From assembly GCF_028372415.1 (NCBI RefSeq), contig NC_092872.1, positions 392,172,853 to 392,236,852 on the forward strand: a stretch of 64,000 bases of DNA, given 5' to 3'. The stretch is from Notamacropus eugenii (lineage: Eukaryota > Chordata > Mammalia > Diprotodontia > Macropodidae). The position numbers and the translations under genes are program-made. The notes under the pieces are model-generated. The model ran no database searches and was not told where the DNA came from. It worked only from the letters and a program-made list of their open reading frames with translations. This document shows, piece by piece, positions 1-64,000 of this stretch (its first letter is position 1; each line of letters begins with the position of its first letter).

Positions 1-126
1 TTTGTGGCTGTGGACACTCTTCAATGCCTCCTTCTTGGCCTTCGGGGCCTTGGACTTGGCTTCTATCTTGGGTAGGTAGGGGGCAATGGTTTCCTTCTTT
101 CCCTTTGGTGCTATCTTGGGGGCAAG
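1..126 (-). pseudogene. RPL23A: RPL23A processed pseudogene, N-terminal part, runs off the left edge
   Basis: Read on the minus strand, the frame gives a lysine/alanine/proline-rich N-terminus: APK near 123, then [14 protein letters not shown] and VHSHK at the window edge. This is the N-terminal tail of large-subunit ribosomal protein L23a (uL23 family). The parent gene has introns in its N-terminal region but here it is continuous, which argues for a processed copy. The codon where the initiator Met should be reads CTT, and the sequence before it already resembles L1, so the copy appears to sit inside an L1. About five extra residues lie between APK and KKE. No stop is seen in the visible 40 codons, but the rest is outside the window. 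A functional gene is unlikely. Confidence 0.75.
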
Positions 127-972
127 GTCCTTCATCATTTATTACAGCAAAATAATATTACATCAAAATCATGTACCATAACATGTTTTGTCATTCCTCA
201 ATCAATGGACATGCCTTAAGTTTCCAATGTTTTGCTACTGTAAATATGTTTTCCCCACATATAAACCTTTTCCATTTTTCCTTGATCTCTTTTCAACATA
301 TATCTACTAGTGGTATTGCTATATCAAAATTTTTTTACGGATTAATAACTTTGTGGGCATGGAAAAACTAGGTAGCACAGTGGATAGAACTTCAGGCTTG
401 GAATCAGAAAGACCTGAATTTAAATTGGTCTCAGACAATTTATTAGCTGGACAAGGCTCTTAACCCTGTTTCCCTTAGTTTTCTGATTTATAAAATGACC
501 TGGAGAAAGGAATGCCAAAGCACTAGAGTATCTTTAATAAGAAAGTCCCAAATGGGATCACAATGAGGCAGATATGATTGAATTTGCTGAAAAAGAACAT
601 AAGACTTCTGAGCATAGATCCAAATTGCTTTCCCAAATTATTGGATTTATTTGCACCTAGCTCAGTAATAAGGTATTTACATACCTATTTTCTTATATTC
701 CCTTCAACATTTGTCATTGTCCTTTTTTTTGTCATCTTAGCCCATCTGATGGGTGTGAAGTGGTATCTCAGAGTTGCTTCAGTTAGCATTTCTCTAATTA
801 TTATGTATCTAGAACATTTTTCACATAAATATTAGTAACTGATTTCTTCCTCTTAAAAATTTTAATTCATATACTTTCACTTGGTTTCCTACATATTTTA
901 GAAATCATAGAACATTGTTACAAATATTTTTGTTTAATCTCCATAAATTTCTACTAATTTAATTGTATTGGG
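127..972 (-). mobile_element. L1 fragment (ORF2 C-terminal part), split by a SINE
   Basis: Read on the minus strand this matches the last third of L1 ORF2. The same landmarks appear in the other minus-strand L1s here: the stretch read as ACAATAATATT on the plus strand, the CCAATTTTTTGC-like segment, the block around 760-790, and TATTTTAGAAAT near 893. It is strongly decayed, with no usable reading frame. A SINE at 361-603 interrupts it, and the L1 alignment resumes directly after the SINE. The right end is where the next L1 begins near 973. Confidence 0.7.
361..603 (+). mobile_element. Marsupial tRNA-headed CORE/MIR-type SINE
   Basis: The copy begins with the tRNA-like head (AGGTAGCACAGTGGATAGA near 371-389). 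It continues through GAATCAGAAAGACCTGAATT and the CCTGTTTCCCTTAGTTTTCTGATTTATAAAATG segment, and ends with the AAATGGGATCACAATGAGGC-type tail. This is the layout of the abundant metatherian SINE also seen in reverse at 43163-43402. Flanking imperfect direct repeats, ACTTTGTGGGCAT (348-360) and ACTTCTGAGCAT (604-615), fit a target-site duplication made in the surrounding L1. Mobilisation in trans by a LINE is expected for this class. Confidence 0.75.
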
Positions 973-1579
973 GAGTGGAGCCATGATGATACAGAGACGC
1001 TAGGAAACTGCCTTACCTCTCCCCAGTTTCCCTTAGTTACAACATGTAATTAAGCCTGTAAATAGATTCTTTAGCTAGAAAACCTACAAAAAGATGGAGT
1101 GAAACTATTTTTCAGCATAAGATAACTTGGAAGAACTTCAGAAAAGATCTGCCTCTCTTGGATAAAAGGGGGATACAGCACAGAGAATATCTGGGCAAGC
1201 CAGGAGGATGTTCTTATCAGCAGCACAAATCTGCAACTGAGGCGCCTTTGTCTTGGTTCAGCAGTCCAGCAGTGAATTCATCCCTAGTGAAGAAGGCAAA
1301 CTGTAAAACCTGGAACTCTGGTAACAACAGGCATGACAAAGGTAGGTCACCCCTAGTGAAATGGGCAAACTGAAACATTTGAAATTTCAGCATGGAAAGC
1401 CAGTGAACAGGTCCCTGGACCCCAGTAAACGAAGCATGAGAAAGTTTCTCCCTGTGTCTCAGGGGTAGAGATCAACTTTAAAAATCATGAAATGGGCTGA
1501 AAAAAAGGAATAAGAAACAGAAAAAAGTCTTGACAATAGAAGGCAACAGGGAAGATCAATACACAAACTCTGAAGTGAA

Positions 1580-2445
1580 TAATATCAAAATGCCTACATG
1601 AGAAGTCTCAAAAGAGAATATGAATTGATCTCAAGACCAAAACTCTCTTGGAAGAACTCAAAAAAGATCTTAAAATCAAGTAAGATAGGTAGAAGAAAAA
1701 ATAGAGGAAGAAAGGAGAATTATGTAGGAGAATTATGAAAAAAGTGAACAGCTTAGAAAAAGAAGCACAACAAATTGACTGAAGAAAACAATTCCTTAAA
1801 AATAGAATTGAGCAAATGGAAAAAAATCCAATGAAGAAAAACACACCTTAAACAGCAGAATTGGACAGATGGAAGAGGGGATACAAAAACTAATAACTGA
1901 AGAAAATAATTTCTTAAAAATTACAATTGGGGAAGTGGGATCTAATGACTTAAGGAAATGTCATGAATCAGTCAAACAAAATCAAAAGAATGAAGAAATA
2001 GAACTAAGTGTAAAAATTCCTCATTGGAAAAGAGACTGCCCTGGAAAATAGATTCAGAACTGAGAGTTTTAAGAATGAATAGACTATTTCAAGGTCATTA
2101 TCAAAATAAGAGCCTGGGCAGCAATTTCAAGAAATTAACAAGAAAAACTGACCAAATATCCATCAATCACCTCTTGAAATAGATCTTAAAATGAAAAATC
2201 CAAAGAATATTGTAGCTAAATTTCAGAATTATCAGGTCAAAGAGAAAATAATGCAAGGAGCCAGAAAGAAACAATCGAAATACCCAAGAGTCGTAGTCAG
2301 GATTACACAGAATTTAGCAACTTCTACATTAAAAATTCAGAAGGCTTGCAGTATGATATTCCAAAAGGCTGATAAAATAGAGGACATATTGATGGAAGAG
2401 GTGGTCAGAAGCAAATTTTGGATGAAGAGTAAAAGGGTGAAATGA
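1580..2445 (+). pseudogene. L1 ORF1 relic (copy 1)
   Basis: L1 ORF1 encodes the trimeric RNA-binding chaperone of the retrotransposition particle. Here only short frames remain. One (1869-2051) shows the lysine/glutamate-rich heptad pattern of the coiled coil, with EEGIQKL and KQNQKNEE. A later one (2191-2445) covers the C-terminal domain region, with KFQNYQVKEKI and ARKKQSKYP. The RNA-recognition core between them is too decayed to read in one frame. It is a dead copy; the assignment rests on similarity to the clearer ORF1 copies at 3690-4732 and 24923-25880. Confidence 0.6.
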
Positions 2446-2499
2446 GAGAGAAAAGTATAAATGGAGGGGGAATAGGGTGGAGGGAAATAGAGAGCAATC

Positions 2500-2990
2500 A
2501 TAACTTTTGAATTGCATGGGATGAACCCTCTCATAAAAAAAAGGAATTGACTATCAGACTGGATTAAAAACAGAATCTTACAATAGGTGTTTTACAAGAC
2601 AAACATTTGAAAAATAGTTATACACATAAAAAAGGTAAAAGGTTGGAGCAGAATGTATTATGCTTGAGCTGAAGTGAAGAAAAGAAAGCAGGGATAATAA
2701 TCCAGTTCTCAGACAAAGTAAAAACAAAAATAGATTTAATTAAAAGAGAAAAGGAAACTACATCTTGCTCACAGGTACCATTAACAGTGAAGTGATGTCA
2801 ATAAAAAAAACATATATACACACCAGTTGGTCTAAGTTGTATACTGTCAAAATTCTTAAAGGAGAAATTAAGTGAATTATAGGAAGAAATAAACAGCACA
2901 ACTATATTAGTGGTCAAACTTCCATTCACAACACTAGAAAAAACTAATCATAAAACAATTAAGAAAGAAGTTAAAGAGGTGAATAGAATT
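2500..2990 (+). pseudogene. L1 ORF2 endonuclease-domain relic (copy 1)
   Basis: The start region reads like the L1 ORF2 AP-endonuclease domain: the ATGAACCCTCTCATAAAA stretch, then a TGGATTAAAAAC block and a GGTTGGAGCAGAATG block (2640-2660) that line up with the better preserved endonuclease starts at 5353 and, in reverse, 24300. In-frame stops and small indels are frequent. The sequence ends around 2990 before the reverse transcriptase. It is not functional. Confidence 0.55.
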
Positions 2991-3027
2991 TTAGAAACGT
3001 TAGATTTGAAAAAAAAAAAGTGCATGT

Positions 3028-3689
3028 TTGGAGCCAAGATAGCAGAATGATCGGTAAATGCGGTCTCTATCCCCTCATTGACCTTGAACACCCCAGAAAA
3101 TATCTGCCCAGGAAAAATCCTGGAACAACGGGAGAAGGAAAAAGGGGAAACAGTCTCTTAACCCATGAGTCTAGGAAAATTGCTAAGAAGGGTCCCTCTT
3201 ACAGTGGCTGAAGGGGATAAGTGCAGCACTGGAACTGTCCCAGACAACCCCACCTCAGCAAACCAGGAGAAGATCCTGAGCCAAAGAGGGGTTAAGCCTG
3301 CAACTGCCAACACCAGGACTCCATGCATGTCTCAGCACTCCAGGCGAATAAGGAAGACACTAGCACAGACAAGATCAGCAACCACTGAGTTTACCTATGG
3401 TCTAGCTGAGCAGAGGAGACTTTCTGTGGCCAGACCATCCCTCCCCCACACTTAACAAAGCTAGCTCTAGGATAACTACTGGAAAACCCAGAAACACTTC
3501 ACCTCGCCTCTGCTTTCCAAAACCAGCCAACTCAGCACCGGGTAAGTTGCAGCATTTTAGCTTCTAGCTGAAAGAATCAGAGGTCACAACCACAAAACTT
3601 CAAGTTTTAGGCAAAAGAACTGTGGGACAGAGCTGCCAGTGCACCAGATGCAGAGTTCTACTTTAAAAGCCAGAAAAAGGGTGATCGTC
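3028..3689 (+). promoter_or_regulatory. L1 5' UTR / internal promoter region (copy 2)
   Basis: This lies between the L1 start motif and the ORF1 ATG and aligns in order with the 5' UTR at 44972-45627: the CTTGAACACCCCAGA block, the AACCAGGAGAAGATCC block and the CTTCAAGTTTTAGGC block all have counterparts there. L1 5' UTRs act as internal RNA polymerase II promoters in the families studied. I see no TATA box, and promoter activity is inferred from position only. Confidence 0.55.
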
Positions 3690-4732
3690 ATGAGTAAGAA
3701 GCAAAGAAGAAAAGACCATAGAATTTTACTATGGGGACAAGGACTAAAACATAAATACCAAAGAGGTCAGTATTGAGACTGTACTCCCATTTGAAACTTC
3801 AGAAGGGAATATGAACTGGTCTGACACCAAAAGACCATTCTTGGAAGAGCAGAAGAAGGATTTTAAAAGTTAAATTAAATAAATGCAAAAAAAAATAACT
3901 GGCCAATGATTTTAAACATATGATAATGGAAATCACAGAAGAATCTAAAAGAAAGATAGGACAAATGGAAAAGGAAGTACAAAACCTAAGTGGAGAAAAC
4001 AACTCCTTAAAAGGAACAATTGGACAGATGGACAAGGAGATACAAAAGTTAACTGAAGAAAACAATTTAATAAAAATTAGAATCAAGTAAGTAGAAGGTA
4101 ATGACTCCATGAGACATCAAGTATCAGTCAAACAGAATCTAAAGAATGAAAAGTTAGAAGAAAATGTAAAACGTCTCAGTGGAAAAACAATTGATATGGA
4201 AAATAGATCCAGGAGACAAAATCTAAGGATTACTGGCCTACCAGAAAGCCATGATGAAAACAGATAATACCTTCCAAGAAATCATCAAGAAAATTGCCCA
4301 GAAGTCCTAGATCCAGAGGGCAAAATAGTCATAGAAAGAATCTGCTCTTCACCTCCTGAAAAGAATCCCAAACTAAAAACACCAAGAAATATCATTGCCA
4401 AATTCCAGAACTATCAAATGAAGGAGAAAATACTACAGAAAGCCAGAAAGAAACAATTCAAATACTGAAGACCTACAGTCAGTATATAGTATTGTACACA
4501 GGACTTTTAAGCTTCTACATGAAAAGATTGGAGGGATCAGAATATAATATTTCATATGACAATGGAGCTGGGACTACAACCAAGGATCAGTTACCCAGCA
4601 AAGTTGAGCATAATATTTCAGACAAGGAGATGGACTTTTAATGAAATAAGGGATTTCCAGACCTTCCTGATGAAAAGGCCAGAGCTCAATAGAAAATTCG
4701 ATCTTCAAATCCAGATTTCAAGAGAGACATAA
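3690..4732 (+). pseudogene. L1 ORF1 pseudogene (copy 2)
   Basis: The start is the ATG at 3690 (MSKKQ), the same N-terminus as at 45628. The length is about 347 codons, normal for mammalian L1 ORF1p, but the span is not a multiple of three and has several stops. Domain order is clear. A charged N-terminus is followed by heptad coiled-coil units (LSGENNSLKG and QKLTEENNLIK around 3985-4075). The RNA-recognition motif signature NRSRRQNLRITGLPES lies at about 4200-4250. The C-terminal domain runs to a TAA at 4730, with CPEVLDPEGKIVIERI and RNIIAKFQNYQMKEKILQ. The product would be a nucleic-acid chaperone that coats L1 RNA; this copy is broken. Confidence 0.8.
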
Positions 4733-5327
4733 AAATGTAAACAGGGGAAAAAATTGTTGCTCTTAAATGTGGGCAAATTGTTTACATGCCTGTAAGGGAG
4801 GATGATAGTTGTTAATCTTGAGAATTATATATTTATTATAATATATAAAAGGGATATACATAAATAGAGGGAGTAGTATAAAATAAATAATGTAATGATA
4901 AAAATGTGATTTAAGAATGGGAAAGGATGGTAATGGGAGATGTGAAAAGAGTCAGAAATAGATAAAATACATCACAGGGGGAGACACAAAATTGTATAGT
5001 AGAGGGAAAGAGGGGAGGGACATGAACGTTGTTTGAGAATTAATCTCATCTGATTAGGTTCAAGAACAAAACAACAAACTTAGTAAAGTACAGAAATACA
5101 ACTAGCTCTAGAGGCAGTAGGAGGGAAAGGGGAAAAGAAAAGGGAGTGGGGGCTAAAAGGGAGGGAAGAAGTAGGATGGGAAAAGGGGATTAAAAGGGAG
5201 AGAGATGAAAGAATGGAGAGGGATGGAAGAAGAGAGGGAAGACTGCGGGAGGTGGTGGGTAAAAATCAAAACTCTATTGCAGAGTGGAAAGGAGAAAGGA
5301 AAACTAAAAGCATAAACGAGGGGAAAG

Positions 5328-5857
5328 GTGATGGAGGGAAAGACACAGAGAGCAATCATAACTGTGAATGTGAATGGGATGAACTCTCACAAAAAGTGGA
5401 GATGGATAGCAGAATGGATTAAAAACCATAACCCAACAATATGTTGTTTAGAAGAAACACATTTGACATGGGAGCATCCACATAGGGTAAAGGTAAAAGG
5501 TTGGAGCAGAACACTTCAGCTGATGTAAAAAAAAAAAGCAGGGATAGCAATAATAATCTCAGAAAAAGCAAAAGCAGAAATAGATCTAATCAAAAGAGAT
5601 AAGGAAGGAAAGTATATCCTGCTAAAAGGCACCATAGACAAGGAAGCAATTTCATTACTAGATATACATATATATGTATGTGTATATATATGTATGTATA
5701 TGTATGTATGTATATATGTGTATGTGTATATATATGTATGCATGTATATATAGGTGTGTATATATATGTATATATATATACATGTGTGTACATATATAGT
5801 ATATATATGTATGTATATATATAATAATACACATATTATATATACATACATATATAA

Positions 5858-5888
<31 letters not shown>

Positions 5889-6862
5889 GTAGCATCCAAA
5901 TTCTTAGAGGAGAAGTTAAGTGAGTTACAGGAAGAAACAGGCAATAAAACTATTCTACAGGGGGATCTCAGCCTTCCCCTCTCTGAACTTGATAATTGAA
6001 ACCTCAAAATAAACAACACATAAGTTAAGGAGGTGAATTAAACTCTGGATAAGGGAGATATGATAGATCTCTGGAGAAAATTGAATGGGCATTGAAAGGA
6101 ATATACCTTCTTCTCAATGGTACCTGACACATATACAAAAATTGACCATGTTTTATGCCACAGAAACCTCACAATCCAGTGCAGAAAGTCACAGGTAATC
6201 CATTCATTCTTCTCAAATCATAGTGCAAAAAATTATATGTACTCAAATGTCATGGAAAGTAAAGCAAATATTAGTAGGAAACTAAACAATCTAATCCTAA
6301 GTAATGAGTGGATTACACAACAAACTATAAAAACAATCAACAATTTCTTTCAAGAGAATGACAGTAATGAGGTAACCTACCAAATCTTACTGAACATTTT
6401 AAAAGCAGTTCTTAGGGGAAGTTTTACATCTTTGAATGTCTCCATGAATTAAACAAGAAAAAAGAGGAAACCAATGAATTGGGCACCCAGTTAAAAAAAG
6501 TTAGAAAAATTAAAAAATTGAAAATCACCAAGTAGATACCAAAGTAGAAATACTCAAAACCAAAGGAGAGATGAATAAAATTGAAATTAAGAAAACTTTT
6601 GAACTAATAAATAAAACTAAGATTTGGTTTTATGGAAAAACCAATAAAATTGACAGACCTTTGGTCAATTTCATTAAAAAAAATGAAAGAATAACACCAA
6701 ATTATCAACATCAAAAATGCAAAGGGTGAACTAACCTCTAAGGGGGAGGAAATTAAAACAATAATTAGAAATTACTTTGCCCAGCTTGATGCCCATAAAT
6801 TCAACAATCTAAATGATATGGATGATTATTTTCAAAAAATAGGACTCTTAAGAATATTGGAA
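5328..6862 (+). pseudogene. L1 ORF2 5' part: endonuclease domain and linker (copy 2)
   Basis: The open stretch from 5328 to 5528 holds the endonuclease start: ITVNVNGMNS with the metal-site Asn, then CLEETHLT with the catalytic Glu retained. The frame then breaks. The text resumes after the microsatellite at 5890 with [15 protein letters not shown], then SLPLSELDN. The frame at 6117-6452 covers the end of the endonuclease and the start of the linker (TYTKIDHVLCHRN, ILKAVLRGSFTSLN). No reverse transcriptase is present. ORF2p normally nicks target DNA and primes reverse transcription; this copy cannot. Confidence 0.75.
5660..5889. repeat. TA/TG/CA microsatellite expanded inside L1 ORF2
   Basis: About 230 bp of alternating pyrimidine-purine sequence (TATATG, TGTATG, TATACA units, ending in TATAAATA and pure TA). 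It sits exactly where the endonuclease coding line passes from the conserved SLLD block to the SKFLEEKL block. The expansion therefore grew within, or replaced, about a dozen codons of the L1. Long open frames on both strands here (up to 167 codons) are by-products of the repeat. Confidence 0.9.
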
Positions 6863-6870
6863 TTGATTGT

Positions 6871-7015
6871 GTGACACGGTGCACGCTGGCACAGCACCAT
6901 TTAGCATAGTATGCTAACATCAGAGAAAGTGCTATGCTCTATGAGTATAATAGGAAAAGAACAAAGCCCAAAATGAGGTAGCCAGGGAAATGTGAAAGTG
7001 AGAAAATGAGGAGAA
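6871..7015. other. Unassigned spacer between two L1 copies
   Basis: This stretch, starting TGTGTGACACGGTGCACGC, does not match any of the L1 segments in the window. It is locally more GC-rich than its surroundings and contains a short near-perfect palindrome, TAGCATAGTATGCTA. I cannot assign it to a family; it may be a filler or a fragment of a DNA or LTR element. Confidence 0.4.
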
Positions 7016-7390
7016 GAATGCTTTAAAAAATAAAACTGGCCAAATTGAAAATAAGAGAGAAAATTTCACTGAACAAAATGATTCTTAAAATTTAGAATAG
7101 AGAAAATGGAAATTATTAACTTTATAAGAAATTAAGAAACAAAATAGCAACACTGAAAGAATAAAAAATATTAGAAGACAATGTGAAATATCTCATTGGA
7201 AAAACAACTGTCCTGGAAAACAGATCCAGAAGAGAAGTTTAAAAAATATTTGGTTACCTGAAAGCTATGGGAGAGAGAAGAGAGAGACAAGAGAGAGAGA
7301 AAGAGAGAGACAGAGAGACAGAGAGAGAGAAGACATAATCTTTCAAGGAATTATAAAGGAAAATTGCCTTGATATTCGAGAACCAGTAGG
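7016..7390 (+). pseudogene. L1 ORF1 relic (copy 3)
   Basis: The pattern follows the other ORF1 copies: KTTVLENRSRREV-like text around 7195-7240 marks the end of the coiled coil and the start of the RNA-recognition core. LPESYG follows, and after an inserted GA repeat IIFQGIIKENCLDIREPV marks the start of the C-terminal domain. Stops and frameshifts occur throughout. After 7390 the C-terminal domain is missing and spacer sequence follows. Confidence 0.6.
7266..7333. repeat. (GA)n expansion inside an L1 ORF1 relic
   Basis: About 65 bp of GAGAGA with scattered C and A. It lies between the PESYG codons and the IIFQGII codons, where intact copies have a short Asp/Glu/Lys-coding purine run that could have seeded the expansion. 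Confidence 0.85.
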
Positions 7391-7564
7391 AGGGGAAGGG
7401 CATAAAAGAAGAGCTGTGGTGATACAAAGAAGGGCAAATTGGTAGAGGGAGAAGTCAGAAGCAAAACATTTTTGAGGAGTGTCAGGGTAAAAGGAGAGAG
7501 AATAGAATAAATGAGAGGAGGAGTAATAGAATGGGGGGAAATACGGTTAGCAATAATAACTGTG

Positions 7565-8290
7565 AAAAAATAGTGAGTTTCTTTGATAAAGATATGATTT
7601 CTCAAACATTTAGAGAACTGAGTTAAATTTATAAGAATACAAACCATTCCTCTATTGATAAATGGTCAAAAGATGAGAATAGACAATTTTCAAAGGAAGA
7701 TATTACAACCATCTATAGCCATATGGAAGAAAAAAGACTCTAACTCACTATTGATTGGAAAAATGCAAATTAAAACAATTCTGAGGTATTACTTCATACC
7801 TATTAGATTGGCTAAGAAAAAAGAAAAGTTAAACTACAAATGTTGGAGGGGATACAGAACAACTGAGAATTTAATGCATTGTTGGAGGAGTTGTGAACTG
7901 ATTCAACCATTCTGTGGAGCAATTTGGAACCATAACCAAAGGGCATAAGCCATTCCTACCCATTGACCTAGTAATAGCACTACTAGATCTCTATCTGAAA
8001 AGAATAAAGAAAACTGAAACTCCAAGAATCTATATGTATAAAGATATCTATAGCAGCTATTTACTGTGCTTGGAGAGTAGGAAGTTGAGGGTATGCCCCT
8101 TAATTGTGGAATGCCTGAAGAAGATGTGAAATGTGATTATGATGGAATACTGTTGCACTCTAAGAAATGATGAGCAGTATGCTCTCAGAGAAACCTGGAT
8201 AGACTTGCATGGACTGATGCAAAGTGAAATGTACTTTGTACAAAGTAATAGCAATAGTATAAGATGATAGCTGTGAATGACAACTTTTCT
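7565..8290 (+). pseudogene. L1 ORF2 C-terminal domain relic (copy 3)
   Basis: The text carries the C-terminal landmarks of L1 ORF2. FSKEDITTIYSHMEEK-like codons are followed by LLIGKMQIKTILRYYFIPIR, then the CWRSCELIQPFCGAIWN block around 7880-7930, corresponding to the Cys/Trp-rich end of ORF2p. The Pro-Ile-Asp-Leu (IDLVIALL) block follows. Frames at 7655-7948 and 7914-8129 are out of phase, so at least one frameshift separates them. No reverse transcriptase domain is present in this copy. Confidence 0.7.
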
Positions 8291-8584
8291 TGGCAATACA
8301 ACAATCCAAGATAATCCTGCAGGACTTATAAGAAATGCTGTCCATCACCAGAGGAACGACTGATGGCTTTTGAATAAAGATTGGAGCATACTTTTACTAA
8401 CTTTATTTTTCTTGATTTTTTCCATGTCTATGTTTCTTTCAAAACATGATTGTTAAGGAGAGGTTTAGCATGTATGACCTATATTGAATTGCTTACCTTC
8501 TGAGTGAGAGGATGTGTGGAGGGAAGAAGGTAGAGAATTTGCAACCCACAGTTTTAAAAATTAATGTTTAAATTGTTTTTAGGG

Positions 8585-9530
8585 GTTTGAGCCAAGATGG
8601 TGGAGAAGAATCAGGGCCCTGCTAGAGCTTTCCCCCTGAACTCCTCAAAAATATGTAAAAATGATTCTAAACAAATTCTAGATGAGCAGAAGCCACAAAA
8701 TGACAAACTGAAGAAAATTTCTAATCCAAGATAATCTACAAGGTCGACAGGAAGAGTCTATTGCACCAGATTGAGAGTGTAATGTAGTTCCGTGTGAGCT
8801 GTTTGTGGATGGAGTTTGAGTAGGTCTTAGGGGACTGAATCACTGGTGGGTGCTTTGGTTTGCATACTTCTCAACCAACAAGTGCTAAAGATAGCTGCAA
8901 AAGTCAGTAGGAAGGATCTCTCACCAGGCTGAGTGGGGAGCATGGTCTGGCCCCAGGCACAGCCCTGGACACAGCTCCAGGACAGTGGCAGTCACTACTG
9001 AAGTAGAGGCTACTTCTGGAGCCCTCTGCTTAACAAAGATTTCTAAAGTCAAGTAATTGACTGGGAACATTTGCAAATGAGGGAAAAGAAACAGATCAGA
9101 TTCTTACTTTCTCAGTGACGAGGTATTTTCTTATGTAATTGGTGACAAGGAAAATCAAAACATACAAGCAGAAGAAGACAAAAAAGTCAAAGCATCTGTA
9201 TCCAAAGCTTCACAATGAGGATGGATGGGGAGGAGTTAAGGGAAAGTATGTGGAACTCAAAGCTTTAAAAATGACCATTAAAATTGTTTTTACATGCAAT
9301 GTGGAAATGAGATACATAGGCAATGTGGTATAGAAATCTATCTTACGCTAAAGGAACATAGAAGGGGAAGGGGATAAGAGTGGGGGTTGATAGAAGGGAG
9401 AGCAGGTTGGAGGAAACGGTAATCAGAATACACACTGTCCTGGGGTGAGGGAAGGTGGGAGATGGGGAGAAATCTGAAATTCGAAATTTTGTGAAAGTGA
9501 ATGTTTAAAACTGAAAATATATAAATTAAA
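8585..9530 (+). mobile_element. L1/HAL1-like copy 4: 5' UTR joined to 3' UTR, ORFs deleted
   Basis: It starts GAGCCAAGATGGTGGAGAAG (8590-8609), the same subfamily start as the element at 12083. The 5' UTR runs to about 9120 and a short ORF1 N-terminal stretch with a KASKAS-type flavour reaches about 9212. It then jumps directly to the 3' UTR, with the ACATAGGCAATGTGGTATAG block and the GGGGAGAAATCTGAAATTCG block shared with 29570-29740. It ends in an A-rich tail before 9531. About 950 bp long, it is a strongly shortened derivative with both ends preserved. Confidence 0.65.
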
Positions 9531-9580
9531 AATATTTTTACATATAACTGGGGAAAATAAAATATCAAATAAAGAAAAAA

Positions 9581-10914
9581 GAGGAGATATTAACATTTTG
9601 GGTGAAATAGATAAATTGCAAACAAAAACACATAAATGATCAAAATAAAAACTGTTGTTTGAAAACTCTAAAACAACAACCAAATCTGTTTCCCAATCAT
9701 TTAGGAATAGTTAACCTTTCATAAATAATGTAACCTAGGTAAACTACAAAATGATTTACTCAAACCCATGTACTAGTCATTGATCAGTCTTCTAGAAATA
9801 AGCCCAATGACCTTGTCTAGTACTATGAGATGCTATCCCTAATTTTCATACATATAAACAAAGATATTGAAGTTATTGAGTACGAGAGGACAGTTGTATT
9901 TATTTGTTCTGTTTTAGACATGCTACAGAAATGAGGCTAAGGAAGGAACATAAATAATTCATTAAATTAACAATCATTTTTGGACAAATATGAACAATCT
10001 CCCATTACCTCCAGGTATTTTTTATTTAGGCATAGTGGGGCATGTCTGAAAAATGACTCAAATACACTTTAAAACTGGAAATCTAGCAACCCATTGCTCC
10101 TACATGAGCTTAATCTTATAACAAACACTTATGTTGTTTTGTTGATTAATGGACTGTGTAGAAACCATGCGTTTGGGGTCCCTCTGACTGACTGACATTA
10201 GTGATTCTAAACATTTACTTCAGCGTATTACAGTAGGTGTTCTGGGAGATAGATGATAGTATCCTTGGTGTCCACTGTTAGAAAACAAAGAATGTCATTG
10301 TAAATTTGCTTTGCTTCATGGGACACCTTCTTTTGAATAAAGATTTCTTAATCTGGTGATAAGCAGATGTCAAAATGAGCCATCTGCTTCTCTAAACCAC
10401 TTCTTAAAACTTTTAAAATATTTTGTCAGGAAAATTGAACACACCTGTGTCAACATAAGAAGAGGAAGAAGTATTAATATTGTAGAATAAATGCTAATAG
10501 GAGAATATTCCACCCACTATTTTAATCCCTCTACACATGTGTTGATGAAAAATAAGTGGCAATAATAGTCAAATATATTTGCTGTGAAATCTCAAAAAAT
10601 TTGCTGAGAAATTGGAAGAAGTTATAAATAGAACTACACTGAAAACACAAAAAATTCTGTTTTCAACGTACTTACCTAGCTATTGAATTCAAGCTACTCT
10701 TGCTAGTCACTTCGTCATTTTTCACCATTCAAAGAATAATATCATATTGAATAGGATATAAGGATTTTCAACAAGTGACTCTTATGGAGAACATTTAAAG
10801 TCACTCTTTATTCTGTCAGTAAATGATAATGTTATCCTCATCATTCATTTACCATTGTCAAGTACTCACAATTCACATGATATTAGACAACTAATAAAGT
10901 CATAAAAGCCTTGT
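9581..10914. other. No gene or recognisable repeat
   Basis: AT-rich sequence with no open frame that looks coding. I recognise no LINE, SINE or LTR landmark, no tRNA or rRNA, and no long tandem array. It may hold very old repeats that cannot be recognised by eye. Confidence 0.5.
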
Positions 10915-11160
10915 CCTTTCTCTGTGTCTTTCCTTGTGCTAGCTCCTCTTCTATGCATGTGCCTCTTCATCAACAACTTTCAAAAATCCATGTGTCCTTT
11001 AAGACCTATCTCAAATCCTACTTCTTTCAAGAACCCTTCCCAGAGATCATTGGTTAAATTAATTTTTACCCTCCTACATCTCCCATCAAACATTGATTGT
11101 ATCTCTCTAATATTATGCAAAACATTTATTTAACTGGATCTTATTTCCCATACAACATAC
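10915..11160 (+). mobile_element. L2 3'-end relic
   Basis: The run CAAAAATCCATGTGTCC, CTTTCAAGAACCCTTCCCAGA and the CTCCTACATCTCCCATCAAA region follows the order of the L2 LINE near its 3' end (a block encoding the tail of the ORF, then the AAGCCTTCCC-type segment). It is heavily diverged. A small frame at 10924-11133 is a by-product of this C/T-rich sequence. Confidence 0.5.
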
Positions 11161-11744
11161 ACTTCCTTATATCACTGAATTGTTAGAGAAACTGACTACA
11201 ATTCATGATTCTATTACTACTAAAATGTCAATGGGAGAAGGGAGACAGAGAACTACCATACTTTCTTCACACTCATGAAAGTGTTGGTCCCTCTGGAAGA
11301 TATTGTATCCATGGCTACTCTCTGCTATTATAATCTGAATAACATGAAGCAAAAAATGAATTAAAATATCCATCCCTGACAGTCACACATATTAGGCCCT
11401 AGTAACTGAGTTCAGATGACCCACCAAGCTCACCCCTCAGCTATCATTTTTAATTTTAGATTTCAATCAATTATTTGTTATATTATATGTTTTCTTTGCT
11501 TTTCATTAAGAAAACCAATTCAACTCTCTTCTCATGGTTGTAATAGAAATTTACTTCATAATCCACTGAATCTCTATATTCTTTTGACATCAGAAATGTG
11601 CCCTACCCCCAGTTCCCTTTTCATTGCAGAAAATTCAAAGGGATCATGAGAGTGGTTGTTTAGTTTGAGGATATTTTTTTGAAGGGATAAAATCAAATTA
11701 TCATATAAATTAATTGTAAAAGGAACATGAAACTTCTTCAACTC
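11161..11744. other. No gene or recognisable repeat
   Basis: No supportable feature. The frame at 11416-11649 has no recognisable domain and no neighbouring coding signal. Confidence 0.45.
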
Positions 11745-11960
11745 TTTATTTCAACCCTGAGTACAAATACCAACTCTGACACTGGAAATAATTTAACCTT
11801 ATTGAAAACTGTTTACTCATTTGTAAGAGAGGGACAATAACACCAAAGAGCATGTATTTCATAAGATTGTTTTGAGAATCAAAATAGACAATATATGTAA
11901 AACACTTTGCAAATCTGAGTATACTATATATATATGCCTATTATATTACTGTTAAGTATA
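11745..11960 (+). mobile_element. MIR SINE relic
   Basis: It follows the MIR order: AACCCTGAGTACAAATACCAACTCTGACACT, a TTACTCATTTGTAAGAGAGGGACAATAA core, then TTGTTTTGAGAATCAAAATAGA and TATGTAAAACACTTTGCAAA. The core and 3' part are recognisable although diverged, as expected for this pan-mammalian element. Confidence 0.7.
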
Positions 11961-12082
11961 TTATAAATGCTCTTAAGTTAGTTTATATTCTTGAAAAATT
12001 GGTATAGCATGCCCAAGTAGTGAGGCAGAGAAGTATCATAGACTGCATTTGGAGTTAATAATTGGAGTTACACGAGAGATAT

Positions 12083-12789
12083 CGAGCCAAGATGGTGGAG
12101 TAGAAGCAGACACCTCTAAAAGCTCTCCCCCCAAATCCCTTAAAATAGTTGTAAAATGAGTAAGCAAGTTCTAGAGCAGCAGAAGTCACAAAATGACAGA
12201 GTGAAACATTTCTAGCCCAAAATAACATGCAAGGCCAACAGGAAGGGTTGGAGGCTCAGAGTGGAGTATAGGGCAGCATGGGCTTCACAGGTACAGACAA
12301 GATTGGAGCTGGCCCCAGGGCACTGAGTTACTGCACCATTGTTTCCAGATTTCTCAACCAACAAATTGCAAAGACAACATCAAAGTTTAGTGAGAAAGTT
12401 GTATCACCTGGGTGACAGAGAACAACATGGTTTGGTCCCAACCCCACCCTCAGTGGGGTGGTAGTCACTGCCACATCAGCAGCTGCTTCTGGAGCTCTTG
12501 GACCTCAGAGAGTGGAGGAATCAAGGAGCTGATCTGGGTGTCAGTCCTGAGTGGCAGTCATGGGGTGAGGAGGAGCATTGGCATGGCAGAACTTACAGAA
12601 GCTGTGGAGAGGGAATCCTACTCATAGTTCCAGGGCAGAAAAGAATTCTGGTGGTGGTGGCTCACAGAGCAGAGCACAGGCCAGGAAAGGAAAAAACACC
12701 TCTCCCGTGATTGTACCATTTTGGAGGAACAGAAAACTGACAGGTCCCTAGAGATATCTCAGAAAACATCTGCACAAAACACCTGAAAT
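12083..12789 (+). promoter_or_regulatory. HAL1-like 5' UTR
   Basis: This runs from the start motif GAGCCAAGATGGTGGAG to the region of the first ORF1 codons. It is G/C-richer than the surroundings. It aligns with 8585-9120 in the blocks AAGTCACAAAATGACA, AAGGCCAACAGGAAG and TCTCAACCAACAAATTGC. It is taken as the internal promoter by analogy with L1; no binding site was identified. Confidence 0.5.
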
Positions 12790-13512
12790 ATGTGGGAATA
12801 TATTTTCCACTTAACAAAGAGCTCAAAAGTCAAGGAATTGCCTGGAAAAATGTCTGCAAGGGAAAAAAATAAGATGATAGAAGGTTACTTTCTTGTTGAA
12901 AAGGTACCTTCTTCCATCATTTCAGATGTGAAAGATCAAAGCATACAACTGGAGAAAGATAGTAAGGTCAAGACTACTACTTCCAAAGCTTTCAAAAATT
13001 GTATGAAATTGTCTCAGGCCAAGCAATGTCTCAAAAAGGATTATTAAAATCAAGTAAGAGAAGAAGAGAAAAAACTGTGAAGAAAAATGAGAGCAATGGA
13101 AGAAAATCATGAAAACAAGTCCACTTACTGCAGAAGATGCCAAAAATACTGAAGAAAATGTCACCCTAAAAAATAGACTAACCCAATTGACAAACAGCTA
13201 ATTATAAGAAGAATGCCTTAAAAGAGCAGAATTGACAAAATGGAAAAGGAGATCCAAAAGCTGACTAAAAAAAATAGTTCTTAAAAATTAGAATGGACTA
13301 GATGGAAGTTAATGACTTTATGAGTAATCAGGAAATTGAAAAAAAAAACAAGAGAATGAAAGAAAATAGAAGATAATGTGACATATCTCACTGAAAAAAA
13401 CTGACCAGAAAATAGAGTCAGGAGAGATAATTTAAAAATTATTCTTATACCTGAAAATCATGATTTAAAAAAAGAGCCTAGGCATTATCTTCCAAGAAAT
13501 TATCAAGAAAAG
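12790..13512 (+). pseudogene. HAL1-like ORF1, N-terminal and coiled-coil half
   Basis: The frame 12790-13047 is Lys/Ser-rich (QLEKDSKVKTTTSKAFKN). After it, several frames carry coiled-coil heptads (KMEKEIQKLTKKN-like, around 13238-13290) and the NRVRRDNLKIILIPENHD-type RNA-recognition start (13400-13460). The text ends at IFQEIIKK near 13510, where an L1 has inserted. The missing C-terminal half is at 27947. It codes for an L1-type RNA-binding protein; several frameshifts make it non-functional. Confidence 0.6.
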
Positions 13513-13514
13513 AA

Positions 13515-14865
13515 GATCCAAAACAGAGAAAGAAAATTATAGACCAATTCCTCTAATGAATACATATGCAAAAATTTTAAATAAGGTATCACCAAAAAAA
13601 GTACAGCAATTTATCATGAGAATAAAAAATTATGATCAGGTAGGATTTATACCAAGAATGCAGGGCTGGTTCAGTATTAGGAGAACTATCAGCATCATTG
13701 ATCATATCAACAACAAAACTAAGAGAAACCACATGATTATCTCAATAGACTCAGAAAAAGGTTTTGACAAAATGCAACACCCATTCCTATTGAAAAATCT
13801 GGAGAGAATAGGAATAGAGGGAACTTCCCATAAAATAATAAGCAGTATCTATCTAAAACCATCAGTAAGCATTATACACAATGGGGATAAGCTAGATACA
13901 TTTCCAATAAAATCAGGGAATGAAACAAGGATGTCCATTATCACTACTCTTATTCAATATGGTACTAGAAATATTAGCTTTAGCATAAAGAGAAGAAAAA
14001 GTAATTGAAAGAATTATAATAGGCAAAGAGAAAAATAAATTATCACTCTTTGGAGATGATATAATGTTATACCAGAGAATGAAGTAAAAAACTACTTGAA
14101 ATAATAAACAACTTTGACAAAGTTGCAGATTACAAAGTAAGCCGACAAAAATCATGTGCATTTCAATATATTACTAACAAAGCCCAACAGCAAGAGATAG
14201 AAAGAGAAATCCTATTTAAAGTCATGGCAGACATTACAAAATATTTGTGAATCTATCTTCCAAAACAAACACAGGGACTATATGAACACAACTACAAAAC
14301 ACTTTTAGCACAAATAAAGTCAGATCTAAATGAATGGAAAAACATCAATTGCTCATGGGTAGGCTGAGCTAATGTAATAAAAATGACAATTCTACCTAAA
14401 TGAATTTACTTAATCAGTGCCATACCAATCAAATGACCAGATAATTATTTTCCAGAGCTAGAAGAAATAATATCAAAATTCATCTGAAAGAACTAAAAGT
14501 CCAGAATATCAAGGGAACTAATGAAAAAAAATGCGTGGGAAGGTTCCCTAGCCATATCAGATCTCAAATTGTATTATAGAGGAGCAATCAAAAAAACGAC
14601 TTGGTACTGGCTAAGAAACAGAAAGGTAAACCAGTGGAATAGGTTAGGTACACAAGACATACTAGTCAATGAATATAACAGTCTACTGTTTGATAAACCG
14701 AAGGACCCCAGCTTCTGGGGTAAGAACTCAATGTTTGACAAAAATTGCCAGGAAAACTGGATAACACTAAAGTGGAAACTGGGCATAGACCAATGTCTGA
14801 CACTATACACAATACTAAAGTCCAAATGAATACATAATATAGTTTAAAGACTGATACTACAAACA
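13515..14865 (+). pseudogene. L1 ORF2 reverse transcriptase domain relic
   Basis: The frame 13556-14008 carries the reverse transcriptase blocks. [17 protein letters not shown] comes first, then [13 protein letters not shown] and motif A as [11 protein letters not shown] with the catalytic Asp retained. [16 protein letters not shown] corresponds to the normally Gly/Cys/Pro-rich motif B. The catalytic motif C is read at about 14045-14070 in another frame as LSLFGDDIMLY, so the usual Ala of FADD is Gly. The frame 14521-14829 covers the post-RT region (GSLAISDLKLYYRGAIKKT, WNRLGTQDI). Frames are out of phase, so the copy is dead. Confidence 0.8.
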
Positions 14866-15219
14866 AATTAAGGGAGAAAGGAATTGTGTATTTGTCAGAT
14901 TATTGGAGAATAGAGATTCTTCTTTAATTATTTATTTATTTTCAATGTCCCACAATCACTCCCACAGAACCTAGATTTTTTTCCCTCGCTCCACCTCCTT
15001 TCCCCCACCTTCCTTCTTGCTCCCCAAGACAGCAATGCAGTTTTATATAGGTTCTACACATAGATTCCTATTAAATACATTTTTACCATAGTCATATCAT
15101 ATAGAAGAATTAAAATGAATGGGAGAAATCATATAAGAAACCAAAACGTAATGCAAAAGAAAATGATCTGCTCCAATCTGTGATTGAATTCTATAGTTCT
15201 TTCTCTGGATACAGAAGGC

Positions 15220-15225
15220 ATTTTG
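15220..15225. repeat. 5' target-site duplication ATTTTG of the provirus
   Basis: ATTTTG directly precedes the TG of the 5' LTR and recurs directly after the CA of the 3' LTR at 20620-20625. A 6-bp duplication is the size made by betaretroviral integrases. Joining the flanks across it restores continuous L1 3' UTR. Confidence 0.95.
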
Positions 15226-15598
15226 TGTAAGGGGCGCTGACCGCCACACCATCTGGGACGCCACACTGATGGACATCAGGTAAACTGAATCCGGTGCAGG
15301 GAAGGGTGAACAAGATGGTGTGGGAAGGGATGGCCCCACCCCTGGTTTGTTTTTGTCACTATAGTTCCAGCTTGTGTTCATTACTATAGCTTTGGGTTTG
15401 TTTGTGTGTGTTACCATGATTCACTGGGCTAGCTGGCAGAGACTATATAATCAGAATGCTTGCTTGAATAAATCCGAGTTGCTTACTGACCCGCTCTCCC
15501 ACCTCATTCTTTTCTTGTGAGCTCCACAGAAGGACAAGCAGTCTGCTGGTCAGGCATAAGACTTGCTCCTCTCAGTAAGCTATGCTGTCACCATAGCA
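15226..15598 (+). repeat. 5' LTR of the provirus
   Basis: It starts TGTAAGGGGCGCTGACC and ends CCATAGCA. A TATA box (TATATAA, 15444-15450) is followed after only 16 bp by the polyadenylation signal AATAAA (15467-15472). The signal therefore lies at the end of U3 and R must be very short, as in known betaretroviruses. By eye it differs from the 3' LTR by 10 substitutions and one 1-bp indel, about 97% identity, which suggests a moderately recent insertion. Confidence 0.95.
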
Positions 15599-15652
15599 AC
15601 TTGGCGCCCACCAACGTGGGGCCATAGCAACTTGACGCTCAAACTGGGGCCA
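15591..15652 (+). promoter_or_regulatory. Primer-binding site region (tRNA-Lys type) with tandem duplication of the LTR/PBS junction
   Basis: Directly after the LTR, TGGCGCCC (15602-15609) and AACGTGGGGC (15613-15622) match the two halves of the tRNA-Lys(CUU)-type primer site, separated by three extra bases. The 31-bp block starting CCATAGCAACTTGGCGC (15591) is followed by a second diverged copy starting CCATAGCAACTTGACGC (15622). So the LTR end and primer site are tandemly duplicated. The second copy matches the 18-nt Lys site at about 14 positions. Confidence 0.75.
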
Positions 15653-15670
15653 CAAGCAGGGGGAAGGAGC

Positions 15671-15791
15671 AGGAAGCTCAGCCAAGGGAAGTGAGGTCCC
15701 TCAGGAAACTCAGCCGAGGGAGTCAGGTCCCTCAGGAACCCCAGCTGAGGGAATCAGGTCCCTCAGTAACCCCCGAGTGAGTCAGGCTCTC
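15671..15791 (+). repeat. Tandem repeat of about 31 bp in the proviral leader
   Basis: Three full units and one partial unit follow one another, at 15671-15702, 15703-15733, 15734-15764 and 15765-15791. Each has the form AGGAA-CTCAGC-GAGGGA-TCAGGTCCCTC. The region lies between the primer site and gag, where packaging and leader structure elements are found in retroviruses. A role is not shown by sequence alone. Confidence 0.85.
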
Positions 15792-15850
15792 CAGAAGCCT
15801 AGAGAGTGTACAGGAGCTATCAGGACAGGCTCAAAAGCAGACACCTGAGC

Positions 15851-16413
15851 ATGACAGGAAACTGTAGCCTGTCTGCCTCACCGAGTTCCTCTGGAAGCAA
15901 ATCCGAAAAGTGGACACAGGAGAAGACGCGCGCATTCAGCTTGAGTGAGACTAGGTATAACCGTGAGTAAGATTGAAACGGGGCAAAGCTCACAAAAGTT
16001 GAGTCAGGGTCAGTACACATTCTTTCTATATAACATGCTGAAGAATGTGTTCATAGAAGACGGTGGCAAGGCAGTGCAAATGAGAACATTCATCATATTC
16101 TCACAGACAGCCCCGTCAGAGTCAGAGAGTAGTACAAGGGACAATAGCCCAGAAAGGCAGCCAGCACCCATATATCTAAACTTAGAAGAGAGATGGAAGA
16201 ACAGACAGATGGTGCAAAAATTTGAAAGACAGTGTTAAAGAGCTAACTGATAAATTGAGAAACTTACTGAAGAAAGAGAAAAGACACCTCAGAGAGAAGG
16301 CTTTGAAACTCCCAGGTGAAAAAGAGGAGACTAGGCGCTGCTGGACTTTGTTCCAGAGTCTCCCTCACTTCCACTTGCAGTTTCACAACTTTTTCTTTCA
16401 AAAACATTTTTAA
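15851..16413 (+). pseudogene. gag: gag remnant: matrix-like N-terminus and a following coiled segment
   Basis: Frame 15945-16238 contains a Gly-Ile-Thr-Val-Ser-Lys start followed by a helix-rich stretch (FFLYNMLKNVF, then GGKAVQM) and a Ser/Pro/Glu-rich linker. This resembles the beginning of a betaretroviral matrix domain. The codon preceding that Gly is CTA rather than ATG, so the start has been lost. An alternative ATG at 15851 opens a short frame that stops at 15961-15963 (TAA). After a frameshift near 16222 a Lys/Glu-rich coiled segment (KELTDKLRNLLKKEKRHL) continues to about 16320. Capsid is absent. The matrix assignment is by position and general pattern, so moderate. Confidence 0.5.
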
Positions 16414-17668
16414 GGAGTGGTCACAGATGTGAAATTTTCTTGAGTAAAAGTTAGAATCATCAAGATTTTTATTTTACTCTATTATCCAGAAATGGTGTTA
16501 GAGAAAGCAATTTGTAATCTGAATTTTGTTGAAACTAAAAGATGTTGGAAAAGTTATGTTATTTAGAAAACCAAGTATTTTCACTTTTGCCTGTTAAAAG
16601 AGTTACAGCTAAAAAGCTGCTGTTTTAATACTAAACCAAAAATTGTTAATGGATTACTATGTGTGGAAAGAAATGAATGGAGTAATAATTTATTTAGACT
16701 GGTTCTGCCCATTCAGAACAGTCCTCCTCTATGTTTGGGATTGGCAGGCATGGGATCCATGCCAATTCCTTTTATTTTGTAAAACTGCCAACGCTCCTTT
16801 CATGTGGACACGGTCATCAGTCCTAAGAAAATTGTTTAGCTTGTATAATTCATAAATAATGAATGTGACTTGCTCAAAAATTGTAACAATTGGCTTTTAT
16901 ATCAGGACAAGTTTTAAATTTGAGAAAGAAGGATCTGAAATGAAATCTCTTATGTATGTGAGTCCTGTTAATCTTCATTGCTTATTTCAACTCCATGGGA
17001 ATACAAATAACTGTATTGGGCTTTAAGTTGGGATTAGTGAAATTTGCTGTTTACAGTAAAAGCATTTGGGACCACAAATAATTTTGTTTAAGTTTGAATT
17101 TGGGTATAGTTGTCTGCATTAAATCAGTATCTGAAAGAATATTCCACAGGTTACTCAGAGGGACTGTGATCCTTCATCCTGTACTGTTCCATAAGGTCTC
17201 TCTCCTTAGATACCTGAGTTCCAGGTATCCAGGGCTTGTGGACGGTCAGTTGGTCCCCTCTCCCCCTTACCATCTACCAGCTTTCTTTGTGAAAGTGCTG
17301 TGGGCTGTAGCTGAAACTTGGAAGGTACCCAAAAGTTACTCAAATCTCCCCTCTTTTCTAAAGCCACATGAGCAATTAAGTTAGATTGTCTGTGTTATGG
17401 AATAAAAATTGTGCTTCAGTTTCTGTAAGTTGCCTCCCTCCACCAGGTGGAAGGATGTCCCTTTCTCGAGAATAGTAATATCACCTATCACCCTCTGAAT
17501 CGTCAAGTTCCTCATACTGGTTAAAGACCTAACCCCTCCAATGTTGGGACCCTGTGAGGCAGGGTCAGCTCTACGTCCATTCTCAGCAGGAAGCAGTTTC
17601 AGAAGCCAAGACCTTCATCCCTTATCCCAAAATATGTTGGGTCCCATCTGCTTTAAGGGAGACAGGGT
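16414..17668. other. Foreign, unassigned insert within the provirus
   Basis: Between the gag remnant and the integrase fragment at 17669 there are about 1.25 kb with no retroviral domain that I can read. The first 1 kb is AT-rich and resembles a cellular transcript 3' region, with AATAAA at 17401-17406. The last 250 bp (about 17410-17668) are C-rich and resemble ERV LTR or 3' sequence, for example CAGGAAGCAGTTTCAGAAG at 17587-17605. It occupies the place of capsid. Origin unknown: captured transcript or another retroelement. Confidence 0.5.
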
Positions 17669-17771
17669 GGGGTGCTTGAGTACATGTACTTGGACCCCAG
17701 AATTCAGGCCAGGTAGAAAGGATGAATAGAACCCTGAAGGAATGTATTGCTAAGCTTAAGGCTGAAATTGG
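17669..17771 (+). pseudogene. pol: Gammaretrovirus-type integrase C-terminal fragment
   Basis: A frame through 17675-17770 reads HVLGPQNSGQVERMNR and then TLKECIAKLKAEIGQK before a stop. The PQxSGQVERMNRTLKE block, which contains the catalytic Glu of the D,D35E triad, is characteristic of class I (gammaretrovirus/ERV1) integrases. It differs from the betaretroviral integrase present separately at 18881-19333 (Glu in the AIVE block). It is about 30 codons long and abuts the nucleocapsid start at 17778. It points to recombination with, or insertion of, a second retroelement. Confidence 0.7.
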
Positions 17772-17777
17772 CCAAAA

Positions 17778-18122
17778 ATGAGATGCTTTAAGTGTGGAAA
17801 AATAGGACATTACCAGAGGGATTGTAGAAATAATGCAGAGGGAAGAAAGGGACTCCAGAACCAAGGGAGCAGAACACCATTTAAGAGTGGGCCAACCACA
17901 CCCTGTCCAAAATGTAAGAAAACAGGACATTGGGCTTCAGATTGTAGGTCATTCCCCCCTCTCAAGGGTAGTGCTCAATATTTAAACATGCAGACGGGTG
18001 TCCCTCCAGCCCAGGAGACAAGGAGGGACTACTGGGAGGAAGCAGAGAGGGTCCCACAGGCCACTTTAGAATTCAGGAAGAAGTACCAGACAATCAAGTC
18101 AGTGCCATACAGTCAAAATTAA
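17778..18122 (+). pseudogene. gag: gag nucleocapsid region with two CCHC zinc knuckles
   Basis: The 114-codon open frame has two retroviral zinc knuckles: Cys3, Cys6, His11, Cys16 and Cys43, Cys46, His51, Cys56 (C-X2-C-X4-H-X4-C both times). A Pro-rich tail (FPPLKGSAQ) follows. This is the genomic-RNA-binding end of Gag. Betaretroviruses have two knuckles and gammaretroviruses one, which supports class II. All ligands are intact. The upstream capsid is missing and the ATG at 17778 is just the first Met in a truncated frame. The frame overlaps the pro frame, which is in the -1 phase. Confidence 0.85.
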
Positions 18123-18538
18123 TTAGAAGCCTAGGGAATTTCCTGATACCTCCATGCACAACTGTATGGTTACCAACAGAGGAAGTATGCATCAAAACAA
18201 AGCAAGAGATTATCATTTCTGCACCAGCAAATGCTTGCACAGGCTTACAGGCCATAGTACAGCAACAACCAATTGGTACCTTGCACAAGATCCTGATGTG
18301 CAACTCTAACAATGTGGAGGTTGAGGTTGATAGAAGGCAACAGGTGGCACAATTGATACAAATGAATCATAACATAGAACAAACAATATATTGGACTCAA
18401 CAAATTGGCAATCAGAGACCAATGCTTACCATATATATAGAAGGAATAACTACAGGTGAATTACACCCATTATATGACATGAGTGCATCTCCAAAATTCA
18501 AACAAAAATCGCAGAGGTTAGCACCAGTAGATATGTAG
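18063..18538 (+). pseudogene. pro: pro remnant: dUTPase-like segment and inactivated protease start
   Basis: The frame is -1 relative to the nucleocapsid and open across its end, as expected for gag-pro frameshifting. The first part (LPTEEVCIKTKQEIII through EVDRRQQVAQLI) resembles the fused dUTPase of betaretroviral pro, with the end motif degenerate. The following block PMLTIYIEG and LYDMSAS at 18470-18490 aligns with the protease active-site region. The catalytic Asp is present (18476-18478) but the normal Asp-Thr/Ser-Gly is Asp-Met-Ser, so the enzyme would be dead. A TAG at 18536 ends the frame and the rest of protease is missing. Confidence 0.7.
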
Positions 18539-18540
18539 CC

Positions 18541-18880
18541 ACACTTATACCAGACCTAGAGACTGCCTGCATATCAACTCAATTAGAAATTGGACAGTTG
18601 CTAACGGAAGTCCAAAACACCATAAGAGGACGTATGTTCCCATTTCCCATTTTACATACAAGATCACACTCCAATCTACCAGGGCCTCTAGCAGAAGGAA
18701 ATGAGGTTGTGGATAGAGTAGTGTCAGGAGGTGTATACCTAGAAACCACTGAGGAAGCTCAGCAGGCTCACAACAAGTTTCATATATCAGCAAAATCATT
18801 GACATTTATATAAACTTACTAAGAAAGAGGCACGAAAGATTGTAAAATCATGCACAGCATGCATTCCTTTCCAGCCACTG
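18541..18880 (+). pseudogene. pol: pol remnant: RNase H tail and integrase zinc-binding N-terminus
   Basis: After the protease stub the text jumps to the end of RNase H. Around 18658-18700 the HTRSHSNLPGPLAEGNEVVD block is the conserved RNase H C-terminal signature of class II elements. The integrase N-terminal HHCC domain follows: two His near 18769-18783 and the Cys pair of SCTAC near 18849-18863. A frameshift near 18810 (a TAA in the RNase H frame) separates the His and Cys halves. The whole reverse transcriptase domain is absent between the protease and RNase H parts. Confidence 0.8.
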
Positions 18881-19333
18881 ATGCCATGGAGAGTGTATAA
18901 TCCTAAGGAATCACATCCTAATGATATTTGGCAAATGGATATGACTCACATAGCTTCATTCGGGAGGCTTAAATATGTCCATGTGTCTATAGACACTTTC
19001 TCCGGTTTAATCATGGCTACTCTACGCACCGGAGAGGCAGTTAAGGACGTGTGTAGTCATATGCTTCAATGTTTTGCCGCCCATGGCATCCCACGACTAT
19101 TAAAGACTGATAATGGCCCAGCATACACTGCTTCGGCCTTCCAAAAATTTCTCTCAGAATTCAGAATCTCTCATGTGACTGGGATCCCCTATAACCCCAC
19201 AGGGCAAGCCATAGTAGAATGTGTGAACCGCACCATAAAACAATATGTCCAAAAACAAAAAGAGGGAGCTTCGGGACCCAGGTCCACAGCACATGATCAA
19301 TTAAAATTGGCACTTTACACAATCAATTTTTAA
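18881..19333 (+). pseudogene. pol: pol remnant: integrase catalytic core, D,D35E triad retained
   Basis: The 150-codon open frame contains the integrase core that joins viral DNA to the host genome. The triad is intact: Asp20 (WQMDMTH), Asp77 (KTDNGPAYT) and Glu113 (AIVECVN), with exactly 35 residues between the second Asp and the Glu. The family type is betaretroviral. Where related proteins usually have Arg-Ala after the Glu, this copy has Cys-Val. The frame stops at 19331 (TAA), about where the C-terminal domain should continue, so a short frame lesion separates the two. The ATG at 18881 is an internal Met. Confidence 0.88.
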
Positions 19334-19559
19334 AATTCGATGAGTATGGCCTTATGTCTGCCATGAAATACATGGTCAGCTCAGACTGACTGCTAGAACA
19401 CGTACCATGCTAACTTGGGGCAAAGGTTATGCTTGTATCTTTACAGGAGACAAGGAGATCTGGGTACCAGTGAAAAGACTACGAGTCGTACAGCACCAGG
19501 AAGAAATCACAGGGATTCTGCCAGAGAAAGAAGAAGAAACTACAACGCCTAAGCCATGA
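19334..19559 (+). pseudogene. pol: pol remnant: integrase C-terminal domain
   Basis: In a new frame the text LTWGKGYACIFTGDKEIWVP followed by VKRLRVV (about 19408-19480) matches the DNA-binding SH3-like C-terminus of betaretroviral integrases. A Glu-rich tail ends in TGA at 19557. That stop overlaps the env ATG at 19556 by the ATGA arrangement. The domain itself looks undamaged; the frameshift lies upstream around 19330-19400. Confidence 0.75.
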
Positions 19560-19633
19560 AATTAGTCAGCTACATCTTACTACTTCTAACAGTGAGCCAG
19601 GCCGAGGACCAGTATTGGACCTTTGGACATTAG
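19556..19633 (+). pseudogene. env: env start: signal peptide only, then stop
   Basis: The ATG at 19556 opens 25 codons: a Lys after Met, then a leucine-rich hydrophobic core and a Ser-Gln-Ala site where a signal peptidase could cut. The frame ends in TAG at 19631. This is the expected place and form for an env leader. The surface subunit that should follow is missing, because only about 80 bp separate this from the transmembrane remnant. Confidence 0.7.
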
Positions 19634-19716
19634 TAGACATTTCAACTTTATAGGACTGGTGAAGGGCTATCCTTGGTGTTTGTACAAATAATGTATCAGT
19701 GGTATTTAGGGAATAA
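19634..19716 (+). other. Deletion junction between env leader and transmembrane remnant
   Basis: This short bridge (TAGACATTTCAACTT through GGGAATAATTGAAG) has stops in the frame that leads into the transmembrane remnant. The surface unit and fusion-peptide region, normally well over 1 kb, have been removed here. Confidence 0.6.
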
Positions 19717-20229
19717 TTGAAGATGGATCACAAATTCTACCAGGCCATTCTAATGTTAAGAAATGATGTAATAGCAATTGGGGATGAACTGCAGGCCATA
19801 GAAACACAATTGGTTTTAAGATGTGATTATAGATATCTTCATTTTTGCATGATGAATAAATTGTACAATGACACTGAATTTAATTGGGAAGAAAGAAGAG
19901 CTCAGTTGCATGGTTTAACACTCACCAACTTTTCTAGTGAAATGAAACTGTTGGAAAAATTGGCATTGGATATAAATACTCAAGGGACACAAAAGTTAAT
20001 ACCTGAAAATTTTGTTTCAGACATGATGCAACTTTTTGGTCATTCCACCTCATTGTTTAAATGGCTAGGTCCATTGTTGTCAGGAGGTATTGTTATCTTG
20101 ATTGTTATATGTCTCATATCAGCATGTCTCAAACATGCCCTACAAACTGTAAAAGATACTATGTGGAAGCTTACTGAAAATCAATTCAAGTTGAGAGATG
20201 TACAAATCTGTGAAGGTCATCGGATCTAA
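19717..20229 (+). pseudogene. env: env transmembrane subunit remnant
   Basis: A 170-codon open frame with a helix-rich heptad start, a Cys36-X7-Cys44 disulphide loop, and a membrane-proximal helix. A single membrane span at about residues 117-138 (GPLLSGGIVILIVICLISAC) and a 30-residue cytoplasmic tail follow. Spacing and order fit a retroviral TM subunit of betaretroviral type. It stops 13 bp before the 3' LTR, overlapping the polypurine tract region as usual. No signal peptide is joined to it, so the membrane topology of any product is doubtful. Confidence 0.75.
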
Positions 20230-20232
20230 AAC

Positions 20233-20245
20233 AAAAAGGGGAAGT
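20233..20245 (+). promoter_or_regulatory. Polypurine tract before the 3' LTR
   Basis: AAAAAGGGGAAG immediately upstream of the TG of the 3' LTR. It is the purine run that would prime plus-strand DNA synthesis. Confidence 0.9.
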
Positions 20246-20619
20246 TGTAAGGGGCGCTGACCGCCACACCATCTGGGACGCCACACTGATGGACATCAGG
20301 TAAACTGAGTCCGGTGCAGGGAAGGGTGAACAAAATGGTGTTGGAAGGGATGGCCCCACCCCTGGTTTGTTTTTGTCACTATAGTTCCAGCTTGTGTTCA
20401 TTACTATAGCTTCGGGTTTGTTTGTGTGTGTTACCATGGTTCACTGGGCTAGCTGGCAGAGACTATATAATCAGAATGCTTGCTTGAATAAATCCGAGTT
20501 GCTTACTGACCCGCTCTCCCATCTCATTCTTTTACTTGCGAGCTCCACAGGACGACAAGCAGCCTGCTGGTCAGGCATAAGACTTGCTCCTCTCAGTAAG
20601 CTATGCTGTCACCATAGCA
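20246..20619 (+). repeat. 3' LTR of the provirus
   Basis: It starts TGTAAGGGGCGCTGACC and ends CCATAGCA, with a TATATAA box near 20464 and AATAAA near 20487. Compared with the 5' LTR it has 10 substitutions and one extra A (TTTTACTTG versus TTTTCTTG). The target duplication ATTTTG follows at 20620-20625. Confidence 0.95.
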
Positions 20620-20625
20620 ATTTTG
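20620..20625. repeat. 3' target-site duplication ATTTTG of the provirus
   Basis: It is identical to 15220-15225. The interrupted L1 3' UTR resumes directly after it. Confidence 0.95.
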
Positions 20626-20639
20626 CATTAAAAGATCAT

Positions 20640-23600
20640 TGGGAATTTTGGGAATTGGGAACCACACACTGTGGTTGTTGCTGTGTACAAACTTACCCTG
20701 ATTCTGCTCCTTTCAGTCAGCATTACATCATATAAGTCTTTCCAGGCCTCTCTGAAGTCTTTCTGTTCATCATTTCTTACTGCTCAATAATATTTCATTA
20801 TATACATACACCATAATTTATTCAGCCATTTCCCAATTGATGGGCATCCCCTTGATTTCCAGTTTTTGGCCACCAAAAGAATGCTGCAATAAATACTTTT
20901 GTACATGTGAAACCCTTTCCCATTTTTATGATCTCTTGGGGATTCAGTCCCAGAAGCAATATTGCTGGGTCAAAGGGCATGCACATTTTTGTATCCCTTT
21001 GGACATAATTCTAAAATACTCTCCAGAATGCTTGGAACAGCTCACAGCTCCACTAACAATGAATTAGTGTTCCAACTCTCCCACATCTTCTCTAACATTT
21101 ATCATCTTCCTGTTCTTTCATGTTAGTCAATCTGATAGGTGTGATGTGTTATCTCAGAGTTGTTTTGATTTGCATCTCTCCAATCAATAGTGATTAAGAG
21201 CATTTTTTTCATATGACTATAGGTATCTTTATTCTTCCTCTGAAAACCACCTGTTCATATCCTTTGACCATTTATCGGTTGGGGAATGACTTGTATCCTT
21301 GTGCATTTGACTCAGTTTTTTATTTATTTAAGAAATGAGGCCTTTACCACAGACACTAGTTGCAAAACTTCTTTCCCAGTTTTCTGCTTCCCTCCTAATC
21401 TTGATTGCATCAGTTCTGGTTGTGAAAAACTTCAGTTTAATGCAATAAAAACTATTCGTTTTGCACTCCATAATACCTTCTTTTTCTACTTTAGTCAAAA
21501 ATTCTTCCCTTTTCCATAAACCTGATAAATACACTATTCTTTGCTCCACTTATTTGTTTATAGTATCACTCTTTATACCTAGATCATGTACCCATTTGGA
21601 ATTTATTCTTGTGTATGGTGTTAGGTATTGTTCTATACCTAGTTTCCACCACACTTTTATGCAGTTTTTCCAGCAGTTTTTGTTGAGTAGGGAGTTCTTA
21701 TTCCAGAATGTGGGGTCCTTGGGTTTATAAACAGTAGGTAGCTATATTCATTGCTTACTGTATTTTGAGTACCTAGACTATTACACTTGTTAACACTTCT
21801 GTTTCTTAGCCACTAAGAAGTGGTTTAAATAATTGCTGCTTTCTATAAAAATTTAAGATCTGGTAGAGCTAGGGGACCTCCCCTAGCATTTCTTTTCATT
21901 AGCTCCCTTGCTCTTCTGGAACTTTTGTTGTTCAAGATGAATTTTTGATATTATTGTTTCCAGCTATAGAAAATAATGATCTGATGGTTTGATTGTTATG
22001 GCACTAAATAAGTAAATTAATTCAGGTAGAATTTTGATTGTTATTATGTTGGTTCAGCCTACCCATGAGCAACTGATGTTTTTCCACTTACTTAGATCTC
22101 ACTTTATTTGTGCGAAAAATGTCTTGTAACTGTGTTCATATAGTTCCTTTAATCTCTGAAATTCTCTAAGTATATCATCGTGTCATCTGCAAAGAGTGAT
22201 AACTGAGTTTCTTCTTTGCTTATTCTAATTCCTTCAATTTCTTTATCTTTTCTAATTGCTACAGCTAACATTTCTAGTACCATATTGAATAATAGTGGTG
22301 ATAACGGACATCCTTGTTTCACCCCTTATCTTATTGAAAATGTATCTAACCTATATCCATTACATATAATGTTTGCTGAAGGTTTTAGGTAGATACTGCT
22401 TTTTATTTTATGGAAAGTTTACTTTATTCTTATGCTCTGCAGTGTTTTTAATAGAAATAGGTGTTGCATTTTCTCAAAAGTTTTTCTGCATCTATTGATT
22501 AAATTTTCAATATACCAATTATTATCTTTCAGATAATTGTGGTTTTCCTTAGAATTATTGTTGATATGATCAATAAGGTTAATGGTTTTTCTAATATTGA
22601 ACCAGTTACGCATTTCTGGTATGAATCCTACCTGACCACAATGTATTATTCTAATGATAATTTCCTGTTTTCTTTTAGCTAAAATATATTTTTTAAAATT
22701 TTTGCATCTATATTCATTAGATAAATTGGTCTATAATTTTCTTTCTCTGTTTTTTTTCTTCCTGGTTTAGGTATGAAAACCACATTTGTATCATAAAATG
22801 AATTTGGGAGGACTCTTTCTTCCCCAATTTTCCCGAATACTCTATATAGTATTGGAATTAACTGTTCTTTAAATGTTTGATAGAATTCACTTGTGAATCC
22901 ATCAGGACCTGGAGATTTTTTCCTAGAGAGTTCACTGATGGCATATTCAATTTCTTTTTCTGAGTGGGATTCTTTAGGTATTCAACTTCTTCTTCTGCTA
23001 TTTTGGATAGTTTATATTTTTTTAAAGCAATTATCCTTCTCATTTAGATTGTCTAATTTCTGGGCATAAAGTTGCACAAAGTAACTTCTAGTTATCGTTT
23101 TAATTTCTTCCCCATTGGAGGTGAGTTCATCTGATTCACTTTTGATATTGGTAATTTGGTTATCTTCTTTCTTTTTTTTTAATCAAATTGATCAATGGTT
23201 TATTAGCTTTACTTTTTTTTAATAAAAACAACTCTGTTTTATTTGTTAGTTCAATAGTTCCCTTAATTTCAATTTTCTTAATCTCTCCTTTGGTTTTCAG
23301 TATTTCTAATTTCATATTTACTTGTTTATTTTCAATGTGTCCTTTTTCTAGCTTTTTCATCTGCATGCCCAATTTATTGATCTCCTCTTTCTCTATTTTG
23401 TTCATGTAGGCATTCAAAGATATGAAGCTTCCCCTAAGAACTGTTTTTGCAGTATCGCAAAAGATTTGCTAGATTGCCTCATTATTATTTTCTCTTGAAT
23501 GAAGTTGTTGATTGTTTCTATGATTTATTGTTTAACTCACTCTTTCCTTAGGATTAGATTATTGAGTTTCCAATTAATTTTTAGTTTATCTTTCCATGTC

Positions 23601-24315
23601 CTTTTATAACATAGAATTTTTATTGCATTGTGAGCTGAGAAGGATGTATTGACTGTCTCTGCTTTTCTGCACTGGATTTTGAGGGTTGTATGCCCTTGTG
23701 CATGGTCAATTTTTGTGTATGTGCCATATACTTCTGAGAAAAAGGGATATTTCTTTCTATCTTCATTCAATTTTCTTCAGAGATCTATAACATCTACTTT
23801 ATTCAGAGCTTTATTCACCTCTTTAACTTCTTTCTTCTTTATTTTCAGGTTAAATTTATCAAGTTCAGATATGGGGAGGTTGAGTTCCCCACTAGTATAG
23901 TTTTGCTATCTGTTTCTTCCTGCAACTCCCTTAACTTCTCCTCTAAGAATTTGGATGCTGTACCACTTGGATCATACATGTTTAGTAATGATATTTCTTC
24001 ATTTTCTATGGTGCCTTTTAGCATTATATAGTTTCCTTCCTTATGTCTTTTGATTAGTTCTACTTCTGCTTTTACTTTGTCTGAGATTAGGATTCCTACC
24101 CCTGTTTTTCTTACATTAGCTGAAGCACAATATATTCTGCTCCAACCTTTTACTTTTACCCTGTGTTTATCTCCCCATTTCAAATGTTTTTCTTGTAAAC
24201 AACATATTGTTGAATTATAGCTTCCAATCCATTCTGCTATCTGTCTCCGTTTTATGGGAGAATATGTCCCATTCACATTCACAGTTATGATTACTATCTG
24301 TGTCTTTCCCTCCAT
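20640..24315 (-). pseudogene. L1 ORF2 pseudogene (minus strand), nearly full length
   Basis: The best frame (24390-23845) begins upstream of a likely start Met at 24315 (MEGKTQ). It then gives the endonuclease domain: IITVNVNG with the metal-site Asn, CLQEKHL with catalytic Glu, and LLNMYDPSG to KFLEEKLREL. The reverse transcriptase follows downstream. Motif C LSLFADDT is intact near 22180-22205, but the motif A region near 22480 has a 1-nt loss. The C-terminal Cys/Trp-rich region is near 20800-21250. About 1,225 codons are spanned, the usual ORF2 length, but many frameshifts and stops make it inactive. The product would have been the nick-and-copy enzyme. Confidence 0.85.
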
Positions 24316-24756
24316 CCTCTTTTCTATCGTTTGTGTTTTAGTTCTCCCTTTTCCCTTCCCCTCCACAATAGTGTTTGAATTTTTTACCACTATCTCCCCC
24401 AGTCTTCTCTTCTTCCTTTCATTCCCCCTTGCTCTTACTGCACTTTACCCTTAGTACTTCTTCCCTCCCTTTTAGAGTCCCCTCCCCTTTCCTTGTCTCT
24501 TTGCCTCCTACTGGCTATAGAGCTAGTTAGATTTATGTACTTAATTAAGTTTGTTGTTCTCTCCTTGAACCAAATCAGATGAGAGTACCTCTTGAACAAT
24601 GCTCATCTCCCTCCCTTCTTTCCCTCTATTGTAACATAACTTTTTATTTCTTCCTGTGATGTAATTTACCATTTTCTCCTTTTCACATCTCATGTTACAA
24701 TCCCTTCACATGCTTAAATCACATTTTTATCGTCACATAATTTACTTTAAACCTGT

Positions 24757-24759
<3 letters not shown>

Positions 24760-24803
<44 letters not shown>
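24760..24803. repeat. (CT)n microsatellite in the L1 inter-ORF region
   Basis: 44 bp of uninterrupted CT. The corresponding point in the other minus-strand L1 (about 39530) has only a short pyrimidine run, so the expansion happened in this copy. Confidence 0.95.
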
Positions 24804-24807
<4 letters not shown>

Positions 24808-24922
24808 CTTTTATATTTCATAATAGATATACAATCCTCAAGATTAACAAGTTTTATCTTCCCATGTAGCGAGGTAAACAGTTTGCCTAAATTGAGTAAC
24901 AATTTTTCCCCTATTTACATTT

Positions 24923-25880
24923 TTATGCCTCTCTTGAGACCTGCATTTGAAGACCGAATTTTGTATTGAGTTCTGGCCTTTTTACCAGGAAGGTCTGGAA
25001 ATCCCTTGTTTCATTGAATGTCCATCTCCTTGCCTGCAATGTTATGGTGAACTTTGCTGGGTAGTTGATCCTTGCTGGTAGTCTCAGTTCGTTTACCTTG
25101 AGAAAAATCATATTCCCATTCCTTTGATCTTTTAATGTAGAAACTGCAAGGTCCTGCGAGATTTGGACTGTAGCTTCTCAATATTTGAATAGTTTCTTTC
25201 TAGCTGCCTGTAGTATTTTCTCCTTCAATTGATAGTTCTGGAATTTGTCAACAAAATTTCCTGGTGTTTTCACTTTTGGATCTCTTTCGGGAGGGGAATG
25301 AGGGATTCTTTTGATGGCTATTTTGCCCTCTGGGTCTAGCACTTCTGGGCAGTTTTGTTTCATGACTTCTTGAAAGATATTGTCCAGACATTTTCTTCAT
25401 CATTGCTTTCTGGTAGGCCAATAATTCTTAAATTTTCTCTCCAGGATCTATTTTCCAGATCAATTGCTTTTCCAATTAGATATTGTACATTTTCTTCTGT
25501 CTTTTCATTCTTTAGATTTTGTTTGACTGATTCTGATTTTTATCAAATTCTTTTCTTCAGTTAACTTTTGAATCCCTTTTTCCATCTATCCAATTATTCC
25601 TTTTAAGGAATTACTTTCTGCAGTTGGTTTTTGTGCTTCCTTTTCCTTTTGTCTAATTTTCCCAGTTAGGTTTTGTTCTTTTCCATTTGTCCATTTTTTC
25701 CAGTTAGGTTTTGTCCTTCTTTTTTCATTTGTCCAATTTTCCTTTTTAAAGAGCTGTTTTCTTCTGTGAATGCTTCTTCATACTTTTAGAATCATTGCCC
25801 ATTTTTTCTTCTATTTCCTTCTTCAGTTCTTCCCGGAGTGCTCTTTCTGTGTGGTGGCCTCTGGTTCTCTCAGGTAGAAG
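24923..25880 (-). pseudogene. L1 ORF1 pseudogene (minus strand)
   Basis: Frames 25363-25178 and 25111-24923 carry the ORF1p C-terminal domain: CPEVLDPEGKIAIKRI, DKFQNYQLKEKILQAARKK, then RRWTFNETRDFQTFLVKRPE to the end near 24923. The RNA-recognition core is around 25440-25400. Upstream lies a coiled-coil part with an unusual three-fold repeat of about 37-42 bp (25618-25734). Several frameshifts break it. The role is an RNA chaperone of the L1 particle. Confidence 0.75.
25618..25734 (-). repeat. Tandem coiled-coil repeat inside L1 ORF1
   Basis: Three units follow one another, at about 25618-25654, 25655-25692 and 25693-25734. Each reads CAGTT-GGTTTTTGT-CTT-TTTTCATTTGTC on the plus strand. 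The unit size is close to two heptads. Such length variation of the coiled coil is known in L1 ORF1. Confidence 0.75.
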
Positions 25881-25889
25881 GTAAAGAAC

Positions 25890-26748
25890 CTGGTGCTGAG
25901 CTGGCTGGTGTGAGAAAGCAGAGGCAGGCTGGATTCTTTTGTTTTTTTCTGGATTCGCCCTGGAGCTAGCTTGTTAAGTGTAGGGGAGAGGTGGTCTGGT
26001 CAAGGGAGATCTCCTCAGCTGAGCTAGAGCAAAGGCAAGCTCAGTGCTTGGTGATCTTGGCTGCTGCGTTTTTTTTCCTGTTTCCCTTAAAGCATGCCTG
26101 AGGTCCAGGTGAGAGTCTCCACTCCACTGGGGATCCAATCCTCTGCCACAATTAGAGGAATATGACTCAGCAATTTTCCTAGCCTTAGGTATTATGAGAC
26201 TGTTTGCTCCTTCTGCTGATCCCAGTGATCCACTATTTTTCTAGTGAAATATTTGATGGTTCCTTCCATGTCAACAAGGGGAAGGGGAGTGAGCATCTAC
26301 CAATCACTCCACCATTTTGGCTCCCAGAAGTTCAAGAAGGAGATTTATAGCCATTTAATCTGTGGGTTAAAAGTCTCAGGCACAGCTACGGCAGAGGTTC
26401 CTGGGGTTCCTTCCGAGGTTCTCACTTGCTTGTCTCTGCTTGACTTATGCTGAACTGCTATCCAGCCGTGTTGCTGCTTCTTCAGACCGCCCCAGGATTT
26501 TCTTGCTCAGCCCTGCTGCAGCTGGGAAGTACTGTACTGTGTGCTCTGTGCTGTGTGCTCCTCCACTTCCGTGGAACAGATTCTTTCCATTAGTCTTCCT
26601 GTCTGTCCTGAACTGTGAAACTGCCATAGTTTGTCTCCTATTGGATTCTGCACCTCCAAAAGTGGGTAAGATTCTCTTTTTAGAGGTATCTGAGGGAGTT
26701 TGTCTAAGTGCTTAGGTAAGTAGTTGCTCCCACTCTGCCATCTTGAGG
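25890..26748 (-). promoter_or_regulatory. L1 5' UTR (minus strand), possibly two units
   Basis: The GC-richer sequence between ORF1 and the 5' end. Two start-like motifs occur, one at 26311-26324 (minus-strand reading GGGAGCCAAAATGG) and one at about 26729-26742 (CCTCAAGATGGCAG). Either the 5' UTR has an extra upstream promoter unit, or a short second L1 5' fragment abuts the first. Activity is inferred only from the family. Confidence 0.5.
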
Positions 26749-26751
26749 CCC

Positions 26752-27540
26752 CATGTGGAATGGAGAAATTTTTGACCAAACACAAGATAGAGAACATTAT
26801 GAAATGCAAAATGGACAATTTAGATTACATTAAACTGAAAGATTAGGAGGGAAGGAGAAAACTGGGAAAGAATTTTTGCAGCTAGTGTCTGTGATAAAGG
26901 CCTCATTTCTAAAATATATAGAGAATGGAGTCAAATGTACAAGAATAGAAGTCATTCTGCAATTGATAAACAATGAATGAATATGAATAGGCAGTATTCA
27001 GAGAAATAAATTAAAGCTAACTATAGACATATGAAAAAACGTTCTAAATCACTATTGATTAGAGAGATGCAAATGAAAATAACTCTGAGGTATCACATCA
27101 CACCTATCAGATTGGCTAAAATGACAAAACAGAAAGATAATAAATGGAGTATATGTGGGAGATTTGGAACATTAATTGATTGTTGCTGGAGCTGTGAGCT
27201 GATCCAACCATTCTGGAGAGCAATTTGGAACTATGCCCAAAGGCCTACAAAAATGTGCATACCTTTTGACCCAGCAATATCACTTCTAGGGCTGTATCCC
27301 AAAGAAATCATAAAAATAGGAAATGGTCCCACATGTACAGAAATATTTATAGCGTCTCTCTTTGTGCTGGCCAAAAACTGGAAATCAAGGGGATGCCCAC
27401 CAACTGGGGAATGGCTGAACAAGGTGTGATATATAAATGTAATGTGATACTACTTTGCTATAAGAAATGATGATCGCTAAGTCTTCAGAGAGGCATAGAA
27501 AGACTTAAGTGAACTGACTGAGTGAAAAGAGCCGAACCAG
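26752..27540 (+). pseudogene. L1 ORF2 C-terminal part, continuation of the L1 split at 14909
   Basis: The text resumes as WRMEKFLTKHKIENIMKCK, then FCSASVCDKGLISKI-type codons near 26880. The frame 27031-27429 follows, with LLIREMQMKITLRYHITPIR, CWSCELIQPFWRAIWNYAQ and the FDPAISLLGLYPKEIIK block. These are the standard ORF2p C-terminal landmarks in the right order. The 3' UTR (CTTCCACATCCAGAAAAAGAAC) runs from about 27640 to the tail near 27946. Confidence 0.8.
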
Positions 27541-27946
27541 GAGAACATTGTACACAGCAACAACCACAGTGTGTGAGAAATTTTTCTGGTATAGTTAGTC
27601 CTTCATAGCAATGCAAGGACCTCAAAAATTCCCAATGAACTCTCTGGGCAAAACACCTTCCACATCCAGAAAAAGAACTATGGAACTGGATCACAGAAAG
27701 AAGGAAACCATTTTCCTTTGTATTATGTTTTGTTTTATGGTTTCTCACATTGATTTTAATTCTTATATGCAACATGACTAAGGTGAAAATATATTTAATA
27801 AGAATGTATTTGTAGAACCTATATAAAATTGCATGCCATCTTAGGCAGGAATTGGGGAGGGAGGCAGAGAGGAGGACAGAGGGCAAAAAACCTAAGATAT
27901 ATGGAAGTGATTGTAGAACAGTGAAAACAAGTAAAATGACTTTAAA

Positions 27947-28385
27947 AAGTAAGCTGCCCTGTTATTGTGGATCCAGAGGATAAAAGAGAAAAATAAAATT
28001 TCAGTGATCACCTCCTGAAAGAGAACCTCGAAGGAAAATTCCTAGGAATATTGTAGCCAGTCTCCAGATTTCACAGGTCAAGGAGAAAATATTGCAAACA
28101 GCCAGAAAGAAGCAATTCACGTTTTGTGGAAATACAATCAGGATAATACAGGATTTAGTAGCTTCTACACTAAGGAACTGAAGGGCTTGGAATATAATAT
28201 TCCAGAAGTCAAAGGAGGTAGGATTAAAACCAAGAATTACTTACCCAGCAAAAGTGAGTATAATACTTCAGAAGAAAAAAACAGAATTTCAATGAAATAG
28301 AGGACTTCCAAGCAGTCTTGTTGAAAAGAACAGAGTTGAATAGAAAGTTTGTCTTTCAAGTATAAAAATCAAGAGAAACCTGACA
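27947..28385 (+). pseudogene. HAL1-like ORF1, C-terminal half
   Basis: This is the continuation of the ORF1 interrupted at 13512. The codons for PC-IVDPEDKRE are followed by FQISQVKEKILQTARKKQF (28060-28120), the KPRITYPAKVSIILQKKKT-like block and FNEIEDFQAVLLKRTELNRK (28290-28345). This is the normal C-terminal domain order of ORF1p. Point stops are present. Confidence 0.65.
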
Positions 28386-28489
28386 GGTAAACAAGGAAGA
28401 AATGTCATAAGGAACACATTAAAGTTGAACTGTTTAAATTCCTACATTGAATGATGATATTTTTATCACATAAGACTTTTTCAGTCTTT

Positions 28490-29085
28490 CACATATATAC
28501 GTGTGTGTATGTATATATACACATATATACACACATACATACATGCACACATATGAGTATGTGCGTTGTGCCTATATGTATGTATATGTCCTTATACATA
28601 TGTATATGTATGTGTATGTCTATACATATATGTGCTTATGCTTATGTATATACACATATATACATATGTGTGTATTTACATATGTTCACATATATCTATA
28701 AATATGTATATAATGTTCATATATGCATATTCATGCATATCATACATATTCACATATATACACATCTATTTATCTATGTACATATGTATAAACACACATG
28801 TGTGTATGTATGTCTATATGTACATATACACACATATGTGCGTGCATATAAACAGATACGTATTTACACAATACATATCCACATACATACACATACTCAT
28901 ACATATACAACATGTATACATATATACACATGCATATATACATATAAGTATGCATGCGTATATGCATGTATACACATGTATATACATGTCTATATATACC
29001 CATATACAAATACACATATGTACATGTAGTTACATACACATACATATACACACATAAACATATACACACATATCATATCATTTCA
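28490..29085. repeat. Long TATA/CATA/TGTA microsatellite
   Basis: Nearly 600 bp of degenerate alternating purine-pyrimidine units (ACATAT, GTATGT, TACACA), in the 3' flank of the HAL1-like ORF1. It creates open frames up to 192 codons on one strand and 99 on the other, made of His/Tyr/Ile/Thr or Val/Cys/Met repeats. These are translation artefacts. Confidence 0.95.
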
Positions 29086-29089
29086 CATA

Positions 29090-29803
29090 AAAGAAGCAAA
29101 AAAAGCTTTTTTACGATGGAGGAAATGAAAGCACATATGTGAGCCTTACTTTCATGGGATTTGACTTAAGAAGGAAATAACACAAACTCCTTTGTATACA
29201 GAATTCTATACTACCCTTCAGGAAAACAGGGAGGGAAGGGGATAGGAGAGGGAAATAACAGTTTTTGGCAAATTTAGGAAAAGGATAATCAGAAGCAAAC
29301 ACGGTTTTTGGTGTACAGGTCAAGGGCAGGAATGGAATAAATAGAGTGCAGGACAGAGGAAGATGTGGTTAGTCTTTTGCAACATGACTGATGTGGAAGT
29401 ATTTTGCATATCTTTACATGTATAACCTACATTGAATTGCTTATTTTCTCAATGAAGGCGGGTGGGGAGAGAGGGAGGGAGAGAATATCAAGTCAAAGCT
29501 TTAAAAATGAACCTTAAAAATAATTGTTGCATACAACTGAAAAATAAGATGTACAGGCAGTGGGGTATAGAAATTTATTTTGTCCTACAGGAAAACAGAG
29601 GGGAGAGAGATGGGAGAAGAGGGGGCTATAGAAGGGAGGAAAGAATGGGTAAAGTGTGGATGGGGTGCACAATATCCTAGGTTGGTGGGTGAGGAGAGAT
29701 CGGGAGAAAATTTGGAATTCAAATTTTTGTGAAAGTGAATGTTGGAAACAAAAAAAAAAGCGAAATAAAAATAAATAAAATAAATAGATAAAATAAATAA
29801 AAA
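29090..29803 (+). other. HAL1-like 3' UTR and A-rich tail
   Basis: It shares blocks with 9230-9530: the CAGGCAGTGGGGTATAGAAA block, GGAAAACAGAGGGGA, and the GGGAGAAAATTTGGAATTC block, ending in an AAATAAATAAA tail. No open frame of interest. ORF2 is absent between ORF1 and this UTR. Confidence 0.65.
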
Positions 29804-29971
29804 TGTTTCCAGTTTTTGATTCTTATAACATCTGTAATTGGAAGCAAGCTATTATATTTCTTTAAACTTATTTCCTCATCCATTAAAACTAGAATAATTA
29901 TCATTTCAGTATTTACCTCAAAGACTTCTTGTGAGCAAAGAGTTTTGTCAGTCTTAAACCTATGTAATTTT

Positions 29972-30200
29972 TCATTTCTCTCTCTCTTTTTCTATCTCTT
30001 TCTCTCTCTTTGTTTTTCTTTCTCTCTCTCTTTGTTTCTCTCACTTTTTCTTTCTTTCTCTCTTTCTGTACCTTTCTTTCTTTCTTTCTTCCTTCCTTCC
30101 TTCCTTCCTTTCTTTCTTCCTTTCTTTTTTCTTCCTTCCTTCCTTCCTATCTCCATCTTCCCTCCCATGCTTTCCCTTACCCCCTCTCTCTTTCTTTTCC
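29972..30200. repeat. CTTT/CCTT pyrimidine-rich simple repeat
   Basis: A long pyrimidine tract of TCTCTCTTTT, CTTTCTTTC and CCTTCCTTCC units on the plus strand. It gives a 132-codon Phe/Leu/Ser frame that is an artefact. Confidence 0.95.
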
Positions 30201-30334
30201 ATCAGTATGAATAGTTGTTTAATGTTTAAATAACAGACCAAATCCTAATCCATAAATCCTTCTTCCCAGAAGGGAACTTCTTCCTAGTGTTTTTTATGTT
30301 GTCTCTATCTATAATTATCTTCTACTTACTTATC

Positions 30335-30465
30335 TATTCTCTTAGTAGAATGTAAGCCCCTTGAAGGCAGGCATTCTTTAATCTTTTCGCCTTATTTTCC
30401 CATAAATTAGTATAATGCCTGGAATATAGAAGACGTTTAGTAAATATTTAATCAGTTGTTTATAT
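30335..30465 (+). mobile_element. L2 3' terminal relic
   Basis: It contains the L2 ending: AGAATGTAAGCCCCTTGAAGGCAGGCA, a TTTTCCCATAAATTAG-type segment, TATAATGCCTGGAATATAGA and TTTAGTAAATATTTAA. This is the well-known L2 3' end, diverged. Confidence 0.75.
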
Positions 30466-31664
30466 TGAAATTAGTATTTAGTAAAACTGGGACTAGAATT
30501 CATGTCTTCCCAAATCTAGTATAATCCACTACTGCAGTGGGTGTAGATTAGACTCTAATCATAAAATGAATGCAGAACTAAGAAATTGTCCTATTGATAG
30601 TAACATTGGGAAGTAATAAGAATGAAATGTGAATTGTCAAAGGTTTAAACTTCATAGAAAATATTTAAAGAAACATTATTCCTCCCTTGTAATGTCCACA
30701 TTTAAAAAGGCAAGTTATCAATAACTGTAAGTTTGATAGAAATTAAATATACACTCCTCTTAAAATAATGGATGCACAAAGAGTTGTGAGCATCAGAGTT
30801 GCCCAGAATTAAACCCTCTGTCATTTTACAACATTCCAGATTGAGTGATTTCCAATATGACTTGTTCCAGAGCAAAGACTTCAAGGCCAGAAGCAAACAT
30901 TTAAAAATATATATCTGATCAATATCTCTCACTACACTATTTGTCACTTGCACAGGCTCCACATTTTGGTCTCCCAGGCAAAACTACCCTGAGTTGGTCT
31001 AGAGAAGAAATGACGCATGTTGAATAAAGGCTAATAGGCCTTCCTTGGACTGGAGTTCTACAATCTTCATTGTTGGAAATTCAACATTGCATTGTAAATG
31101 AAGGGTCTTATAGAGAAACTCTCCTGCATTTAGCTGTTATTTCATTATTCTACAACGTCTATTCAGTTGTTGCAACAGCAAATGCACTCAGAATACTTGT
31201 CTATTTATGTTGGCATCACCTAATATTAGTTGTTTTTATTTTAAATCATTTTCCTAAATTATTCAATCTCTTCTTTTGTTATCATAAATGTGCCCCCCCC
31301 CTTTCTACACACACTTTTCTATTCCTTTGGATAAAAGTTAAAAAAAAGATTGAGACAGCATGTTTTTTTGTTGATTTTTGTTTGTTTGTTTGGGCTTTTT
31401 TTGTTTGTTTTTGCCCGAAGAGAGTTTTGAAAAGATACAGACAAAATACCCTTTAAATTTATAGTAAAAAACAACAACAACAACAACAAAACAAAAACAA
31501 AAAACAAAAAAAAAACACTATATTTCTTTAACTGTTTGTTCCCAACTTTTATTTCATGATTACTTCTAACACTAATTAGGTGTGTAATTGCAGGAAATGA
31601 TTTAACCTCACTGAGTTCCAAATATTAAAGGAATAAACGTATTCCTACCCAGAGAATCCTCTTC
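30466..31664. other. No gene; low-complexity T- and CAA-rich patches
   Basis: No recognised repeat family except simple sequence: T-rich with TTTG units around 31360-31410 and (CAA)n at 31467-31517. The frame at 31070-31456 (128 codons) has no domain and ends in this low-complexity stretch. Confidence 0.5.
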
Positions 31665-31960
31665 TGAGAGTGCACAAAAAGAGTAGCATTTTTTTTTTTT
31701 TGGAAAAAAAGGTTAGAAATAAATTGGGTACCCGTAAATTAGAGAACAGAAAAAGAAACCAAGACACTTGAATATTGTTACATTCCAAGAAATAATAGAT
31801 TTGACGCATTTAGAGAAACATGGAAAGACTTTTAAACAACAATACAAAGCAAAGACATTAAAGTAACAAAACACTAGCAAAAAATGAATAATGATAAATT
31901 GTGATCAAACCTGACCAGGGAGAAGGTGAAAGATCTGGTCTATTCTGAGCCATGACATAT
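31665..31960 (+). mobile_element. Old L1 3'-end fragment
   Basis: The phrases GTAGCATTTTTT, GGTACCCGTAAATTAGAGAA and TTTAGAGAAACATGGAAAGACTT follow the order of an L1 ORF2 end and 3' UTR (compare 8200 and 63440). It is very diverged, and an alternative source cannot be excluded. Confidence 0.4.
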
Positions 31961-32984
31961 TTTTTTCTATTTGTCTGCAAGCAGGTCTTGTAGTTGATTG
32001 GCCAGTTTGCAAAAAGATTTTTTTCTCCTAAAAAACAACAAAACAAATCAACAACAACAACAAAAACATGAACTTCTGAGTAGAATTAGTAGTGATAACA
32101 GATTTTTTGTTTATTCTGTTAATAGCTGTTTATTCAAGGAAGTTTTATTAATTTTAATTGTCTTATCAAATGCCTAACTTGACAGTGCTTGAGGTGAAGG
32201 TAATACAGATTCCCTGCCCTTCAAAGTTTGGAGATAGATTAAACCTGATTTGTGAACTATGTATAAATAAAAAACAATTTTACAAAACCATAAACTGAAG
32301 AAGTAACTAACCAAATAAGCCTGATGCATAAAAAATAGCATTTATAATATTTTCTTTCCTATGATGCCAGTGTCAGGATAATTTAGAAAGATATGGAAAC
32401 ATCCTTTTATTTACTCTGTGGAAATTCTTCGATAGAATCTTCATTGGTTGAATCAATATATGGATTCATGTTGATATATTTTATTAATGTTTGCACTCAA
32501 CAGGTAATTATTAAACAGCTTTTATGATCAAGACACAATATCAGGGCACTGAAGATCCAAAGATTACAAAAAAGATATTCCTCTTCATGAAGGAACTAAT
32601 ACCCCATTTCCTGGTAGACTACAAATATTTATAATAAATACTCTTACCATAAATACTTATGCTAGAATGTAATATGGTAAAGGATAAATAAAAAAATACT
32701 CTAGAAAAATTAAAAGAGAAAGAAATCACTTAAAAGAGCTGCTTATTTTACAGATGGAATTTTTTCCCCTGATCTAAAGTTTGCGCAGGAAATTGAAAAA
32801 TCATATTCCTGAAGCAAAAGAGATAGGAGAACTTGACACTTTGACATGGGAACTTAGGGTTCTTCCTAAAAAGTAAGGGCAAACTTTTTAAACATATATA
32901 TAAAGCCCTCCATGACTTTCCCCTAACTTACAACTCCAGCCTAATCATCCATTTTTCAGCTAAGCTTTTTATTCCCTAAGCAAA
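31961..32984. other. Mostly unassigned; contains one copy of an old repeat
   Basis: (CAA)-rich around 32040-32067. At 32485-32640 the words TTATTAAACAGCTTTTATGATCAAGACAC, GGGCACTGAAGATCCAAAGA and GAAGGAACTAATACCCCA resemble an old interspersed repeat also seen at 34290 and 63325. No coding signal. Confidence 0.45.
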
Positions 32985-33245
32985 GACAGGTAGGCAGCAT
33001 AGTGGATAGAGCATTAGACTTGGTGTCAGGAAGATGTGAGTCCGAATCTTTCTTCAGGTGCTTACCACTGGTGTGACACTAAGTTACTGAAATTGAAAAA
33101 GACTCTTGCTTCTCTTGTAAAATGGGAATAATAATAACACTGATCTAATTAGATTGTTGTGAGTACCAAATGACATAAAAAATGTAAAGTGTTTTCCAAA
33201 CCTTCAAGTGCTTTATAAATGTTAGATATTCTTATTAATTATATC
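32985..33245 (+). mobile_element. CORE/MIR-type SINE (therian)
   Basis: The tRNA-like head AGGTAGGCAGCATAGTGGATAGAG is at 32989-33012. It is followed by TCAGGAAGATGTGAGTCCGAAT, a CTCTTGTAAAATGGGAATAATAATAA core and a TGTAAAGTGTTTTCCAAACCTT tail. The head matches the SINE at 361-603, but the 3' part differs and is MIR-like, so it is a related but distinct SINE family. Confidence 0.7.
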
Positions 33246-33364
33246 CCCGACACTTAACACACTGCATGGTAGCTTAATAAGTGTTTATTTTATGAATTGA
33301 TTATACTCTGTAATTTTAGTGTTTGGTACATAGTAGGTACTTAACAAATGATTACTGATGAATT

Positions 33365-33580
33365 AACACCATAAGTTTGTTAACTCCTGAAATACTTCCA
33401 TCCCATTCTTATCTGTCAACTGCTACCTCCTCAGTTAAGCCTTCCTTGATCCTCATTTCCTCTCCCAACTATCACAGCACATTATTTGTACTTTTCTTCT
33501 ATATCCTTCACACTATAACTTGTATCAGGTTTATTTGTCTACATCCTTTATCTCCTGTAAGACTGAAAATTCTCTGAGCA
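33365..33580 (+). mobile_element. L2 3'-end relic
   Basis: The order is CTACCTCCTCAGTTAAGCCTTCCTTGATC, CACAGCACATTATTTGTACTT, TCTACATCCTTTATCTCCTGTAAGACTG, AAAATTCTCTGAG. This is the L2 3' UTR layout. A small (CA)n run at 33583-33602 follows. Confidence 0.65.
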
Positions 33581-33582
33581 CA

Positions 33583-33602
33583 CACACACACACACACACA
33601 CA
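33583..33602. repeat. (CA)n microsatellite
   Basis: About ten CA units directly after the L2 relic. Confidence 0.95.
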
Positions 33603-34539
33603 ATCCTAAATGCAGACTTTTGTGTTCAATGTTTGTTAAATGAATGCATAAGTATTTTTGTTACTAAGAAAAAAAGAAATGTGGGAATCAGTGATGCTAT
33701 TCTAATTTATTTTTTTTTCTTTTTTGATCTATTCTAAAACCAGATCTCCTTGATGAAATCGTGGTTGGACATTGTCATCCTCTGGTGTAATAAGTAGTCC
33801 TTCCTTCTCTTTGGTAGAAGGATGTGGAAAGCCTTGGAACATTTATTCAATCCCAATCTTATTGGAGATCATCGTTAAATTGATTCTTTCTGGTTGTTAT
33901 GAATTATTTTGATTCTCACCATGTTTTCTAGTTTTTCATAGTCACCTACATGGGAGATAATTGGTTTAATTTATAATGTGTTTATCTCTTTCCCATAGTC
34001 ATACCATCATAGAGCCCTTAGCTGCTCACCATCTGCCCTGTGTTTTCTCTTCCAAGGTGGCATCTGGATTTCTGACTGTTGTTAAGTTTCTATGCCAGGC
34101 CACCCAGGGTTTTTTTAAGTCAACACCCAAACTACTAATTTCCCTGCGTTTGTTCATTAACTAATACATACTCTTCAACTGGTTCCTGATTTATTTTCTT
34201 TCAAGCTGTGAAAGCACTGCTTAAATCAGTAAAGGAGGGCTTTCTGTATTCCATGTCCTACCTTTTAATAATGTAATTAAATGTAATTAATAAGAGTTTA
34301 TTATGTTGCTATTGAGTATTATGTGAAGTTCTGAGCATATAAATACAAAAGTGAAACAGTACTTGCCCTCAAGGAACTTGTATTTTACTGGGGGTAAATA
34401 TAGTCAATTAAGTAAATTGAATTTTTTTAAAGATACTAAAGTAATTGAAGGAGAAGGTGGTCACAGATTGTCTCCTTTGATTTTTCTCATTGTAAACTAA
34501 ACAGTGGGACTGGAGTTTTGAATTTAAAAATTGTTATTA
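33603..34539. other. No gene; one old repeat fragment
   Basis: Unassigned except 34290-34420, where TTATTATGTTGCTATTGAGTATTATGTG and TTGCCCTCAAGGAACTTGTATTTTACTGGGGG resemble an old interspersed repeat. The small frame at 33976-34164 has no recognisable domain. Confidence 0.45.
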
Positions 34540-36611
34540 ATTTATAGCATTCATTTAAAAATAATTTCTAAATTCTCTCCCTTTCACACCTCCCTCACTC
34601 ACCCTGAAGGCAAGGAATTTTATATCAGTTATATATGTGAAATTATGTAAAACATATTTCCATGATAGTTATATTACAAGAAACAACACAAGAATAACCA
34701 AGTTTAAAAAATGTGTCAATCTGCATTCACACTCCATCAGTTCTTTGTCTGAAGGAAGATAGCATTATCGCATTTTTCATCATAAGTCTTTTAGAATTAT
34801 CTTGGTTCGTTGCATTGCTAAGAATAGCTAAGTCATTCACAGTTGATCATAATACAGTATTGCTATAACTATGTACAATGCTCTCCTGGTTGTTTTACTT
34901 TGCATCAATTCAAATAAGTCTTCCTAGGTTTTTTTTTTTTCCTGAATCAATTCTGCTCATTTTTTTTCTTGTATATCTCAGTAGTATTTCATCACAGTAA
35001 CATACTACAACTTGTTCTGTTATTTCCCAATTGATGGCATCTTCTTAATTTCCAATTTTTTACTGACACTAAAAGATCTACAATAAATATTTTTATGCAT
35101 ATAGTACCTTTTCTTTTGATTTCTTTAGGATACAGTCCAGTAGTAGTATTGCTATATCAAAGGGTTTGCACAATATGATGGTACTTTGGGCATCATTCCA
35201 AATTGCTCTTCAGAATGGTTGGATCAGTTCACAACTCCAGCAACACTGAAGTAATGTCCCATTTTTCCCACATATCTTCCAAAGTTTATCATTTTCCTTT
35301 TCTGTCAATAAGTTAATCTGATCAGTGTGAGGTGGTACCTGAGAATTTTAAATGGACATTTCTCTAAGCAAGTGATTAAAAACATTTGTCATATGATAAC
35401 AGACATTCTGGATTTCTTCTTCTGAAAACTGACCATTTCTTTTTTTGAACATTTATGAATTGAGAATGATATATGCTTCTAAGACTTTATCAGGGAAACA
35501 CTGTAAAATTCCCACCTCCCCACCCAGTTTCTTTCTTTTCTTCTAATATTGATTGCATTGATTATGTTTCTGCAATAACTTTTAAAACATGATATGATTA
35601 ATATTATAATTATACACTTAACATGTTGTGATACTCACTATCTGTTATGCAAGCATGAGTTTTTTCCTTATCTATATCTGATAGGTAAAATTTTCAATGG
35701 TCTCGTAATTTGCTTTTGATATTACCATTAATGTGTAAATCATGTACCCATTTTGAACTCATTTAGATATATAGTGTTTACTCAGTGCTAATTTCTGCCA
35801 AATAGCTTTCCAGTTTTCCCGCAATTTTATTGAATAGTGAATTCTTATTTCAAAAACTTACATATTTGAGTTTAAGAAACACTAGATTGCTATGGTCACT
35901 TACTACTGTGTATTGTGTACCCAGTATCTTCCACTAATCTACCATTCTATTTCTTATTCAGTATCAGATTGTATTGATTATTGCTATTTTGTAAGAAAGT
36001 TTGAGATCTGTTACTACTATACTACCTTGATTCATATTTTTCATGAATTCCCTTAACATTCATGAGTTTTTATTCTTCTGGTTTAGTTTTGTTATTATTT
36101 TTCTAGCTCTACAAAATATTTTAGTAGTTTTAGTGATATGGCACTGAATAAGTAAATTAACTTAGTTATAACTATCATTATGCTATATTGGCTTGGCCTA
36201 ACTATGAAAAATTAATATTTATCCAATGATATGCCTTTAGTAAGGTGAAAAACATTTTAGGAAATGTGTTCATAAAGTTCCTCATTTTGTCTTGGCAGGT
36301 TCACCTTCAAATATTTTGTATTGTCTATTGTTATGTTAAATGGAATTTCTTTCTGTCTCCAGCTCCTGAAATTTTGTTTATCATATATAGAGAAATATTG
36401 ATGAATTACGTAGTTTTCTTTAATATCTTACAAATTTGCTGATATTTTTAGTTGTTTAAAGTACTTTTTACTTAATATTCTACCACTGCATACTGTGTAT
36501 ATATACAAAGTATATCACCATATGATCTGCAAAGAATATGTTTTGTCTCATTGTTGCCTATTCTAATCCTTTCAGTTTCCTTTTTTATTTCTGTAGCTAA
36601 CATTTCTTATT
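34540..36611 (-). mobile_element. Old L1 (-): 3' UTR and ORF2 C-terminus to reverse transcriptase
   Basis: From the 3' end (CTCTCCCTTTCACACC, then TCCATCAGTTCTTTGTCTG) it runs into the ORF2 C-terminus: CACAACTCCAGCAACACTGAA and TTGGATCAGTTCACAACT are the antisense of the Cys/Trp-rich block. It continues to a stretch near 36560-36605 that is the antisense of the region after motif C. At 36611 it gives way to the 3' end of a second minus-strand L1. All frames are broken. Confidence 0.75.
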
Positions 36612-36999
36612 TTAATAATTATTATATTTATTTTCAGTGTTCTATAATCACTTCCATATATCTTAGACTTCCCCCCTCTCTTCCCTCTCCCTCCCCATTC
36701 TTTCCCCAAGGTGGCGTGCACTCTTATATATGTTCTACATATACATTTTGATTAAATAAAATTTCACCATAGTCATGATGAATAGCAGAATTAAAATGGG
36801 AGAAACCATAACAACAAAACAAAACAAAACATAGCACAAAAGAAAATGATGTTTCATTCTGTAATCCAATTCCATACTTCTTCCTCTGGATGTGGAAGGC
36901 TATTTGCTCAAAAGTTCATTGAAAATTTTTTAGGTCTTGCATTGCTACAAAGGACTAAGTCCACCTGAAAAATTCCTCACACACTGTGGTTGTTGCTGT

Positions 37000-39090
37000 G
37001 TACAAAGTTCTTCTCATTCTTCTCCTTTCACTCATCATCACATCATATTAGTCTTTCCAAGCCTCTCTGAAGTCATCCTGTTCACCCTTTCTTATAGCAC
37101 AATAATATTCTGTTACATTCATATACCACAACTTGTTCAGCCCTTCTCCAATTGATGGGTACCCTTTGATTTCCAGTTTTTGGCCACCTCAAAGGGAGCT
37201 GTTATGAATATTTTGTATTTTTGTACATATGGGACCCTTTTCCATTTTTGTAATCTCTTTGGGATACAGTTCTAGAGGTGATATTGCTGGGTCAAAGAGT
37301 ATGCACATTTTTGTGAGCATAGTTCCAAATTGTTCTCCAGAATAGTTGGGTCAGCTCACAGCTCCACCTACAATGAATTAGTGTTTAAACTCTCCTACAT
37401 CTCCTCCAGCATTTATCATCATCCTGTTTTGTCATGTTAGCCAACCTGAGAAGTGTGATGTGGGACCTCAAATTTGTTTTGATTTGCAACTCTCTCATCA
37501 ATGGTGGTTTAGAGCATTTTTTCATATGACAGTTTTAATGTCTTCCTTTGAAAACTGCCTGTTTATATCCTTTGACCATTTATCAATTGGGGAAAGACTC
37601 GTATTCTTGTACATTTGATGCATCTATGTATTTTAGAAGTGAGGACTTTATCACAGACACTTGTTGCAAAAATTCTTTCCCAGTTTACTGCTTCTCTCCT
37701 AATCTTGGATACATTGGGTTTGTTTGTGCAAAATCTTTTCAATTTCAATCAATATTCAACTTCCTCTTCTTTTAATCTGGGTAATTTATTTTTTTCATAT
37801 AATCATCTATCTCACTTAGATTGTCAAATTTATGAGCATATAGTTGGGCAAAGTAATTTCTAAGCATTGTATTAATTTCCTCCTTGTTAGGGGTTAATTC
37901 ATCATTTTCATTTTTGATATTGGTAATTTCATTTTCTTCTTTCTATTTTAAATCAAATTTACTACAGGTTTATCAATATTGTTTTTTTCATAAAACCAAC
38001 TCTTCATTTATTTTTAATTCAATTGTTTTCTTGATTTCAACTTTATTAATCCCCCTTTTCATGGTCAGTATTCCTAATTTGGTATTTACTTGAGAATTTT
38101 AATTTTTTTCTGGCTTTTTCAGCTGCGTGCCAATTCATTAATCTCCTCTTTCTCTATTTTATTCATGTAGGCATTCAACGATATAAAACTTTCCCTAAGA
38201 ATTGCTTTTGCACTATCCCATAAGATTTGGTAGGTTATCTCATTATTGTCATTCACTTGAATGAAGTTGTTGATTGTTTCTATAGTTTCTTGTTTAACCC
38301 ACTTATTCTTTAGGATTAGATATTTTAGTTTCCAATTAATTTTTGTTTATCTTTCCATCATTTTTTGGAACATAAAAATTTTTATTGCATTATGATCTGA
38401 GAAGGATGCATTGAGTATCTGTGACTTGCTGTACTGAATTGTGAGGTTTTTATGGCCTAGTACATAGTCAATTTTTGTTTATGTGCTGTGTCCCATTGAG
38501 AAAAAGCTATATTCTTTTCTATCCCCATTCAGTTTTGGCTAGAGATCTATCATATCTACCTAATGAAGAGTTTTATTCGCCTCCTTAACTTCTTCTTGTT
38601 TATTTTGAGGTTAGAATTATCAAGTTCAGAGAGGGGGAGGTTGTAGTGCCCCACTAGTGTAGCTTTGCTGTTGATTTCTTCCTATAACTCTCTTAATTTC
38701 TCCTCTAAAAATCTGAATACTATATCACTTGAAGCATATTTGTTTATTAATGATATTGCTTTGTTGTCTGTGGTGCCTTTTATCTGGTTATATTTTCCTT
38801 CCTTATCTCTTTTGATCAGATCAGTTTCTGCTTTTGCTTTGTCTGAGATTAGGATTGCTAACCCTGCTGTCTTTAGATCAGATGAAGCACAATATACTCT
38901 GCATCAACCTTTTACCTTTACATCGTGTGCATTCCCCTATTTCAAATGTATTTCTTGTGAACAACATATTGTTGGATTATGGTTTTTATTCCATTCTCCT
39001 ATTCATCTCCGTTTTATGGGAGAATTCATCCCATTCACATTCACAGTTACGATTACTATCTGTGTCTTTCCCTCCATCCTCATTTACCCT
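37000..39090 (-). pseudogene. L1 ORF2 pseudogene lacking the reverse transcriptase
   Basis: The antisense of 39060-38660 carries the endonuclease landmarks (ITVNVNG near 39045, KVKVEGW near 38915, KEKLREL near 38700). 38560-37780 carries the linker. Then 37740-37000 carries the C-terminal text (SFATSVCDKVL, RYHITPI-like, and the Cys/Trp block). All frames are short and out of phase. The junction near 37750 joins CTTTTCAATTTCAATCAATA-type sequence across the missing domain. Confidence 0.65.
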
Positions 39091-39689
39091 TGTTAATGCT
39101 TTTAGTTCTCCCTTCTCTCTTCACCTCCACAATAGTTTTAATTTTTGACCCTCTCCTCCCTCAGTCTTCCCTCTGTTCTTTCAGCCCCGCTCCCTTTTAA
39201 TCCCCTGTGTGCTTAATACTTCTTTCTTCTTATTCAGCCTCCTTTTCCTTTTCGTTCCCTCTTCCTCTCCTATTCCCTATAGAGCTAATTGTATTTCTGT
39301 TCTTAACTGAGTTTGTTGTACCCTCCTTGAACCAAATCATATGAGAGTACCTCTCAAGCAATGCTCATCTTCCACCCCTCTTTCCCTCTATTGTAATGCA
39401 TTTTTGTGCCTCTTCCTGTGATGCAATTTACCATTTTCTTCTTCCTCGTTTTCACATCTCAGGTTACAATCTCTTCATACCCTGAAATCACATTTTTATC
39501 ATCACATCAATTACTTTACACCTGCCACCTTGGTCTATGTATATCCCTCTTACATATCATGATAAATATACAGTTCTCAAGATTAACAAGTATCTTCTAT
39601 TATAGGGATGTAAACAGTTTGCCCATATTTAATAACAAGTTTTGTTTTTTTTTTTCCCATTTACCTTTTTTCTTTTTGCTTCTGTTGAA

Positions 39690-40440
39690 ACTTATGAAGA
39701 TCAGATACTCTATTGAGCTCTGGTCTTTTCATCAGGAAGGTCTGGAAATCCCTTATTTCATTGCATGTCCATCTCCTTGCCTGAAATATTATGCCCAACT
39801 TTGCTGGTCACTTGATCCTTGGTTGCTGTCCAAACTCATTTGCCTTACAGAATATCATATTCCAATCCCTTCACTCTTTTAATGCAGAAGCTGCAAAGTC
39901 CTGTGTGATCCTGACTGTAGTTCCTCAATATTTCAATGGTTTCTGACTGATTTTATTGTTTTCTCCTTCACTTGTTATTTTTGGAAATTGGCAGCTATAT
40001 TTCTTGGTGTTTTTAGTTTAAGATCTCTTTCAGGAGGTGAATGGAGGATACTTTGGATGACTATTTTGCCCCCTGGATCTAGGACTTCTGGGCAATGTTC
40101 CTGGCTGATTTCTTGGAAGATATTTTGCAAGCTCTTTTTTTCATCATGGCTTTCTGGTAGTCTAATAATTCTTAGATTTTTCTCTCCTGTATCTATGTTC
40201 CAGATCAGTTGTTTTTCCAATTAGATATTTGACATTTTCTTCTGTCTTTTCATTCTTCAGATTCTGTTTGACTGATTCTTCATGTCTCCTAGAGTCATTA
40301 TCTTCTAGTTGCTCGATTCTAATTTTTATCAAATTGTTTTGTTCAGTTAGCTTTTGCATCTCCTTTCCCCTCTATCTAATTGTTCCTTTTAAGGAGTTAT
40401 TTTCTCCACTTACATTTTGTACTTTTTTTCACATTTGTCC
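39690..40440 (-). pseudogene. L1 ORF1 pseudogene
   Basis: Frame 40359-40162 gives the coiled-coil end and core start (MQKLTEQNNLIKIRIEQLED). Frame 40220-39975 gives the RNA-recognition signature (EKNLRIIRLPESHDEKKS) and the start of the C-terminal domain (CPEVLDPGGKIVIQSI, LKTPRNIAANFQK). The last part, near 39900-39690, is in other frames. The N-terminal region upstream of 40440 has been replaced by short 5' UTR-like sequence. Confidence 0.7.
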
Positions 40441-40446
40441 AATTTT

Positions 40447-40513
40447 CTTTTCTAGGGGTCAATATCTTTCTATCACGTTTCAATTTTGTCTTGCCCTCTC
40501 AAAGATCTTAAAT
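40447..40513. repeat. 67-bp repeat, copy 1
   Basis: CTTTTCTAGGGGTCAATATC through CTCAAAGATCTTAAAT. It matches 42291-42357 at 65 of 67 positions in the same orientation. It lies in the 5' region of the minus-strand L1. Confidence 0.85.
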
Positions 40514-40859
40514 CTACTTTCACCCCAGATCTTTTTTATTCACCTACTAAATTGTCTTGGGCTGGAAAATTGTTTCACTTCATCCTTTTATTGGTTCTGT
40601 CACTCCAGAATTTGTTTTGAGGCATTATTTTAATGTTGGAGATTTAATGAAGGAAATTTGATTAAGGTCAGGCAATTCCCTACTTTTACCCTGCCATCTT
40701 GGCTCTACTCTTCACTCAGACAGATCTCTAAAACTATGAGGTGCACAATAATTATTGATCTGCATTGGTAAAAGTTTCATCTCTTAGAGTTCTTGTTTCA
40801 ACCAAAATCACACATTTAAACTACTAAAAAAGGTAGAAATATTTTTCTCCTTATAGAGC

Positions 40860-41035
40860 CCTAATATTTACAAAGCACTTTGCTCACAATAATCCTGTAG
40901 AACAAGTAACTCATATATTTAATTTTTATAGACAAGAAAGCAAGTGTTCATGGAAGTTGAATGACTTGTTTAAGTTTATGCATGTACTATGTGAAATGGG
41001 ATTTTAACTCAGGTCTTACCTGACACTAACCCAAG
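40860..41035 (-). mobile_element. MIR SINE relic (minus strand)
   Basis: TTTACAAAGCACTTTGCTCA, ATAATCCTGTAGAACAAG, TTTTTATAGACAAGAAAGCA, then TGAATGACTTGTTTAAG and GGATTTTAACTCAGGTC. Each is the reverse-strand version of a MIR core block, in the right order. Confidence 0.75.
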
Positions 41036-41179
41036 ATGTTTTTTTTCTTTTTATGTCATCTCAAAAAATCATCAGTATTCTAGTATTCCAATTGGCTTCA
41101 GTCCTATCACATAGTATAACTTTTAATAGAATGAAGTTAATGAAGACTTCTTAGTGCTTAATAAAAGGCTTTTAGTACA

Positions 41180-41625
41180 TGGTTAGGACTAAGTTTCGGT
41201 TTCCCAGAAATCATGTGCCACGTCAACATAACACAACATAACTTCCCTTGGGTTGTCATAACACAACTCCCCCTTCCCCCCTTGAGTTGCCATATCAGCA
41301 AAACACAACCTCCTCTTGGGTTACCACATCAACATCCACATCAACATAATGTCTATTGGTTATTCACAGGGTAGAATTGTCGTGTTTAGATTGTGAGCAT
41401 GCTTCCAAGTCAATGGGAGTAAAAGGCCAGTAGGGGAGTGGGATCTGTGTTAGGGCTATTGTTAGGTCTATCTCTATTTTTGTCTTCTGTAATTGCCTCA
41501 CTCTCCTGATTACTTATCAGAGAGGCCATGCCCTTTCTCTCAAGATCGTAATAAAATCTTGCTGCTTTGCTTCTACCTTGAGAAGTCTCAATTTTTGAGT
41601 CGGTGGTCTCTGGCTCACACAACCT
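41180..41625 (+). mobile_element. Probable solo LTR (unassigned ERV)
   Basis: It looks like an LTR: a C-rich U3 with repeated CAACATAACACAAC words (41223-41268 and around 41299), a possible CATGCC/CTCTC region, AATAAA at 41550-41555 followed by a T-rich, then GTCTCAATTTTTGAGTCGG and TGGTCTCTGGCTCACACA ending. The U5-like end resembles class I elements. I could not find exact TG/CA edges or a target duplication, so limits are approximate. No internal retroviral sequence is adjacent. Confidence 0.5.
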
Positions 41626-42230
41626 CATAGTATAGATGAAGATAGCTTTTGATGAAAAAATAACTGAAGTTTCAACTTTATTTACTCTGACAAGTACAGA
41701 CAATATGATGCATTGTGCTTTCAACAAAAGGTATGTGTTGAGATCTATCCAGTAACAGTCTCTATAAAGTGAGATATTAAAGTTTCTTTCTAGCTGCTCT
41801 ATGTATGAATTGTTTATTACATCCTAGAAATCTGCTTCCCCATTGTCACTCTCCGCTACAGGCTGTCTCTACAAGTTTCAGTGCCTCTTATTTATATTTG
41901 CCAAGTTTGCCACAGCTGCAACAGAATCAAGACTGATTCTTGACATTAAAAAATAGCTCATTTTTTAAAAAGCAGAAAAATGAAGACTTCTCTGCAGTAT
42001 TTTTCATAGAAACTATGTTCAAAACAGTTTTGAGAATGTATAGTAAAAGCTTAATAAATATTTTAAAATTTTAGAATAAATATATTTATAATTCTGCTGT
42101 CTCCAAATTCTCCAAAGAACTCACTCGATATTTCCCCAGCACTTGTCATAGAACTGTCAAAAAATATTTTCCTTTGATTCTAATGAATTTAGGTCTATAA
42201 AATATTCTTAGTACTATTATCTTTAGAAAG
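41626..42230. other. No gene or recognisable repeat
   Basis: AT-rich; no supported feature. The minus-strand frame 41727-41410 crosses the LTR and has no domain. Confidence 0.45.
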
Positions 42231-42285
42231 GTATGTGTGTGTGTATGTGTGTGTCTGTGTGTCTGTGTCTGTGTGTATGTTTGTC
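42231..42285. repeat. (TG)n microsatellite
   Basis: GTGTGT/GTCTGT units with a few interruptions, directly before the second copy of the 67-bp repeat. Confidence 0.9.
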
Positions 42286-42290
42286 TATTG

Positions 42291-42357
42291 CTTTTCTAGG
42301 GGTCAATATCTTTCTATCAAGTTTCCATTTTGTCTTGCCCTCTCAAAGATCTTAAAT
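42291..42357. repeat. 67-bp repeat, copy 2
   Basis: Same orientation as 40447-40513 with two mismatches. The flanking sequences on both sides differ between the copies. Confidence 0.85.
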
Positions 42358-42574
42358 CCCAGATTGTTTAGATAAAATTTCTCCTGGTTTGATTTTCAAT
42401 AAAATATCAAAATTACTACTGAATCCAATAAATTGTTGGGTAACCTTTTCATTCCACAGTGTTGAGTTAGTTTTGCAGATTCAATTTTAATTGTTCCAAT
42501 CTTTTTTCCCCTGCACTTTGAACTTATTGAAAAGAGTGCATATAATCATCAAAACTTCTTAGTATGTATAGGAA

Positions 42575-42722
42575 ACAGTGGTGAATCAGTGGAACAGGTT
42601 AGATACACTAGACACAGTAGTCCATGACTACAGTAATCTACTACTGGATACACTCAAATACTCCAGGGGTATCTTCTGGGATAATAACTATTAAAAATAT
42701 AGCTTCTGGAAAAACTGGAAGC
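42575..42722 (+). mobile_element. L1 ORF2 fragment
   Basis: AATCAGTGGAACAGGTTAGA, ACACAGTAGTCCATGAC and AATCTACTACTGGAT correspond to the L1 ORF2 block after the reverse transcriptase, coding QWNRLDT and NLLLD (compare 14630-14690 and 48140-48200). Only about 150 bp is present, with no tail. Confidence 0.65.
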
Positions 42723-43039
42723 TTTCTTCAGTCAGCCCAAGACCCCTAAATTTCTGTGACATTCCTGCCCCCTATCAAAATACTCAGAGGATTGTAAAAG
42801 TCACTGTCAGTGTGTCTGTGTGACTTATTAAAACAACTTGGTAGCATAAAAAGGCAAATTGAAGTTGTAAAAGACTAAAATCATATTGTAGTTAAGATAG
42901 AATTTCCTCTTTCCTCCCTATCTTTTTTATATAATTATTGATTTTTAAGTAGTTTAAAAAGTCTTAGATTTTCTTACCTTGACCTTTTTTCCAGGTAAGT
43001 TGTTTTTAAAAGTATATACGTTATATTTTCTCCTTGTGT

Positions 43040-43049
43040 ATCTCTCTCA

Positions 43050-43087
<38 letters not shown>

Positions 43088-43150
43088 ATATATATGCATA
43101 TATATGTATGTATGTATATGTATATATATATGTATGTGTGTGCGTGTGTT
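43040..43150. repeat. CT then TA/TG compound microsatellite
   Basis: CTCTCT (43040-43083) passes into TATATATG and TGTGTG. It directly precedes the minus-strand SINE, as if grown from its A-rich tail. Confidence 0.9.
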
Positions 43151-43162
43151 TCTAAGTATATA

Positions 43163-43402
43163 TTTCACTCATGTCTGACTGTAACCCAATTTTGCTTTTC
43201 TGGAACAAAAATATTGGAATTATTTTTGATTTCCTTTTCCAGCTCACTTTTCAGATGACAATTTAAGGCAAACAGGGTTAAGTAACTTGCCTAGGGTCAC
43301 GCAGCAAGTAAGCGTTTGAGGGCATATTTGAAGTCAGGAAAGATGAGTCTTTCTTTCTACAAGCTTGGCACTGTACCCACTGTACCACTTAACTTCATAT
43401 CT
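43163..43402 (-). mobile_element. Marsupial tRNA-headed CORE/MIR-type SINE (minus strand)
   Basis: On the plus strand the reverse order is visible: the TCATGTCTGACTGTAACCCA tail, CCTTTTCCAGCTCA, GGCAAACAGGGTTAAGTAAC, CTAGGGTCACGCAGCAAGTA, GATGAGTCTTTC and the tRNA head as ACTGTACCCACTGTACCAC. It is complete and less diverged than the copy at 361-603. Confidence 0.85.
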
Positions 43403-43560
43403 ATGTTTATATCTATCTACAAACACATGCACATACATACATACATACATACATATATAAATACATACACACAAACATACACATATACATAGTGATTTAA
43501 GTATTTATAGTTTTATATATAATATATGTGCATGTATGTAGTCAATATAGTTCAAAGGGA
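43403..43560. repeat. (CATA)n and TATA-rich simple sequence
   Basis: CATACATACATACATA (about 43432-43452) with flanking ACACAT and TATATA. Confidence 0.85.
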
Positions 43561-43989
43561 AAATAATGAATTTGACATATATTTATAGTTATATCATTGA
43601 GTTATCATTTTACCTTTGAATCGAATTGTCAGAGAGTTCAGTTTAATTCTTGAGGAACAAGTTGTCATCATACATCTTGACAAATTAATTCTCTATGCCA
43701 AATTTTTCTCTCTAGTCCATTTAAAACTATCTTTGGTTTCACTTCATCCAGGTACTATTCAGTCTTTATGATATAGGAATTTTTTTTCCCTCAGGTTATA
43801 TTTGAGATTGTGAAATTTTATATTAAATTATTTACTTTTAACATTCAACATTCACTTCCATAAGATTTTGAGTTCAAAAATTCTCTCCCCCTCCTACTCT
43901 TCCCCACTCCCCATGAATGTATACAATATGATATAGACTGTACATATATATTCCAATGGGAGGAACCATGTGAAAAAATAAGTGAGAAA

Positions 43990-43991
<2 letters not shown>

Positions 43992-44050
<59 letters not shown>
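43992..44050. repeat. (AG)n microsatellite in an L1 3' UTR
   Basis: About 58 bp of AG, at the spot where other copies have a short purine run (compare AAGAAAGAGGAAACAAAAC near 57660). Confidence 0.95.
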
Positions 44051-44051
<1 letters not shown>

Positions 44052-45627
44052 AAATAGCGTGCTCCATCTGCATTCAGACTCTTTTTCTAGATATGGATAG
44101 CGTTTTCCATCATGAGTCTTTTGAAATTGTATTAGATTCTTTTATCATTAAGAATAGGTAAGTGTATCAACGTTGGTCGTGGCAAAAGGCTGCTGTTACT
44201 GTATACAATGTTCTCTTGGTTCTCCTCAGTTCACTCACCATCAGTTGACACAAGTACAGGTTTTTCTGAAGTCCACCAGCTCATCATTTATTATAGTACA
44301 ATAATATTCTATTACATTCATATACCACAACTTCTTCAACAATTCCCCAATTGATGTGCATGTCCTCAATTTCCAACTCTTGACCACCATAAAAAGACCT
44401 GCTAGAAACATTTTTGGACATGTTGATCCATTCCCCATTTTTAGAATCTCTTTGGGATACAGACCCAAAATTGTTATTCCTTGGTCAAACTATATACACA
44501 GTTTTATAGTCCTTTGGCTATAGTTCTAAATTGTTCTCTAGATTGCTTGGTTAAGTTTCATGTCCACCAACAATGCATTAGGGTTCTAATTTTCCCACAT
44601 TTTCTCCAAGATTTATCATTTAACTGTTTTGTTATTATAACCACTATGATAGGTATGAAGTGGTACTTAAGAGTTGTTTTCAATTTCATTTTTCTTATTA
44701 TTAGTGCTTTAAGAGCATTTTTCCATATGAATGTAGATAGCCTTAATTTCTTCATCTGAAAACACCCTGTTCATGTACTTTGGCCATTTAGTCAATTGGG
44801 TAATGACTTGCATTCTTATAAATTTTACTCAGTTCTCTATATATTTTAGAAATGAGGACTTTATTAGAGACACAGGCTCTAAAAATATTTCCCGGCTTTC
44901 TGTTTTCCTTCCAATCTTGGTTGCATTGAATTTGTGCAGAAATACTTCAATTTAATGTAACCAGAATGGATTCTGGGAGCCAAGATGGCAGAGTGATATA
45001 GGTAGCTGCTATCTCTCTCCCCTTGCTGACCTTGAGGAACCCAGAGAATATCTCCCTGGGAAAAAAATCCTGGAAGAGTGGGAGCAGCAGAAGGGATAAA
45101 CAAACTCTCAGCCCATTAGGCTAGAAAGATTGATAAGGAGGGGTCCTCTTTTTTGGCTAAAGGAGACCAGTGCAGGATCAGAGCTGTCCCAGGAAGCCCT
45201 ACCTCAACAAACTGGAAGAAGTTTCTGAATCTCAGGGGGCTGAAGGCAGCTACTTCCAACACCAGGAACCCAGGCATACCTCAGCACCCCAGTGGAATCG
45301 GGAAGACATTAGCACAGACAGCTGAGTTTGCCTATGCCCTAGCTCAGCAGAGGAGCCTCTTGGTGTCCAGATCATCCTTTGTGCACACTTAAAGAGGTAG
45401 CTCCAGAGTAACTTCAGGGAAACCCAAAAAGACCTCACGTGACCTGTGCTTTCAAACACCAGCCAGCTCAGCACAAGGTAAGCAGCAGGATTTTAGTTTC
45501 TAGCTGAAAGAAACAGCGGGTACAACACACAAAGCCTCAAGTATTAAGCACAAGAATTGTGGGACAGAGCTTCCTGCGCCACAGATGCAGAGATCTACTT
45601 TAAAAGCCAGGAAAAGGGTTATTATCA

Positions 45628-45965
45628 TGAGTAAGAAGCAAAATCAAAAAGAAAAGAATGTAGAATCTTTCTATGAAGACAAGGACCAAACCACAAATAG
45701 CAAACAGGTCATCATTGAGACTGTACTCCCATCTGAAAATACAGAAGGGAATATGAATTGGTCTGAATCAGAAAAAGCCTCCTTGGAAGAACTCAGGAAG
45801 GAGTTTAAAATCCAAATTAGAGAAATAGAAAAAAACTTGCCAATGATTTTAAAAATATGAAAAAAGAATTCACTGAAAAGAGTAGCTCCTTAAAAAAGGC
45901 AAATTGATCAAATGGAAAAGGAAGTACAAAACATAACTGGTGAAAAGAATTCCTTAAAAGGAACT
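45628..45965 (+). pseudogene. L1 ORF1 N-terminal part (copy 6)
   Basis: The ATG at 45628 gives MSKKQNQKEKNVESFYEDKD, then SEKASLEELRKEFKIQIREI, the N-terminus and first coiled-coil heptads. The frame is lost at 45860. The coil continues to QKNSLKGT-like codons at about 45960, where the deletion junction joins it to ORF2 endonuclease-end text (QLPPL). The RNA-recognition core and C-terminal domain are missing, so no functional ORF1p is possible. Confidence 0.75.
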
Positions 45966-48900
45966 CAACTTCCCCCTCTCTGACCTTGATAAATATAACC
46001 TCAAAATAAATTAAAAAAAGAGTTAAGGAGATGAAGAGAACTCTAGATAAGGTAAATATGATAGATCGCTGGAGAAAACTGAATGGGGGTAGAAAAGAAT
46101 ACACTTTTTTCTCCTTGGTACGTGGCAAATATATAAAAAACTGACCATGTACTGGGCCATAAAAGCCTCATAAACCGGTGCAGAAAAGCAGAGATAGTCA
46201 ATGTATCTTTCTCAGATCATAATGCAATAAACTTATATGTAATCAAAGGCCATGGAAATATAAACCAAAAACTAATTGGTAACAATCAACAACTTCATTC
46301 AAGAGAATAATAATAATGAGTCAACCTACGAAGTTTTATGGGATACTGAAAATGCAGGTCTTAGGGGAAATTTTACATCTGTGAATGCTTACATGAATAA
46401 AACAGAGAAAGAGAAGATCAATGAATTGAGCATGCAGATGAAAAAGTTTGAAAAAGAACGAATTGAAAATCCCCAAGTAAATACAAAATTAGAAATAGTG
46501 AAAATCAAAGGAGAGATTAATAAAATTGAAATTAAAAAAAACTGTTGAACTAATAAACAAAACTAGCAGCTGGTTTTATGAAAAAATAATAAAATTGATA
46601 TACTTTTGGTCAATTTGATTGAAAAAAAAAGAAGAAAACCAAATTACCAATAAGAAAAATGAAAAGGGTGAATTCACCTCCAATTAAGTGGAAATTAAAA
46701 AAATGCTTAGAAATTTCTTGCCCAACTGTATTTGAGTAAATTCAACAATGTAAATGAGATGTATGATTATTTTAAAATATATAAATTGCCCAGATTAACA
46801 GAGGAGGAAGCTGAATACTTAAACATCTCCATCTAAGAAAAAGAAATTGAACAAGACATCAATGAAATACTTAGGAAAAATTCTCCAAGGCCACATAGAT
46901 TCACAAGTGTATTTCACCAAACATTTAAAGAACAGTTAATTCCAATACTATATAGACTATTTGGGAAAATTGGGGAAGAAGAAATGCTCGCAAATTCTTT
47001 TTGTGATACAAATACAGTTTTTATACCTAAACCAGAAAGAGCCAAAACACAGAAAGAAAATTATAGACAAATTTATCTAATGAATTTAGATGCAAAAAAT
47101 TTAAATAAGATTTTAGCATCAAGAATAATACATTATGATGAGGTAGGATTTATACCAGGAATGTATGACTGGTTCAATATTATGAAAACTAATAACATTA
47201 TTGATCAAATCAACAGCAAAACTAACAGAAAACAATTGATTATCTCAATAAAGGCAGAAAAAGCTTTTGACAAAATGCAACAAGAATTCCTATTGAAAAC
47301 ATTGTAGAATGTAGGAATAAATGGACCTTTCCATAAAATAATAAGCCGTATCTACATAAAACCTTCAGCAAGCATTATATGCAATGGAAATAAGCTAGAT
47401 GCGTTCCCAGGAAGATGAGAGGTGAATTAAGGATGTCCATTATCACCACTATCATTCAGTTTGGTTCTAGAAATGTTAGCTGTAGCCATAAGAAAAGAAA
47501 AAGATAATGAATGAATTAAAATGGACAAAGAAGAAACTAAGTTATCACTCTTTGCAGATGATACGATGATATACTTTGAGAATCTCAGAGAATTAAGTAA
47601 CAAACTACTTGAAATAATAAACAACTTTGGGAGAGTTACATGTTACAAAATAAACCCTCACAGATCTTCTGCATTATATATATCACTAAAAAGCCCAACA
47701 ATAAGAGATAGAAAGAGAAATCCCATTTAAAGCTACAGTAGATACTATAAAATAGTTGTGAGTCTACCTGCCAAAACAAACATAAGGACTATATGAGCAT
47801 AATTGCAAAACACTTTTCACACAAATAAAATCATATCTAAATAAGTCTAAAAACATCAGTTGCTTGTGTGCTGGCCTAGCCAATATAATAAAAATGACAA
47901 TTCTATTTAAATTAATTTACTTATTCAGTGCCATACTGATCAAACTATAAGATAACTGTTTTGTAGACCCAGAAAAAATAATATCAAAATTTGTCTGGAA
48001 GAACGAAAGGTCCAGAATATCAAGAGAACTAATGAAAAGAAAACCTAGGGAAGGTGGCCTAACTCTACCAAATCTCAAATTGTATTACAAAGCAGGAATC
48101 AACAAAACCATTTGGTACTGGCTAAGAAACAGAAGGGTAGATCAGTGGAATATGTTAGGTAACAAAGACACAGTTTTCAATGAATATAGCGATCTATTGT
48201 TTGAAAAAACCCTAGGACTTCTGCTAGTGGGATATGAACTCACTGTTGACAAAAATTTTTGGGAAAACTGGATAACAATATGGCAGAAACTAGGCATAGA
48301 CCAATGCCTGACACTGTACACAAGAATAAAGTTCAAATGGGTACATGATCTAGCTATAAAGATTGATACTATAAACAAATTAGTGGAGGAAGAAATAGTG
48401 TTTTTATCAGAATTATGGAGAACAGAAAAATTTTTGACAAAACAAGAGATAGAAAACATTATGAAGAGCAAATGGATAAATTTGATTACATTAAATTGCA
48501 AAGTTTTTGCACAAACAAACACAATGCTACCAAGATTAGGAGAAAACTGGGAAAGAGTTTTTGCAGCTAGCATCTGTGATAAGGGCCTCATATCTAAAAT
48601 GTGTAGAGAACTGAATGAAATGTACAAGAGTACAAGTCATTCCCCAATTGATAAATGGTCAAAAGATGTGCATAGGAAGTTTACAGAGGAAGAAACTGAA
48701 TCTGTCTATAGTCACATGGAAAAATGCTCTAAATCACTATTGATTAGAGAGATGCATATCAAAACAACTCTGAGATACCACATCACACCTATCAGATTGG
48801 CAAACATGACAAACAGGATGATGATAAATGTTGTAGAAAATATGGGAGAGTTGGAACACTAATTCGTTGTTGGTGGAGCTGTGAACTGATCCAACCATTG

Positions 48901-49245
48901 TGGAGAGCAATTTGGAACTATGCCCAAAGGGCTACAAAAATGTGCATACCCTTTGACTCAGCAATACTGCTTCTAGGACGGTATCCCCAAGAGATCATAA
49001 AAATGGGAAAAGGTCCCACATGTACAAAAGTATTTATAGCAGCACTCTTTGTGGTGGCCAAAAACTGGAAATCAAGGGGATGCCCTTTAATTGAGAAATG
49101 GGTGAATAAATTGTGGTGTATGAATGTAATGGAATACTATTGTGGTATAAGAAATGATGAACAGGAAGACTTCAGAGATGCATGGAAAGACTTATATGTA
49201 CTTATGCTGAGTGAACGGCCCAGAACCAAGAGAGCTTTGTAGACA
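45966..49245 (+). pseudogene. L1 ORF2 from the endonuclease end onward (copy 6)
   Basis: Linker text lies at 46276-46548 (NKTEKEKINELSMQMKKFEK). The RT frame 46984-47307 has [22 protein letters not shown] and motif A as [11 protein letters not shown]: the catalytic Asp codon reads AAG (Lys). Motif [14 protein letters not shown] at 47545-47580 is intact but in another frame. The best preserved part is the 276-codon frame 48032-48862 (GGLTLPNLKLYYKAGINKT, then WINLITLNCK, CDKGLISKMCREL), followed by 48898-49242 with FDSAILLLGRYPQEIIK. It has lost its N-terminal endonuclease and is inactive. Confidence 0.85.
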
Positions 49246-50040
49246 GCAACAATCACAGTGTGCAAGGATTTTTTCTGGTACACTTCGAGTCTCATTGCAA
49301 TGCAAGGACTTAAAAAATTCCCAATGTCTCTTAAGAAAAAAATACCTTCCACATCCAAAGAAAGAACTGTGAAACTGGATAGCAGAATGCAGCAGATCAT
49401 TTTCTTTTGTATTTTGTTTTCTTTGTTTTATGATTTCTCCCATTCATTTTAATTCTTCTATGCGACATGACTAAAGTGAAAATGTGTTTAATAGGAATAT
49501 ATGTGTAGAAACTTTATAAAATTGTATGCCATCTCAGGGAGGGGAAAAATCTAAGTTATATGGAAGTGATTGTAGTACACTGAAAACAAATAAAATAATA
49601 ATGTGATCAAAACAATCCATTTTGCATTTCACAATGTTTTCTGTCTCTTGTTTGACCATAAATTCTTCCATTCTCCATACATCTGACAGGTAAACCATTT
49701 CTAGCTCTACTAACTTGCTTATATTATCAGCCTTCATATCTAGATTGTGTAATCATTTTAAATTTATCTTGTGCACGGTGTAAGATGTTGACCAATGCCA
49801 AGTTTCTGTCATATTTTTTTTTCAGTTTTCCCAACAAATGTTTTTTTTTAATGGTGAGTTCTTGCATCTGGCAGTGGGGTCTTCATGTTTATCACACAGT
49901 AGATTACCATTGTAACTATTTATTGTGTCTTGTGTACCTAAATTATTCCATTGATTCACCATTTTATTTCTTAGCCAGTACCAAATAGTTTGGTGATTGC
50001 TGCTATATAAGACAATTAACAATCTTATATGGCTAGGTGA

Positions 50041-50467
50041 GACTTTGGATTTGTGATATCTGTTTAGTCCTTGGTCTTCTTCAGTTTAAGGTTTTTCTCT
50101 ACTGTGTTTGTTATTTTCTTCCATTTACTCCTATTTTTAATCACCAGTTTCTAGATTGGGTGTTTGTGTTTAGATCTAAGTTTAGTTCTACACTACTCAA
50201 TCACATGGGTAGACTCTTCTTGATTGAGTTCAGTAGCTTTACGGCTTCCTATCTTCAGAGATTTCCTGGTCATGTATTCTGTTGTGGTTCAGGATCAGTC
50301 TGCTCAGATGCTTATCTAACTGTTTGTTTCATCTGTGAATGGGACCCTTGAATAGCCTCACATCAGAAATACCTGAGGACCTATTTCTTGTGATGAGACT
50401 CAGTGTTTCACACTTTCCTCCTAAGTTAGCTTGAATAAACTCTGTGTTTCTGTAGTATCCTTTGAGA
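50041..50467. other. Unassigned stretch, possibly LTR-derived
   Basis: It lies between two minus-strand L1 segments and matches neither. Words such as CTTGAATAAACTCTGTGTTTC (50430-50450) have the AATAAA-plus-T/G pattern of an LTR R-U5 region. I find no TG/CA edges or duplicated flank. No coding signal. Confidence 0.35.
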
Positions 50468-52440
50468 CTTAACTTTTTAAATTAACTAATTAATTTTTAT
50501 TTTTCAATATTCACTTCAATAAAATTTTGAGTTTTAATTTTTTCCCTGTCTAATCCCCCACCTCAAGACAGCATACCATCTGATAAATGATCTACATATG
50601 CATTCATATTAAACATATTTTCACACTAGTCAGGTTGTAAAGAAGAATTAGAACCAATGGGAAGAACCATGAGAAGAAAAAAAAACAAGGGGGGAGAGGG
50701 AAATAGTATACTTTAGGCTGCATTCTTTCTCTAGATATGAATAACATTTTCCATCATGAGATTTTTGGTGCTGTCTTAGATCCTTGCATTGCTAACAAGA
50801 CCTAAATCTATCAAAATTAGGCATTGTGCAATGTAACTATTGTTTTGTCCAATGTTTTTCTGGTTCTTCTTGCTTCTCTCAGAATCAGTACATGTAAGTC
50901 TTTCCAGGTTGTTCTGAAGTCTACCTGCTCATAATTTCTTATATAACACAATAGTATTCCATTACATTAATATACCACAACTTCTTCAGTCATTTTGCAA
51001 TTGATGGACATCCCCTCAATTTCCAATTCTTGGTCTCCACAAAAAGAATGACTATAAATATTTTTCTACATGGAGGTCCTTGTTCCTTTTTCACGATCTC
51101 TTTGGAATACATACCTAGTAGTGGCTTTGCTGGGATATGTCCATTTTTATAGCCCTTTGGACATAGTTCCAAATTGCTCTCCAGCATGGTTGGATCAGTG
51201 TTGAGGGCCAAGGTGGAGTGCAGGAAAAGACCTTGAGTGAAGAGACAGGACTTCCTGAAGATAACTACCCTGGGAAACAGAGACTAGATTGGGAAGTCTA
51301 AAAAGTAAACAAAAAATGTTCTCATGGGAATCACCTTGCTTGGTTGCTTGCTTGCCTGTAAGGGTCTATATAAACCCCTGGTCTCAGCTAATAAATGGAA
51401 ATTGTCCTTTACTTTCCCCACCTGACCCGTTGTTCTTTTCTTCATCACTGCTTCACTGAACCACTAGGAGACGCTGGCCATCCCCGCACAGATCAGTTAA
51501 CAACTCCACCAACAGCCAATTAATGTTCCAATTTTTATCATTTTTCTATTTTGTCATATGAGTTGTTTTGATGAATTGTTTTGATTTGCATTTATCTAAT
51601 AAATAGTGTTTTAGAACATTTTTTATATGTCTATAAATAGCTCTACTTTATTCATTTGAAAACTACTTGTTGATAACCTTTGATCATTCACCAATTGAGG
51701 AAGGATTTGTAATAGTATAAATTTGGTACAGTTCTCCATATATTTTAGAAATGAGTCCTTTATCAGAGATACTGATTGTAAGAATTCTTTCCCAGTTCTC
51801 TGTTCTCACTGTCTTGATTGCATTTTCTTTATTTGTGCAAAAAAAAATTTCAATTTAATACAATTAAAGTTGTCCATTTGCATTTCATAATGTTCTCTAT
51901 CTCTTTTTTAATTATAAATTCTTCCATTCTCCATAAATCAGACAGATAAAGTATTTCTTGCTATCCTAGTTTACTAATACTATCAGCCTTTATATCTAAA
52001 TCATGTAAACATTTTAACTCTTATCTCAATATGCAGTGTAAGATATTGGCCTATACCTCATTTCTGCAAAACCGTTCTCTAATTTCCCCAGCAGCTTTTG
52101 TCAAATAGTGAGTTCTTATCTCAGATGGTGATGTCTTTAGGATTATCAAATGATAGGATAGTATAGGCATTGACTACTGGTTCTTGTGTACTTAACTTTT
52201 TTCCACTAATTCATCACTCTGTTTCTTAGCCACCACCCAGTAGTTTTGCTGATTACTGTTTGATAATACAATTTAAGATCTGATATGGCTAGACCACCCT
52301 CCCTAGCATTTCTTTTCATAAATCCCTTGATATTCTGGAGCTTTTTTTCTTCTAGATGAATTTTATTATATTTTCTATCTCTGTAAAATAATTTTTTATT
52401 GTTTGATTGGTAGAGGTCTAACTTTTTATATGCTGGATGC
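50468..52440 (-). mobile_element. L1 (-): 3' UTR and ORF2 C-terminus, split by a solo LTR
   Basis: The 3' end is at about 50468. The text passes through the C-terminal antisense block (AACTTCTTCAGTCATTTTGC), is cut at 51198 by an LTR, and resumes at 51491 (GATCAGTTAACAACTCCACC). It then runs on to the region coding KGFMKRNAREGGLAISDLKL in reverse (52442-52206). It is 5'-truncated near 52440. Confidence 0.8.
51193..51496 (+). mobile_element. Solo LTR (class II-like) with perfect 6-bp target duplication
   Basis: The LTR is 51199-51490 (292 bp), starting TGTTGAGGGCC and ending CCCCGCACA. It is flanked by GATCAG at 51193-51198 and 51491-51496. Removing it restores the L1 text. A TATATAAA box (51367-51374) is followed 15 bp later by AATAAA (51390-51395), the same tight layout as in the provirus LTR. 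Orientation is taken as plus from these signals. It is the product of LTR-LTR recombination or an insertion whose interior is lost. Confidence 0.92.
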
Positions 52441-52644
52441 AATTATATCTCTTTGGCTTTCTTTATCAGTATTCCTTCCGATGACTTTTAAAGACATTTA
52501 CAAGGATATCTGTGGAGGATTTTGACCCTATATCTCTTAACATCTCACCATAACCCCTTAAACTTTATTTAAGCCTTTGGAATGAAAGAGCTTAAAATTT
52601 TAAACTTTAGAATGCTCTCAGCAAGCAGGAGAAAGAAGTAGTGC
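52441..52644. other. Unassigned, no gene
   Basis: AT-rich with no recognised repeat or coding signal. Confidence 0.4.
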
Positions 52645-53590
52645 TAGAAATGACTTCTACCCTTAATCTTTGCAATCTTCCAATCTTGCTCCTTTCTTAA
52701 AATCAACATATTCAAAGCTGAACTCATTATCTTTTCCCTTCAAACCATTCCCTCTTCCTGACTTCTACTTCACTGTTGCAGATGCCAGCATCTTCCCTGT
52801 CACTCAGGCTCACAACCTAGGCATTATCATTTCCTCACTCCTCTCTTCCAATATTCAATATATTGCCAATGCTTTTACCTTCAGAATATCTCATATACAA
52901 CCATTGTCTCCTTTAATATTGTTACCAACCTCATGCAGGCTTCCATCACATCTCACATATATAATGGCAAAAGTTTGCTTATAGGTCTATCTGTGCTAAG
53001 ACTTTTTTCTATGAAAGGAATCTTCCTGACCATGTCCCCTCCTCTCCTGATGGAATTCCGATGACTCCTAATAACATCTGACTTTAAATATAAATTCCTT
53101 TCTTTGATACTTAAAGCCCTTTACCACCTATTCCTCCACCTTTGTAATCTTGTTATACCTTAGCCCTGCCTCCTACATACTCTTATATGCAATGACAACG
53201 GACTCCCTGCTATTCTTTAAACAAGACACTCAGTCCTCCAATTCTCTTCTTTTTCATTGACTGTCCCATCTCTGCAATGCTCTCTTTCCTCATTTTTGCC
53301 TTCTCATTTCCTTTAGTTTCTTCTAGTTTCAGATTAAACCTTACTTTCCATAGGAACCCTTTCCCGATTCCCTTACTTCTACTGATTTTTCCCTAACCTA
53401 TCTTATATATGGCTTGTCTGTACAGAGCTTTTTGCATATTGTCTCCCCTATTAGACCATGAGCTCCTTGAGAGCGGAGACTGGCTTTTACCATTTTTTTG
53501 TTTGGTTGGTTTTTTTTGTCCCCAGAACTGAGTAAGTTTCCTGGCAACTAGAAGGTGCTTAAACAAATGTTTATTGAGCAACTGACTAAC
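52645..53590 (+). mobile_element. L2 LINE, ORF2 C-terminus and 3' UTR
   Basis: A long colinear L2 segment. ATTCAAAGCTGAACTCATTATC is followed by ATGCCAGCATCTTCCC and CACTCAGGCTCACAACCTAGG (RT C-terminal region). Then come CCTGACCATGTCCCC, TAAAGCCCTTTACCACCTA, TCTGCAATGCTCTC and GACTATTAGACCATGAGCTCCTTGAGAGC-type words, ending in AACAAATGTTTATTGAGCAAC. About 950 bp, frames broken. It is among the older layers of the window. Confidence 0.8.
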
Positions 53591-56500
53591 TTGCTTTCAT
53601 TAGCACAACTGTTAAAATCCTCCATATTTGGTCTTTTCTGCATTTCTATACTCAGTTGTTCTCCGTCTCTCCTATCTATAGTCTACTCTTACTATGTTTC
53701 TTATCTTCACAAATGTTCAACAATGTGATTCCAATTCACATGTTTCATTAACTTGCTTACAGTTGCAAGGGAAAATGTATGCACCGTATATCTTCCTTTT
53801 CAAATAGATGAGAAAAAAAATGTTTAGTACAAAGTTGCTTTCCTTTTCTTTCTTCTCCACCAAATATCCTATATAAAAGTTGGGAAAGGGGGAAAGAGTC
53901 CCTCAAAGGACCTAGAAACACAATAAATTAGGGATACGTATGTCCACATGCATTTTTCCAGATGACCAAATCTATATGACCCTCACCACTCTTTCAACTT
54001 CTGGGTCTTTAAATGTTTAGGTTGTAAATATTTAAATTTATTGGTTAAGAAAATTGAAGATGAATTTTCAACATAGTATTTTAGTGTTTCTCAAGCATCC
54101 AGAAATCCCTCTCCATTCCCTGTAAAACATTTCTTTTCTCCATTTGCCAATAGTAAAACAAAGGAATAAAAATTCAGAGATAAATTAACAGGCAATAAAA
54201 TAAAAAATAAATAAATAATGACTGACTAAAACATCACTATCAACAACGACGTAACATTTGCAGTCCTGAATAGCTCTAATAGGGATACATTTTGATTTTG
54301 TTCAGATTCCTTTTCTGTTTTCAATTATTTTTAAAGACCTGGAGTAGTCAAAGGTTTATTTAAACTAATCTCAAATAAGTAAGGTAGCAAAGAACATGGT
54401 AAAAAAGTACACACACACATGCACATGCACACACATTTCTATGTCTCTCCAATAATTGATATTCTAAAACAATGGTTAATTAAATCAATACATCAGTTAT
54501 TTTTTCCATGAAACTTATGCCCTTTTTGTTCATTTATTTTGAGTCAAAATCTGATTTTATAAATATTGTGAGTTTTTTCTGTAAAAGTTCTCTCCAGACA
54601 TGCAGGTCAGTAACTAATCTCCAAATTCTAGTCTTAGATGTTTGTACAGCATAATGAGGCTAAGTAATTTGCCTATATTCACATAGCTATTATTTATCAG
54701 AAACTGGATTGAATAAAAGTGTGGCCTTGTGTCTGCTGTATTTTGCTATGACTCTGATGAGTTTTATTCAGTCTTGAATGGATTTCCATTACAACAGAAA
54801 AATAGTTTGCAATTTATAAAGTTTTAAAACTGCAAATGGGGAAAGAAAAGTCTCTAAATATTGAAAGATATTTTGTGGCAAACATTATGAAAACCTGATT
54901 TTACCACGCTACTTTTTGGAAGTGGTATTCATACTTGGAGTCCCAAATTTTTATATCTTTTTATAATGGAACATATGATCAAATTTAAGTTTTCTTTGAT
55001 ATTTCAAAATGTACTTCAAGATTCTACTGTTTAGTAATGGTTATTACCGTATATAAAAAGGACAAAGAGCTATTTAATTAAAGTGACTTCAAAAGGATGT
55101 GAAAGGCAAATTCAGTCATGTCCAGTAATCTCAATCACAGAGGACCCCACAAAAGTCCAATAAATGAAATAGGGATCTGATAAACTAAATCTTTTTAATC
55201 TGCTTTGATACTAAGCCATGGAATGTAAAAAAGGGCTGACCTATGACTAGCATAACTCCACTTTGCTCATTCTGATTATATCCCCTATCACCCCATGCTC
55301 TGGGATTATCTAAATCTGGTCACATCTTAGGGACTTCTCCAAAAATGTTCTGTGTAGTACATATTGTTCCTATTTATCCTTTCTTATAGAAAAGAACAAA
55401 ATGTAGTTCATGCTTCGATATTTTGAGATGAGGGTTAAAGAGTGCTTAGATTTTCTACATGTATTTAGAATAACTGGGCATATTGGGGACAAGAGAATCT
55501 TTATTCAACCCCGTAGAAAGTGTGCTTCCCCCAAAAACAACAACAAGGAAGTAGTACTTAAATTAGTTCACAAGCAGTTCTCATTTTCCTTGATAAGTAC
55601 ATTTATTAGCTCCAGGACATCCTGTTTTGGAAGGGAAATGTAATTAAGTTTACTAGAGAAGAATCCTCTGATACTCTAATAGTTACTTTTTCAACCCAGA
55701 GGCATACACCTAAGCAAAGATGTACAAAGTAAGTGCAAAACTTGCCTCCTTTTTTTGCTGAGATGGGGAAATGTGGTTATGAAATGTTGCCTATACTGTT
55801 AAAATGTAGACAATTGATGTGTTGGAATGCTTAAATCAACTCTTGTATTTTCATCTCTGTTTTCTTGGCACATATTACAAGGGGAAACGGTGGGTAAGGG
55901 AGAGTGGGAGCAGGATATTTTCGGTATGAAGATGACGAAAAGAGTAATTTTCATATATGATTTAAATGTATACTAAATATAGTTATACAGCAGGCATGGG
56001 CAGGAAATGCTTAAGATCTGGGAGCAGGGTAGGATTATAACTGATTACTTTTCATTGCATTGTAAGTGTTCAAAATTATAGTTTTCTAGAGTTCTATTTG
56101 CTATGGAAATGGAGAGAAGGAGAAAGGGAGACAGAAGGAATATAGATATAAAATATTCATTGTGTGTAAAAGGTAGGGAACACTGAGAAGACTGATTTCA
56201 AATAACATACAGTAACATGAAAAACTACTATATAAAATCTGTACAAGCAAAATGAAGGTCAAAGGAATGGAGTAATGGATAAGCCATACACTGATTTTAC
56301 ATTCTCCTTCTCAAAAAGGGAGAGGAAAATTAAATGTCTCCAGGCAACAATGTTATGCAGAGTATAAAATGTTAATGTATTGGTCTGCCAAAGAAAAGCA
56401 AGAGAAGAGTAGAACACCGAAAAGCACAATTTTGTGCTGCTTGAATATGTCCATTCTTATTACAACCATTTGTGGCAGTAAGTCCCATTCATGAAACGCT

Positions 56501-57159
56501 CTCTCTGTCTCTGTATCTCAGTGTTTGTCTCTTTAATGTCGTTGTCTCTTTTTTTCTGTTCTGATCTCTCTGTTTCATTAACTTTCTATTTCCATTTCTG
56601 TCTCTGTTGCTGTTTTTCTCTATATCTCTTTCATTATCTCTGTCTTTTTGTCGATATCTCTGTCCATGTCTCTCTGTCCCTTTCTTTTTTTCACACATAT
56701 GATCTGCTCAAATAGAGAAGATTTTTGTCATGTCCCCAGAACACAGTAGCTAAAAGGAACTTGGAGGTCATTTAGACCTTCTAGTCATGTATGTTAGTGT
56801 AGCACTCTGCTGGGTAATGGAACTACTACATAAAAAACAATACCATGATACTTCAATTCATATAAAGAAATGAAAATATGGGTAATCTCACCACTAGAAA
56901 TCAGGTACTCAATAAAATTACTGGAAGAGACATTAGTCAGAGGATCAAACAATGCATTTTTTTAATCAACAGGCACAAAAAATAGACTTAAGATGACATT
57001 TCTGTTTCCAAAAAAATTATATCCATTTCTTGGCAATAGTTGAGGTGTCTGGTCAACTATTCAAGCTGGATAATACAGGGCTCTTACTCTCAACATAGTG
57101 AATAGCTTCATATTTCTGCATTAGGCGTTTGCATTGGGCTTTCATCATGGAGTCATAAT
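53591..57159. other. Quiet stretch with one MIR relic and simple repeats
   Basis: No gene signal. Small items: an ACACAC-rich run at 54408-54436; a probable MIR fragment (-) at 54600-54720 (GAGGCTAAGTAATTTGCC, TTCACATAGCTATTATTTATCAGAAACTGG); and a degenerate TCTCTG-rich tract at 56490-56695, which yields small artefactual frames on both strands. The rest is unassigned AT-rich sequence and could be single-copy. Confidence 0.5.
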
Positions 57160-57330
57160 GCAGCGATATAAAAAGAGAGTAGGATTTGAGGTCAGGATAC
57201 TTGAGATCCAAATATAGTTCTGTCGTTACCAGAAAGAATTTCATTAAGTCACAAGCTCTCAGACTTTCAGTTTCCTCATTAGTGAAATGGAATTCATGCC
57301 ACCTATTATTATTTAGTGCAATAATATTAC
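57160..57330 (+). mobile_element. MIR SINE relic
   Basis: AGGATTTGAGGTCAGGATACTT, then TTCTGTCGTTACCAG, AAGTCACAAGCTCTCAGACT and TCAGTTTCCTCATTAGTGAAATGG follow MIR from the tRNA-like part into the core. The minus-strand frame 57442-57053 that spans it has no domain and is rejected. Confidence 0.7.
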
Positions 57331-57469
57331 CTAGAAAAAAATGAATATCATTATTGATATTACTAAAATGCTTCTTTTGGAGTATTGATAATTGCACTGT
57401 AACAATAATATCACCATAACAATAATAGCACCATAATGTCATCAGCTAATTAATTCACTAGATCCCTTT

Positions 57470-58390
57470 TTATAATTAATTTATTTTTAGTTTTCAAGCT
57501 TCACTTACATAAGATTTTGAGTTTTGAATTTTCTCCACCTCCCTTTTCATTCCCCTTCCCAAGAAAGCATTTTTTTTTACTCTACTTACACATTCACATT
57601 GAATATATGTTCACACTAGTCATGATGTGAAGAAGAATTAAAACAATGGGAAGAACCACAAGAAAGAGGAAACAAAACAAAATAACAAAAGAAAATGGGA
57701 GCAAATAGTATGCTTCCATCTGTATTCAGACTCCAAAGTTCTTTCTCTGGATGTGGATTGCATTTTCCATCATGAGTCTTGGAGTTGTCTTAGATCATTG
57801 CATTGAAGAGAAGAACTAAGTCTGTCAGTCATCACAGAACATGGCTATTGTTCTGTACAATGTTCTCCTGATTCTGCTAATTTCACTTAATATCAGTCCA
57901 TATAAGTCTTTCTAGGTTGTTGTGAAGTTTGCCTGTTCATCATTTCTTATAACACAATGTTATTCTATTACATTCACATACAGTATCTTCTTCAGTCATT
58001 CCCCAGTTGATGAGCATCCCCTTAATTTCCAGTCCTTGGCTCCCACAAAAAGAGTGGTTATAAATATTTTTCATACACGTGGGTCATTTTCCCATTTGTA
58101 TGATCTCTTCAAGATACAGATGTAGAAGTGATATTGCTGGAACAAAGGGCATGCACAGTTTGATAGCCCTTTGAGCATAGTTCTAAATTGGTCTCCTACA
58201 TGGTTACATCAGTTCCCAACTCCATCAACAATTTCCAATTCCAAAAGTGCTCCAATTTTCCCACATCCTCTCCAAGATTTTTGCCTGTTTTATCATATTA
58301 ACCAATCTGATAGGTGTGATGTGGTACACATCAGAGTTGTTTTGATTTGCATTTATCTAAACAACAAATTCCTTACATTCTTTTAAGAAT
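57470..58390 (-). mobile_element. L1 (-): 3' UTR and ORF2 C-terminal end
   Basis: From the 3' tail (57470) through TTTGAATTTTCTCCACC and GAAGAATTAAAACAATGGGAAG (3' UTR) to the antisense of the Cys/Trp-rich C-terminus (58170-58260) and the TTTGATTTGCATTTATCT block near 58340. It is 5'-truncated near 58390. Confidence 0.8.
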
Positions 58391-59479
58391 AAAATAATAT
58401 GAAGATTGGAAAAATGCACACATGCATGCACATGTGTGCTATACAACTACATGTGAGTATATTCTTATACAGAATTTATATTTCTGTCTTCCAAGTTTCT
58501 GATCTCAATGCTTGTTTTTTGTTGTTGTTGTAGTACCTACTGTTTTGTTTGTTTTCTGTACCTATTTTATGCTGTCCTTCAGAACAAAGACCCCACAGGC
58601 TCTGTATTCTCTTTCGGGAGGAAATAAAAAGTCTGCCAAAATAATCTGCCACATTTTACCTATACAACTTTCATTCTCACTATTCATTAGCAAGTCGTCA
58701 GTCTCAAAATGACTTGAGACTAATTTATAACTTTTCCCCTTGGCATTTTTGTTTCTAAAATGCTCTTTTTCCTTTCTTCCATTTAAAAAAACCTTCCCAC
58801 ACTCCAGGTGACAGTTCGATGTGCTGTATATTAAGCCTTCTTGATCAGTCCTCATTGATTTCCCTTGACACTAATCTCCTACAAAGCTTTGAGTCTGTGC
58901 ATGTACATATGTCACTTCATTTTATACTCTTGGATATTGTTTGCTTTCATTCATATTATTTTCACTCCCTAATTAGATTTCAAGATCTGTGTACACAAAG
59001 ACCAGTATAATACTTTTTGTAGTCTTTATAGCAGATAATACAGTACTCAAAGTCAAGGCTAGATAATTAGACAATTATTGATTGGATTTCTTCCATAATT
59101 TTTTATAGTTAGATGAAGCGCATAATTCTCTATCAATTATACTGAGTCAGCTAATATACACACTACAAATGAAATCATCCATAAAGTCTCCTATTTCATG
59201 TTTTTCCATAATGTGATATCTAATATTAAATCCTTACCTAATAACGCAGAAAAGAATAATATTCTATAAAGTCTTTATATTGAAAATACCTGGAAAAGTA
59301 AACTCTTAGGAAGAACTGCATATTTGATGACCCAAAAGTTGTTATCTTTCAATTCTTCTTCAGCCATCATTGGGCATATATAATCCTGATTGATTGTTAG
59401 CATTCATGCTCCAAGAAGATCAAATGACATCACTCTGAAAGGATCAAGGTACAGTGTGACAGACTGAGGCTGATCAGAC
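58391..59479. other. No gene; possible L2 relic at 58810-59020
   Basis: 58810-59020 has an L2-like word order (TTAAGCCTTCTTGATCAGTCC, CCTAATTAGATTTCAAGATCTG) but is weak. The remainder has short GTT and ACATGC runs and no other recognised feature. Confidence 0.4.
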
Positions 59480-59939
59480 CAATACATGTTTAGAAGGTTC
59501 TAACACAGTTCAGGCAAAAATAGTCCATATGCATATTTAGACCAGAAATGTCTCTAAATTTGTATATCTCACAGTTCTTTTCAAGTACTGCATTTCTGCT
59601 TCATTCATAGAGTATGGTCACTTCTTTGATGAAGACATAGCATTCTGGGTGGTTCTGTGCCAGTGTCTCAAATGTCTCACAATTAAATCGAAAGTATTTG
59701 AAAGAGAGCTTGAGAATGTCTTTTCATTGCTTCTTCTGACCTCTTTGTGTATACTTGTTTTGTGTGAGTTCTCTATGAACTAATTTTTAAGTAAATGTAT
59801 GTTTGGCATTGAACAACCTGACCAGCCCCTCAAAGTTGTAATCTGCAGTAAACTTTAAATGCTTTGGCAGTTCAGCTCAAGAAGGGACCTAGCTACCTTA
59901 TCTTGCCAACTGATCTTTAGTATTTTTCTAAGATAATTT

Positions 59940-61886
59940 TCAGCTTGTTCTGTATCTATTGATACAAATATAGGTTTTTTTTAAAACTTTTATTCTTTAA
60001 ATAAAAGTAAATCCAACTGATCTTGTTTGTTTTTGGAAGCTCATTTATGGTCTGTTCAATTTCTTTTTCTAAAATGGGTCTACTTAAGGAGAAGGTGGTC
60101 TAGCTGTGCCATATCTAAAAGTTTACTATAAAGCAGCAATCATCAAAACTATCTGTTGCTAAGAAATAGAGTGGTAAATCAGTAGGGTAGTTTAAGTACA
60201 GAAGACACAGTAGTTAATGATAATATTAATCTACTATTTGATGAATGCAAAGACCCCACCACCTGGGTTACAAACTCACTCTTCTACAAAAATTACTAGG
60301 AAAGCTGGAAAAATAAATGTGTCAGAAATCAGTCATGGGCCAATACCTTATGTTGTATATCAAGACCAGGTCAAAAATGTGTGCATGATTTAGATATAAA
60401 GGTTGATACCATAAACAAATTAGGAGAGCACAGAATAGTTTAACCCCAAGATCAGTTGAGAAGGGAAGAATTTATGACCAAATTAGAGATAGAGAATATT
60501 ATGAAATGCAAAACTGCCACTTTAATTACATTAATTTTTTTTTAAAAAGTTGTTGCTGTTGTTGTTGTTGTCGTTGTTGTTGTTTTACAAACAAAGCCAA
60601 TGCAATCAAGAATAGAAGGTTAGCAGAAAGCTGGGAAGGATTTTTAGAGCCTGTGTCTCTGATAAAGGCCTCAATTCTAAAATATATAAAGAACAGAGTG
60701 AAATTTATAGGAATGTCATTCTTCAATTGTTAAATGGTCAAATGATATGAACAAGCAGTTTTCAGATGAAGAAATTAAAGCTACCTGTAGCTTAATAAAA
60801 AAAACTCTCTAGGTCACTAGAAATGCAAATTAAAACAACTCACATCTATCAGATTGGCTAACATGACAAAACAGGAAAATGATAAATGTTGAAGAGGATA
60901 TGGGAAAATTGGAACACTGATGCATTATTGATGGAATTGGGAATGGATCCAACTGTTTTGGAGAGCAGTTGGGAACTGTGTCTAAAGGTCTACCAGACTG
61001 TGATCTGATCCCTTTGATCCAACAATATCTCTACTAGCTTTGTACCCCAAAGAGATCATATAAATGGAAAAAAAAACCCACATGAACAAGAATATTTATA
61101 ACAGCTCTTTTTGTTGTGGCAAAGAATTGAAGATTGAGAGGGAATGACCATCCACTGGGGAGTGGCTGAACAAGTTGTGGCTTATGAACGTAATGGAATA
61201 CTATTGTTCCATGGGAAATGATATTTCAGCAGATTTCAGAAAAACCTGGAAAGACTTCCATGAACTTATGCTGAGTGAAAAAAGCAGAACCAGGAGAATA
61301 CTGTACATAGTAACAACAACATTATACAATGTCCAACTTTGATAGACTTATCTCTTCTCATCAATATAATGATTTAAGACAATTACAAAGACTCATGATG
61401 GAAAGTGCTATCCACATCCAGAGAAAGAATTATCGAGTCTGGATGGAGATAGAAGCATACTATTTTCTCCTCTTTTTTCTTTCTTTTGTTCTGATTCTTC
61501 TTTCAAAGCATGATTAATGTGAAAATGTTTAATATGATTGTAAATGAATAGCCTATGTCAGATTGTATACTGTCTTACAGAGGCTGGGGGAGAGACAGAG
61601 GGGAAAAATATAGATCAATATCTTATAATAATGAATATTGATAACTAAAAATTAATAAATATATTTTTAAAAATTAGATCTATTCACGTTGTATGTACTC
61701 TTCTGCTAATTTAGGCAATTTATATTTTTTGTAAATATTCTTCAATTTTGCTTATTTTGTTAAATTTATTGACATGTAATTGGCAAAATGGATCCTTAAA
61801 ATTGCTTTCATTTTATCTTCATTAGTGTGTTCACTCTTTTAATGTTTAATACTGAGTTGGTTTTCTTCTTTTATTTTTTTAATTGG
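59940..61886 (-). mobile_element. L1 ORF2 fragment (-), split by a plus-strand L1
   Basis: 59943-60085 contains the antisense of L1 ORF2 from the motif A region (CTGTATCTATTGATAC) to the linker (TTCAATTTCTTTTTCTAAAATGG). 61675-61886 continues the linker (TAATTTAGGCAATTTATATTTT, TTTGTTAAATTTATTGACA). Most of the intervening L1 is absent, so this is a short or internally deleted fragment inside the RTE-like element. Confidence 0.5.
60086..61674 (+). mobile_element. 5'-truncated L1 (+)
   Basis: It begins inside ORF2 (GGAGAAGGTGGTCTAGCTGTG, the GGLAVPYLKVYYKAAIIKT block). It continues through CTGTTTTGGAGAGCAGTTGG (Cys/Trp-rich end), CAACAATATCTCTACTAGC and a 3' UTR, to an A/T-rich tail (TTAATAAATATATTTTTAAAAA) at 61674. 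Possible target duplication: GGTCTACTTAA on the left and GATCTATTCAC on the right. Frames are broken. A (GTT)n-like run at 60550-60582 lies within it. Confidence 0.75.
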
Positions 61887-63290
61887 GATTTTCCTAAGAC
61901 AATTCAAATGGAAACAATTCAGTTTCCTGGGATGACAGCAGCATGCTGTTCAGTTTTCACAGGCAAAAGCAATAAAGTCAGGAAAACACCTCTAAAGACT
62001 TGCAATTTCATAAGCAAATCAATGCTTCTTCTCTCTCACTCTCCTTTGGAGCCTCCCAAACAGTGAACTAGATCTGGTAGTGGGTGCATCAACCTCATCA
62101 TCTTTGTTTACATATCTGGAAAGTATACTGCCAAAGTAAGTGAACTTATCCACTGCATTCAGAATTTCTCCTTTGCTGTAACTAATGGTTCCACATATGG
62201 ATGGTCCAGTGTTGGCTGGTGAAGAATCATTGTTTTGTTGGTGCTAACTATTGAGCCAAAATTGCACAAATGGCAGAGAATTGGCCCATACTGTGTTGCA
62301 TTTTAGTCTCAGAGTTGACACTGAGTGTATAATCTTCTGCAAACAAAAAGTTGCAAACCAACTTTTCCTCCACTTTTAGCTTTTTCAAGTAAAAAAAATA
62401 TACTACCAGGGCTGTAGCTGACATTGATTTTATTTTCTTCTTTGTGGAATATATCTGATAACATCCCGAAAGACATTATGCTAAAAAGCATGAGAGGAAA
62501 CACATACCTTTCTTTATACTACTGGTAACCCAGGAAAGTGTGAGAGCATTGTTTGTTATCCAGGCATGCCATCATACAAATGGCATACAATACTGAAAAA
62601 CTTCTCCAGGCAACAACAATTTTCCATGATCTTCTACAAGTCCTCAAGGCTGACACTATCAAAGGTCTTGGTTAGATCAGCAAATGTTGTATAAAGTCTT
62701 TTCTGCTCTTGACATTTTTCTTGCAGTTGTCAGGCAGAAAGCTGCACTGGCTCTTGGATAGAGGACCATTTTCTAGGTGAAGGATAAGCCTAATAAGGAA
62801 AACTGTGGCAAGAATTTTTGGAAATGACTAAGAGACAGATGCCCCTCATCAAGGGATTGTCCCAGAACATCCCATTTCCTTACACAAATGGCCAGTGGAG
62901 GCATTGTTCAACTCCTGGGGGATAACCTCCTCTTGCCATACAACCTAGAACATTTCAGTCAATTTTTACGTAAGCATTGGAAGCTCTGCTTTGTAAATTT
63001 CAGATAGAATAAAAGGACTCTAATGGCATTCAAAACGTCTTCTTCAGTTGGAAGTTTGGCTAGAGAGGGATTGAGTTCAAGCTGAGGTATATGTAGGGTA
63101 AATAGTTTCACCATTGGTTGATGACAGTCTGTTGAGAACACTATGAATGTGTTCAGCACATCTCTCCAGGATTATGTCCTTTTCACGAATCAGTGTGACT
63201 ACATCAGCATTGAGTAGGTGAGGTCTACCAGAGGACTTTGGCTCATAAGTAGTCTTTAGGGTGTCAGAGAATCATGAGTAATACTGGTAC
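61887..63290 (-). pseudogene. Reverse transcriptase relic of the RTE-like element
   Basis: Coding blocks are recoverable only piecewise. The finger/palm start lies around 63200-62800, motif A (ADLTKTFDSVS) near 62660 and a VQLCLASLC-type gap. Motif C with Glu in place of the second residue of the DD pair is near 62330, and the thumb region with LGSILSRYVNKD-like text near 62130-62090. Several stops interrupt the frame, for example the 66- and 64-codon frames 63159-62959 and 62503-62309. It would have been the copying enzyme of a LINE; it is inactive. Confidence 0.55.
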
Positions 63291-63324
63291 AGAAACTGAA
63301 AGTCAGATCAGTAGAATAGATTAA

Positions 63325-64000
63325 TCAACCTGTTATTTACAAAGTGCTTATAGATTATCTAATGTATCTCAGTCATTCTGTTAGTTGCTAGGTATTTCAA
63401 TATTAAAAAAAAAAAGAATATGCCATGATGCTCTCAGAGAAACCTGGAAAGACATGCATGGGTTGATGCCAAGTGAAATATACTAGGTACAAAAAAAAGG
63501 CAATATTTTAAGATGATCAGCTGTAAATGACTTAGCTATTCACAGCAATGCAATGATCCATGACAACTCTAAAAGACTTAGGATGAAAAAGTCTATTTAT
63601 CCCCAGAAAGAGAACTGAAGGTGTCTGAATACAGATTGAAACATACATTTTATTAGTTTATTTTTCTTCAGCTTTTTGTATATGTTTTCTTTCACAACTT
63701 GACAATTATGAATATGTTTTGCATTACTACACATATGTAACCTATATGGAATTGTTTGACTTGTCAATGAGGGAGGTTGGGGAGGGAGCCAGGGAGAGAA
63801 TTTGGAAATCAAAGTTTTAAAGACAAATGTTAAAAATTCTTTTAACATGTAACTAGGGAAAATTGAATACTAAATAAATACAATTTTAAAAGAAGGATAG
63901 AAAAAAGGCATAAAAATAATTTTTACTCTCAAGGTGCTTATATATTATTGGAGTAGAAAATAATTACATATATGGTTCCTTAGCAGACTACTGATGGGAT
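63325..64000. mobile_element. Old unassigned repeat split by an L1 3' end
   Basis: Left part 63325-63417: TTACAAAGTGCTTATAGATT, TCATTCTGTTAGTTGCTAGG. Right part after 63890: TTTACTCTCAAGGTGCTTATATATTATTGG. Together they resemble the old interspersed repeat at 32485 and 34290. The left and right parts are joined if the L1 between them is removed. It continues beyond the window. Confidence 0.4.
63418..63890 (+). mobile_element. L1 3' end (+), strongly 5'-truncated
   Basis: It starts at the end of ORF2 (ATGCTCTCAGAGAAACCTGG, compare 8176-8200) and contains the same 3' UTR subfamily as L1 copy 3, ending AACATGTAACTAGGGAAAAT and ACTAAATAAATAC. About 470 bp long. Confidence 0.8.

What the first reader, a model, noticed from the sequence alone, without database searches (positions are those of the whole stretch)
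16414..17777. Class I-type integrase fragment and foreign DNA embedded in a class II provirus
The class II provirus has its own integrase at 18881-19333, yet between gag parts there is a second, gammaretrovirus-type integrase end (PQNSGQVERMNR block at 17687-17722). It is preceded by LTR-like and transcript-like sequence and followed within 10 bp by the nucleocapsid start. Capsid is missing at exactly this place. Either an infectious or co-packaged recombination made a chimeric element, or another retroelement inserted and was then trimmed.
Basis: partly seen in the sequence, partly recalled or inferred. Interest (0 to 1): 0.75.

Follow-up and report, generated by a model that had tools for sequence, protein, structure and literature searches.

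The report
Amplified chimera of three retroelement sources
A defective endogenous retrovirus whose capsid gene was replaced by a piece of a different kind of retrovirus, which itself carried a stretch of an older repeat, copied itself to dozens of places in this (probably marsupial) genome.

Summary
The class I integrase end and the missing capsid are real. The window's own 3.4-Gb assembly explains them. At least 67 places carry the same class I-to-nucleocapsid junction. Of the 40 insert copies scored, 33 lie in class II context and 7 in a class I provirus family. In three of the seven, LTR pairs were checked. Those class I proviruses contain the whole block, with class I matrix upstream and class I integrase C-terminus downstream. 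So the insert is one piece of a defective class I provirus, taken up by a class II virus and replacing the end of gag's 5' part plus capsid. The left junction is about 16257-16272, not 16414; the right junction sits in shared bases GACC. Siblings with capsid joined directly to nucleocapsid exist. 'LTR-like' and 'transcript-like' are not supported: that stretch belongs to an older dispersed repeat (346 pattern matches). Best explanation: template switching between co-packaged class I and class II RNAs, then amplification in trans as an ETn-like non-autonomous element. It is a new variant of a known kind; the nested, cross-class gag replacement is unusual.

The parts
15220..15225 (.). 5' copy of the 6-bp target site duplication ATTTTG (3' copy 20620-20625)
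   Evidence: joined flanks are matched across by three other repeat copies in the window
15226..15598 (+). 5' LTR of the class II provirus
   Evidence: LTR pair differs at 11 of 375 aligned sites (2.9%)
15602..15622 (+). primer binding site, Lys-tRNA-like with 3 extra bases (type recalled, not tested)
   Evidence: sequence
15975..16256 (+). class II gag 5' part (matrix) with a 66-codon internal deletion at about 16015-16019
   Evidence: alignment to insert-free siblings L073, L074 (L073 is Gag_p10, E 1.8e-11); deletion found in 29 of 33 chimera loci, the other 4 (L004, L009, L017, L022) not found or out of range. Start coordinate approximate
16257..16272 (+). left junction class II to class I block, in a purine-rich stretch shared by both parents
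   Evidence: 30 of 33 chimera loci align across it
16273..17677 (+). passenger stretch X, non-coding here; also inside class I donor proviruses and in an older dispersed repeat family
   Evidence: 8 of 8 tested ORFs of X without a Pfam match
17184..17188 (+). point where most other chimera copies carry about 280-320 bp more of X; this copy and L002-L007 lack it
17680..17771 (+). class I integrase end; PQNSGQVERMNR at 17695-17730
   Evidence: same reading frame continues into class I integrase C-terminus (MLVIN_C) in donor L023
17770..17775 (+). right junction; microhomology GACC between class I (CAAGACC/TGGGTG) and class II (GGACC/AAAAATGAG); this copy has lost 5 bp (CAAGA)
   Evidence: 30 of 33 chimera loci join nucleocapsid here, L002 joins RT instead, L008 and L014 not found
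17766..18119 (+). class II nucleocapsid, two zinc knuckles, then pro start
   Evidence: zf-CCHC 1.9e-11
17972..18535 (+). class II dUTPase/protease remnant
   Evidence: dUTPase E 0.0036, below its cut-off
18452..18525 (+). pol deletion: RT missing in this copy; about 0.7 kb lies here in L003, and L002 has an RT reading frame
18803..19330 (+). class II integrase core
   Evidence: rve 1.3e-24; MMTV integrase 1.6e-49
19344..19556 (+). class II integrase C-terminal domain
   Evidence: IN_DBD_C 2e-4, at its cut-off
19717..20226 (+). env transmembrane part, GP41 type
   Evidence: GP41 6.3e-10
20246..20619 (+). 3' LTR of the class II provirus

Best explanation
A defective class I provirus family (LTR, matrix, a stretch X of an older repeat, integrase C-terminus, LTR) and a class II virus were expressed in the same germ-line cells. 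Their RNAs were packaged together. During reverse transcription the enzyme, moving on minus strand from nucleocapsid towards the 5' end, switched from class II RNA to class I RNA at the shared bases GACC, copied integrase end and X, and switched back to class II RNA in a purine-rich stretch of gag. This replaced roughly 0.9 kb of gag, capsid included. The chimera could not make its own capsid but kept LTRs, primer site, leader, nucleocapsid and often much of pol, and was amplified in trans by capsid-competent relatives; later copies lost further parts (X pieces, RT, 5 bp at this copy's junction). Shown: one shared junction, the donor family, the uninterrupted siblings, separate integrations with target duplications. 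Inferred: co-packaging, direction of switching, use of a helper in trans.
For: Donor: 7 of 40 scored insert loci are class I, with own LTR pairs and 5-bp duplications in the 3 examined. Junctions: right junction pattern in 67 places, control 0; 30 of 33 chimera loci cross the left junction and 30 of 33 the right one. Single founding: chimeras share the matrix deletion in 29 of 33 loci. Siblings: 6 of 18 fetched nucleocapsid loci have capsid directly before nucleocapsid, Gag_p24 7.6e-7; 28 native junction matches, control 0. Separate integrations: perfect 6-bp duplication in 7 of 8 tested chimeras (L037 and L042 share one flank) plus the window copy. Timing: LTR-pair divergence 1.7-8.1% in 8 chimeras and 2.9% here against 3.9-5.3% in 3 class I donors.
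Against: L044 shows no perfect target duplication. L002 joins RT, L008 and L014 lack the right junction, L004 and L022 have other repeats where the left part should be; I read these as later changes. Class II nucleocapsid bases after the junction differ between two chimera subtypes, so either later recombination or a second event must be allowed. The tree of the block is star-like with 4 of 37 inner branches well supported, so it does not by itself order donor and recipient. No expression or packaging data.
Confidence: 0.88

Rival explanations
1. A class I element inserted into one class II provirus in the genome and was then trimmed; the family arose later from that locus.
For: Insert-free siblings exist; the result would also be shared by later copies.
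Against: The block lacks class I LTRs at either edge and begins and ends inside class I genes; capsid is missing at the same spot; both junctions lie in short stretches shared by the parents. No flanking duplication seen.
Confidence: 0.06
2. Capture of a host mRNA (3' untranslated region) by a retrovirus, as in classical transduction.
For: The stretch is AT-rich, without conserved ORF, with AATAAA at 17401.
Against: X is dispersed: 346 pattern matches, control 0; 5 of 14 sampled loci (L080, L083, L086, L087, L088) carry it collinearly about 900 bp with neither class I matrix nor class II leader. The repeat's own ultimate origin, which could include a gene, was not found.
Confidence: 0.05
3. 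Two independent captures of the same class I piece by related class II viruses (the AAAATG and AAAGGTG subtypes).
For: Subtypes differ just right of the junction and in donor-like bases just left of it.
Against: Identical junction position and shared 66-codon matrix deletion. Later recombination downstream with a helper explains the difference.
Confidence: 0.07

Closest known systems
ETn/MusD of mouse (PMC6466679 and PMC10089650, passages seen)
   Same: Class II, non-autonomous, LTRs of an autonomous relative kept while internal coding sequence was replaced; mobilised in trans; outnumbers or equals the coding relatives.
   Different: Here the replacement can be traced to class I proviruses in the same genome, only part of gag is replaced and nucleocapsid, integrase and env remnants remain; trans-mobilisation is not tested here.
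Non-autonomous mysTR-related ERVs of deer mouse (PMC10089650, passages)
   Same: Recombination replacing internal sequence of an autonomous class II element is proposed there.
   Different: Source of the replaced sequence not seen in the passages; here the source is identified.
Mosaic HERVs that re-integrated (PMC4724089, passages)
   Same: Several chains with the same internal mosaic, different flanks, same LTR at both ends. That paper records a small number of cross-class mosaics and rates most recombinants as within a class.
   Different: This one is cross-class, replaces capsid rather than env, and carries a third repeat's sequence.
Beta/gamma env recombinants in marsupials, phaCin-beta and Dasyuridae MEBrv (PMC11334065, PMC9231498, passages)
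   Same: Class I and class II retroviruses recombining in marsupials.
   Different: Those exchange env; here env is GP41 type and gag is hit.
recKoRV of koala (search listing and abstract starts only)
   Same: Retrovirus recombined with another endogenous element and then spread.
   Different: Parents there are KoRV and PhER (listing); not compared by sequence here.

Membership tests
Non-autonomous ERV of ETn type | Own LTR pair with target duplication, multi-copy | tested here: met
Non-autonomous ERV of ETn type | Essential gene replaced by foreign sequence, coding relatives with the same LTR present | tested here: met
   capsid replaced; siblings L073/L074 share LTR and leader at 78-89% identity, Gag_p24
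Non-autonomous ERV of ETn type | Mobilised in trans by the coding relative | not testable with these tools
   no expression or mobilisation data
Re-integrated mosaic ERV (criteria of PMC4724089) | Same internal mosaic in sense at several loci with different flanks, same LTR both ends, no internal third LTR | tested here: met
   5' flanks of L001-L003 and L005-L008 differ
Class I (gamma-type) donor | MLV-type matrix and integrase C-terminus | tested here: met
   Gag_MA 1.8e-14 from L021, MLVIN_C 3.5e-11 from L023
Type D beta/gamma env recombinant | Gammaretroviral env on beta backbone | tested here: not met
   env TM matches GP41, 6.3e-10
Host-gene transduction | Insert matches a single-copy host gene | tested here: not met
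   346 pattern matches of X; the repeat's deeper origin stays open

The most novel reading that the evidence does not exclude
X is a travelling passenger: a stretch of an older repeat that entered a class I provirus, rode from there into a class II provirus, and in each new carrier replaced coding sequence while the carrier multiplied. It may give an advantage, for example a packaging, export or expression signal, so that unrelated retroviral lineages are turned into non-autonomous parasites by the same module.
Probability: 0.15. Interest if true: 0.8.

Novelty: new variant of a known kind. Interest (0 to 1): 0.5.

Why it matters
Origins of the foreign interior of non-autonomous ERVs are seldom traceable. 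Here recipient siblings, donor proviruses, chimera and an older repeat that shares X all sit in one genome, with both junctions readable to within a few bases. It shows that class I and class II RNAs shared particles in this germ line and that capsid loss did not stop spread: at least 67 chimera junctions against 28 native capsid-nucleocapsid junctions, 18 of which are one tandem cluster.

Tried and rejected
Late private insertion: rejected, junction shared by at least 67 loci. Host 3' untranslated region: my own early guess, dropped. LTR of a class I element at 17540-17680: dropped, donor LTRs are elsewhere; a similar 165-bp piece lies in X-family locus B. Wide class I LTR age gap (13% by raw BLAST): an artefact of a tandem repeat, 4-5% when aligned. 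Led nowhere: viral contigs, phage records (chance hits), Rfam (one tRNA hit below threshold at 16581-16645 minus), class I matrix protein search. Counting class I proviruses by their own junction pattern did not complete. Novelty was judged from seven listings; none showed this family, but most subscription papers are not held.

Full report
WHAT IS THERE. The element at 15226-20619 is a class II provirus: LTR pair, 6-bp duplication ATTTTG, zinc-knuckle nucleocapsid, MMTV-like integrase and GP41-type transmembrane protein. The window is G000:C1:392172853-392236852 of a 3.445-Gb assembly; marsupial origin is my inference from recalled L1-like repeats, not tested.

THE INSERT IS SHARED. Searching the genome with 16414-17777 gave 2617 first-look candidates, 40 scored, 64 matches. 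I fetched all 40 loci. By flanks, 33 lie in class II context and 7 (L021, L023, L027, L035, L036, L038, L040) do not. Of the 33, 30 align across the left junction; L017 was not fetched that far, L004 and L022 start inside the block with other repeats upstream. 30 of 33 join the class I end to nucleocapsid; L002 joins RT directly, L008 and L014 lack the site. A 27-base pattern across the right junction matched 67 places with up to 3 mismatches, reversed-pattern control 0; only the junction was tested at these places, and the window copy, which lost 5 bp there, is not among them.

THE DONOR. In the seven other loci the block continues outside the class II junctions. L021 has an MLV-type matrix frame upstream (Gag_MA 1.8e-14) and L023 an MLV-type integrase C-terminus downstream (MLVIN_C 3.5e-11). 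Three of the seven were examined widely: each has its own LTR pair (substitution divergence 5.3, 4.4, 3.9%) and matching 5-bp flanks ATAAT, AAAAT, CTCAT. They match the window only at 16270-17188 and 17187-17772, with about 1.1 kb more between in L021 and L023. So integrase end and foreign DNA arrived as one piece.

THE JUNCTIONS. Right: class I reads CAAGACC/TGGGTG, two insert-free siblings read GGACC/AAAAATGAG, chimeras CAAGACC/AAAAATGAG. Left: class II and class I share a purine-rich stretch at 16257-16272; insert-free siblings go on into capsid. Chimeras also share a 66-codon deletion in matrix that L073 and L074 lack (found in 29 of 33; L009 covers the place but the search string was not found there).

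SIBLINGS WITHOUT INSERT. The nucleocapsid-pro piece gave 115 candidates, 40 scored. Of 18 of these 40 fetched upstream, 11 have the insert and 7 do not; 6 of the 7 have capsid directly before nucleocapsid, L061 has another break. Upstream pieces show Gag_p10 (1.8e-11) and Gag_p24 (7.6e-7). The native junction pattern matched 28 places, control 0; 18 lie at C2:233.18-235.75 Mb and 3 at C14:82.4-82.9 Mb, so separate integrations may be about ten (inference). More diverged siblings would be missed.

MOBILITY AND AGE. In 8 chimeras 7 have a perfect 6-bp duplication, L044 not; L037 and L042 share flanks and are one integration duplicated. LTR-pair divergence: 1.7, 4.05, 4.07, 5.0, 5.4, 5.4, 6.7, 8.1% in the eight and 2.9% here, overlapping the donors. 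The tree of the block groups the 7 class I rows (95/92) but is star-like elsewhere; mean distances 4.4% within chimeras, 3.7% within class I, 4.8% between.

WHAT X IS. A 32-base pattern in X matches 346 places, control 0; only part was listed. Of 14 sampled places outside the known sets, five (L080, L083, L086, L087, L088) carry X collinearly for about 900 bp at 86-93% identity to each other, running past 16270 without class I matrix or class II leader; L091 has a class I matrix piece and then X, like an intermediate; L079, L081, L089, L090, L092 have a tandem repeat upstream; L082, L084, L085 match in part. X thus seems to be a piece of an older dispersed repeat. Beside one such locus lies a gag-like frame (Gag_p24 1.2e-4, just under the cut-off), so X's carrier may be a third retrovirus; not settled. 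Against a host transcript: copy number. For: nothing beyond base composition and an AATAAA.

MECHANISM. Shown: one junction pair, donor, siblings, separate integrations. Inferred from established retrovirology (PMC5086612, passages): co-packaging, template switching at short shared stretches, mobilisation in trans. Without capsid the element should not spread alone. Later losses: X pieces, RT here, separate nucleocapsid-to-RT jumps in L002 and L006.

COMPARISON. It works like ETn/MusD and fits the published criteria for re-integrated mosaics, but is cross-class, affects capsid, and is nested. It is not a Type D env recombinant.

Noticed in passing
G000 C2:233.18-235.75 Mb: 18 of 28 native capsid-nucleocapsid junction matches sit in one 2.6-Mb stretch at spacings of about 0.1-0.4 Mb: a tandemly amplified locus holding insert-free class II proviruses.
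   Followed up: no
L037 (C1) and L042 (C24): Same flanks and duplication GGGAAT: one chimera integration copied between chromosomes by host duplication.
   Followed up: partly
L093 3978-4523: A gag-like frame with PTAP and PPLY motifs (recalled as late domains) and weak Gag_p24 lies just upstream of an X-family copy.
   Followed up: partly
L002 2857-3753: Chimera in which the class I end joins class II RT directly; a long RT frame is open.
   Followed up: partly
class I LTRs, loci L029-L034: LTRs differ by a copy-number change of an internal tandem repeat between the two ends of one provirus, which inflates raw divergence.
   Followed up: yes
window 16581-16645, minus: Weak tRNA-like Rfam match below the gathering score (20.9 against 29 bits) inside X; probably chance.
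   Followed up: no
window 19336-19717: Little of env surface protein remains between integrase and the transmembrane part: a further deletion in this copy (reading frames; inference).
   Followed up: no
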